Of a DNA stretch of 47,965 nt, positions 1-47,965 are shown piece after piece. The translations under genes were made by a program, and so were the position numbers. Origin of the DNA: Oscillospiraceae bacterium (GTDB lineage Bacteria > Bacillota > Clostridia > Christensenellales > Aristaeellaceae); contig JAITTS010000060.1 in assembly GCA_031286995.1 (NCBI GenBank), positions 1-47,965 of the forward strand, given 5' to 3'. Below the pieces are notes generated by a model. That model ran no database searches. It had not been told where the DNA came from and saw only the letters and a program-made list of their open reading frames with translations. Numbering within the stretch: position 1 is the first letter of the stretch; every line of letters begins with the position of its first letter.

Positions 1-16
1 TATCCGCATAAAAAAC

Positions 17-46
17 TTGCAATCCTGCCCGGTGCGGCGTTACAAT
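17..46 (+). promoter_or_regulatory. Putative sigma-A promoter for MATE gene
   Basis: TTGCAA (17-22), 18 bp spacer, TACAAT (41-46), upstream of RBS AAAGGAGA and the ATG at 88. Confidence 0.55.
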
Positions 47-87
47 AGCTGTGGTCGCACATACGCCGCAAAGGAGACCTCCCCCGG

Positions 88-1482
88 ATGAACATATCCC
101 TTGCGCTGCGCCGCTTGGCCACGCGCGGCACAGACCTGGATGCGCACGATTTTCGGCGCATCCTTACCATCACCGGCCCGGCGATGCTGGAGCTGGTGCT
201 TTCGCAACTGTTCGGCATGGTGGATACCATCATGCTGGGGCGTAGCCGCGTATCCACGGTGGGCATCGCCTCCGTGGGGCTCACCCACAACCCGATCAAC
301 CTGCTGCTGGGCATCATGAGCGCCTTCAACGTAGGCACCACAGCGGCCATCGCCTGGGCCATTGGCAGGCGCGACAGGGCAGAGGCCCGCGCCTTGGCGC
401 GCACCGCCATGGGGCTGAATTTGCTTCTGGGCGCGGTGGCTACGCTGCTGGGCTACCTGCCCGCGCCGGTAATCCTGCGCTTTATGGGCGCGCAGGCGGA
501 TACCTACGGTTACGCGCTGGCCTATCTGCGCATCGTCTCCCTGGGCTTTTTGCCCTCGGCGCTCAACATGGGTGTCACCGGCTGCCTGCGCGCGGCGGGG
601 CTGACACGCCTGCCCATGGTTTACAACCTGGCGGCCAACCTGCTCAATGTAGTGGGCAACTGGGCGCTCATCTTCGGCCACCTGGGTTTTGCCCCCATGG
701 ATGTGACGGGCGCGGCCATTTCCACCACATTTTCGCGGGTGGTGGGCGCGCTGGCCGCGCTGGTTGCCCTCTACGGCATGGAAAGCCCCGTGCGTCTGCG
801 CCTGCGGCAGGGGGTGGCCCTGCGCCTGCGCGACATGAAGCGGATACTGAGTGTGGGCCTGACTACCGCGGCGGAACAAGCGCTGATGCAGGTGGGTTTT
901 ATGTTCTTTGCCCGCACGGTCAGCGCCCTGGGCACGGTGGTGTTTGCCGCGCACCAGGTGTGCCTAAACATCAACGGCCTCAGTTGGGTGCCTGCGCAGG
1001 CCTTTGGCGTGGCCAGCACCACCCTGGTTGGCCAGCACATGGGCGCTGGGGAACCGGGCAAGGCACGGCATTGCGCGCGCGTCATTCTGCGCGGGGCGCT
1101 CACCAGCAGCCTGCTGGTGGGTTGCGTGTTTTTGCTGTGGTCGCAAAGCTTTGTGCGCCTGTACGATACCAATGCGGATGTGGTGCGCGCCGGGGCATCC
1201 GCCCTGCGCATCATGGCCCTGGGCATGGCGGGCATCGGCACGCAGATGGCAGTGGCCGCCGCCCTGCGCGGCGCGGGGGATGCGCGTTTTCCGCTGCTGG
1301 CATCCTGCGCGGGTATCTGGGTTTTTCGCGTCGCCCTGGCCCCGGTGTTCGTACACACGCTGGGGTGGGGGCTCAATGGCGCGTGGCTGTGCATCGTGCT
1401 GGATCAGTCTCTGCGCGCGCTGGTGGTTTATGCGCGCTTTCGTCACGGGGGCTGGATGCGCCGCGCCGCGCCGCCGTCCTAG
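88..1482 (+). CDS. MATE family efflux transporter
   Basis: Long ORF with RBS; 12-TM MATE-like protein (ITGPAMLELVLSQLFGMVDTIMLGR..., AAHQVCLNINGLSWVPAQAFGVASTTLVGQHMGAG). Confidence 0.93.
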   Translation: MNISLALRRLATRGTDLDAHDFRRILTITGPAMLELVLSQLFGMVDTIMLGRSRVSTVGIASVGLTHNPINLLLGIMSAFNVGTTAAIAWAIGRRDRAEARALARTAMGLNLLLGAVATLLGYLPAPVILRFMGAQADTYGYALAYLRIVSLGFLPSALNMGVTGCLRAAGLTRLPMVYNLAANLLNVVGNWALIFGHLGFAPMDVTGAAISTTFSRVVGALAALVALYGMESPVRLRLRQGVALRLRDMKRILSVGLTTAAEQALMQVGFMFFARTVSALGTVVFAAHQVCLNINGLSWVPAQAFGVASTTLVGQHMGAGEPGKARHCARVILRGALTSSLLVGCVFLLWSQSFVRLYDTNADVVRAGASALRIMALGMAGIGTQMAVAAALRGAGDARFPLLASCAGIWVFRVALAPVFVHTLGWGLNGAWLCIVLDQSLRALVVYARFRHGGWMRRAAPPS

Positions 1483-1500
1483 GCTATACAGGAGGATACT

Positions 1501-3261
1501 ATGTCTCGCAATCAAGACAATCCCCCCCGCCGCGCGGGGCGCCTGCGCGCGTTTATCCGCTTTTACAAGCCGCACAGACGGCTCTTTGCGGTGGATATGG
1601 CCTGCGCGCTGGTCATTGCGCTGGTGGATCTGGCCTTTCCCATGGTCACCCGCCACGCGCTGAACACGTACCTGCCGGGCAGGCTGTACAGCGCCTTCTT
1701 TCTCATCGTGGGGGCCATGGGCCTGGGCTACGTTCTGCGCACGGTCATGAACTATGTGGTGACCTACTTCGGCCACATTATGGGCGTGCGCATGGAGGCG
1801 GATATGCGGCGCGACATCTTTGCCCAGCTGCAGCGGCTCTCCTTCGCGTTTTACGATAAGAACCGCACAGGCTGGCTGATGAGCCGCGTGACCACGGATC
1901 TCTTTGATATCACCGAACTGGCGCATCACGGCCCGGAGGATCTGTTCATATCCACCGTGACGCTGGTGGGCGCCTTTATGTACCTGTTCGCGCTGCAATG
2001 GCAGTTGGCGCTGACCGTGTTTGTGATGGTGCCGCTGATCATCGCCTTTTCGATGACGCAGCGCCGCCGTATGCTGGGCGCCAGCGCGGCGGTGAAGGAG
2101 CGCATGGCAGGCATCAATGCGGATTTGGAGAGCAGCATATCCGGCGCGCGCACGGCCAAGGCCTTTGCCAACGAGGGCTATGAGATGCGCAAGTTTGAGG
2201 CGGGCAACAGCCGCTTCCGGGGCGCGAAGGGCAGCTTTTACAGCGCCATGGCGGTCTTTCACAGCGGCATGGAGCTTTTGCTGAGCCTGCTGGGCCTGGC
2301 GGTGCTGCTGGTGGGCGGCCTGCTCATGATGAACAGCGGCATGGGTGTGACCGAACTGGTCACCTTCAACCTCTTCGTGGGGGCCATCACTTCGCCCGTC
2401 CGCAAGCTGACCAACTTTATGGAGATGTTCGTGGTGGGCATGGCGGGCTTTCACCGCTTTATGGATGTGATGGATGAGGAGCCGGATATTGTGGATACCC
2501 CCGGCGCGCGCGCCCTGGATGCGGTGCGGGGGGATATACGCTTTGAGCACGTGCGCTTTGCTTACGGTGGTGGCGAGGCGGTGCTCGCGGATATCAACCT
2601 GCACATCGCCCCCGGGCGCACGCTGGCGCTGGTAGGCCCATCCGGCGGGGGCAAGACGACCCTGTGCCAGCTGATCCCCAGGTTTTACGATGTGCAGGCC
2701 GGGGCCGTGCTGCTCGACGGCGCGGATATCCGCACCCTCCGCGTGGCGGATCTGCGCGCGCAGGTGGGCATTGTGCAGCAGGATGTGTTTCTCTTCGCCG
2801 GCAGCGTACTGGAAAATATACGCTACGGCAAGGTGGATGCCACCCCCGGGGAAGTGATGGAGGCCGCGCGCAAGGCCGAGATACACGAGGATATCCTGGC
2901 CATGCCCGAGGGGTACGATACGGCGGTGGGGGAGCGGGGCGTGTTGCTATCCGGCGGGCAAAAGCAACGCGTGGCCATTGCGCGCGTGTTTCTCAAAAAT
3001 CCGCCCATCCTGATACTGGATGAGGCGACCAGCGCCCTGGATACCGCCACGGAGGCGCGCATACAGCGGGCTTTTGCCCGCCTGGCCCAGGGCCGCACCA
3101 CGCTGATGATCGCCCACAGGCTATCCACCATACGCGACGCGGATGAGATAGCGGTGGTGGATGAGCACGGCATCGCCGAGCTGGGCACACACCGGGCGCT
3201 GCTGGCCCAGGATGGGGTGTACGCAAAGCTCTACGCCGCGCAGTTTGATCGCGAGGCGTAG
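1501..3261 (+). CDS. ABC transporter, fused permease/ATP-binding (exporter type)
   Basis: N-terminal TM domain plus Walker A GPSGGGKTT, signature LLSGGQKQRVAIAR, Walker B ILILDEATSALD. Confidence 0.95.
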   Translation: MSRNQDNPPRRAGRLRAFIRFYKPHRRLFAVDMACALVIALVDLAFPMVTRHALNTYLPGRLYSAFFLIVGAMGLGYVLRTVMNYVVTYFGHIMGVRMEADMRRDIFAQLQRLSFAFYDKNRTGWLMSRVTTDLFDITELAHHGPEDLFISTVTLVGAFMYLFALQWQLALTVFVMVPLIIAFSMTQRRRMLGASAAVKERMAGINADLESSISGARTAKAFANEGYEMRKFEAGNSRFRGAKGSFYSAMAVFHSGMELLLSLLGLAVLLVGGLLMMNSGMGVTELVTFNLFVGAITSPVRKLTNFMEMFVVGMAGFHRFMDVMDEEPDIVDTPGARALDAVRGDIRFEHVRFAYGGGEAVLADINLHIAPGRTLALVGPSGGGKTTLCQLIPRFYDVQAGAVLLDGADIRTLRVADLRAQVGIVQQDVFLFAGSVLENIRYGKVDATPGEVMEAARKAEIHEDILAMPEGYDTAVGERGVLLSGGQKQRVAIARVFLKNPPILILDEATSALDTATEARIQRAFARLAQGRTTLMIAHRLSTIRDADEIAVVDEHGIAELGTHRALLAQDGVYAKLYAAQFDREA

Positions 3262-3339
3262 GCGGGCAGGCACGCTGTGGCCCTGCTGCTTCGTTGTATA
3301 GGGAGAGAAGCCCGCGCTTGGATGGAAAAGGAGGAAGCT

Positions 3340-4911
3340 ATGCCGCGCAAGATACTGATCTGCTTGGCCGCCCTGTCGTTGATGCTGACCCTCGGCGGCG
3401 CCCTGGCCGAAGCGCCGCAGCTTGAGGATGTGCTGCCCGGCAGCGATGTGGTGTGGCCCGGCGGCGCGCTGGTGATCACCTTTCGCGCCACCGATGGCGG
3501 CAATCTGCGCGTCACCGCCGCGCCGGATGACAGCAGCGGCGCGCAGCCCCTGCTGTGGCTGGATCAGCCCATCGCCCAAGGCGTGGGCAGCGTGGCCTGG
3601 GATGCCACCCTGGGCGGCCAGCCCGCATCCCCCGGCCCTTGGGTGCTGACCTTCAGCCTGACCAGCGGCGCGGGGGAGCGATCCATGCTGCAGGCGGTGG
3701 TGGTGGAGGTGCTGGCCCCGCCGGAGCCGGATACGGCTGCGCCCGCCCCAGCCATGGATTCGCCCGCCGGGGCGGGGGAGACGCCCGAACCCGGGCCGCC
3801 CGCCACGGCGGAGGCGCAGGGCTACGTGGCCCCCAGCACCCAGCGGCAGGTATCCCCCTATCCGGATCCGCATGAGAACTGTTTTTGGCAGATGGATCCC
3901 ACAAACTACAATGTGTATGACCCGGCGGATCAGGCGAAGATTTGGGATATTTTGATGCAGCCCATCTCGGTTCTGGATGTGGGGCCCACGGATCACGTGT
4001 ACCCGCTGATAGACCCCACCGGCGACCCCAGCGATACCGCGAACATGGCCGGGCAAGTACACGGCACCACCCAGGGCGTGCACGTGTTGGAGACCCGCCA
4101 GGATGGCTGGTCGCTCATTGAGGCGTACGCCAACGACGGGCAGCGCGCGCCGGATGAATCCCTGCAAAGCTATGCCGCCAAGCTCATCCAGGGCTACGTC
4201 AAGACCAGCCGCATCAAAACCGTTACGCCCAACCAGAATATCGCGCTGGTGATTGATAAGCTGACCCAGCGCCTCTACATCTTTCAAAAGGGCAAGCTGA
4301 CCGGCGAGCTGCTGGTCTCCACAGGTTTCCCCACCAAGAGCCAGCCCTTTAACGAGACCCCCGCGGGCGAGTTTCTCACCGCCAGCTGGGTCGGTATGTT
4401 TGTTAACGGCAAAATGCAGTGCGACCTGGCCATCCGCATCAACGGCGGCGTGCTGCTGCATGAGGTGCCGCACATCGCCATGGCCGATGAGACCCGCAAC
4501 TACACGCCCTTTGAGCCCTACTTGGGGCAAAAGGCCAGCCATGGGTGCGTGCGCGTGCAGCGCATGCGCAGCAACGCGGGCTTTAACATGGCCTGGTTGT
4601 GGAAGAATCTGAAGCGCAACGCCAAGGTGCTGGTGTGGGATGACGCGGGCCGCGCCGTGCAGCCCCAGCCGCCGGGCACCACCTACTACTACAACCCGGA
4701 TGGCGGCAAGAGCTACCACAGCGACCAGAACTGCGCCGCCGTCAGAGAGCGCTTTTTACCCCTGACGCCGCTGGCCGCTGAGGAGCTGTACGTGTCGCCC
4801 ACGGATAAGCTCATCCCCTGCTACGGGTGCCTGCCACCGGCCAAGGTGGCCGATCCCAGCCAGATCACCATCCCGGATGATGTGATCGGGGCAGGCACGG
4901 ATGATATTTAG
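3340..4911 (+). CDS. Secreted L,D-transpeptidase (YkuD) with FlgD-Ig-like and SH3-like N-terminal regions
   Basis: RBS GGAGGAAGCT before ATG 3340, signal peptide MPRKILICLAALSLMLTLGGALA, catalytic motif HGCVRV, C-terminal YHSDQNC...CYGC motif. Confidence 0.85.
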   Translation: MPRKILICLAALSLMLTLGGALAEAPQLEDVLPGSDVVWPGGALVITFRATDGGNLRVTAAPDDSSGAQPLLWLDQPIAQGVGSVAWDATLGGQPASPGPWVLTFSLTSGAGERSMLQAVVVEVLAPPEPDTAAPAPAMDSPAGAGETPEPGPPATAEAQGYVAPSTQRQVSPYPDPHENCFWQMDPTNYNVYDPADQAKIWDILMQPISVLDVGPTDHVYPLIDPTGDPSDTANMAGQVHGTTQGVHVLETRQDGWSLIEAYANDGQRAPDESLQSYAAKLIQGYVKTSRIKTVTPNQNIALVIDKLTQRLYIFQKGKLTGELLVSTGFPTKSQPFNETPAGEFLTASWVGMFVNGKMQCDLAIRINGGVLLHEVPHIAMADETRNYTPFEPYLGQKASHGCVRVQRMRSNAGFNMAWLWKNLKRNAKVLVWDDAGRAVQPQPPGTTYYYNPDGGKSYHSDQNCAAVRERFLPLTPLAAEELYVSPTDKLIPCYGCLPPAKVADPSQITIPDDVIGAGTDDI

Positions 4912-4924
4912 GCTACAGGCGCAC

Positions 4925-4956
4925 AGCATAGCCCCGGCTCCGGCTGGGGCTATGCT
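4925..4956. terminator. Strong intergenic hairpin (possible terminator without U-tract)
   Basis: AGCATAGCCCC (4925-4935) pairs perfectly with GGGGCTATGCT (4946-4956). Confidence 0.5.
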
Positions 4957-4996
4957 TGCGCGCGCCCAGGCTGGTTGACGCACAGCGGGCCCGTTG

Positions 4997-5026
4997 TTGC
5001 AAAATAACGTGTGTATACTGTATAAT
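4997..5026 (+). promoter_or_regulatory. Putative sigma-A promoter
   Basis: TTGCAA (4997-5002), 18 bp spacer, TATAAT (5021-5026). Confidence 0.6.
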
Positions 5027-5084
5027 AAGCGAAAGCATCCGTCCCGGCATGTCACGCGCGGGTGGGGCGGAAAGGGGGCCATCC

Positions 5085-6899
5085 ATGGCGCTGTTGGGCG
5101 GGTTTTGGCTTGCAGGCGCGGCGCTGATGCTGTTTGTGTGGTATCGCCTGTGGCGGCGCTACTGCGCGCGCGGCTTTGGTATGGATCCCTACCGCATTCA
5201 GGCGGTGGCGGATAGGCGATCCGCGCCGGTTTGGGTGCTGGTGATGGCACAGGTGGCGCTGCTGTGCGGGGTGCCCTTGGTCAATTACACGCAGGCCGCT
5301 GTGTATGGGGTAGGCCCCATGGCCCTGTGGGTGCTGCTGGGGGCGATGCTGCTGAGCGCGCTGCCCACCGCGGCGCTGATTTGGCTGCCCACGCGCACAA
5401 AAGGCCTGGGCGCGGCGGCCATGCTGCGCGGGCAGCTGGGGGAACGGGGGGTGCGCGCGATATCGCTGGCCGCGTGGCTGCTGTGCATGCTGTGCCTGGC
5501 CGTGATGCTCGATACCGTAGCCGGCAGCCTGGATGGCATCCCCGCGCGTGTGATGCCCGGCGATTATCTGGCCGATGAGGAGCGCTACAACCAGGTTGAC
5601 GCCTTGACAAGTTACCGGGGCGAGCAGCCTGTGGATGTGATGGACTATGTGGATTTGCCCGCCTTTAACGCCGCCCGGGAGACCAGCGAGTGGGAGGCGG
5701 CGCGCCGGGGCGTGACGGCGGGCGCCTTGGTGGCGGTATCTTTGCTGGCGCTGGTCTTCGGGCAGGCGGTGTTTCGCGTGCGGCGCTCGTCCCTGTTGGC
5801 GGGCGTGCTGGTGATGGCGCTGTTTATCGCCTATTGGGCGGCGCTGGCCTGGCAGTACCCTCTGCGCCTGACTGTGGGGCAATGGCGGCGGGGGCTGTTT
5901 GTGTACGCCGTGGTGGGCATGTTTGTGCGTCCCGTCACCCTCAGCCGTCCCCGGGATACCCTGGCGGGGCTGCTGACCCTGGCCCTGGCGCTTGCCGCTA
6001 CGGCAGGGGCCTGGATGGGCGGCGTGGCGGTTGCACCGCCCCTGTGGCTGGGCACGGCTGCGCCGGGCATGCCGCCCATGCTGCCAACGTTGTGCACGAT
6101 AGGGTTGGCCGGCGGCGCGGGCGTGCTGGGCTTTTTTTCCGCAGCGGGGCGCAACACACCACAGCTGACGGGCGAGCCCCAGGCTGCCCGTGTGGGCCTG
6201 GGTGGGGCGCTGCTCGCCGCGTGGGTAGGGCTGGTGTTTGTGGTGGCCCTGGGCAGCTACAGCGAGCCAGCCGCCGGCGGCGCGCTGCTCGCCCCCGTGC
6301 CCGTGCGCGCCTTGGCCGACCTGGCCGTGCAGGCGCTGGAGCCCGCCCTGGCCGCCCTGGGCCTGGCGCAGGCGGGTTTGGCGCGGGAATGGGCCGCTGT
6401 GTGGGTGATGTTGGTGGTCGCGCTGTGCGCCATGAGCGCGCTGGATGTGGCCGCACGCCTGGGCTGCGCGCTGCTGCGGGGCGCTTTTGCCGGGGGATGG
6501 CTGTCAAATAAGCGCTTTGCCCCCGCGCGGCTCGTGTGCGCAGGGGTCACGGCCGGTGGCGCGTGGCTGGTGACGGAGTACCTGAATTACGATATGATCT
6601 GGCCGCTCTTCGGCGCGGTTTCACCGGGGCTGTGCGCGGCCCTCGTGCTGCCCGCTGTGGCCTGGCTGCGCCGGGCCGGGCGCGCTTGGCGCTGCCTGGC
6701 GGTCATTGCCGCGGCGCTGGCGCTTCTCTCACTGGTCAGCGGCGGGCGGATGCTGTGGCAGATGTTCACCCTGTGGCAGAGCGACGAGCTGGATTGGCCG
6801 GATCTGGCCTTTTGCGCCGCCGGTGTGCTGTGCATGCTGGTGGGTTTGGTGCAAGTAGCCACCTGCTTGCGGGGCGAGGCGGGGGCGAAGGCCGATTAG
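5085..6899 (+). CDS. Polytopic membrane protein, divergent CstA-like (carbon starvation/peptide uptake family)
   Basis: RBS AAAGGGGGC and ATG 5085. CstA-like landmarks: an N-terminal block resembling the CstA GP.LAAQ..G..P..LW motif, and C-terminal YDMIWPLFGAVSPGLCAALVL resembling CstA LWPLFGIANQ. Confidence 0.55.
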   Translation: MALLGGFWLAGAALMLFVWYRLWRRYCARGFGMDPYRIQAVADRRSAPVWVLVMAQVALLCGVPLVNYTQAAVYGVGPMALWVLLGAMLLSALPTAALIWLPTRTKGLGAAAMLRGQLGERGVRAISLAAWLLCMLCLAVMLDTVAGSLDGIPARVMPGDYLADEERYNQVDALTSYRGEQPVDVMDYVDLPAFNAARETSEWEAARRGVTAGALVAVSLLALVFGQAVFRVRRSSLLAGVLVMALFIAYWAALAWQYPLRLTVGQWRRGLFVYAVVGMFVRPVTLSRPRDTLAGLLTLALALAATAGAWMGGVAVAPPLWLGTAAPGMPPMLPTLCTIGLAGGAGVLGFFSAAGRNTPQLTGEPQAARVGLGGALLAAWVGLVFVVALGSYSEPAAGGALLAPVPVRALADLAVQALEPALAALGLAQAGLAREWAAVWVMLVVALCAMSALDVAARLGCALLRGAFAGGWLSNKRFAPARLVCAGVTAGGAWLVTEYLNYDMIWPLFGAVSPGLCAALVLPAVAWLRRAGRAWRCLAVIAAALALLSLVSGGRMLWQMFTLWQSDELDWPDLAFCAAGVLCMLVGLVQVATCLRGEAGAKAD

Positions 6900-6919
6900 G
6901 CCGGAGAGGGGGGCCGCCC

Positions 6920-7957
6920 GTGAAGGTGACCATCAAGGATATTGCCAGGGAAGCGGGGGTTTCCCCATCCACAGTCAGCCGCGTGATGGCGGGCAGCGCG
7001 CGCATCAGCGACGCCACCGCCCAGCGTGTGCGCGCCGCCATGGAGCGCATGCGCTACCAGCCCAATCACCTGGCGCGATCCTTGGCGCAGCGCAAAACGC
7101 ACATTGTGGGCGTGGTGTTCCCCCAGGCCATCGACACCTCGCTGGAGCATCCCTTTTACCCCGAGGTTCTGCGGGGCATTGGGGCCGTGGCCGCGGGGCG
7201 GGATTATCATATTCTGCTGGCCAACCCCGCGCCGGGCAAGGACGAGGCGCAGATTGTGCGCCGCCTGGTCTACGGCGGGGTGGTGGATGGGCTGATTCTG
7301 CTGGCCAGCCGCGTATCGGATACCGTCAGTGAGGAACTGCTGACCCATCGCGTGCCCTTTGTGGTGGTGGGGCATCCGGAGCGGGATGACACTGTGCACT
7401 GGGTGGATAATGACAACGTGTACGCGGGCCGCATGATGACTGAGTACGTCATCGCCCTGGGGCACCGCCACATTGCTTTTTTGGGTTCCGCGCCGGATTT
7501 TCGGGTGACGGTGGAGCGCCTGCAGGGCTACCTTGGCGCGCTGTCGACCGCGGGCATTGATTGCGACCCCGGTATGATCATCCCAAGCCCGTTTAACGAA
7601 GGGCAGAGCGATGCGGAGCGGGTGGCGGCCCTGTTTACCAGCGACAACGCGCCGACCGCCGTGGTGGCGGGGGATGACTTTTTGGCCATTTGGCTCATGG
7701 GCGCGCTGGCGCGTCTGGGGCTGCGCGTGCCCGGGGATGTATCCATCACCGGCTTTAACCACGTGCTGGCCGGGCGCTACACCAACCCGCCCCTCACTAC
7801 GGTGGATATTGGGGCCTACAACCTGGGCAAGAACGCCTTTTCGATGCTGTACGAGGCCATGATGGATCCCGCGGCCCCGCCCCGGCATGCCCTGTTGCCC
7901 ATACAGTTTGTGCGCGGCGCATCCGTGGCCCGGTGTGCCGCGGGCGGGGGCCGTTGA
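6920..7957 (+). CDS. LacI family transcriptional regulator
   Basis: GTG start with N-terminal VKVTIKDIAREAGVSPSTVSRVMAGSARIS HTH and a periplasmic-binding-like effector domain. Confidence 0.93.
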   Translation: MKVTIKDIAREAGVSPSTVSRVMAGSARISDATAQRVRAAMERMRYQPNHLARSLAQRKTHIVGVVFPQAIDTSLEHPFYPEVLRGIGAVAAGRDYHILLANPAPGKDEAQIVRRLVYGGVVDGLILLASRVSDTVSEELLTHRVPFVVVGHPERDDTVHWVDNDNVYAGRMMTEYVIALGHRHIAFLGSAPDFRVTVERLQGYLGALSTAGIDCDPGMIIPSPFNEGQSDAERVAALFTSDNAPTAVVAGDDFLAIWLMGALARLGLRVPGDVSITGFNHVLAGRYTNPPLTTVDIGAYNLGKNAFSMLYEAMMDPAAPPRHALLPIQFVRGASVARCAAGGGR

Positions 7958-8021
7958 GGCTGGTTTTTTGCGCGCTATCATTCCGCCGTTTTGAGCGTCT
8001 CTACCATGTTCAGGGCTTTTT

Positions 8022-10751
8022 TCAGTCTGCCATAGGCTTTGCCACAGCCAGCGGTCTCCGCCGCGCTTTGCGCCATACCGCGATCCCCGCGATAAGCGCG
8101 GCCGTGGCCAGGCTGACCCATGCCCCGGCGGCCAGGCCCGGCGGCGTATACCGCAGATCCAGTGCGTGGATCCCCGGTGTGATGGGGATGACCATCAGGC
8201 TGGGCAGGGGTGCGCCAGGCTCGCCGCCCGCGCGCATAGGGGAGGCCGCCAGACTGAGCAGGGGCGCCACATCCTTGCCATCCACGCGCGCGCGCCATCC
8301 CTCGTCGTAGGGGAAGGTGCACAGCAGCGCTGTCTTGCCCGGCGGCACATGCACAGTGCCCGCCAGATGGCTGCCGGATAGCAGGCGCATCTGCGCGCCG
8401 CCCTCGCGGATCATTTCCACAGCCCGGGCCAGCGCCTGTGTATCCTGCTGCGCGAACTGAAAACGGGCGATGCGCAGGTAATCGCTCTCAAACCGCACGG
8501 TTACATCCGTGGTCTCGCCCAAGGCGAACAGGTTGTGGCGGTGGTAGCTATAAAAATTCCCCATATCCTGCCCGCCCGCGCTGACGCGCGCGGGCTGCCC
8601 CATGCCGGATACCTCGATATCCACGTACACCGGCCCCGCCGCTGCGTCCCTGGCTGCGGCGGTGATAGCAGCGGGCGCGGCCTTATCCTGCCTGTGGTAC
8701 ACTGTGCCGTCGCCCAGGGGCGCTGGGCGGGCATTGCTTGGGGTTACATCGCCCGTAAGCGGGCGCAGGATGGTGGTTTCTTCCCCCAGAATTGCGCTGT
8801 AGAGCCGGTTCACGGCCTCAAAGGGAGTGTCTGTGGGCAGGCACGCGCGCATCACCTCCGCGTCGGCCGCGAACACCAGCGGCAGGGCGTAGGGGTTTTC
8901 GTACACGGTGGCCTTGCCCTGGGTGAACAGGGGCCGCCAATCCGTCTGCGGCGGGGTGTTTTCCAGCGCCAGGTAGCGCAGGCCCAGCAGGCTATCCGCG
9001 GCGATGCCCGTGTGCGGGGAGTACAGGATTGTGGATATGCCGTTGCTGCTGTAGCCCAGCGCGCCGAAAAGGGCCAGCGGGCCCTGGCGCGCCACGGAGG
9101 AGAAGTTGGATAGACCGGGGTAGCCGAGGGCCAGGCTGTCGTCGGCGTTCAGCAGGGGCAGTTCCATACGGTAGAGGCCGCCATCCCGGTCGCGGATGGC
9201 CTGGGCCAAGGCAGTGTTTTGGGTGATGCGGTTCGCAATGGCCGCGCGGTTCATTTGAAAGGTGCCTGCCTGTATGCGCCGGATGGTCAGTTCGCCCTGC
9301 AGCAGAAGGTGCGCGCAGAGGATGAGCGCCAGGCCCCACGCCGCTACGGCGCGCGCCCTGGGCGCAGGGTCGCCGCAAGCCGGCCGGCGCTTGCCGCATG
9401 TGATCAGCAGGCAGCAACCCGCCACCAGCGCCACATCCAGCGCGCGCCAGGGCAGGGCGGCTGCGTCGAAGCCCTCTCGCCGGGCGATGAGCAGCGCGAG
9501 CCCCGCGAAGGCGACGGCGATTGCGAGGCCATGCCAGCGCCGTGTGCCGCCGCGCCGCGCCCAGCAACGGCCTGCCAGCGCCACCGCGCAAAAGGGAAAT
9601 AAAAAGGCGTTGCGGTAGGGGAAGCCCATGGGGCTGTTAAAGCCGTGCCAGATCAGGTTCAGTCCGGGGTCGTGAAAGCTGGTGATCAGCGCGAAGAGCA
9701 GCAGGGCGGCGGCCAGTTTTTCGCGCCAGCGTATCTGTGTGTTTAAAAAGTACAGGCCTGTCAGGGCTGTTGTGCCCGCGCCGCAGAACAGGGCGGGGAT
9801 GGCGGGGAAAGCGTCCTGTTCCGTGGCCAGGGGCACGGTGAGCAGCCCGGATAGGATGCCCAGGCGGGGTGCGCCATCCGTGCCCCGCAGGGCGGCCAGG
9901 CTTTGCAGCACGCCCAAGGATGCCTTGCTGTCGGATGAGAGGGAGGCGAACACGGGCAACAGCACGAAGGCCGCCAGCCCTGCCGCGCCCAGGGATGCCA
10001 GGGTGAACAGCCCCGCACGCCGCCCCAGCCAGGCCAGGGTGTGCCGCCTGGGCGCGCCCGCCAGGCACCCCAGCGCGAAGGCCAGGGCCGAGAAAAGGCA
10101 CAGCATGTATCCGATGTAGTAGTGGGTGATGAGCGCCCCAGCCAGACTGAACAGGTACAGCCACGGGCTTCGCCCGGCGAAGAGGCGGCGCAGGCCCAGG
10201 GCAACCAGGGGCAGTAAAATAACCCCATCCAGCCACATCACGTTACTGAAGTAGCGGGTGGTGTAGCCGGATAGGGCGTAGGCGGTGGATAGGGCGACGG
10301 TGACAGGCGTGGCGAAGGGCGGCCCGTCCTCCGCCCGCGCGCACAAAAACAGCGCGCAGGTCAGCCCGCACAGGCCGGTTTTGAGGGTGACCACGCACAG
10401 TAGCGCTTCGGGCAGCCGCGCGGCGGGGAAGAGCCCTGCCAGCAGGTTGACCGGGCTGAAGAGGTAGGTGGCGGCCAGATCCCACATGTTGCCGCCGGGG
10501 GATTTGGCCAAGCTGTAGAGCAGGCTGTTCTGCCCGCGCAGCACGCCCTGCAGGTAGGCAAAAAAGCTGATGTACTGGTTGCGCATATCCGCCAGCACCA
10601 CGCTGTGGGGGCCGAAGGGCGCCCAGCCCCGCAGCGCGGCCAGGGTGAGCCAGAGGCAGGCGGGCAGCAAAAAGGCCGCGGATAAAACGCGCCAGGATCC
10701 GCGGCCCGCGCCCCTTTGTGGTGCGCCCGCCTTGCCGCACCTGTCCATCAT
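8022..10751 (-). CDS. YfhO family membrane protein
   Basis: Multi-TM N-terminus (DMRNQYISFFAYLQGVLRG...SPGGNMWDLAATYLFSPVNLL...) and extracytoplasmic C-terminus typical of YfhO; start overlaps stop of the upstream gene (ATGA). Confidence 0.85.
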   Translation of the reverse strand: MMDRCGKAGAPQRGAGRGSWRVLSAAFLLPACLWLTLAALRGWAPFGPHSVVLADMRNQYISFFAYLQGVLRGQNSLLYSLAKSPGGNMWDLAATYLFSPVNLLAGLFPAARLPEALLCVVTLKTGLCGLTCALFLCARAEDGPPFATPVTVALSTAYALSGYTTRYFSNVMWLDGVILLPLVALGLRRLFAGRSPWLYLFSLAGALITHYYIGYMLCLFSALAFALGCLAGAPRRHTLAWLGRRAGLFTLASLGAAGLAAFVLLPVFASLSSDSKASLGVLQSLAALRGTDGAPRLGILSGLLTVPLATEQDAFPAIPALFCGAGTTALTGLYFLNTQIRWREKLAAALLLFALITSFHDPGLNLIWHGFNSPMGFPYRNAFLFPFCAVALAGRCWARRGGTRRWHGLAIAVAFAGLALLIARREGFDAAALPWRALDVALVAGCCLLITCGKRRPACGDPAPRARAVAAWGLALILCAHLLLQGELTIRRIQAGTFQMNRAAIANRITQNTALAQAIRDRDGGLYRMELPLLNADDSLALGYPGLSNFSSVARQGPLALFGALGYSSNGISTILYSPHTGIAADSLLGLRYLALENTPPQTDWRPLFTQGKATVYENPYALPLVFAADAEVMRACLPTDTPFEAVNRLYSAILGEETTILRPLTGDVTPSNARPAPLGDGTVYHRQDKAAPAAITAAARDAAAGPVYVDIEVSGMGQPARVSAGGQDMGNFYSYHRHNLFALGETTDVTVRFESDYLRIARFQFAQQDTQALARAVEMIREGGAQMRLLSGSHLAGTVHVPPGKTALLCTFPYDEGWRARVDGKDVAPLLSLAASPMRAGGEPGAPLPSLMVIPITPGIHALDLRYTPPGLAAGAWVSLATAALIAGIAVWRKARRRPLAVAKPMAD

Positions 10752-11815
10752 GGGTTGATCTTCTCCGCAAAACTGAGGTAGATATCCTGTATGGCGGCCT
10801 TTTGATCCAGAAAGGCGTCGATGATGTCCGGATCAAAGTGCTTGCCCCGCGCCTCGAGCATGCTCTGCAGGGTCTGGTCGAAGGAGCGGGATCGGCGGTA
10901 GGGCCGCAGGCTGATCATGGCATCCAGCACATCCGCCACGGCCACGATGCGCGCCGCCAGGGGGATCTGCTCGCCCCGCAGGCCCCTGGAGTAGCCGCTA
11001 CCATCCCACTTTTCGTGGTGGCACAGGGCGATTTGCCGTGCGGTGGCCAGCATGCCATCCGGGTCTTGGGCATCCGGTGTCTCCAGCGCCTGTGCGCCGT
11101 ACACCGTGTGCTTTTTCATAATGTCGTATTCCTCCGGGGTCAGGCGGCCCGGCTTGAGCAGAATGGCGTCGGCAATGGCCACCTTGCCTATATCGTGCAG
11201 CTGGCAGCACAGCACAACGCGCGCCGCGTCCTCCTCGGCGATCAGGCGATCTGGAAAGAGCGTGTTGTACCCCAGAATGATCTTGCGCGTAACGGCCTGC
11301 ATGCGCTGTATGTGCAGGCCCTTGGGCTGGTCGCGGTACTCCACCAGGTTGGCGAAGAGCGCTGTGAGCAGGTTGCGCTCGTTCAGCGCTGCCCTGGCCT
11401 GTTCCTCGGCGACCAGGGCGGCCTGGGCGCGCAGATCAAACAGTTCCAGGTACAGGGCGATCATCCGCTGCAGCGCGGCGGGTTGGAAGGGTTTGCGCAC
11501 AATATCCACCACGCAGGGGTCGTTCATATCCGCCATGGGCTGGGCGATATCCATCATGCCCGTCATCAGGATGATGGGCACCCGCGCCTGCTGGGGCATG
11601 GCGTGGGCGGCGCGGGCCAGCTCTTGCCCGCTCATGGCGGGCATTTCCACATCCACCAGCATCAAATCCACGCTGTTTTGCTCCAGGTACTGCAGTGCCT
11701 CCGCGCCACTGCGCACGGGCACGCACTGGTAGGCATCCTTTAGCAGACCATGCACCAGCATGAGGACGATGTTGTCGTCATCCACCACCAGGATATTTTT
11801 GCGGTCACTAAACAT
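10748..11815 (-). CDS. Response regulator with REC and HD-GYP-type phosphodiesterase domains
   Basis: REC: ILVVDDDNIVLML...LMLVDVEMPAMSG; HD-GYP: LHDIGKVAI...HHEKWDGSGYSRGLRGEQIPLAARIVAVADVLDA (GYS instead of GYP). Confidence 0.9.
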   Translation of the reverse strand: MFSDRKNILVVDDDNIVLMLVHGLLKDAYQCVPVRSGAEALQYLEQNSVDLMLVDVEMPAMSGQELARAAHAMPQQARVPIILMTGMMDIAQPMADMNDPCVVDIVRKPFQPAALQRMIALYLELFDLRAQAALVAEEQARAALNERNLLTALFANLVEYRDQPKGLHIQRMQAVTRKIILGYNTLFPDRLIAEEDAARVVLCCQLHDIGKVAIADAILLKPGRLTPEEYDIMKKHTVYGAQALETPDAQDPDGMLATARQIALCHHEKWDGSGYSRGLRGEQIPLAARIVAVADVLDAMISLRPYRRSRSFDQTLQSMLEARGKHFDPDIIDAFLDQKAAIQDIYLSFAEKINP

Positions 11816-14654
11816 GGGGCAACACCTCGCTGTCTGTGATGGCGGTATCCGCCTGGGCCTGGGGCGCATCCTGTACGGAAGAGGGAGGCTCTTCCTGCGT
11901 CTCTTGCACCGGTGTGGTCAGCTTTTGCAGCAGGGCCGTGGCCTCGCGCTCTACGGCGCGGTAATCAAAGGTCTGTAATGCGTCAAAGAGCGTGGCCAGC
12001 TGCTCTTGCGCCAGGTAGGCGGCAGTGTCGCGCAGATCGGCCAGGGATTGGGTGGCATCCGTGTACCGGGATTCGCGCGCTTCCTGGATCAGGCGCTCAA
12101 GCAGCAGTTCCTCGGGTGTGCGGCGGATGCTCGCCAGGCTGGATGCGGTCAGAGCCTCCTGCAGGTCGGTGTGGAACGCTCCCAGCTCTGTGACGAAGAA
12201 GGGCAGGTTTTCGCGCGCAAAGCCCAGCTCGCCATTCGCCAGGGCTTCAGCCAGCAGCTTTGCCCGGGTGGCCAGCCGGGCTTCGCCAACCTGATCAAGC
12301 AACGCGTGCAAGGTGCGCAAGGGGCGCCCCAGGGTGTGGTAGCGGGTGATGCGGGGCACCACATCCCGCAGGGCGGCCAGGTAGGGGGCCAGGGCAGCCG
12401 CGGCGCTCTGCGCATCCATTAGGTACTGATCAATGCGCTCAATGTCGCCCGTGACCAACAGCTGCGCGGCTTTGGCCAGGGCCAGGGGACGTAGCGCCTG
12501 GTGCAGTTGCTGCAGGCGGGTCTGTAAAAAGCTGTTTTGTGCGCCGGGGCTTTGGATATCCAGCCGCTTTCCCTCCGGCAGGTAGGTGGATAGCAGTTTG
12601 CTCAGCCGCGGCAGTTCAATGGGCTTGGCCAGGGTGTCGCTGGCCCCCGCCGCCAGAAAGGCCCGGTGGGATTCGGGCATAACGTTGGCCGAGAGCATCA
12701 GAATGGGCTGCTGTGCGAATCGCCCGCCCATGGCGCGGATGGTGCGTATGGTCTCAATGCCGTCCATATCCGGCATAATGTGATCCACGAACACAATATC
12801 GTAGGCCGTGTTTTCCAGCAGCGTGATGCCCTGGTTGCCGCTGCTGGCCTTATCCACCTGCAGGCCGAACAGGGCCATCAGGTTGGCCGCGACCAGGCTG
12901 CCCACCTCGTTGTCATCGATGAGCAGCACCCGCGCATCCGTGGTCTGAAAGATGCACTCGCGCACCTGCCGCGCCGGGGTGGCGGCCTTGCCGGAGAGCG
13001 CGTCATTGAGCAGCGCGGATAGGGCGATGACGTGCAGGGGGGAGAACAGCAACCGGTCGTTCATGCGGATGTAGGCCGTGAGCGTGGAGCCGGGCTCAAT
13101 GAGCAGCGCGCGCTGGCAGCCCGGCGGGGTGGGCTGGCGCACCCAGGTGTAGGCGGCCTCGGCGGAAAGATCCACCAGCATGTGGGTGAAGCCCGTGGCC
13201 TGGGCGGGCAGGCCGCGCACGGCCTTCACCTTCAGCCTGGCAGCCATCTCAATGGCGTTTTCGCACAGCGCCCTGTTGTCGCTGCAAATCAGCAGGCGTT
13301 TCTCTCTGGCGTCGGGCACCCCGGCGATGGGGGCGTCATCCACCATCTGTTGAGGGATCGCAAAGCTGAAGGTGGTGCCGCCGCCAAACTCGCTGGCTAC
13401 ATCCAGGCGGCCGCGCATCAACTCTACCAATTTGTTGCTGATGGCCAGGCCCAGGCCCGTGCCGTGCTGGTTTTGCCTGCGGGTGCTATCCAACTGCTCA
13501 AAGGCGGCGAAGAGGCGGCTGATATCCTCAGGCCGGATGCCGTTGCCCGTATCCGTCACAGCGAAGCGCAGCTGCAGCTGGTTATCCTGGTAGAGCCGCT
13601 GCGCTTCCAGCAGCACCCAGCCTTGCTGGGTGAATTTGACGGCGTTGCCCAGCAGGTTGAGCAGCACCTGGCGGATGCGCTGGCTGTCGCCGATCATCTC
13701 TTTGGGGATATCCGGGTCTACCTGGGTCAGAAAGGCGAGGCCCTTCTCCTGCGCGCGCATGCCGATGATGGAGACTACGTCGTGGAACATGGTGGGGAAG
13801 TCGTAACGATCCTCGTAGAGTTCCATCTTGCCGGCGTCTATTTTGCTGATATCCAGAATGTCGTTGATCAGCCCCAGCAGGTTTTGTGAGGCCAGCTTAA
13901 TGTTTTCGGCCTGCATGTGCTCGGTGGGGCCCAGCTGGTCGCTGAGCAGCAACATATCCGCCATGCCGGATATGGCGTGCATGGGGGTGCGTATTTCGTG
14001 GCTCATGCTGGCCAAGAAATCGCTCTTGACTTTATCCGCCTCGCTGAGGCTGTACTGGGTATCGAGCAGTTGCTCGTTGAGCACGCGGGCCTTCTCTACC
14101 GCTTGCAGGGTCTGGTGGGCTATCCGCTCCAGCCCCAGGGAGAGCGCCCAGTTCAGCACCAGCAGCGTGCCGTAGGTGCCGATGGTGATGGTCAGCGCGC
14201 CGGGGGATACAAAGACGCCTTCGGCCAGGGCCCCCAGGGTCATCATGGCGCTGTGCAGGGCCTGCCAGAAGCGGCACTCCTCTTGATCGGGCAGCGCCAT
14301 GGTGCCCAGCAGGGGGGTGAGCAACGCCACGCTCACCACCACTAGGCCTTCCTCACAGCCGCCGAAGGCCCACTGGATGGCAGTGGGGTACAGTAGCCAA
14401 AAAAACAGCGTGCCGCGCAGCAGCCACCGGCGGCGCAACAGGGATGAGAGGTTGATCCACATCAGCACCAGCAGCGGTAGCATGGAAAGCACCACCGCCA
14501 TGGGCAGGATGCGCCCGCCCAGGGGGATGCAGCACAGAACGGTGAGCACCGCAAACACTGTCAGCAGCAGGCGCAGCCACAGGGTGCCGATGACGGCTGG
14601 CCCCGGGGCGGACGCGCTCTGCCTGGCAGTGCCGGAAACCTGGGTGGGAAGCAT
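11808..14654 (-). CDS. Membrane hybrid sensor histidine kinase with pseudo-receiver, receiver and Hpt-like C-terminus
   Basis: TM N-terminus; HisKA SDFLASMSHEIRTPMHAISGM; HATPase GTGLGLAISNKLVELM; REC VLLIDDNEVGS...IVFVDHIMPDMDG; C-terminal helical YHTLGRPLRTLHALLDQVGEARL. Confidence 0.92.
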   Translation of the reverse strand: MLPTQVSGTARQSASAPGPAVIGTLWLRLLLTVFAVLTVLCCIPLGGRILPMAVVLSMLPLLVLMWINLSSLLRRRWLLRGTLFFWLLYPTAIQWAFGGCEEGLVVVSVALLTPLLGTMALPDQEECRFWQALHSAMMTLGALAEGVFVSPGALTITIGTYGTLLVLNWALSLGLERIAHQTLQAVEKARVLNEQLLDTQYSLSEADKVKSDFLASMSHEIRTPMHAISGMADMLLLSDQLGPTEHMQAENIKLASQNLLGLINDILDISKIDAGKMELYEDRYDFPTMFHDVVSIIGMRAQEKGLAFLTQVDPDIPKEMIGDSQRIRQVLLNLLGNAVKFTQQGWVLLEAQRLYQDNQLQLRFAVTDTGNGIRPEDISRLFAAFEQLDSTRRQNQHGTGLGLAISNKLVELMRGRLDVASEFGGGTTFSFAIPQQMVDDAPIAGVPDAREKRLLICSDNRALCENAIEMAARLKVKAVRGLPAQATGFTHMLVDLSAEAAYTWVRQPTPPGCQRALLIEPGSTLTAYIRMNDRLLFSPLHVIALSALLNDALSGKAATPARQVRECIFQTTDARVLLIDDNEVGSLVAANLMALFGLQVDKASSGNQGITLLENTAYDIVFVDHIMPDMDGIETIRTIRAMGGRFAQQPILMLSANVMPESHRAFLAAGASDTLAKPIELPRLSKLLSTYLPEGKRLDIQSPGAQNSFLQTRLQQLHQALRPLALAKAAQLLVTGDIERIDQYLMDAQSAAAALAPYLAALRDVVPRITRYHTLGRPLRTLHALLDQVGEARLATRAKLLAEALANGELGFARENLPFFVTELGAFHTDLQEALTASSLASIRRTPEELLLERLIQEARESRYTDATQSLADLRDTAAYLAQEQLATLFDALQTFDYRAVEREATALLQKLTTPVQETQEEPPSSVQDAPQAQADTAITDSEVLPHV

Positions 14655-14841
14655 GCGGCCATCCTTTCCCGCCGCCGTGCGGGGCGTACGATACGACAAA
14701 ACTCGACACATGGTGCCTTATGGATAGTATAACATAATTTGGCGGCGCTGCAAATGAAATTTGCGCGCGCGGGGGGCGTTGACGCGAGCGTATAAAGGGG
14801 GGATTGCATGCTTATCCGCCGCCGGCAGCGGGCGGCGGGGT

Positions 14842-14870
14842 TTGACATATGGGCGTATGCATGATACAAT
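14842..14870 (+). promoter_or_regulatory. Near-consensus sigma-A promoter
   Basis: TTGACA, 17 bp spacer, TACAAT. Confidence 0.75.
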
Positions 14871-14922
14871 TTATACAAAGAAACAAGCGGGCGCCGGGGG
14901 TGGGCGCCAAGGGGCGGGCGGC

Positions 14923-15474
14923 ATGAAAAGGTATTTTGTGGGTACGTTGGCAGCGTTGCTGGCCACCACGGCGTTGGTGGCGGTGGCGCTGTCCTTTTTT
15001 GTGAACCCCGCTGATCACCAGCTGCCGGGTGAAGAGGATGCCCACAAGGCTTTTTACTTGGGCGGCAACGCGCCGCAGCGCTTTAGGCGGCTGCTGAGCA
15101 CGGGGGAGCCCACATCCTGCAAGTTTAACGTGACCAATGTGGATAGCGGCAAGCGCGCCATGGATGCGGATATGGATTTGACCATCAACACCGATTGCAT
15201 GGAGGCCCTGATCGGCATGCCGGATTTGCAGGTACGCCTGGTGGAATACCTGCCCGACAGCAGCGTGCGGGAGCTTGCGACCACCCAGGCGCGCTACGGC
15301 GTGCTGAGCTATGTGCGTGAGCGCGCCTTTTTGGCCGGCAGGCCCCAGACCCTGGCCTTTGGGCTGGTGCTGACGCGCGATATGGAAGCGGATGACACGG
15401 ACGCGGCGCGCATGCCCGTGGATATCAAAGTGCAGGTGGCCGGCACGCCGCATGTGGTGGTGGAAGATGAGTGA
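14923..15474 (+). CDS. Hypothetical secreted/membrane-anchored protein
   Basis: ATG with N-terminal signal/TM MKRYFVGTLAALLATTALVAVALSFFV; preceded by a near-consensus promoter; family not recognised. Confidence 0.75.
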   Translation: MKRYFVGTLAALLATTALVAVALSFFVNPADHQLPGEEDAHKAFYLGGNAPQRFRRLLSTGEPTSCKFNVTNVDSGKRAMDADMDLTINTDCMEALIGMPDLQVRLVEYLPDSSVRELATTQARYGVLSYVRERAFLAGRPQTLAFGLVLTRDMEADDTDAARMPVDIKVQVAGTPHVVVEDE

Positions 15475-15489
15475 GGCCTCGCCGCCCGC

Positions 15490-16614
15490 TTACGCCAAGG
15501 CCTGATCCGTTTGCGCCAGTTGTTCCCGTATCTTGAGATGCTGGGGGCATTTTTTTTCGCACTGGCCGCAGCCCACACAGGCGGATGCGGGCTTACCCGG
15601 CATCCAGGGGTACCGGCCGATGGCCGCGTACTGCTCTTTGGCGTAGGGGGTCAGGTCGTAGACCTGGTGATAATTCATAATCTCGAAATTGAGGGGAATG
15701 TTGACCTCTGCCGGGCAGGGCATGCAGTAGTTGCAGCCCGTGCAGTAGAGCTGGGCGCGCTTTTTGTTCTCCTGCATGGATTGGGCGATGCGCTGCTGCT
15801 CATCGGGGGTGAGCGGCTCGGCGCTGCCGGCCACGCGCGCGTTCTCTTGCACCATGGCCAGGTTGCCCATGCCGCTGAGTGCGCAAGTGACGTGGGGGTT
15901 GGTCAGCACGAAGCGCAGGGCGATCTGCGGGGATGATTGCAGCTTGCCCGGCAGCAGGCTCTGCACCACCTGGGATGGCACGCCCAGCCGCCCGCCGCCC
16001 ACAGGCCCCATGATCACCACGCCGAGCCCTTTTTGGTGGGCGTAGGCGATGGCCTCCTCATTGGTGCGATCCAGCAGGTTGTACTGGCAGAGCACGCTGG
16101 CGAACAGGCCGGTATCCACAAACTTGATCAGGTTCTCCGGCGCGTCGTGGAAGGAGAAACTGAGGTGGCGGATCAACCCTTCCTCCTTGGCTTGCAGGGC
16201 CATGCGCACCTGGCCCTCGGGTTGGGCCTGGGTCTCAAAGCGATCCCACGAGATGCCCCAGAGATGGTAAAAATCAATGTGATCCGTGCCCAGGCGGGCG
16301 AGGGACGCTTCCAGGCGCTTGCGGCTGGCGTCGTAGCCCCTGTCCTCACCGGGCAGCTTGGTGGATAGGTAGACGCGGTCGCGGTAGCCATCCCGCAGGG
16401 CCTCGCCCACGATCAGCTCGCTTTCGGCCTCGCAGTAATAGGGGGCCGTATCCACGTAGTTGATGCCCGCATCTATCCCCTGGCGCAGCAGGCGCGCGCC
16501 GGCCTCGTGGTCGAACACCTCTTTGCCATCCACCCTGCGCGAGGGCAGGCGCATGGCCCCGAACCCTAGTGCGGAAATTTGGATGCCCGTGTTGCCCATG
16601 GTGCGATACTGCAT
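15490..16614 (-). CDS. Aldo/keto reductase with C-terminal 4Fe-4S domain
   Basis: AKR N-terminus MQYRTMGNTGIQISALGFGAMRLP; Cys motifs CTGCNYCMPC and CVGCGQCEKKCPQ; RBS GGAGG before ATG 16614. Confidence 0.93.
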   Translation of the reverse strand: MQYRTMGNTGIQISALGFGAMRLPSRRVDGKEVFDHEAGARLLRQGIDAGINYVDTAPYYCEAESELIVGEALRDGYRDRVYLSTKLPGEDRGYDASRKRLEASLARLGTDHIDFYHLWGISWDRFETQAQPEGQVRMALQAKEEGLIRHLSFSFHDAPENLIKFVDTGLFASVLCQYNLLDRTNEEAIAYAHQKGLGVVIMGPVGGGRLGVPSQVVQSLLPGKLQSSPQIALRFVLTNPHVTCALSGMGNLAMVQENARVAGSAEPLTPDEQQRIAQSMQENKKRAQLYCTGCNYCMPCPAEVNIPLNFEIMNYHQVYDLTPYAKEQYAAIGRYPWMPGKPASACVGCGQCEKKCPQHLKIREQLAQTDQALA

Positions 16615-16670
16615 AGGGTTGATCCTCCTCATCGGTCATTTCTGGTTTATAACCTATAGCACAGCCGGGA

Positions 16671-18482
16671 TCAGGCCAGGGTGCCGTCCTCCCGCAGGCG
16701 CTCAAGCAGGGCGCACACCACATCCGCGCGCTGAAAGGGGGTCATGATGTAAAACCCATCGGCGTGCGGGCGCACCCAGGCGGCTATTTCCGCGGCGATG
16801 GCCACGCCCGCGGCCGCAGCCTCATCCCGGCTCTGCCCCGCCTCAAAGTGGGCCAGGTACGCGTCGGGGATGCGGATGCCGGGCACCTCGTTGTGCATGT
16901 ACTGGGCGTTGCGCAGGCTGACCAGGGGCATGATGCCCGCCAGCACGAAGAGCCCCATGGCCCGCGCGGCATCCAGCGCGGATAGGGCTGCCGGGTCAAA
17001 CAGGGGCTGGGTCATCACAAAACGCGCGCCCTGGGCCTGTTTTTGCACCAGACGCTTCAGTTCCACCTGGGGCTGGGCCGCGCCGGGGTGAAACGCCACG
17101 CCCACGGTCAGCGGATCATCCGCGAACAGGTCGCGGTTCATCCGGCTGATGTGCCCGGCGAGCTGGGCGGATGTGAGGTTGAACACGCCATGCACGTGCC
17201 CCCGGTCGCTCTCGGGGATGGGGTCGCCTGTGACGGCCAGCACGGCCCGCAGGCCGGATGCGTGTGCGCCCAACAGATCCCCGTGCAGGGCGTTGATGTT
17301 GCGGTCGCGACAGCACAGGTGGGGGACGGTCTCCATGCCCAGGCTGTGCATCACCTGGGCCCCGCATAGCACGGAGCTCATGCGCGCCCGGGCCAGGGGC
17401 GAATCCGGCACGGTCAGGGCATCCACGCCCGCCACTTGCAGGCGGTAGGCGGCCTGCAGAAAACCGGATAGATCCCCGTGGCGCGGGGGCTCCAGCTCTG
17501 CCAGGGTGACGAACCGGCCCTGCGCCATGCCATCGGATAGGCGGCTGCGCGGGCTCTGCGCGGGCGCGGCGCGTGCGGGGGACGGCGCGGGCGCATGCGC
17601 GGTGCCGCTGTGCTCCGCGCAATCCGCGCCCGTCGCGGCCATGGCCTGCCCCAGGGCGCGGATGTGATCCGGCGTGGTGCCGCAGCAGCCGCCCAGCAGG
17701 CGCGCGCCCAGGGGCAGCGCCCGCACGAGGGTATCGGCAAAGTACCCGGGCGCGGCGGAAAAGCTGGCCCGATCCCCCTCGCCCCGAGGATAGCCGGCGT
17801 TGGGGAGCGCGGCCAGCGGCAGCCCCTCGCGCGCGGCGGCGGGCAGGGCGCGCAGCAGACTTACCAGGTGAGTGGGGCCCAGGCCGCAGTTGAGCCCGCA
17901 GATATCCACCGCCTTCTCCTTGCCAAGCTGGTTCAGCGCGCGGGCGACGGAGAGCCCGGCCCGGGTGTACCCATCCGCAGAGCAGGCGAACGTGGCGGCG
18001 ATAAACGCCCGCGGGCTGCTGCGGCGCAGAAACGCCGCGCAGGGCAGCAGGGGCTCCAGCTGGGCAAAGGTTTCAAACCAAAAAGCATCCGCGCCCTCGG
18101 CCAGGCAGCGCTCCAGCAGCCACAGGCGTTCATCCAGCGCTTCGGCAGGGTCGTCGTAGCCGGGCATGGGGCCTAGGGAGAGCGCGGCGACAGCCTGATC
18201 GCCCGCGGCGCGGCGGGCGATATCCAGCGCGCGCAAGGTCACAGCCAGCGCATCCTGCCGGGTGCCGCCCAGTGCGCGCGCGTTGGCCGCAAAGCTGTTG
18301 GTGCGCAGCACGCGCGCCCCCGCCTGCGCGTAGGCGCGGTGCGCGCGGTGCACCAGTTCCGGCTGGCGCAGGGTTGCCCACTCGCAGGGGCCGCCGCGCC
18401 AGCCCTGCTGGGCCAGGTAGGTGCCCATGGCGCCATCCAGCAGCAAGGGTTCGCCCTGGGCCAGCAGTGATTGTAAGCTCAA
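16671..18482 (-). CDS. Bifunctional homocysteine S-methyltransferase / methylenetetrahydrofolate reductase
   Basis: N-terminal homocysteine S-methyltransferase (LLLDGAMGTYLAQQG...GGCCGTTPDHIRAL) fused to a MetF-like domain (VLAVTGDPI...FVMTQPLFD). Confidence 0.92.
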   Translation of the reverse strand: MSLQSLLAQGEPLLLDGAMGTYLAQQGWRGGPCEWATLRQPELVHRAHRAYAQAGARVLRTNSFAANARALGGTRQDALAVTLRALDIARRAAGDQAVAALSLGPMPGYDDPAEALDERLWLLERCLAEGADAFWFETFAQLEPLLPCAAFLRRSSPRAFIAATFACSADGYTRAGLSVARALNQLGKEKAVDICGLNCGLGPTHLVSLLRALPAAAREGLPLAALPNAGYPRGEGDRASFSAAPGYFADTLVRALPLGARLLGGCCGTTPDHIRALGQAMAATGADCAEHSGTAHAPAPSPARAAPAQSPRSRLSDGMAQGRFVTLAELEPPRHGDLSGFLQAAYRLQVAGVDALTVPDSPLARARMSSVLCGAQVMHSLGMETVPHLCCRDRNINALHGDLLGAHASGLRAVLAVTGDPIPESDRGHVHGVFNLTSAQLAGHISRMNRDLFADDPLTVGVAFHPGAAQPQVELKRLVQKQAQGARFVMTQPLFDPAALSALDAARAMGLFVLAGIMPLVSLRNAQYMHNEVPGIRIPDAYLAHFEAGQSRDEAAAAGVAIAAEIAAWVRPHADGFYIMTPFQRADVVCALLERLREDGTLA

Positions 18483-18523
18483 AGGGGGGATCCTCCCGAA
18501 TAGGCTGTCGGTATGTTTTCTTT

Positions 18524-18552
18524 ATTGTAAACCCCGTGGGCGCGCTTGTAAA
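18524..18552 (-). promoter_or_regulatory. Putative sigma-A promoter for BhmT-MetF gene
   Basis: Minus strand TTTACA (18552-18547), 17 bp spacer, TACAAT (18529-18524). Confidence 0.6.
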
Positions 18553-18722
18553 GGGAGAGAAAGCGTTTATGAAAAAGGGAAGGGCTGTACTGAGCGCTTA
18601 AGCGACACCCGGCAGAAAAATAAGCGCGGTTATGGCGGCGTGCGAAATAATGATGCGAGAGGCAGTGCAAGCGCTAAGTTGCCGAAGGCATGGCGCACAT
18701 CGGTTTTATCGGATAGCAGGTA

Positions 18723-18831
18723 CGCGCGCGCTGTCGCGCGCGATATTTGCGGGGGTAAAGCCGCCGCAACATAAAACACCCGCCGGTGCTTTTATCGGCG
18801 GGTGGGCTACAGCGGGCGGCAATTTGCCGCC
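18723..18831. other. Cluster of intergenic inverted repeats / possible structured RNA
   Basis: CGCGCGCG-CTGT-CGCGCGCG (18723-18742); CACCCGCCG/CGGCGGGTG (18777-18804); GGCGGCAATTTGCCGCC (18815-18831). Confidence 0.45.
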
Positions 18832-18935
18832 TTTGCTACTACGCGCGCTAGGCAAGGTCACTTCCCTTATGCCGAATGCTACGGTTTCGCTGCGGTAACT
18901 ACAAAGGGTGGCAATAGGGTGGGAGGAGGGCGTGC

Positions 18936-19010
18936 TTACATGGTTCGAAAGCTGGCACAGACCACAATGCACGCCAGCAACGCAAGCACCGCCAAGATTC
19001 TTTTTGTCAT
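18936..19010 (-). CDS. Candidate 24-aa hydrophobic small protein
   Basis: MTKRILAVLALLACIVVCASFRTM; upstream AAAGGGGTG could act as RBS; not in the supplied ORF track because it is short. Confidence 0.4.
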   Translation of the reverse strand: MTKRILAVLALLACIVVCASFRTM

Positions 19011-19222
19011 CACCGGCACCCCTTTGATATTTTTTTATCATATATAGAATAGCATCATTTTCTGTCAAATGCAAGGCTTTGGGAAAAGATGAAATGAAAA
19101 ATAAGAATTGCTCACGGGGCGGCATTCAGCACGAAAAAAGAGGTTATGCGGAATCTCGAACTTGTATAGAGTACTTATGTTGCATTTGCTTTTTCCCACG
19201 ATTGGTTTAAGAAAAAAAGGGA

Positions 19223-19251
19223 TTGACAGCACCCGCCGCGCGTGCTATCAT
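19223..19251 (+). promoter_or_regulatory. Near-consensus sigma-A promoter
   Basis: TTGACA (19223-19228), 17 bp spacer, TATCAT (19246-19251). Confidence 0.75.
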
Positions 19252-19252
19252 A

Positions 19253-19433
19253 GGGGGCAGACGAGCACCCACCCCCCGGCGTATCCGGCCATGGCGCATG
19301 GTTGTCCTACAGGGCGGTTGGTAAACCGCTCCCCAGGGTGACAAGTGGGCCAGGCGGATGAGATGAGCGAAGACAAGACGAGCGTAGGCCGTGTATCACA
19401 GCCGACAGCCAGTCTGTCCGGCTGTTTTGTTTT
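19253..19433 (+). ncRNA. Structured 5' leader (candidate riboswitch/attenuator) of the TrpX-type ABC operon
   Basis: GGGGG/CCCCC near the predicted 5' end, CCATG-GCG-CATGG hairpin, TTGTC/GACAA enclosing GGGCGGTT-GGTA-AACCGCTCCC, ending in an intrinsic terminator before the start codon. Confidence 0.55.
19398..19433 (+). terminator. Intrinsic terminator in 5' leader
   Basis: ACAGCCGACAG-CCAGT-CTGTCCGGCTGT (one bulged G) followed by TTTTGTTTT, upstream of the start codon at 19473. Confidence 0.75.
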
Positions 19434-19472
19434 AACGGGGGCGAAGGTAGCCGAAATGAAGGAGGTATCCCC

Positions 19473-20459
19473 ATGAAGCGCGCCCTCTCCATGCTGCTGA
19501 CCCTGCTCTTAACCATCGGTCTGTTTTGCCTGCCCGCGCAGGCCGCCGCGCCTGCCCCGATCAAGGTGGGCATTCTGCAACTGATGGATCACCCCTCGCT
19601 GCAGATCATTGAGACCGCTATCCAGGATGAACTGAAAGCCCTGGGGCTGACAGATCGCATTGCGTTGACCTATGTCAACGCCCAGGGGGATTTCCCCAAC
19701 CTTCCGCTGCTGGCCAGCCAGCTGGTGGGCGAAGGCTGCACCTTGCTCATCCCCATCACCACACCCTGTGCCCAGGCGGCCGTCACCGCCGCCCAAGACG
19801 CGGGCAACGTGGATGTAATCTTCGCCGCCGTCACCGATCCCTACGCGGCCGCACTGTTGCCGCTGGAGCCGGATCCCGCGGTGCGCGTGGCGGGCGTGAG
19901 TGACGAGGTGGCTGTGGATCGCATTTTGGATATGGCGCAAAAGCTGACCCCCGGCTTTGACACCATCGGCCTGCTCTACAATGCCGGTGAGGCCAACTCT
20001 GTATCCGGTGTGGATGCCGCCAAGGCTTATGCCCAAAGCCACGGGCTGCAAGTGACAGAAGCCGTGGTATCCAGCACCGCGGAAGTGGCGCAGGCCGCGC
20101 AGTCCCTGGCGGGCAAGGCGGATATCTGCTTTACATCCAACGACAACACGGTGGCCTCCGCCATGCCGGTGTACGCCCAGATGGGGCTGGATAACAAGAT
20201 ACCCGTCTACGTGGGCGCGGATACCATGGTAGCGGATGGCGGCTTGGCGACCATCGGCATCAACTACACGGATCTGGGCAAAGCGGTGGCCGCCATGGTG
20301 CAAGAGTACCTGGATGGCGCGACCCCGGCGCAACTCGGCGTGCGCGTACTGCCCGGCGGTGTGCCCATTATCAATGTGGATGTCGCCGAGGCCCTGGGCA
20401 TCACCATCCCCGAGGATTTGCAGGGCGCGCAACTGCTGCACACCGGCGACGCGCTCTGA
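19473..20459 (+). CDS. ABC transporter substrate-binding protein (ABC_sub_bind / TrpX-like)
   Basis: Signal peptide; PIKVGILQLMDHPSLQIIETAIQDEL...CFTSNDNTVASAMPVYAQM...GGLATIGINYTDLGKAVAAM. Confidence 0.88.
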   Translation: MKRALSMLLTLLLTIGLFCLPAQAAAPAPIKVGILQLMDHPSLQIIETAIQDELKALGLTDRIALTYVNAQGDFPNLPLLASQLVGEGCTLLIPITTPCAQAAVTAAQDAGNVDVIFAAVTDPYAAALLPLEPDPAVRVAGVSDEVAVDRILDMAQKLTPGFDTIGLLYNAGEANSVSGVDAAKAYAQSHGLQVTEAVVSSTAEVAQAAQSLAGKADICFTSNDNTVASAMPVYAQMGLDNKIPVYVGADTMVADGGLATIGINYTDLGKAVAAMVQEYLDGATPAQLGVRVLPGGVPIINVDVAEALGITIPEDLQGAQLLHTGDAL

Positions 20460-20526
20460 TCACCCGCGCGGGCAGCGCCCCGCATCCATCCCCTGATGGA
20501 TGCGCGAGCGTAAGCGATACCTTTAA

Positions 20527-20550
20527 GGCGGACGACGCGTGTCGTCCGCC
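20527..20550. promoter_or_regulatory. Perfect 10-bp intercistronic hairpin
   Basis: GGCGGACGAC-GCGT-GTCGTCCGCC. Confidence 0.65.
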
Positions 20551-20556
20551 CATCTC

Positions 20557-20625
20557 ATGAAGCCGTCTATTAAGCCATCTATTAAGCCATCCATGAAGCC
20601 ATCTTTTATGAAGCCTGACGATTGA
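20557..20625 (+). CDS. Candidate 22-aa repeat peptide (Lys-Pro-Ser-X)n
   Basis: ATG...TGA encodes MKPSIKPSIKPSMKPSFMKPDD, with a 12-nt tandem DNA repeat in frame; no good RBS. Confidence 0.3.
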   Translation: MKPSIKPSIKPSMKPSFMKPDD

Positions 20626-20641
20626 TGTAGGAAGTGTTTAC

Positions 20642-21550
20642 ATGTCCGCGCGCGAGATCATCACCTTGCTGGAGCTGGGCCTGGCCTACGCCATCCTCTC
20701 CATGGGCGTGTTCGTCACCTTTCGGGTGCTGGATACGCCGGATCTGACCACCGAGGGCTCCTTCACCCTGGGCGCGGCGGTCAGTGCGGCGCTGGCCCTG
20801 GGCGGCCACCCGGCGCTCGGCCTGCTGCTTGGTTTTGCCGCCGGCGCGCTGGCCGGGCTGTGTACCGCGCTGCTGATGACCCGCGGGCGCGTGCAGCCCA
20901 TCCTCACCGGCATACTGGTGATGACAGGGCTGTACTCGGTCAACCTGTTTGTGATGGGCGGCAAGAGCAACCTGCCGCTGATGCGTGTGGATACCGTGTT
21001 TACACCCATGGAGGCGCTGGTGCCTGGCGGCTGGCACCGGGTGGCGCTGCTGGCCCTGCTGGTCTCGCTGCTGGGCGTGGGGCTGTGCGTGTTCTTCCGC
21101 AGCAGCCTGGGGCTTTCTGTGCGCGCCACGGGGGATAACGAGCGCATGGTGCGCGCATCCTCCATCAGCACAGATGTCACCAAGGCCGTGGCCCTGTGCC
21201 TGGCTAACGGGCTATGCGCGCTCTCCGGCGCGGTGGTGGCCCAGGCCCAGCAATTTACGGATATCAGCATGGGCATGGGCACGGTGCTGGTGGCCCTGGC
21301 ATCCCTGATACTGGGGGAGACGCTGCTGCGGGGCGGGGGCATCCCCCGGGGTATGCTCAGCGCCGTTGTCGGCTCTGTGTTGTACCGGGCCATCGTGGCC
21401 CTGGTGCTCAAGACCAGCATCCCCGCCTACGCGGTCAAACTGATGACCGCGCTGCTGGTGGCCGCGGCTGTGTTGCAGCCCACCCTGGCCCGCGCCCTCA
21501 CCCTGGCCCGGGCAAAGCGCAAGGAGGCGCGCCGCCATGCTGCGCATTGA
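20642..21550 (+). CDS. ABC transporter permease
   Basis: TM-rich; LLELGLAYAILSMGVFVTFRVLDTPDLTTEGSFTLGAAVSAAL; RBS TAGGAAG before ATG. Confidence 0.88.
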   Translation: MSAREIITLLELGLAYAILSMGVFVTFRVLDTPDLTTEGSFTLGAAVSAALALGGHPALGLLLGFAAGALAGLCTALLMTRGRVQPILTGILVMTGLYSVNLFVMGGKSNLPLMRVDTVFTPMEALVPGGWHRVALLALLVSLLGVGLCVFFRSSLGLSVRATGDNERMVRASSISTDVTKAVALCLANGLCALSGAVVAQAQQFTDISMGMGTVLVALASLILGETLLRGGGIPRGMLSAVVGSVLYRAIVALVLKTSIPAYAVKLMTALLVAAAVLQPTLARALTLARAKRKEARRHAAH

Positions 21551-22331
21551 GGATGTTTGTAAAACCTTTTTGCCCGGCACCGTGCACGAGCGCCGGGCGC
21601 TGGCGCACCTATCCCTGCGCGTGGCCGCAGGAGATTTTGTCACCATCATCGGCGGCAACGGGGCGGGCAAATCCACCCTGTTCAACCTGGTGGCCGGGGT
21701 GTTTTACCCGGATACGGGGCGGGTGCTGCTGGGCGGGCAGGATATCACCTACTGGCCGGAGCACCGCCGCGCGCACCAGATCGGCCGCCTGATGCAAGAC
21801 CCCATGGCGGGCACCGCGCCGGGCATGACCATTGAGGAAAACATCACCCTGGCCATGCTGCGGGGCACGCGCCGGGTGTTTGGCCTGAGCCGGCGCGAGC
21901 GCGAGCGGGCGCGTACCCTGCTGGCCCGGCTGGATATGGGGCTGGAGAACCGCCTGCACACCCGCGTGGGCCTGCTATCCGGCGGCGAACGCCAGGCCGT
22001 ATCCTTGGTGATGAGCACCGTGGTGCCGCCCCGCTTGCTGCTGCTGGATGAGCACACCGCCGCGCTCGATCCCCAGGCCGCGCGCAAGGTGCTGCGCATC
22101 ACCGATGCCGTGGTGCGCGGGGGCGAGACGCCCATCACCACCCTGATGATCACCCACAACATCGCTACCGCCCTGGAGATGGGCAATCGCACCCTGATGC
22201 TGGATGAGGGCGAGATCGTGCTGGATCTGGATGCGCCCGCCCGCCAAGGCTTGACCGTGGAGGCGCTGCTGGCCCTGTTTGCCGAGAGACGCAAAAAAAA
22301 GTTTGATGTGGACCGGGTGCTGCTCTCTTAG
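21537..22331 (+). CDS. ABC transporter ATP-binding protein
   Basis: Walker A GGNGAGKSTLFN, LLSGGERQAVSL, LLLLDEHTAALD; overlaps the permease. Confidence 0.93.
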   Translation: MLRIEDVCKTFLPGTVHERRALAHLSLRVAAGDFVTIIGGNGAGKSTLFNLVAGVFYPDTGRVLLGGQDITYWPEHRRAHQIGRLMQDPMAGTAPGMTIEENITLAMLRGTRRVFGLSRRERERARTLLARLDMGLENRLHTRVGLLSGGERQAVSLVMSTVVPPRLLLLDEHTAALDPQAARKVLRITDAVVRGGETPITTLMITHNIATALEMGNRTLMLDEGEIVLDLDAPARQGLTVEALLALFAERRKKKFDVDRVLLS

Positions 22332-22404
22332 CCGCCGCAGCCCTTTTCAGCGTCATGCGGCAGGGTATCCGGTGCGCACAAGGTTTTCCCCCATCATCAG
22401 CGAC

Positions 22405-22433
22405 GCGGCCCCGGTTTCACACACCGGGGCCGC
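22405..22433. terminator. Hairpin between convergent genes
   Basis: GCGGCCCCGGT/ACCGGGGCCGC perfect 11-bp stem. Confidence 0.55.
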
Positions 22434-22510
22434 GCATGTTGTGTCATCATCGCCGGGGGCGGCTGCCGCTGCCGGCGGTACAGAGGGCGCCGCCGCCCAT
22501 GGCCGCGGCG

Positions 22511-24787
22511 CTAAAAGAGATGCGTGTGCGGCGCATCCGCCGCCGCCCGAACGGTCTGCCCATACAGGGCAAAGGGCAGCGGTTCCCCGCGCAGGATAGA
22601 GAAGACAGCGCCGCGGGCATCCACCTGCACGCTTAAAATGCGGCCCCGGTAGTGAATGCGAAAGGCGTAGCCCTGCCAGCAATCCGGCAGAAAGGGGGCG
22701 AAGGCCAGGCCATCCGCTGTGCGCATGCCCGCGAAGCCGTGGGCAATGGCCAGCCAACTGCCCGCCATGGAAGTAATGTGCAAGCCGTCATCCGTGTCGT
22801 CGTTAATGTTATCCAAATCCAACCGCGCCGTGCGCCGGTACATCTCCACAGCCTTTTCGCGCTCGCCGATCTCTGCCGCCAGAATGCTGTGCACACAGGG
22901 GGAGAGGCTGGATTCGTGCACGGTCATGGGTTCGTAGAAGAGGAAGTTGCGGCGCTTGGTCTCCCTGTCGTACAGGTGACCCAATGCGTACAGCCCCTGC
23001 AGCACATCCGCCTGCTTGATAAAGCAGCTGCGCAGGATGCGATCCCACGACCAGTGTTTGTTGATGGGCCGCTCTGCGGGCGGCAGGGCGGATGCGGGCA
23101 TCAGCTCTTTATCCAAGAACGTGTCGTGCTGCACAAAGACGCCCAACTGCGCATCCTCGGGCAGGTACATGCGGCTGGCGATGTCGCGCCAGCCCGCCAA
23201 GGTATCTTCATCCAAGCCCAACTGCGCCCGCTTTTCGGGGGAGACCAGGGCCGCGCAATCCGCCGCGTAAGCCAGGCACCAGGCGGCCATGCGGTTGGTG
23301 TACCAGTTGTTGTTGATGTTGTTTTCGTACTCGTTCGGGCCGGTGACACCGTGTATCATGTAGCAGCCCTTGGCCCGGTTGTAGTGCACGCGCCCGGCCC
23401 AAAAGGCGGCAATGCCCGCCAGCACATCCATGCCGTATTGCTTTAGGTAGTCGTCCCGCCCCGTGTACTGGGTGTAGCAGAAGATGGCATGGGCGACGGC
23501 CGCGTTGCGGTGAATCTCTTCAAAGGTGATCTCCCACTCATTGTGGCACTCCACGCCCGTAAAGGTGACCATGGGGTAGAGCGCGCCGGGCAGGCCCTGT
23601 TGCTGCGCGTTGTGGCGCGCGCCGGGCAGCTGCAGGTAGCGGTACATCAGCAGATCGCGGGCCACATCATCCCCGGCCACGGCCAGGTACATGGGCAGGC
23701 AGTAGGCCTCTGTATCCCAGTAGGTGGCTCCGCCGTACTTTTCGCCGGTAAAGCCCTTGGGGCCGATGTTCAACCCCGCATCCTGTCCCCGGTAGGTGGA
23801 TAAGAGCTGAAAAATATTGTAGCGTATGCCTTGCTGGGCCGCGTCGTCGCCCTGTATGGTCACATCCGCCTCGTCCCATATGGCTTGCCAGGCGCGCTCA
23901 TGCTCGCGCTGCACCGCCTCGTAGCCCGCTTGTGCGGCAGCCAATGCCTGGGCGCAGGCGGTGGGCGCCAGGGCCTCATCGGCCAGGGTGCGGCTGGTGG
24001 CCACGGCCACAAACTTATCCAGTGTGGCGGTTTGGCCGGCATTTAGCCTCGCCGTATAGGGCTGGCACACATAGCCGGGGTGCGCCTGGGCGGGCTCTCT
24101 TTGCGCCTGTGCGCCCGAAAAGGCGGTGGCCATGGCTGCCGCCACGGTAAAGCGGGGGGTATCAAAGGGGTTGGGCTTGGTGCGGGCCGCCACGTACAGC
24201 GCGCCATCGGTTTCGCCGTGGCCCGCAAAATCCCAAAACATTTCGTCATAGTTGCTGTCCAGGTTGCGCACATCCGCATCCAGCGCGGGCAGCCATTCCA
24301 CCGCGCAAGGGAAATTGGGCGTGACGCTGTAGCGTATGCCCAGCAGTTCGGGCCTTGCCAGCGAGACAAAGCGCCGCACACGAACGCGCACGCTGCCTTG
24401 GGGCAGGGTTACATCAAAGCCGCGCAGCAACAGCCCGGTGCGCATATCCAAGGTACGGAAAAAATCCGTGGCGGGCATGCGCGCCAAGTCAATATCCTGC
24501 CCATCCACACGCACGCGCAGGCTGAGCAGGTTGACGGCGTTGATCACCTTGCCAAAGTAGGCGGGGTAGCCGTTTTTCCACCAACCTACCCGCGTTTTAT
24601 CCGGAAACCAGATCCCCGCCAGGTACGTACCGCGGTGGGTATCGCCGGTGTACTGTTCCTCAAAATTACCGCGCATGCCCATCAGGCCGTTGCCCGTGGC
24701 GGTCAGGCTCTCCGCCAGGCGCATGTGCGCAGGGTGCAGGCCATGCTCTGTCAGTTGCCAGGGGTGGATATCGAACAAACGGTGCAC
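22511..24787 (-). CDS. Glycoside hydrolase family 65 protein (maltose/kojibiose/trehalose phosphorylase type)
   Basis: GH65 landmarks: FTGEKYGGATYWDTEAYCLPMYL..., TFEEIHRNAAVAHAI, HGVTGPNEYENNINNNWYTN. GTG start chosen for RBS spacing. Confidence 0.92.
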   Translation of the reverse strand: MHRLFDIHPWQLTEHGLHPAHMRLAESLTATGNGLMGMRGNFEEQYTGDTHRGTYLAGIWFPDKTRVGWWKNGYPAYFGKVINAVNLLSLRVRVDGQDIDLARMPATDFFRTLDMRTGLLLRGFDVTLPQGSVRVRVRRFVSLARPELLGIRYSVTPNFPCAVEWLPALDADVRNLDSNYDEMFWDFAGHGETDGALYVAARTKPNPFDTPRFTVAAAMATAFSGAQAQREPAQAHPGYVCQPYTARLNAGQTATLDKFVAVATSRTLADEALAPTACAQALAAAQAGYEAVQREHERAWQAIWDEADVTIQGDDAAQQGIRYNIFQLLSTYRGQDAGLNIGPKGFTGEKYGGATYWDTEAYCLPMYLAVAGDDVARDLLMYRYLQLPGARHNAQQQGLPGALYPMVTFTGVECHNEWEITFEEIHRNAAVAHAIFCYTQYTGRDDYLKQYGMDVLAGIAAFWAGRVHYNRAKGCYMIHGVTGPNEYENNINNNWYTNRMAAWCLAYAADCAALVSPEKRAQLGLDEDTLAGWRDIASRMYLPEDAQLGVFVQHDTFLDKELMPASALPPAERPINKHWSWDRILRSCFIKQADVLQGLYALGHLYDRETKRRNFLFYEPMTVHESSLSPCVHSILAAEIGEREKAVEMYRRTARLDLDNINDDTDDGLHITSMAGSWLAIAHGFAGMRTADGLAFAPFLPDCWQGYAFRIHYRGRILSVQVDARGAVFSILRGEPLPFALYGQTVRAAADAPHTHLF

Positions 24788-24802
24788 GCGCAAGCCCTCC
24801 GG

Positions 24803-26383
24803 TTACAAAATTTCGTGGTAAACCCTGTTTTGGCCGTCGCGCCCCTTGGATGCGGCGTGCTTGGCCCGCTCTATGGCTTGCCGCCACGAGGTATCCGTAG
24901 ATAGCATCAGCGACAGCCCGCACGTCACCGTCACTTCGCCCACTTCGCGTGGCGCGAAGGCATGCCCCGCGATGGTGGCGCGCAGATATTCCGCGCGGTT
25001 GAGCGCCACTTTGAGGGATATGGATGGCAGTATCAGCAAGAAGGAGGCGTTGTTCCAGCGCGCCACCAGGTCATTCTTGCGCATGCGATGGCGCAGTATG
25101 GGGGAGATGGCATCCAACAGCGCGCTGGTGTCCTCGCCACCGTTGTGCCCTGCGGGGGTATCCAGGCACAGCAGCAGCAGGGCGCTGGCGCGCGCGCCGC
25201 CCACCACATCCTCGGATGGGATGCGGGCAAAGGTTTCAAAGTTCGCATCCAGCCAAGCCATCAGCGCGGCCGGCGTCAAAAGGCCGGGGGCGGGGGGCAC
25301 GGCTTCCAGCGCGCGCAGGTCGCCATAGAGCGTGCCCAGTTTTTGCTGGGATGCGGCCACCAATTGCTCGCGGGTATCCAGATCCGCGCGCATGCGCTGC
25401 CAATCCAGCGTAGCTTGCCGATAGGTGCGCCACTGGTAGAACAGCAGGCCCGCGCCCGCCAGCGCTGTCACCAGTAGCGTTATCAGAAACACGGTGATGC
25501 ACAGGCTGTTAAAGCGGGCGATATCCGGGTGGTTCAGGATATCCGGCTCCAACTGGCGCATGCTGACGCACAGGGTCAGCCCGCTGCCGGGCAAAGAAAA
25601 GATGGCGCAGGGTTGGGGCATGGCCGCGCTGCCGATATCCGGCAAAAACAGTTCTTTGCCGGCATCCATGGAAGCCAGCTCTTTGGCTATGCGCGCCATA
25701 GGCAACGCCAGTGGTTCGGCGCCGGGCGCCTTGTAACCGTACACCGCCGGGGTGGCGGCAGGTATGGATCGGCGGTAGGCGATGGGCGCAGAGGTGCTAT
25801 CCCGCTGCAACCACGCCAGCAGGGCGTGCGCCTCCGGCTGCCAGGATGAGAGCAGGTCAATGGCCGCGCGCTGCAGGGCGTTATCCAGCGTGGCCTGATC
25901 CACGTACAGCAACCAATGCTCGCCCCTGGATGTTTGCGCTTGGCGGCGATACGGCTGCGCCCACACGGCGGCCGCGGCTTCGGAGAAATGCATGGCTCGC
26001 AGCCTGTTCGGTACGCCGGCAGATGCGCCTGCCAGGCTGCCATCCAGCCCGTAGTGCAGCCAGTTGATGCCATCCGGGATGCTGGGGGGGGCGCCGCCTA
26101 TCGCGCCTTCGGAGCCGAACCACATGACCAGCCACGCCAGCGTTTCGTCGTATTGGGTGCGGATGGAGGCGACTTCGCTTAGATAATTTTCGGATATGTG
26201 GTTGGCGGTCAGGCGTAGCCAGTTCCGCTGATTTTCGGTATCCGTAGGCATCAGCAGCTGGTTGACGCCCGCATCAAAGATTATCTGTACAGCGAACAAC
26301 TGGCCGATGGCCAGTATACAGACCAACGCCGCAACAACCCACGCGCTGCTGCGCATCATGCTCCGCAGTGTCCGCATGCACAC
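24803..26383 (-). CDS. Membrane sensor protein with degenerate GGDEF domain
   Basis: TM - extracytoplasmic domain - TM; C-terminal GGDEF-like domain with RKNDLVARWNNASFLLILP in place of ...RWGGDEFxxLLP. Confidence 0.75.
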   Translation of the reverse strand: MCMRTLRSMMRSSAWVVAALVCILAIGQLFAVQIIFDAGVNQLLMPTDTENQRNWLRLTANHISENYLSEVASIRTQYDETLAWLVMWFGSEGAIGGAPPSIPDGINWLHYGLDGSLAGASAGVPNRLRAMHFSEAAAAVWAQPYRRQAQTSRGEHWLLYVDQATLDNALQRAAIDLLSSWQPEAHALLAWLQRDSTSAPIAYRRSIPAATPAVYGYKAPGAEPLALPMARIAKELASMDAGKELFLPDIGSAAMPQPCAIFSLPGSGLTLCVSMRQLEPDILNHPDIARFNSLCITVFLITLLVTALAGAGLLFYQWRTYRQATLDWQRMRADLDTREQLVAASQQKLGTLYGDLRALEAVPPAPGLLTPAALMAWLDANFETFARIPSEDVVGGARASALLLLCLDTPAGHNGGEDTSALLDAISPILRHRMRKNDLVARWNNASFLLILPSISLKVALNRAEYLRATIAGHAFAPREVGEVTVTCGLSLMLSTDTSWRQAIERAKHAASKGRDGQNRVYHEIL

Positions 26384-26437
26384 ACTCCCTACAGGCTTTC
26401 GCGCATACAGGTCCCTCAGTAAAACCGTACAGTAATT

Positions 26438-26466
26438 AATCTACAATAACTGGCCGGACATGTCAA
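26438..26466 (-). promoter_or_regulatory. Putative sigma-A promoter for the GGDEF-like/GH65 operon
   Basis: Minus strand TTGACA, 17 bp spacer, TAGATT. Confidence 0.6.
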
Positions 26467-26534
26467 TTCATTATTATAAACATTAATAAAGAATTAAAGA
26501 TTCGCACGCTAAATATGTGAAAATCTACAAATTT

Positions 26535-26584
26535 TGCTAAAATACAAAGCGCGCGGGAAGGGGCGAAGCCGTCTCTCCCGCGCG
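26535..26584 (-). terminator. Intrinsic terminator downstream of TM2 gene
   Basis: CGCGCGGGA/TCCCGCGCG 9-bp stem followed on the minus strand by CTTTGTATTTTAG. Confidence 0.7.
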
Positions 26585-26608
26585 GAGTATCTGCTTTGCC
26601 GCGGTGCG

Positions 26609-26839
26609 TCAGTAGATGAGCGGCAGGCCCATGCCATCGCGAAACCAGCCGAAGAGCAGGCAAAACAGGTCGTACAGCCAGCCAAGGCCAAAGAGCCCGC
26701 CGGTCAGCAGGTACAGCAGGCCCGAGCCCCCCTTGCCCACATAGAAGCGGTGTATGCCCGCCCAGCCGAAAAGGAAGCACAGCACCGCCGCGAACCAGCG
26801 GCTGCGCGGGCTGACAGGCGCGTAATAGGGTTGATACAT
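26609..26839 (-). CDS. TM2 domain-containing protein
   Basis: SRWFAAVLCFLFGWAGIHRFYVGKGGSGLLYLLTGGLFGLGWLYDLFCLLFG. Confidence 0.93.
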   Translation of the reverse strand: MYQPYYAPVSPRSRWFAAVLCFLFGWAGIHRFYVGKGGSGLLYLLTGGLFGLGWLYDLFCLLFGWFRDGMGLPLIY

Positions 26840-26996
26840 GGTGTTTCCCTCCTATTTTCAATTGCTCCGGGTTGTGGCGCTGCCCGGGGGCCCCGGTACA
26901 CGCTCATCATAGCGCCTCCGCCAGGCCCTTGCACGAGAGAGGCGCTAAAGAAGCATGAGAAATGCATGAGAAAATGAGGCCGTGGGGCCGGCGCTC

Positions 26997-27025
26997 TTGC
27001 CCTTTATGCGCGCTTGCGGTATGAT
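26997..27025 (+). promoter_or_regulatory. Putative sigma-A promoter for telA
   Basis: TTGCCC, 17 bp spacer, TATGAT. Confidence 0.55.
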
Positions 27026-27068
27026 AAAGAAGTAAGTCTACCATATATAGTAAAAGGAGGGAATCGCC

Positions 27069-28181
27069 GTGACAGATACGGAGATGATTGCCGCGCAGCC
27101 CCAGCAGGACGCGACGCTGACTGAGCAGGAGGCCGCCAAGCGTGACGCGCTGGCATCGGGCATTGACGTGCGGGATACCGCGCAGGTGCTGGCCTTTGGC
27201 AGCGAGGCGCAGCAGAAGATCGCCAGCTTTTCGGATGAGGTGCTGCAGGGCATCCGCACCCGGGATACGGGCGAGGTGAGCGACATGCTGACCCAGCTGG
27301 TGGCGGAACTGAAGGGCTTTGATACCAAGGGGGAAAAGCAGGGCTTCTTCGCGCGCCTGTTTCAATCCTCCGCGAACCAGATCGTCAGCATGAAAGCGCG
27401 CTACGATAAGGTGGAGACGAACGTATCCGTCATCGTGGATGCGTTGCAGCGGCACAAGGGCCAGTTGATGGATGATATTGGCACGCTCGATCACCTCTAC
27501 GCGCTGAATCAGCAGTACTTTCGCGAGCTGAACGTGTTTATCGCCGCCGGAGAAGAGAGGACGCAGACGCTGCGCGAACAGGATCTGCCCGTGCTGCTGC
27601 AAAAGGCGCAGGAGAGCGGCGACGCGGTGGATGCCCAGGCCGCCCGCGACTTTGCCGACCAGGTGGAGCGGCTGGAAAAGAAGGTGCACGATCTGCGGCT
27701 GACCCGCACGGTCTCCATCCAGATGGCGCCCCAGGTGAGGCTGATGCAAAACAACGACAACGTGCTGGCTGAAAAGATACAGTCCACCCTTGCCAACACC
27801 ATCCCGCTCTGGAAGAGCCAGATGGTCATCGCCCTGGGCCTGGCCCACGCGGATCGCGCGCTGCAGGCGCAGCAAGCCGTGGCGGATATGACCAACGAGT
27901 TGCTGCGCAAAAACGCCGAGGCGCTGCACCAGGGCACAGTACAGACCGCCAAAGCCGCAGAGCGCGGCGTGGTGGATATCGAGACCATCCGTATCACCAA
28001 CCAGGCGCTCATTCAGACCCTGGATGAGGTGAAGCAGGTGCAGATTGAAGGCGCGGCTGCCCGCGCTGCGGCCCAGGCCGAGTTGGTGCGTTTGGAGGAA
28101 GAGTTGAAGCAGAAATTGCTGGCTTTTCGCGCCAACCCCGCCCCCGTGGCCGCGCAGCCCGCGGAGGGCACTGTGCAGTAA
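27069..28181 (+). CDS. telA: Toxic anion resistance protein TelA family
   Basis: GTG start after GGAGGG; GFFARLFQSSANQIVSMKARYDKVETNVSVIVDALQRHKGQLMDDIGTLDHLY; IPLWKSQMVIALGL. Confidence 0.92.
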   Translation: MTDTEMIAAQPQQDATLTEQEAAKRDALASGIDVRDTAQVLAFGSEAQQKIASFSDEVLQGIRTRDTGEVSDMLTQLVAELKGFDTKGEKQGFFARLFQSSANQIVSMKARYDKVETNVSVIVDALQRHKGQLMDDIGTLDHLYALNQQYFRELNVFIAAGEERTQTLREQDLPVLLQKAQESGDAVDAQAARDFADQVERLEKKVHDLRLTRTVSIQMAPQVRLMQNNDNVLAEKIQSTLANTIPLWKSQMVIALGLAHADRALQAQQAVADMTNELLRKNAEALHQGTVQTAKAAERGVVDIETIRITNQALIQTLDEVKQVQIEGAAARAAAQAELVRLEEELKQKLLAFRANPAPVAAQPAEGTVQ

Positions 28182-28419
28182 ATTGTATTAGACTGAAAGT
28201 CTTTATTTTGCGGAGCTGCTCCCCGCCAATGCAGGGGGCGGTTTTTGCTTTTTTCTGGGGCGGCAGGAAGAAAAGCTCGGCCCACGCCGTTGGATGGATG
28301 ACAGTCCCTGTCTATCTATAGTATGCGAACATCAGGGCATGTCCATCCGTTGTATGCCATAGGGAGGCATCCGAAGGAGGCCCCGGGCGCAACACCGGGA
28401 AAGGCATTGGGGGGAAGCG

Positions 28420-31400
28420 ATGATGAGGAAATATTTTGCGCGGGGTGCGGGGCCGCTGAAACGGGCGCTGGCAACCCTGCTTTGCCTGGTCTTTTGGGCG
28501 CACAGCGCGCCCGTATACAGTTTTTGGGTAGGGATTGAGGCGGATCTTATGCCGGCCCCCGCGGCGCCGGAGCAGCCGCCCGAGCGAGGACAGCCGCAGC
28601 CCCTTCGCGAGGAACCCGCGCATACAGAAGCGCCCGCGCGCCAGACTGATGCCCCGCGCGCGACAGAGCCCCCGAACGAGACCGCCGCGCCGCATGAGAC
28701 CGAACCCCCGCGGCCCACGGATATCCCCCAAGAGAGCGAAACGCCGGCGGAGACGGATGTGCCGCAGGAGACCGGCTCTCCGCAAGAGACCGAGGCGCCG
28801 GCAGGCACGGACACCCCGCAAGCATCCTCTGCCCCGGAACCGACAGCCGAGCCGCAGAACGCACACGAGTTTTCAGGCTTTACACACGGCTATGTGCGCG
28901 TGATGACGGCCACACAGGTGCGCACCGAACCCCATGACAGAGCAAAATCCGAAGAGGTGCTGGCCCTGAATGAGGGTGAGGTGGTGCTGGCCGTAAGCCG
29001 CCGGGCCTTTGAGCCAGCCCCCAGGGAGGAAGCCCCCGAAGACGCGCCCGATTGGTTTCGTGTGCGCGCGCGGGATTGCGAGGATGTGCTGGTGACGGGT
29101 TACGTCAGCGGCACGGAGCTCTTTCCGCTGACGAAAGAAGAGACCGATAGTCTGCTTTCCGCCTGGCGGGAAGAGGATGTCCCCGTGGGGCAGGATGGCG
29201 TGCCGCGCGTAGGCGGGGCCTTTGTGTCCCCCGGCAGCCAGGAGGAGGGGCGCACCGTGCGTCCGGAAAAAACGGCGACGCCGCAGCCCGGGGAAACCCC
29301 GTCGCCTGCGGGGACGGCGCAGCCAGAGCCCACATCCGCCCCGGATGTGACGCTGCCGCCGGAAGCCACACAGCCGCCCGAATCCCCGCTGCCGTGGGAA
29401 GAGGAGGAGGCCGGGCCGCCCGAGCCCACCGCTACGCCGGATCCTCTGGCGGAATCCCTGGCGCGGGCGGAAGAATTGCTGGCGGAAGGCGAGGGCTTTC
29501 TAGAGGCGGCGACCCAGCGCGCCCGAAATGCGCTGGCCGCCGCCGCGCTGCCGCCGGATACCACCGCGCCGGTGATCAACGACACCCGCATCCAGCAGAG
29601 CGCCCAAAGCCCTGTGACAGAGGCCGTGCTGCTCATTTACGTAACCGACCCTGCGGGCGCCGGCGAGCAGGTCAGCGGGGTGGATGAAGTGTACATCATG
29701 TTGAACGGCAGACGCTACGATTGCGTTTACGACGCGCAGCTTGGCGCTTACACGGTGACGGTGTACGACAACGACAGTTATGCGGTGCACGCGGTGGATG
29801 CGGCGGGTAACCCGGCTGTGCCCGTTACCCTGACCGTCACCAGCATCACCAACGCCAACCCCGGCGCGGCGGATACCACGCCGCCCCAGGTGGATGCGCT
29901 GGATCACGATCCCACGGGTTGGTGCGACAGCCTGACGGTGACCGCACAGGTATCCGACCCGCCCGGCGCGGGGCAGACCGCATCCGGCGTGCGCGATGTG
30001 TGGATTACAGGCCCGGCCCCGGCCACGGATCGCATCGCCTGCGGGGGACAGGGCACGGACTGGATGGCCGAGCTGACCCAAAACGGCAGCTATGAACTGC
30101 ATGTACGGGATCGGGCGGGCAACGTGGCGGTGCAGGCCTTTGTGATAGATAACCTGCGCGCGGATGACACTTACCCGCCCCTGGCGGATGATGCGGTGCT
30201 CGATCCGCCGCCACGGGATGACGGCTTTATGGAGCCTTTTGTGGAGGCATCCGTAAGGACATGGGATGTGCCGCGCCCCGGCGCGAACCCGCCGGAACGG
30301 GCCACAGGCGTAGCCTTGGTGCAGGTGGCCTGGCGCGAAATCGACCCCCGAACGGATCAGCCCATCTACGAGGTGCTGGGCGAGTGCTACACCATGCAGG
30401 AAAGGAATCGCTGGGGCTATACCCTGCAGGAGGACGGCAACTATTCCTTCCTGATCTTTGACGGCGCGGGCAACCTTACCGTGCGAGATTTTTACATCGG
30501 CCACATCGGCGTAAACAGAACGCGCATCCCCAACCCGGATTGGTACTTGCGCCCTGTGGATGACGATGGCGACGGTTTGTACACAGAAACCGAATATCGG
30601 TTGGGTTTGAACCCGGCGAACAGGGATACCAACGGCGATGGCCTGTGGGATGGCTTGAGCGTGCGCCTGGGTTTCTCCGGATCGGCGGATAACCCCAAGC
30701 CCGCGCGCAGCGTGCTGGCGCGGGCGGGCAGCGCCGCCCCGCTGGAGAAGCTGGTGGCGGCGGGCGTGCTGGCCGCGCCGCTGACGGAGACGAGGCCGGC
30801 CAACGCGCGCCGGGATATGCAGAGCCTGTGGCGCTCTTTGCGCAACACCGTGGCATGGATGACCCGCGACGGCGATGCCCTGCTGTGTGTCAACAGCCGT
30901 AGCGTGTTCACGGCGCACATGCCCAGCAACGAGCGCCTGGTGGTGGATGGGGCGCTAAACCTGTACACCCTGGGTATGCAGAGAATGGGCAAGGGCGAGG
31001 TTCGCTCGCTGGAAGCGACGGCGGATGGCAGCATGGCGCTGCTCTACGACCGCCAGGGGCACGGCGGCCTGCTGGCGCGCGATGCGTACCTGATTGATAC
31101 CGCCCGCATGCAGGCCTACCGCGTGCCGCAGACCCAGGGCGCGCGCAGTGTGGCGATCAGCCCCGATGGCGCGCACCTGGCCATCTGGCGGCCGCAAAGC
31201 CTGACCCGGGTGTCTGTGGCCACCGCAGAGACCCTGCAAATCACCGATCCGGCGCGCTGCGCCGCGGTGGATATGCTGCGCTTTCTGCCGGATGGCACGC
31301 TGATCACCCGCGCCACGGCCCTGGGCTACAGCGCCCTGGGCACGGATGGGGAGCGGGTGGTGGGGTTGATGCAGGATTTATTGGATCTGCCCTGCCTGAT

Positions 31401-31590
31401 TCAGTGGCAGGATGTACAGACCATGACCCTGGTGGATAGAGAGATGCGCCCCCTCACCATCGAATTGCAGCTGTTGCTGCGATCCACCGGCCTCTTTGTG
31501 GATGGGGAGCCCCCGAAACAAAAGATAGCGCGAAACCTTTCCCCCCGCGAGATGTACGAGCGATCGGTGCTGATAGCGGGGCTGCAGTAA
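28420..31590 (+). CDS. Large secreted multidomain protein (P/T/E-rich linker, SH3-like, Ig-like repeats, TSP3-like Ca-binding motif, beta-propeller-like C-terminus)
   Basis: Signal-like N-terminus; P/T/E-rich region; DTTAPVIND...VHAVDAAGNPA Ig-like units; DDDGDGLYTETEYRLGLNPANRDTNGDGLWDG; TolB/WD-like VAISPDGAHLAIW. Confidence 0.8.
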   Translation: MMRKYFARGAGPLKRALATLLCLVFWAHSAPVYSFWVGIEADLMPAPAAPEQPPERGQPQPLREEPAHTEAPARQTDAPRATEPPNETAAPHETEPPRPTDIPQESETPAETDVPQETGSPQETEAPAGTDTPQASSAPEPTAEPQNAHEFSGFTHGYVRVMTATQVRTEPHDRAKSEEVLALNEGEVVLAVSRRAFEPAPREEAPEDAPDWFRVRARDCEDVLVTGYVSGTELFPLTKEETDSLLSAWREEDVPVGQDGVPRVGGAFVSPGSQEEGRTVRPEKTATPQPGETPSPAGTAQPEPTSAPDVTLPPEATQPPESPLPWEEEEAGPPEPTATPDPLAESLARAEELLAEGEGFLEAATQRARNALAAAALPPDTTAPVINDTRIQQSAQSPVTEAVLLIYVTDPAGAGEQVSGVDEVYIMLNGRRYDCVYDAQLGAYTVTVYDNDSYAVHAVDAAGNPAVPVTLTVTSITNANPGAADTTPPQVDALDHDPTGWCDSLTVTAQVSDPPGAGQTASGVRDVWITGPAPATDRIACGGQGTDWMAELTQNGSYELHVRDRAGNVAVQAFVIDNLRADDTYPPLADDAVLDPPPRDDGFMEPFVEASVRTWDVPRPGANPPERATGVALVQVAWREIDPRTDQPIYEVLGECYTMQERNRWGYTLQEDGNYSFLIFDGAGNLTVRDFYIGHIGVNRTRIPNPDWYLRPVDDDGDGLYTETEYRLGLNPANRDTNGDGLWDGLSVRLGFSGSADNPKPARSVLARAGSAAPLEKLVAAGVLAAPLTETRPANARRDMQSLWRSLRNTVAWMTRDGDALLCVNSRSVFTAHMPSNERLVVDGALNLYTLGMQRMGKGEVRSLEATADGSMALLYDRQGHGGLLARDAYLIDTARMQAYRVPQTQGARSVAISPDGAHLAIWRPQSLTRVSVATAETLQITDPARCAAVDMLRFLPDGTLITRATALGYSALGTDGERVVGLMQDLLDLPCLIQWQDVQTMTLVDREMRPLTIELQLLLRSTGLFVDGEPPKQKIARNLSPREMYERSVLIAGLQ

Positions 31591-31775
31591 AGCGCGTGTA
31601 GAGCCCCGGCCGGCCCGTCAAAACAATCCGCTTGCGGGCCTCGCGTTCGCAGGCAGATTTTTGGGGCGAATTGAAGAAATTTTTTGGTTTTTCGCAAAAA
31701 GTGAATGTACATTGTTGCCCTCTTTTGGTATGATAAGGACAAACGGTTGCACAACCGCCGCAAAGGAGGAGAACC

Positions 31776-32540
31776 ATGTTGATTGCCTTGCAGCTCTATT
31801 CCATCCGCGATCTGCTGGAGAAGGATGTGTGGGGTACCCTGGCGCAGGTGAAGGCCGCGGGCTTTGACGGGGTGGAGTTTGCCGGGTTCTTTGATTTATC
31901 CGCCCGGGAACTGCGCGCCCGGGTAATGGACTTGGGGTTGACGCCCTTTGCCGCGCACATTCCGTTGCAGCGCTTCGCGCAGGAGGAGGCGCAGGCCACG
32001 GCGGATTATGTTGCGGCACTGGGGTTGGCCTACGCCATCGTGCCCTGGACACGCGCGGATACGGTGGAAGATTGCCAGCAGACCAATAGTCTGCTTCGCG
32101 CTGTCACCCCGGTGTTCGCCGCGCGGGGCGTGGGGGTAGGGTATCACAACCATCGGCAAGAGTTTGCCCGCCTGGGGCCGCAGAACCGTTACGCCCTGGA
32201 TATCATCGCCGACGGGTTGGATGGCGTTGTGGAGCTGGATACAGCCTGGGCACAGGCCGCCGGGGTGGATCCCGCCGCCTATGCGGCCACGCTGGGGCAG
32301 CGCGTGGGGCCCATCCACGCTAAGGATTTGAACCGGGATTACACAGGCGGCCCGGATGAAAAGCCCAACGTCAACATCGGCCAGGGCATCGTCGATTTTT
32401 CCGCCCTGTTCACCGTGCTGCGCAGCGCGGGCACGCTGGGCCGCGGTGTGGTGGTGGAGCAAGAGGCCTTTGTGGGCCCGCCCATGGAGGCGCTGGCGCA
32501 GAGCGTGGCGGCGCTGCGCACCTTGGCGCAACCGATATAA
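31776..32540 (+). CDS. Sugar phosphate isomerase/epimerase (xylose-isomerase-like TIM barrel)
   Basis: ALQLYSIRDLLEKDVWGTLAQVKAAGFDGVEFAG...GYHNHRQEF...VELDTAWAQAAGVDP...HAKDL. Confidence 0.92.
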   Translation: MLIALQLYSIRDLLEKDVWGTLAQVKAAGFDGVEFAGFFDLSARELRARVMDLGLTPFAAHIPLQRFAQEEAQATADYVAALGLAYAIVPWTRADTVEDCQQTNSLLRAVTPVFAARGVGVGYHNHRQEFARLGPQNRYALDIIADGLDGVVELDTAWAQAAGVDPAAYAATLGQRVGPIHAKDLNRDYTGGPDEKPNVNIGQGIVDFSALFTVLRSAGTLGRGVVVEQEAFVGPPMEALAQSVAALRTLAQPI

Positions 32541-32549
32541 TCACCAAGA

Positions 32550-32567
32550 GACGCGCCCCGGCGCGTC
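32550..32567. promoter_or_regulatory. Intercistronic hairpin
   Basis: GACGCGC-CCCG-GCGCGTC perfect stem. Confidence 0.4.
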
Positions 32568-32596
32568 CATCAACAAACATAAGGAGGCTCCCCCCA

Positions 32597-33685
32597 ATGT
32601 CAGCAGACCAGCAATTTCGAGTCGGTATCGTGGGTTGCGGCGGCATCGCCAATGGCAAGCACCTGCCCGCCCTGCAAAAGCTGCCCCAGGTGCAGCTTGT
32701 CGCCTTTTGCGACATCGTGCCTGAGCGCGCGCAGCAAGCCGCGGAAAAGTACGGTGCGCCCGGCGCGAAAGTGTACACGGATTACCGCGAATTGGTGGCG
32801 GATTCTGCGCTGGATGCGGTGCACGTGCTCACGCCCAACAAATCGCACGCGCCCATCACCATCGCCGCGCTGGAGAGCGGCAAGCATGTGCTGTGCGAAA
32901 AGCCCATGGCCAAGACCTACGCGGATGCCAAGGCCATGCTGGATGCCGCCCGGCGCACGGGCAAAACCCTCTCCATCGCCTATCAGAACCGTTTCCGCCC
33001 GGATAGCCTGTACCTAAAGCAGCTGTGCAGCCACGGCAAACTTGGCGAGATCTACTACGCCCGCGCGCACGCCATCCGCCGCCGGGCCGTGCCCACCTGG
33101 GGCGTCTTTCTCAATGAGGAGGAGCAGGGCGGTGGCCCCCTGATCGATATCGGCACCCATGCCCTGGATTTGACCCTGTGGGAAATGGATAACTACGATG
33201 TGCACTACGTGGCGGGCAACGTGTACCGCAAACTGGCGGATACGCAGAACGCGGCGAACGCCTGGGGCCCGTGGGATCCCAAGGCCTTTACGGTGGAGGA
33301 CAGCGCCGTTGGATTCATCACCATGAAGAATGGCGCTACCATCGTACTGGAAGCATCCTGGGCGCTCAACTCTCTGGATGTGGATGAGGCCAAGACCACC
33401 CTGCACGGCACCAAGGCCGGCGCGGATATGCGCGACGGCCTGCGCATCAACGGTGAGGAGTTCTCCCGTATGTACGTCACCAAGCCAGAACTGAGCGCTG
33501 GCGGCGTGGCCTTCTATGACGGCGCGGAGAAGCAGCCGCAGGACCTGGAGGCGGAGGGCTTCTACCGCGCCCTGGCAGAAGGCGCCGCGCCCCTGGTGTT
33601 GCCCGAGCAAGCGCTGATGGTCACGCGCATCCTTGAAGCCATCTACACATCCGCCAAGACCGGTCAGCCCGTCTATTTTATTTAA
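32597..33685 (+). CDS. Gfo/Idh/MocA family oxidoreductase
   Basis: VGIVGCGGIANGKHLPAL, HVLCEKPMAKT, IDIGTHALDLTLW. Confidence 0.94.
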   Translation: MSADQQFRVGIVGCGGIANGKHLPALQKLPQVQLVAFCDIVPERAQQAAEKYGAPGAKVYTDYRELVADSALDAVHVLTPNKSHAPITIAALESGKHVLCEKPMAKTYADAKAMLDAARRTGKTLSIAYQNRFRPDSLYLKQLCSHGKLGEIYYARAHAIRRRAVPTWGVFLNEEEQGGGPLIDIGTHALDLTLWEMDNYDVHYVAGNVYRKLADTQNAANAWGPWDPKAFTVEDSAVGFITMKNGATIVLEASWALNSLDVDEAKTTLHGTKAGADMRDGLRINGEEFSRMYVTKPELSAGGVAFYDGAEKQPQDLEAEGFYRALAEGAAPLVLPEQALMVTRILEAIYTSAKTGQPVYFI

Positions 33686-33720
33686 AACAGACTCTGGGTC
33701 TAAGATAGGGGAGAGGCCTG

Positions 33721-34401
33721 TTGCCCATTATACGCGCCGCGCTGTTCGATCTGGATGGTGTGCTGGTGGATACCGCCAAGTACCATTACTTAGCCTGGAA
33801 GCGCCTGGCCGACGAACTGGGGTTTACCTTTTCCCCAGAGCACAACGAACGCCTGAAGGGCGTCAGCCGCATGCGCTCTTTAGAGATTTTGCTGGAAGTG
33901 GGCAATCTGGGCGGTTTGCCTGCGGATGAACGGGAGACGTTGGCCGCCAAGAAGAACGCCTGGTACGTGCAGATGCTGGGCACGCTGACGCAGGCCGATG
34001 TGTTGCCCGGGGCCAGGGAAACCCTGCAGAGCCTGCGCGCGCGCGGCATCCGTACAGCCCTGGGCTCGGCCAGCAAGAACGCGCCGCTGATTTTGGAGAA
34101 GCTGGGTATCGCCCCCCTGCTGGATGCGATAGTGGATGGCAACAGCGCTCACCGGGCCAAGCCCGATCCGCAGGTGTTCACCCTGGGCGCACAGGCCCTG
34201 GGGTTGCCGGCGGCGGCCTGCGCGGTGTTTGAGGATGCCGTGGCGGGCATAGAGGCAGCCCATCGGGGCGGCATGGTGGCCGTGGGCGTGGGGGCGGCGG
34301 AAAAGCTGCCGCAGGCGGATTACCACGTGCCCGGCCTGTACGCGCTGGATATTGACGCCATGCTGGCCCATTTTGCGGCGGGGGAGGGTCGGACGCAATG
34401 A
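33721..34401 (+). CDS. pgmB: Beta-phosphoglucomutase (HAD family)
   Basis: TTG start; ALFDLDGVLVDTAKYHYLAWKRLADELGFTFSPEHNERLKGVSRMRSLEILLE; GSASKNAPLILEKLGI; CAVFEDAVAGIEAA. Confidence 0.92.
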   Translation: MPIIRAALFDLDGVLVDTAKYHYLAWKRLADELGFTFSPEHNERLKGVSRMRSLEILLEVGNLGGLPADERETLAAKKNAWYVQMLGTLTQADVLPGARETLQSLRARGIRTALGSASKNAPLILEKLGIAPLLDAIVDGNSAHRAKPDPQVFTLGAQALGLPAAACAVFEDAVAGIEAAHRGGMVAVGVGAAEKLPQADYHVPGLYALDIDAMLAHFAAGEGRTQ

Positions 34402-35159
34402 AGTTGGCATCGTGGAATGTGAACGGCCTGCGGGCCTGCATGGGTACGCGCGGTCTGTTTTTGCCTTATTTGGCGCGGGAAAACGCGGATATCTACTGCC
34501 TGCAGGAGACGAAGCTGAGCGGCGAAGCGCCGGATCTGGATATGCCGGGGTATCAGTTCTATTGGAACTATGCGCAAAAAAAAGGATATTCCGGCACCGC
34601 GGTGCTCACCCGGCGGCAACCGCTGAGCGTCACCTACGGCATCGGCATGCCCGAGCACGACGCAGAAGGCCGGGTGATCACCCTGGATTTCGGCTCGTTC
34701 TGCCTGGTGTGCGCCTACGTGCCCAACAGCCAGCGCGGTCTTCTGCGCTTGCCGTATCGCATGACCTGGGAACGGGATTTTAGGGCCTATCTCTGCGCCT
34801 TGGATGCGCAAAAACCCGTGATCATGTGCGGGGATTTGAATGTGGCCCACGAAGTGATAGACATTAAGAACGCTAAAGCCAATCGCATGAACGCCGGTTT
34901 TACGGATGAGGAGCGGGGACAGATGACCGAGCTGCTGCGTAGCGGCTTTGCAGACAGCTTTCGCCGCCTGCATCCGGATGCACGGGATGCCTACACCTGG
35001 TGGAGCTACTTTGGCACCGCCAGAGAGCGCAACATCGGGTGGCGCATCGATTACTTCATCGTCAGCGAGCGGCTGCTGCCGCGGGTTTCCGCGGCGGAAA
35101 TACGGGCCGATGTGTTGGGATCCGATCATTGCCCGGTAACACTGGAATTAGAGTGCTAG
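34398..35159 (+). CDS. xth: Exodeoxyribonuclease III
   Basis: MKLASWNVNGLRACM, YCLQETKLSGEAPD, CGDLNVAHEVIDI, WRIDYFIVSERLLPRV, DHCPVTLEL. Confidence 0.95.
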   Translation: MKLASWNVNGLRACMGTRGLFLPYLARENADIYCLQETKLSGEAPDLDMPGYQFYWNYAQKKGYSGTAVLTRRQPLSVTYGIGMPEHDAEGRVITLDFGSFCLVCAYVPNSQRGLLRLPYRMTWERDFRAYLCALDAQKPVIMCGDLNVAHEVIDIKNAKANRMNAGFTDEERGQMTELLRSGFADSFRRLHPDARDAYTWWSYFGTARERNIGWRIDYFIVSERLLPRVSAAEIRADVLGSDHCPVTLELEC

Positions 35160-35400
35160 ACCATTACTCTTCGTAAAAGTTTTCTTTTGCGCATAGTTTA
35201 TGAGTGACTACAATGTTAAAAGCACCCTCAAGTCTTGCAGTTTCGATCCGTCGCCTAAAATACAAGACGTTATTTTTAGTCCAAAAATTAGCGACGAACG
35301 CTCATAAGCGGTGGCAAACTCGCTCTCGCCCATCTGGACAGGGAAACTGTTTATGCGAGTTCGCCCCACCAAGGACGCAAAAATTTTATGTGAAAGCGTT
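35160..35400 (-). repeat. Possible dispersed/mobile-associated sequence of unknown type
   Basis: Compositional break; the minus-strand conceptual translation contains GANSHKQFPCPDGRERVCHRL (from 35360 leftward), resembling spurious ORFs I recall near mobile regions in gut Clostridia; memory-based only. Confidence 0.25.
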
Positions 35401-35413
35401 GGAGGGGCTGTGC

Positions 35414-36118
35414 GTGCAACCATTAAAGCTTGGCGTTTACCGCCACTACAAGGGCAATCATTACGAGGTCATCGGATTCGCCAAACATAGCGAATCCCTC
35501 GAAGATATGGTTATCTATAAAGCGCTGTACGGGGAACGCGGGACTTGGGTTCGTCCATTGTCCATGTGGGAGAACCCCATGGACGTTGGCGGCAAGACGA
35601 TCCAGAGATTCGAGTATGTCGGCGACAGTGAAATCATCAACCGGCCGGAAAAGAAAATCGTCTACTTCGATATGGATAATGTCCTTGTTGACTTTGAAAG
35701 CGGCATAGACAGACTATCCCCGGAGATACAAAAAGCGTATGAAGACAACCTGGACGAAGCGCCGCACATTTTCAGCCTGATGGATCCAATACCCGGCGCT
35801 ATCGAAGCGGTTCACCGGATTGCCGAACATTACGAGGTGTATATCCTCTCCACCTCGCCATGGAAGAACCCGGACGCCCTGCAGGACAAGCTGGATTGGA
35901 TCAAGAAGTACTTTGGCGCCGGAAATGATAGTCCGTTCTACAAACGGGTCATCATCACGCACCATAAGGACTTGAACAAGGGGGCTTTCCTGATTGATGA
36001 CCGGACGAAAAACGGCGCTGGAGAATTCGAGGGAGAATTGATTCAGTTCGGTACGGCGACATTCCCGGACTGGGCTGCTGTACTGGCATACCTGCTGCCG
36101 AAGAAGCCAGTGCCATGA
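35414..36118 (+). CDS. DUF1653 domain fused to HAD-type 5' nucleotidase
   Basis: GGAGGGG RBS 6 nt before GTG 35414; LGVYRHYKGNHYEVIGFAKHSESLEDMVIYKALYG...WVRPLSMWEN (DUF1653) followed by KIVYFDMDNVLVDFESG...YILSTSPWKNPDA (5'-nucleotidase-like). Confidence 0.82.
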   Translation: MQPLKLGVYRHYKGNHYEVIGFAKHSESLEDMVIYKALYGERGTWVRPLSMWENPMDVGGKTIQRFEYVGDSEIINRPEKKIVYFDMDNVLVDFESGIDRLSPEIQKAYEDNLDEAPHIFSLMDPIPGAIEAVHRIAEHYEVYILSTSPWKNPDALQDKLDWIKKYFGAGNDSPFYKRVIITHHKDLNKGAFLIDDRTKNGAGEFEGELIQFGTATFPDWAAVLAYLLPKKPVP

Positions 36119-36184
36119 CAGGCGCCGGGCCGGCGCGGTGCGCGGCCACCTGCCAGACAAAAAAACTGTTAAGGGGGAACAAAA

Positions 36185-36604
36185 ATGAATCAGGTCATCT
36201 ACTGCACAAAAACAGGCAACACAAAAAAACTTGCGCTTGCCGTGGCCCAGCGTACAGGGGCGATGATGAAAGCCGTTGATGAGCCGGGCGAAATCGCCGC
36301 TACCGGCACACTGTTTGTCGGCGCATCCGTCTACGGCGGCAAAATTGACCCGAAACTGCGGGCGTTCCTGCAAACGCTAAACCCCGGCATCGTCAAGCGG
36401 GTTGCGGTATTTGGTACGGCAATGGGCAAGCATTCCGCGCTTCCCGAGGTGACGGAAATTCTCTCCGGGAAAGGCATCGCGGTTTCCGAGAGAGAGTTTT
36501 TCTGCAAAGGCCGGTTTCTGTGCTTCTGCCGCAACCGCCCCAATGCCGATGACCTGGCGAAAGCCGGGGCCTGGGCACAGGAAATGGCCGAAGCCAAGGC
36601 CTGA
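36185..36604 (+). CDS. Flavodoxin-like protein
   Basis: VIYCTKTGNTKKLALAVAQRTG FMN-binding loop; GASVYGGKIDPKLRAFL; VAVFGTAMGK. Confidence 0.82.
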   Translation: MNQVIYCTKTGNTKKLALAVAQRTGAMMKAVDEPGEIAATGTLFVGASVYGGKIDPKLRAFLQTLNPGIVKRVAVFGTAMGKHSALPEVTEILSGKGIAVSEREFFCKGRFLCFCRNRPNADDLAKAGAWAQEMAEAKA

Positions 36605-36631
36605 TGCGCGAGCAAGGGTGAGGGCGCAAGC

Positions 36632-37153
36632 ATGATTCTGCCGGCAATCCGCGACAAACGGTTTATCACAATCCGCAGGGGCGGCACATTGACAGACGAC
36701 CACCATCGGCTCTTGGCGATTTGGGCGGCAGAATGTGCGGAACACGTCTTATGCTGTTTTGAAGCTGTTTCGAACGATGACCGCCCGCGCCGCGCGATAG
36801 AAACGGCCCGTGCCTGGGTAAACGGCGAAATCAAAATGACACAGGCCAAAGAAGCCGCGGGCGCGGCGCAAGACGCCGCGCGGGGGATAAAAGAAGTATC
36901 GGAAGCGGCACGCATGGCGGCGCTTTCAGCAGGGCAAGCGGCTGTCGTCGCGCACGTTGCGGCGCACGAATTGGGCGCGGCGGCTTACGCAATCCGCGCG
37001 GTTATGCAAGCCGTACCGAAAGCCGACAAAGAAGCGGCGCGCATTGCTGAATGCGCGTGGCAGCAAAGCCGGCTTCCTGTTCAAATCCGCGAGCTCGTGC
37101 TTGACGACCAACGCCTGAGAAACAACATTTGTTGGTTTGTATTTGGGCACTGA
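36632..37153 (+). CDS. Imm5-like putative immunity protein
   Basis: Ala-rich helical protein ending in LVLDDQRLRNNICWFVF; DRRPRRAIET-type block (DDRPRRAIETARAWVNGEIKMTQAKEAAGAAQDAAR) as recalled for Imm5-like proteins. Confidence 0.65.
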   Translation: MILPAIRDKRFITIRRGGTLTDDHHRLLAIWAAECAEHVLCCFEAVSNDDRPRRAIETARAWVNGEIKMTQAKEAAGAAQDAARGIKEVSEAARMAALSAGQAAVVAHVAAHELGAAAYAIRAVMQAVPKADKEAARIAECAWQQSRLPVQIRELVLDDQRLRNNICWFVFGH

Positions 37154-37200
37154 CAGCGCTCCCCCCTCACCCCCGCTGGCCACGAATTGTGCACACATCA

Positions 37201-37239
37201 AAGGGCTCCCTTGGTCACGCGTGACCAGAGAGCCCTTTT
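37201..37239. terminator. Bidirectional intrinsic terminator
   Basis: AAGGGCTC...TTGGTCAC-GC-GTGACCA...GAGCCCTT followed by TTTT. Confidence 0.8.
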
Positions 37240-37353
37240 AGATTGCAGCTTGCTACGCCGCAGAAGGCGGAAACCGCCGCTTAAGGCTGTACTCAAGACG
37301 GTCTTTGTCTTTGTATCCCCTTGGCATGGCGCGACAACCGGCGTCGGCGCGAA

Positions 37354-39732
37354 TCAGGGCGCGGCGGTTGCCGCGGGCGTGCTCACCGGCGCAGCGGTGG
37401 GGGTTACTGTGGGCGCTGCCGTGGGCGTTGCAGCCGGGGCCTGCGTGGGTGCTGTGGTGGGCGCGGCGGTCGGTGTCGCCGCAGGCTCGGCTGCCGGGGC
37501 CTCCGTGGCCGGGGCATCCCCCACCTTGGCAAAGGGATATTCGGCACCGTAGGTCTCTACGTACACCAGGCGCATCTGCTGCACGATCTGGTTGGGTTTG
37601 TCGCTGGCATCCCTTGGGGTGCCCACAATGGCATCCGCCGTATTCATGCCGCCCAGCACACCGCCAAAGGCCGCGTACTGGCCATCCAAGAAGGAGGCAT
37701 CCGCCACGCAGATAAAGAACTGCGAACCCGCGCTGTCATTATCCGCACTGCGGGCCATGGATAGGATGCCCCGGGCATGGGTGACGGGGTTTTCCACACC
37801 ATTCGTGGAGAACTCGCCCTGGATGCTGTAGCCGGGCCCGCCTGTGCCCGTGCCATCCGGGTCGCCACCTTGGATCATAAAATCCGGGATGACGCGGTGG
37901 AAGATGGTGCCGTTGTAGAAGCCGCTACCCGCCAGTGAGACAAAGTTGCCCACGGAGATGGGCGCGGTCTCGGGGTACAGCTCGCCGTAAATCAGGCCGC
38001 CGTCGTTCATTACGATGGTGAACACGGGCTTTTTGCCCGCAGCATCCACAGCCTGCGCGGTGACAGCGCCGGCGGTCAACGCCGCCTCATCCGCCACGGG
38101 GACCGTATCCGCCAGGTTTACATAGCCGTAGCGTGGCAGGGCATCCGCAAGGGATACAAAGGCCCACGTTACCCCCGCCTCGTCGGTCAGCTTGCCCAAC
38201 ACGGTCAGGCCGGTATCTGCGGCCAACAACGCCAGGGGCGTGCCCGAGGGCTTATCCAGCAGGGCAACGCCATCCGTCGCGGCTTTGGCGTAGGCGGTGG
38301 CCAGGGGGACGGGTTCGGCCACGGGCGGCGCAGTCACCAGCGTATCCAGGAAGGTTTGGATGTTGGCGGTCTCCAACCATTCGGATTTGGCTACGGCAAA
38401 CGCGTCGCTCTTCTTCTGGCTCAGTTGGCTCTCTATAAAAGACGCCTGGTCTGTTTCAAAAGGCGTCTCCCCCTCCGCGATGTCGGCTGCGTAGCGCAGA
38501 ATGTGCGCGCCCACATCCGTCATCACCACCGGGGAGATATCCCCCGGCTTGGCCAGCGCCATGGCGGCGGTGGCAAAAGCCTCGCCATAGCCCTGCACGC
38601 CCGCGGCAACGGGGTAGCCATTGGGCAACGTGGCCATGCTGGCATCCTGCCCGTACTCGGTCATGGCCTCGAGAAAATCTTTGCCTGCCTGTAGCTCGGC
38701 CAGTATCTCCTCCGCGCGGGCCTGGGCGGCGGTGAACTCCTCCTCCGCGGCGGCTTGCAGCATAATGTGCTGTATGTAGCGATAGCCCGGCGGGTTGTAG
38801 ACGATCTGCGTGCCGCCCAACATGTCACTGACATAGGCGTCGGGGTTTTCCGCATAGGCCTGTTTGGCGTTGGTCACCATGTCCGCATAAGCAGCGCGGG
38901 CCTCTTCCTCGGTGACGGTCACATCCTTGGTCACGCTCTCCTCTACCCTGCTGTACATCGCATCGTACTGTGCCTGGGCCAACAGCGATTCCGGCGTGTA
39001 CTGATAGCTCTGCAGCTCGGCCACGGTCAAGGCATCCAGCTCATCCTCTCCCGCGTCAGGGTGCGTCTCCTTCATCTCGGTCTTGGCCAGATCAAAATTT
39101 TGCTGATAGTCGGCCTGCACCTGCTGGGCGATGGTGGCCTCCTGCTCCGGCGTGGCCTGGGCCACACCCAATTCTTGCGCGTTGCTCTGTACCACCATGC
39201 GCTCGGCCTTGTTCTGCAGCACGGATTCCGCAATCGCCCGCTGCAGCTCCATATCCGTCAAGTCCACGGTCTGTCCGTACATGGACATGTACATGGCGTA
39301 GACCTGCTTTTGTGATTCAATCTCCGCGATCACATCCTTGCGCAGGATATTCTGCCCATTCACCGTGGCCACTACGGTGTCGCCGTTCGCCTCCGCAGGG
39401 GCCTCTTCAGCGGTCGCGGATGCCGTCGCAACGGGTACGGGTGTGGCGGGCTGTGTGGGCTGCGCCGTGGGTTCTACTGTCGGCTCCGCCGTGGGCGCGG
39501 CTGTCGGGGCTGCCGTTGGCGCGGCGGTGGCAACCGCTGTGGGCTGCGCCGTGGGTTCTGCTGTCGGCTCCGCCGTGGGCGCCTCAGTAGGCGCCGGTGT
39601 AGGGGCCTCTGTGGGCGCTGCCGTGGGCTCGGGCGTAGCGGCGGGGGGTTGCTGCCCGCACCCGGCCAGTAGCAGGGCCAACGCCAGCACCAGCGCCAGA
39701 ATGGTTCCCTTGCGCGCGCGGTTTCGTATCAA
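37354..39732 (-). CDS. Lipoprotein combining SurA_N/parvulin, SH3-like and cyclophilin PPIase domains with Pro-Thr-Ala-rich tails
   Basis: Lipobox LALALLLAGC; NGQNILRKDVIAEIESQ; YIQHIMLQAAAEEEFTAAQARAEEILAELQAGKDFLEAMTEYGQDASM; cyclophilin NFVSLAGSGFYNGTIFHRVIPDFMIQGGDPDGTGTGGPGYSIQGEF. TTG start preceded by GGAGGG. Confidence 0.88.
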   Translation of the reverse strand: MIRNRARKGTILALVLALALLLAGCGQQPPAATPEPTAAPTEAPTPAPTEAPTAEPTAEPTAQPTAVATAAPTAAPTAAPTAEPTVEPTAQPTQPATPVPVATASATAEEAPAEANGDTVVATVNGQNILRKDVIAEIESQKQVYAMYMSMYGQTVDLTDMELQRAIAESVLQNKAERMVVQSNAQELGVAQATPEQEATIAQQVQADYQQNFDLAKTEMKETHPDAGEDELDALTVAELQSYQYTPESLLAQAQYDAMYSRVEESVTKDVTVTEEEARAAYADMVTNAKQAYAENPDAYVSDMLGGTQIVYNPPGYRYIQHIMLQAAAEEEFTAAQARAEEILAELQAGKDFLEAMTEYGQDASMATLPNGYPVAAGVQGYGEAFATAAMALAKPGDISPVVMTDVGAHILRYAADIAEGETPFETDQASFIESQLSQKKSDAFAVAKSEWLETANIQTFLDTLVTAPPVAEPVPLATAYAKAATDGVALLDKPSGTPLALLAADTGLTVLGKLTDEAGVTWAFVSLADALPRYGYVNLADTVPVADEAALTAGAVTAQAVDAAGKKPVFTIVMNDGGLIYGELYPETAPISVGNFVSLAGSGFYNGTIFHRVIPDFMIQGGDPDGTGTGGPGYSIQGEFSTNGVENPVTHARGILSMARSADNDSAGSQFFICVADASFLDGQYAAFGGVLGGMNTADAIVGTPRDASDKPNQIVQQMRLVYVETYGAEYPFAKVGDAPATEAPAAEPAATPTAAPTTAPTQAPAATPTAAPTVTPTAAPVSTPAATAAP

Positions 39733-39939
39733 TGTGTTTCCCTCCAATTTTTGTTTTACAAACACCTTGCCGTGTATTGGGTCATTATATCATGATAGAT
39801 GCGCTAAACGCAACAAATGTTGCGGCAGCGCGCGGGCTTGCGGCGTGCGCGCCGGCAGTTCCGCCACCCGGCGGGCTGGGGAGAGCAGCGGCAGCCACGC
39901 CCCCATGCGCCGTTGCCGGGGCTTTTGACGGGTTTGCCC

Positions 39940-39953
39940 GTGCCCATGGGCAC
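39940..39953. other. Perfect palindrome / hairpin near 3' end of cardiolipin synthase transcript
   Basis: GTGCCCATGGGCAC, flanked by CCC...GGG. Confidence 0.3.
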
Positions 39954-40031
39954 AGACGGGTACAAAATAACAGGCCCTCCGGTTCGCCGTGGGCGCGCAT
40001 CTTCACGGTCACCCGCATCCTCGCCTGCTTC

Positions 40032-41609
40032 TTACATCAGCGGCGCGAAGAGCCTCAACACGGGCTGGGCCATCTTTTTATACCAAGGACGGCGCTGCCA
40101 GGCCGCCAGCGATATCTCCCCGGATACGGCCAGCGCCGCCTCAATATCCTCCTGCACGGCGCCGGGCATATCGCCCCCCGCCACCCACACCGCGCACTCA
40201 TAGTGCAAATGAAAAGACCGGTAGTCCATATTAACGCTGCCCACAGCCGCCATGGCTCCATCACAAACCATCAGTTTGGAATGGATGAATCCGGGCGTAT
40301 ACTCATACACCCGCACTCCCGCGCGCAGCAATTCTCCGTAAAAGGATTGGCTGGTGAGGTGCACGTACCAGTGATCCGGCACGCTGGGCAGCAAAATGCG
40401 CACATCCACCCCGCACTGGGCGGCCACACACAGCGCGTCGAGCATGATATCATCCACCACCAGGTAAGGCGTGGTGATATACAGCGTGTGCTGGGCCGCG
40501 GCGATCATCTGGCGGTATACATTCTCAGCTGGGTTATTCGGGTTGTTGTGCGGGCCGTCTTCATAGGGCTGGGCGAAGCCCGGCCCATCCATCCCGCTTG
40601 CGGGCGGCGGCACGGGCAGAGGCGCTTCCGCATCATCCCCGGCCATAGCCTGCCACATTTGGGTGAAAAACAGCGTCAGGCTGTGCGCCGCCGGGCCCGC
40701 CACCCGCAGGGCGCTATCCTTCCAGTGCCCGCCCAGCTTGGCGTACAGGTTAGCGTACTCATCGGCGATGTTAATGCCCCCTGTGTAGGCCACATGGCCA
40801 TCCACGGCCAATATTTTGCGATGATCGCGGTAATTGAGGTAAAGCTGGCTGGTGTAACGCTGCACAGGATTGAACACGCGCACCTGAATGCCCGCAGCGC
40901 GCAACCGCTCTAAAAAAGCGCGGTTCGTGGTCAGCAGCGAACCGATATCATCGTAGAGCAAGCACACGGTCACCCCCTGGGCCGCCTTGCGCGCCATCAC
41001 ATCCAAGAAGCGCTCGAACAGCGCACCCTCGAATACGATAAAAAATTCCATATAGATGAAAGCCTGCGCGCCCTCCATATCCGCCAGCATGGCCTCGAAA
41101 GCCGGGGCGCCCTCGCCCCAGTAGTGCAACTGCGACCCCGTGTACAGGGGAAAGCCCTGCCCTGCCAGGTAGCGCGCCACGCGCAGGCCCTGGGGCTGCG
41201 CCGCAGCCAGCGCTTGCAGCGCCGCGGCGGAGGGCAGCGCCTCATCCGCACGCCGCGCAGCCGCGCGCTGCAAGCGCCTGCCAAACGCGTTGTAGCGGCT
41301 GCCCCTACCCCACAGCAGGTACAGCGCCAGGCCAAACACACCTAACAGCAGCACAATGAGCACCCAGGCGTAGCGGTAAGATGGATTTTGATGGTTGTTG
41401 AGCAGCGCTACCACCGCCAGGCCGCTGAGGAGTTCCAGCCCCGCGTAAAGGGGTACGGCGTCGCGCGATAAAAAACGCAAAAACAGCCAGCACAGCGTCA
41501 ACTGAGAGGCTACCATCACCACAACCAGCAGGATACGCGGCGCAACGGCCAGCCACAGCGCCGCGTTGGATCGCCTGCCCGCCGCCCGCTTTTTCATTCC
41601 GCGCGCCAT
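40032..41609 (-). CDS. cls: Cardiolipin synthase (phospholipase D family)
   Basis: Two HKD-like motifs: NYRDHRKILAVDGHVAYTGGINIADEY and IHSKLMVCDGAMAAVGSVNMDYRS. Confidence 0.95.
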   Translation of the reverse strand: MARGMKKRAAGRRSNAALWLAVAPRILLVVVMVASQLTLCWLFLRFLSRDAVPLYAGLELLSGLAVVALLNNHQNPSYRYAWVLIVLLLGVFGLALYLLWGRGSRYNAFGRRLQRAAARRADEALPSAAALQALAAAQPQGLRVARYLAGQGFPLYTGSQLHYWGEGAPAFEAMLADMEGAQAFIYMEFFIVFEGALFERFLDVMARKAAQGVTVCLLYDDIGSLLTTNRAFLERLRAAGIQVRVFNPVQRYTSQLYLNYRDHRKILAVDGHVAYTGGINIADEYANLYAKLGGHWKDSALRVAGPAAHSLTLFFTQMWQAMAGDDAEAPLPVPPPASGMDGPGFAQPYEDGPHNNPNNPAENVYRQMIAAAQHTLYITTPYLVVDDIMLDALCVAAQCGVDVRILLPSVPDHWYVHLTSQSFYGELLRAGVRVYEYTPGFIHSKLMVCDGAMAAVGSVNMDYRSFHLHYECAVWVAGGDMPGAVQEDIEAALAVSGEISLAAWQRRPWYKKMAQPVLRLFAPLM

Positions 41610-41719
41610 GGGTCCCCTCCCCTGCCTTTGTTTCGTATATATGATTGTAGCGGCGGGCGCTTTCGCTTGTCAAGTGCGCGAGGCAAAACAAAACAAATCA
41701 CAAAAATCAAAAATTAGTC

Positions 41720-41748
41720 TTGACAAACTTTTGGATGCGCCCTATAAT
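41720..41748 (+). promoter_or_regulatory. Consensus sigma-A promoter of feoAB
   Basis: TTGACA, 17 bp spacer, TATAAT. Confidence 0.85.
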
Positions 41749-41785
41749 CGTTAACGTAAGGTAACAAGAGAAAAGAGGCGCCACC

Positions 41786-41998
41786 ATGACGCTGCATCAA
41801 TGCCCCTTAGGCAGAGAAGTGACCATCAGGGCCTGCGACCTGGATGTGGATCTGCGCCGCAAGCTTGACACCATGGGCCTGCTGCCCGGCGCGCGCATAA
41901 CGCCTCTGCGCGCCACGCACGGCAACCTGGTGCTGTGCGTGTACGACGGACGCCTGGCCATTGACATGGGCCTGGCCAAAAGGATCACCGTAGCCTGA
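41786..41998 (+). CDS. feoA: Ferrous iron transport protein A
   Basis: Small SH3-like FeoA: LDVDLRRKLDTMGLLPGARITPLRATHGNLVLCVYDGRLAIDMGLAKRITV. Confidence 0.92.
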   Translation: MTLHQCPLGREVTIRACDLDVDLRRKLDTMGLLPGARITPLRATHGNLVLCVYDGRLAIDMGLAKRITVA

Positions 41999-42025
41999 CC
42001 GCCATCACAAAGGAGGGATTCCCCC

Positions 42026-44107
<2,082 letters not shown>

Positions 44108-44140
44108 CGGCACAAATACACGCGACAAGGAGATTGAACC

Positions 44141-44320
44141 ATGTCTTGGCTGGATATAGTGATCATCGCGACCGTCGCCGCACTGGTGGGGCTCATCGCC
44201 TGGCGCGGCGCGCGCAAGCGGCGGGCGCGCAAGCAGAACCCCTACGCCGCAGGAGGCGGATGCTGCGGATGCGCGGGATGCGCCGCGCAGAGCTGCCCGG
44301 ATAGGCAGCGGGGGGACTAA
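44141..44320 (+). CDS. FeoB-associated Cys-rich membrane protein
   Basis: MSWLDIVIIATVAALVGLIAWRGARKRRARKQNPYAAGGGCCGCAGCAAQSCPDRQRGD; RBS AAGGAG; absent from the ORF track. Confidence 0.85.
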   Translation: MSWLDIVIIATVAALVGLIAWRGARKRRARKQNPYAAGGGCCGCAGCAAQSCPDRQRGD

Positions 44321-44343
44321 CAAACTGTACATTTCATAAAAAA

Positions 44344-44390
44344 GGGCTGCTTGCCGGCTGAAACCCCGGCAGGCAGCCCCCCTTTGTTCT
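44344..44390 (+). terminator. Intrinsic terminator after feo operon
   Basis: GGGCTGCTTGCCGG/CCGGCAGGCAGCCC (one mismatch) followed by CCCTTTGTTCT. Confidence 0.7.
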
Positions 44391-44444
44391 GCAATGTCAA
44401 AGGTATTTCGGATAGTCGAAAAAATAATTTTTGCGTAACGCTAT

Positions 44445-45063
44445 ATGCCCGCTATCACTACCGATAATTCCCATTATGAAATCCGCGACGGAGTAGAAGT
44501 ATGTATTGATGAGGAATTGCCGTTTGATATTCCCGATTCGTGGGTGTGGGTTCACCTTGAAAGCGTGTGCGAGTATATTCAGCGCGGCAAGTCTCCGAAA
44601 ATACTCGCTCATCAAAAAATACCCCGTTGTGGCGCAAAAATGCAATCAGTGGAGCGGGTTTAGCATCGAAAAAGCGCAGTTCATTGAGCCGGATAGTTTG
44701 GCTTCATACGGTGAAGAACGCTTGTTGCTTAACTTGCTTCCCATTACCGAACTCATGCAGAAGTGCATTGAGGAGAACGCCCGCTTCGCCCTCGACCAGA
44801 CCGATTACCAAGAACGTTACGACGGGCTTGTCACCCGCTTCGATACGACGAAGGATCGCTATGAGGAGGTCACGGGGCTTATCTCAGAGCGGAAGGCTCG
44901 CGGCGAAATGATGGGCGCTTTCATCGCTGAACTGCAAAGGCAGGACGGACTGATAACCGATTTTGACGAGTGGCTTTGGTACAGCCTTGTGGACTGCGCC
45001 ACAATCTACAAGGAAAGCGACGTGCGGTTCACTTTTAAGAACGGCGCTGAAATACAGGCATAG
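44445..45063 (+). pseudogene. Chimeric remnant: HsdS fragment joined to a serine recombinase C-terminus
   Basis: HsdS-like [30 protein letters not shown] in one frame continuing as [31 protein letters not shown] in another; then [17 protein letters not shown]...[53 protein letters not shown], recombinase-like. Confidence 0.75.
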
Positions 45064-45075
45064 TCAGAAAAGCAA

Positions 45076-45118
45076 GAACCCACGGAGAGTTATATTCGCT
45101 ATCGTGGGTTTATTTTTA
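45076..45118 (+). terminator. Putative terminator
   Basis: AACCCACG...CGTGGGTT followed by TATTTTT. Confidence 0.5.
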
Positions 45119-45173
45119 TGCCAGTATTGATTTTATTAACGGCACAAAAATCAAATTTCAATCGCAATACCTA

Positions 45174-45202
45174 TTGACTTTCGTGCAAGTTTTATTTATA
45201 AT
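45174..45202 (+). promoter_or_regulatory. Sigma-A promoter of the AbiE operon
   Basis: TTGACT, 17 bp spacer, TATAAT. Confidence 0.8.
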
Positions 45203-45214
45203 AGTTGCATGAAA
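45179..45214. promoter_or_regulatory. Inverted-repeat candidate operator
   Basis: TTTCGTGCAA (45179-45188) and TTGCATGAAA (45205-45214) match as an inverted repeat at 9/10 positions and flank the -10. Confidence 0.6.
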
Positions 45215-45233
45215 ATCAAAGGAGGTGGTCGCT

Positions 45234-45827
45234 ATGCCGCTGCCAATCGCACTTGCGGAAATCCTCACGCAAAACGATGGTGTAATCACCACCGCGCAAG
45301 CTAATACAATTGGCGTTTCCAACGAACGTCTGCGCCTTCTGGCAAATGCCGGGGAGCTGGATCGGGTATCGCACGGGGTTTATATTTCCCCTGACGAGTT
45401 TGTCGACAAGATGTACGTCGCACAGCTCAGGAGACCGAAAATCATCTACTCCCATGAGACGGCGCTTTTCCTGCACGAACTTACCGACCGAGACCCTATT
45501 AGTTATACCGTGACCGTACCTACCGGATATAACGCGGCAAGGCTGCGTGACGACGGGCTGAATGTCTTCACCGTTAAACGCGAGCTGCATGAAGTGGGGA
45601 TGGCGCAGGCAAAGACCGTATTCGGTCATACCGTCACGACTTATGGGCTGGAACGCACAATTTGCGACTGCATCCGCAGCCGCAACCAGATGGACATCAC
45701 GGTTGTTACCGATGCCATGAAACGCTATGCAAAACGGAGCGACAAGAATCTGAACACGCTGATGGAGATGGCGGAGACATTCCGCGTGACCAAGCTGCTT
45801 AGAAGTTACATGGAGGTACTTTTATGA
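45234..45827 (+). CDS. AbiEi family type IV antitoxin / transcriptional regulator
   Basis: N-terminal wHTH (GVITTAQANTIGVSNERLRLLANAGELDRVSHGVYISPDEFVDKM); HETALFLHELTDRDP; TTYGLERTICDCIRSRN; ATG preceded by AGGAGG. Confidence 0.92.
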   Translation: MPLPIALAEILTQNDGVITTAQANTIGVSNERLRLLANAGELDRVSHGVYISPDEFVDKMYVAQLRRPKIIYSHETALFLHELTDRDPISYTVTVPTGYNAARLRDDGLNVFTVKRELHEVGMAQAKTVFGHTVTTYGLERTICDCIRSRNQMDITVVTDAMKRYAKRSDKNLNTLMEMAETFRVTKLLRSYMEVLL

Positions 45828-46657
45828 AAACATCGACGCAACTGAAGGCTCTCGTCCGCAACCTTTCCAAAGCAAAGGGGGTGGAGGCGGAAATCATCCT
45901 GCGAAGCTTCATGCTCGAACGGTTCTTGGAGAGAATCTCCAAATCGGAGTACAAGAGCAATTTCATCCTGAAAGGCGGTATGCTGATCGCTGCGATGGTC
46001 GGTATAGACACCAGAACCACGATGGACTTGGACGCCACCATCAAGGGACAGACGCTTAACGAAACACAAATCACCGAAATCATCGAGGGCATCCTTCTGG
46101 TTCCCGTTGACGACGGCGTTCTCTTTACATTCCGTAGGATTGAGGAAATCCGCGAGGAAGCCGACTATCCCGGATACCGCGTATTGATTGACGCCGCGCT
46201 GGACAAGACCCGCCAAACCATGCATATCGATATTACAACCGGCGATTTCGTCACCCCAAAGGAAATTGAATATAGCTTCAAGCTGATGTTTGAAGAAAGG
46301 TCTATCAGCATTCTGGCCTATAATCTTGAAACCGTACTGGCCGAAAAGTTCGAGTCCATCGTCTCACGGGGCTTGACCAACACTCGGATGAGGGATTTTT
46401 ATGATATCTACATCCTGACTACTACGCAGCAATTTGACGCCGCAACATTCCGTATGGCTTTGGAGAAAACAAGCGCAAAGCGAAAGACTGCCGAACAGGT
46501 AAAAGGCGCAGAAACAGTCGTCGAGCGTATTTCGGAAAACAAAGTCTTAACCGATTTATGGAGGCGCTACCAGAGCAAATATGTCTATGCCGCCGATGTG
46601 TCTTGGGAGCAGGTAATTGAGGCACTGCGAAATTTGGCGCTGGCGAATCTCAGATGA
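45824..46657 (+). CDS. AbiEii/AbiGii-type nucleotidyltransferase toxin
   Basis: ILRSFMLERFLERISKSEYKSNFILKGGMLIAAMVGIDTRTTMDLDATIKG; starts within the AbiEi stop (ATGA overlap). Confidence 0.93.
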   Translation: MKTSTQLKALVRNLSKAKGVEAEIILRSFMLERFLERISKSEYKSNFILKGGMLIAAMVGIDTRTTMDLDATIKGQTLNETQITEIIEGILLVPVDDGVLFTFRRIEEIREEADYPGYRVLIDAALDKTRQTMHIDITTGDFVTPKEIEYSFKLMFEERSISILAYNLETVLAEKFESIVSRGLTNTRMRDFYDIYILTTTQQFDAATFRMALEKTSAKRKTAEQVKGAETVVERISENKVLTDLWRRYQSKYVYAADVSWEQVIEALRNLALANLR

Positions 46658-46669
46658 GGAGGGACTCAT

Positions 46670-47539
46670 ATGGATACCGCATTAAAGTTGCGAATGAGCA
46701 TAGATAGCAGACAGCCTTTGTCTGACCATAATATTGACAACTTGCTGGCACAATCAGCCTTGGTTCAAAAACTGACGGCGGACTTCATGGAACAACCTTT
46801 GTTTGCGGTTTTCCGCATTATGGGCTTGTGCGAAATCCCCTATGCGCAGAAACTTCCTTATACACAAAAACTGATTGATTACATTAACCAAACAATAGCG
46901 ACAGATGAAGGCTTCGCCTGTTTGGGAGCGACAAAAGAACTCGTTCCGTGCTATAACGCAATGCTTCTGGAGGCCTACAGCAAATTAGGAATGGCGGCAA
47001 GCGCCCCGGCACAATCCGCCTTGAATTGGATTAAGCAATACCAATTGTTTGAACGCAATCAAACTACAACATGGCCGTATGGCGGAGTTTGCAAACATGG
47101 CGGCTGTCTCGGCGTGGTTCCATGCTATATCGGGGTAGGCAAGACAGTCCGTTCGCTTATCACCTATTCAGAGTATTTGGAGCGCAAAGATGTGGAAATC
47201 GAAAAGTTAATAATTCAGGGTGTAGAGTATATGCTGCGTCATAATATGTACCAACGGCTATCAACCGGAAAGCCAATTAGCGCACATATTACAGATATCA
47301 TGATGCCGCAAAACTACGCACTGTCGTTGACCGATTTGACATATATTGTAGGGAAACGAAAGTTACGAGACGATTCTCGTATCAGCCCGCTCTTGTCGAT
47401 GCTAAAAGAAAAACAAGTTGCCGAAAGTCAGTGGAAAATCGATTATCTTTATTCCTATAGAGGCTATATCGCGTTCGAGAGCAGAAGAAAGGCATCCGAG
47501 TGGATTTCATACCTTTTCCCGTTGTGGCTTTCTGATTAA
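46670..47539 (+). CDS. Uncharacterised protein resembling terpenoid-cyclase/prenyltransferase alpha-toroid proteins
   Basis: RBS GAGGAGGG and ATG 12 nt after the toxin stop; WPYGGVCKHGGCLGVVPCYIGVGKTVRSLITYSEYL, repeated helical blocks, WKIDYLYSYRGYIAFESRRKASEWISYLF. Confidence 0.55.
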   Translation: MDTALKLRMSIDSRQPLSDHNIDNLLAQSALVQKLTADFMEQPLFAVFRIMGLCEIPYAQKLPYTQKLIDYINQTIATDEGFACLGATKELVPCYNAMLLEAYSKLGMAASAPAQSALNWIKQYQLFERNQTTTWPYGGVCKHGGCLGVVPCYIGVGKTVRSLITYSEYLERKDVEIEKLIIQGVEYMLRHNMYQRLSTGKPISAHITDIMMPQNYALSLTDLTYIVGKRKLRDDSRISPLLSMLKEKQVAESQWKIDYLYSYRGYIAFESRRKASEWISYLFPLWLSD

Positions 47540-47603
47540 CCAATCTTAATTTGTAACCCCTGCACACAGGCTCTCATCCCGTCATCGTAGGGGCTGTTTG
47601 TGA

Positions 47604-47783
47604 TTATTTAGGCGCAAGGTTGTCTCCGAAGTTGGCGATAGCCTTCTCGACGTTTGACCACGCTGTATTCTGAGTCAGCACCGCGCCGACCATCACTTCG
47701 TATGGCGTCCTCGCAGGCCACCAGTGTAACTCGCCGTAATGGGCGAGAAGTGTTTCGTATATGGATAACAGCTTTTCGCTCAT
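47604..47783 (-). pseudogene. Truncated endonuclease III / HhH-GPD-like N-terminal fragment
   Basis: MSEKLLSIYETLLAHYGELHWWPARTPYEVMVGAVLTQNTAWSNVEKAIANFGDNLAPK*, with strong AGGAGGTCGCA RBS; the domain is cut short. Confidence 0.65.
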
Positions 47784-47844
47784 TGCGACCTCCTTCTACT
47801 CAACCGTTAAACTAAATCCGGCAAATGCCGGAGTAAGATTTTTT

Positions 47845-47965
47845 TCAGTCTACTGATTTTGGCTTGCGTCCCGGTTTCTTATCGGTGGTGCGCGTAGGTT
47901 TCTCCGCGCTTTCAGGGATAGCCCAAGCGTTCCCGAATTTGACCGCGCCGTCAATCTTGCCCTGC
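47845..47965 (-). CDS. C-terminal part of a small HTH/excisionase-like protein (truncated by window edge)
   Basis: ...GKIDGAVKFGNAWAIPESAEKPTRTTDKKPGRKPKSVD*, similar to the end of MerR/excisionase-type HTH proteins. Confidence 0.55.
   Translation of the reverse strand, partial: QGKIDGAVKFGNAWAIPESAEKPTRTTDKKPGRKPKSVD

Follow-up and report, generated by a model that had tools for sequence, protein, structure and literature searches.

The window, that is, the whole stretch of 47,965 nucleotides analysed here (contig JAITTS010000060.1 of an Oscillospiraceae bacterium), carries near its right end three genes read in the same direction, namely an AbiEi antitoxin gene, an AbiEii toxin gene and a third gene starting shortly after the toxin stop codon (Table 1). 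The GC content of the window backbone is 64%; it drops to 45-53% from about 44.1-44.5 kb and stays low until the end of the contig (44100-47965), and this right end is a horizontally acquired patch. Near its left edge, the stretch 44445-45063 holds a fragment of HsdS, the type I restriction specificity subunit, apparently frameshifted, which runs into the C-terminal remnant of a recombinase.

Table 1. Features of the right end of the window.
Feature	Coordinates	Strand	Evidence
HsdS fragment	44445..44663	+	57% identical to an annotated Ruminococcus albus restriction subunit S
Recombinase C-terminal remnant (left limit approximate)	44740..45063	+	35-43% identity along the whole query; annotation as recombinase family protein in two matches
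Promoter-like site of the AbiE operon (TTGACT-17-TATAAT)	45174..45202	+	11/12 consensus matches; consensus match only
AbiEi antitoxin / putative autorepressor, 197 aa	45234..45827	+	PF13338 37.2 bits (cut-off 25); PADLOC AbiEi 6.9e-71
AbiEii nucleotidyltransferase toxin, 277 aa, motifs I-IV intact	45824..46657	+	PF08843 142.9 bits; PADLOC 7.3e-102
Intergenic gap, 12 nt, carrying the third-gene ribosome-binding site; without promoter-like site	46658..46669	+	
Third gene, 289-aa alpha/alpha-toroid-like protein, probable passenger	46670..47539	+	
Endonuclease III-like gene, truncated	47604..47783	-	

The assignment of the first two genes to an AbiEi/AbiEii pair, as the original prediction had it, is borne out by Pfam and PADLOC matches and by the intact toxin motifs. 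AbiEi matches PF13338 above the cut-off and is encoded directly upstream of the toxin gene, its stop codon overlapping the AbiEii ATG as ATGA (45824-45827). AbiEii carries KGGx15DLD, KFESIVSR (with K and R seven residues apart) and RDFYD, in agreement with the motif I-IV definition of the family (hG[G/S]x15DhD, the K and R of motif III, and +DxxD); mutation of the four motifs abolished toxicity in the AbiE system of Dy et al. (2014; PMC3985639). Judged by their sequences, both proteins are typical of their families, and their genes form a standard bicistronic type IV module. This AbiEii is the only one in its genome, and the closest relative found (L048) is 68% identical, with the third gene absent behind it. 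The L048 AbiEii lies behind genes that we take to be an IS21-type transposase pair.

Regarding the layout of the operon, the coordinates of the open reading frames, the ATGA overlap, the 12-nt spacing and the ribosome-binding site of the third gene were confirmed on the sequence, and the translation of the third ORF quoted in the original prediction matched exactly. The AbiEii stop codon TGA occupies 46655-46657, and AGGAGG, a strong ribosome-binding site, immediately precedes the third ORF. AGGAGG at 45220-45225, together with the MPLP start of the 68%-identical relative in L048, makes ATG 45234 a likelier start of AbiEi than GTG 45225. The TTGACT-17-TATAAT element is the sole strong promoter-like site 5' of the AbiE operon. 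In AbiE promoters, AbiEi binds operators that are inverted repeats; here, an exact inverted repeat of at least 6 bases was not found in 45140-45240, and an imperfect one (CGTGCAA/TTGCATG) was noticed by eye near the -10 element. Downstream of the third gene, a terminator is unsupported, the region folding no better than shuffled sequences. Since the third gene has no recognisable promoter here, transcripts from the AbiE promoter probably read through into it, and its proposed cotranscription with AbiE is likely. The three predicted genes are genuine: the first two fall into the AbiEi and AbiEii families, and ten near-full-length relatives were found for the third.

The pair resembles the type IV AbiE system (Dy et al., 2014; PMC3985639) in its overlapping genes, its AbiEi_4 winged-helix antitoxin, its AbiEii motifs (hGGx15DhD, K..R, +DxxD), the promoter-like site in front and its location on a mobile patch. 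The sole difference is the unrelated gene downstream, AbiE itself being ordinary. The MenA/MenT systems represent a related nucleotidyltransferase toxin-antitoxin type, a likeness drawn from description and not from sequence, and the reports on them (PMC10435456; PMC11375011) show tRNA modification for MenT toxins.

Base composition sets the third gene apart from its neighbours. The third-position GC content is 0.83 in FeoB, a gene of the host backbone, 0.62-0.63 in the AbiE genes and 0.49 in the third gene; given the gap between the latter two values, the third gene was probably acquired from another source than AbiE. Elsewhere in the window, a gene at 35204-36118 with a GC content of about 50% within the 64% backbone is a possible second acquired gene; in our reading, its protein opens with a DUF1653-like part, after which comes a 5'-nucleotidase-like one (YFDMDNVLVDFESG).

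Scanning genome contigs yielded ten relatives of the third protein with 47-61% identity over almost the full length, in Syntrophomonadaceae, Tissierellia, Faecalicatena, a Ruminococcus-labelled MAG, Breznakia, Enterococcus and Streptococcaceae, and Enterococcus megaplasmids carry further members at about 50% identity. The family, seen here in Firmicutes only, is rare: of 399 phylum genomes surveyed, 4 carry it, and the members besides that of the window comprise two decayed or partial copies and a distant one. Additional searches of 196 genomes of the window's class, 299 of the family to which the L004 genome belongs and 199 of the order of the L003 genome added one distant relative (L052) and a closer one (L059), the gene of the latter being solitary. 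Relatives were absent from phage records and viral contigs at the sensitivity used. Broken copies were observed at L014:1498-2295 (genome G060) and L015:1477-1803 (G368), with stop codons or the C-terminal part alone, which suggests that the gene is dispensable in some lineages.

Neither the third protein, searched against Pfam, NCBIfam, PADLOC and PDB sequences, nor its family alignment, searched against Pfam and PDB, gave a match. Weak hits to RdgC, DUF3791 and DOCK_C-D_N families were taken as chance. Six residues (C94, C146, C152, H191, P213 and W278) are invariant even in distant relatives with 20-30% identity. On sequence grounds, the family is real and conserved, albeit uncharacterised, and its invariant cysteines and histidine (C94, C146, C152, H191) suggest an enzyme or a metal site at one of the barrel's ends.

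An AlphaFold model built from 11 sequences is largely helical (mean pLDDT 80.7, pTM 0.85). Its best Foldseek matches in PDB are GH76 mannanases, the complement C3d/macroglobulin thioester domain, squalene-hopene cyclase and GH105 enzymes, all of them alpha/alpha toroids (probability 1.00, TM-score about 0.4-0.5); a viral structure library gave no convincing match. The likeness to these toroid proteins concerns the predicted overall fold, whereas no sequence similarity and no family model match were found, and the E-values are weak (best 1.6e-3). The original prediction of a protein resembling toroid cyclases or prenyltransferases therefore fares differently in its two parts. The guess about the fold was reasonable, because AlphaFold and Foldseek support a predicted alpha/alpha toroid; the activity is not upheld, as no family model reached its threshold. 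This fold is common to many unrelated activities and is thus not diagnostic of a cyclase or prenyltransferase. We consider it improbable that the protein works on isoprenoids as a terpenoid cyclase or prenyltransferase: squalene-hopene cyclase is indeed among the fold matches, and a distant relative has as its first-listed plasmid match a protein annotated as squalene cyclase (22% identity), but the best cyclase model, SQHop_cyclase_C, reached only E=0.057, in one relative, and the top fold matches are GH76 glycosidases and complement/macroglobulin domains with many activities. Our best inference is that the protein is an enzyme whose Cys/His site sits on a toroid scaffold.

The relatives are mostly solitary genes in varied, unrelated surroundings. 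In Enterococcus gilvus the gene stands alone, flanked by one divergent and one convergent gene; in a Streptococcaceae MAG it sits between aroB-like and aroC-like genes, and in Faecalicatena beside a two-component system. In the Tissierellia MAG contig L003, an AbiEii gene lies 1.9 kb upstream of the relative. There, the stretch 1-9536 presents in series the AbiEii gene, a topoisomerase III-like gene, the third-family gene and large integrative-element-like genes, and AbiEii and the relative look like residents of an integrative element. Downstream of two relatives, ArsC/Spx-like thiol-redox genes were noticed (L004:7134-7475 and L006:6879-7289), which may be chance.

In the original prediction, the three genes might constitute a three-component defence or toxin-antitoxin variant. 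The toroid protein would then either modulate AbiEii, in the role of a second antitoxin, a sensor or a modifying enzyme, or bring a defence function of its own. In line with this notion, the third gene follows AbiEii after 12 nt with its own ribosome-binding site and no promoter of its own, and L003 offers a second AbiEii less than 2 kb from a relative. However, AbiEi adjoins AbiEii in 34 of 34 loci examined and the third gene does so in the window only; it is present at 0 of the 33 other AbiE loci, 28 of which continue for 1 kb or more downstream while 5 end sooner. AbiEii is absent (E<=1e-5) from 8 of the 10 genomes carrying the third family and from 1 of 2 such plasmid records. Of 398 further genomes from the phylum, 45 contain AbiEii, 3 contain the third family and none contains both; with the window included (399 genomes, 46 and 4, respectively), its own genome is the sole overlap. 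The codon composition of the third gene differs as well. Homologues thus live mostly without AbiE, and good promoter-like sites precede several of them (10/12 upstream in L004, L005 and L010, against a best of 6/12 for the window gene). We consequently regard a three-component system as highly improbable, and the prediction is not sustained in this respect. AbiEii and members of the third family lie close together at 2 of roughly 12 loci (the window and L003), more often than random placement would give, though both families can be mobile cargo; that mobile elements bearing AbiE have repeatedly picked up the toroid family as an accessory, as in these two cases, and that it tunes or extends AbiE there, seems to us just as improbable.

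Because its family elsewhere lives without AbiE, the third gene is most likely a hitchhiker, and the locus is very probably an ordinary bicistronic AbiE module on an acquired patch, followed by an unrelated, probably cotranscribed passenger gene. By analogy with the family, AbiEi would repress the operon and neutralise the AbiEii nucleotidyltransferase toxin; an unrelated toroid gene would have come to rest behind AbiEii, its expression probably falling under AbiEi control, and it would be dispensable for toxicity or neutralisation. As a counterpoint, the close spacing and the missing separate promoter would be in keeping with a degree of selection at the operon level. A possible but rather doubtful reading, which overlaps the passenger one, is that the third gene is independent cargo with a selected benefit of its own, its place behind AbiE being due to the stabilising effect of AbiE on the element; its expression under the AbiE promoter would then be useful, with no functional link to the toxin. 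The low-GC patch with its HsdS and recombinase remnants and the integrative-element-like surroundings in L003 would fit, as would the stabilisation of mobile elements by AbiE reported by Dy et al. (PMC3985639) and in PMC11062541, but most relatives lie outside recognisable mobile elements and no benefit is known.

Taken together, our findings favour the passenger reading and avert a false claim of a three-component defence system: a gap of 12 nt within a mobile patch was no guide to shared function. The AbiE module is of an already known kind, and beside it stands a rare conserved protein family, uncharacterised and outside every family library searched.
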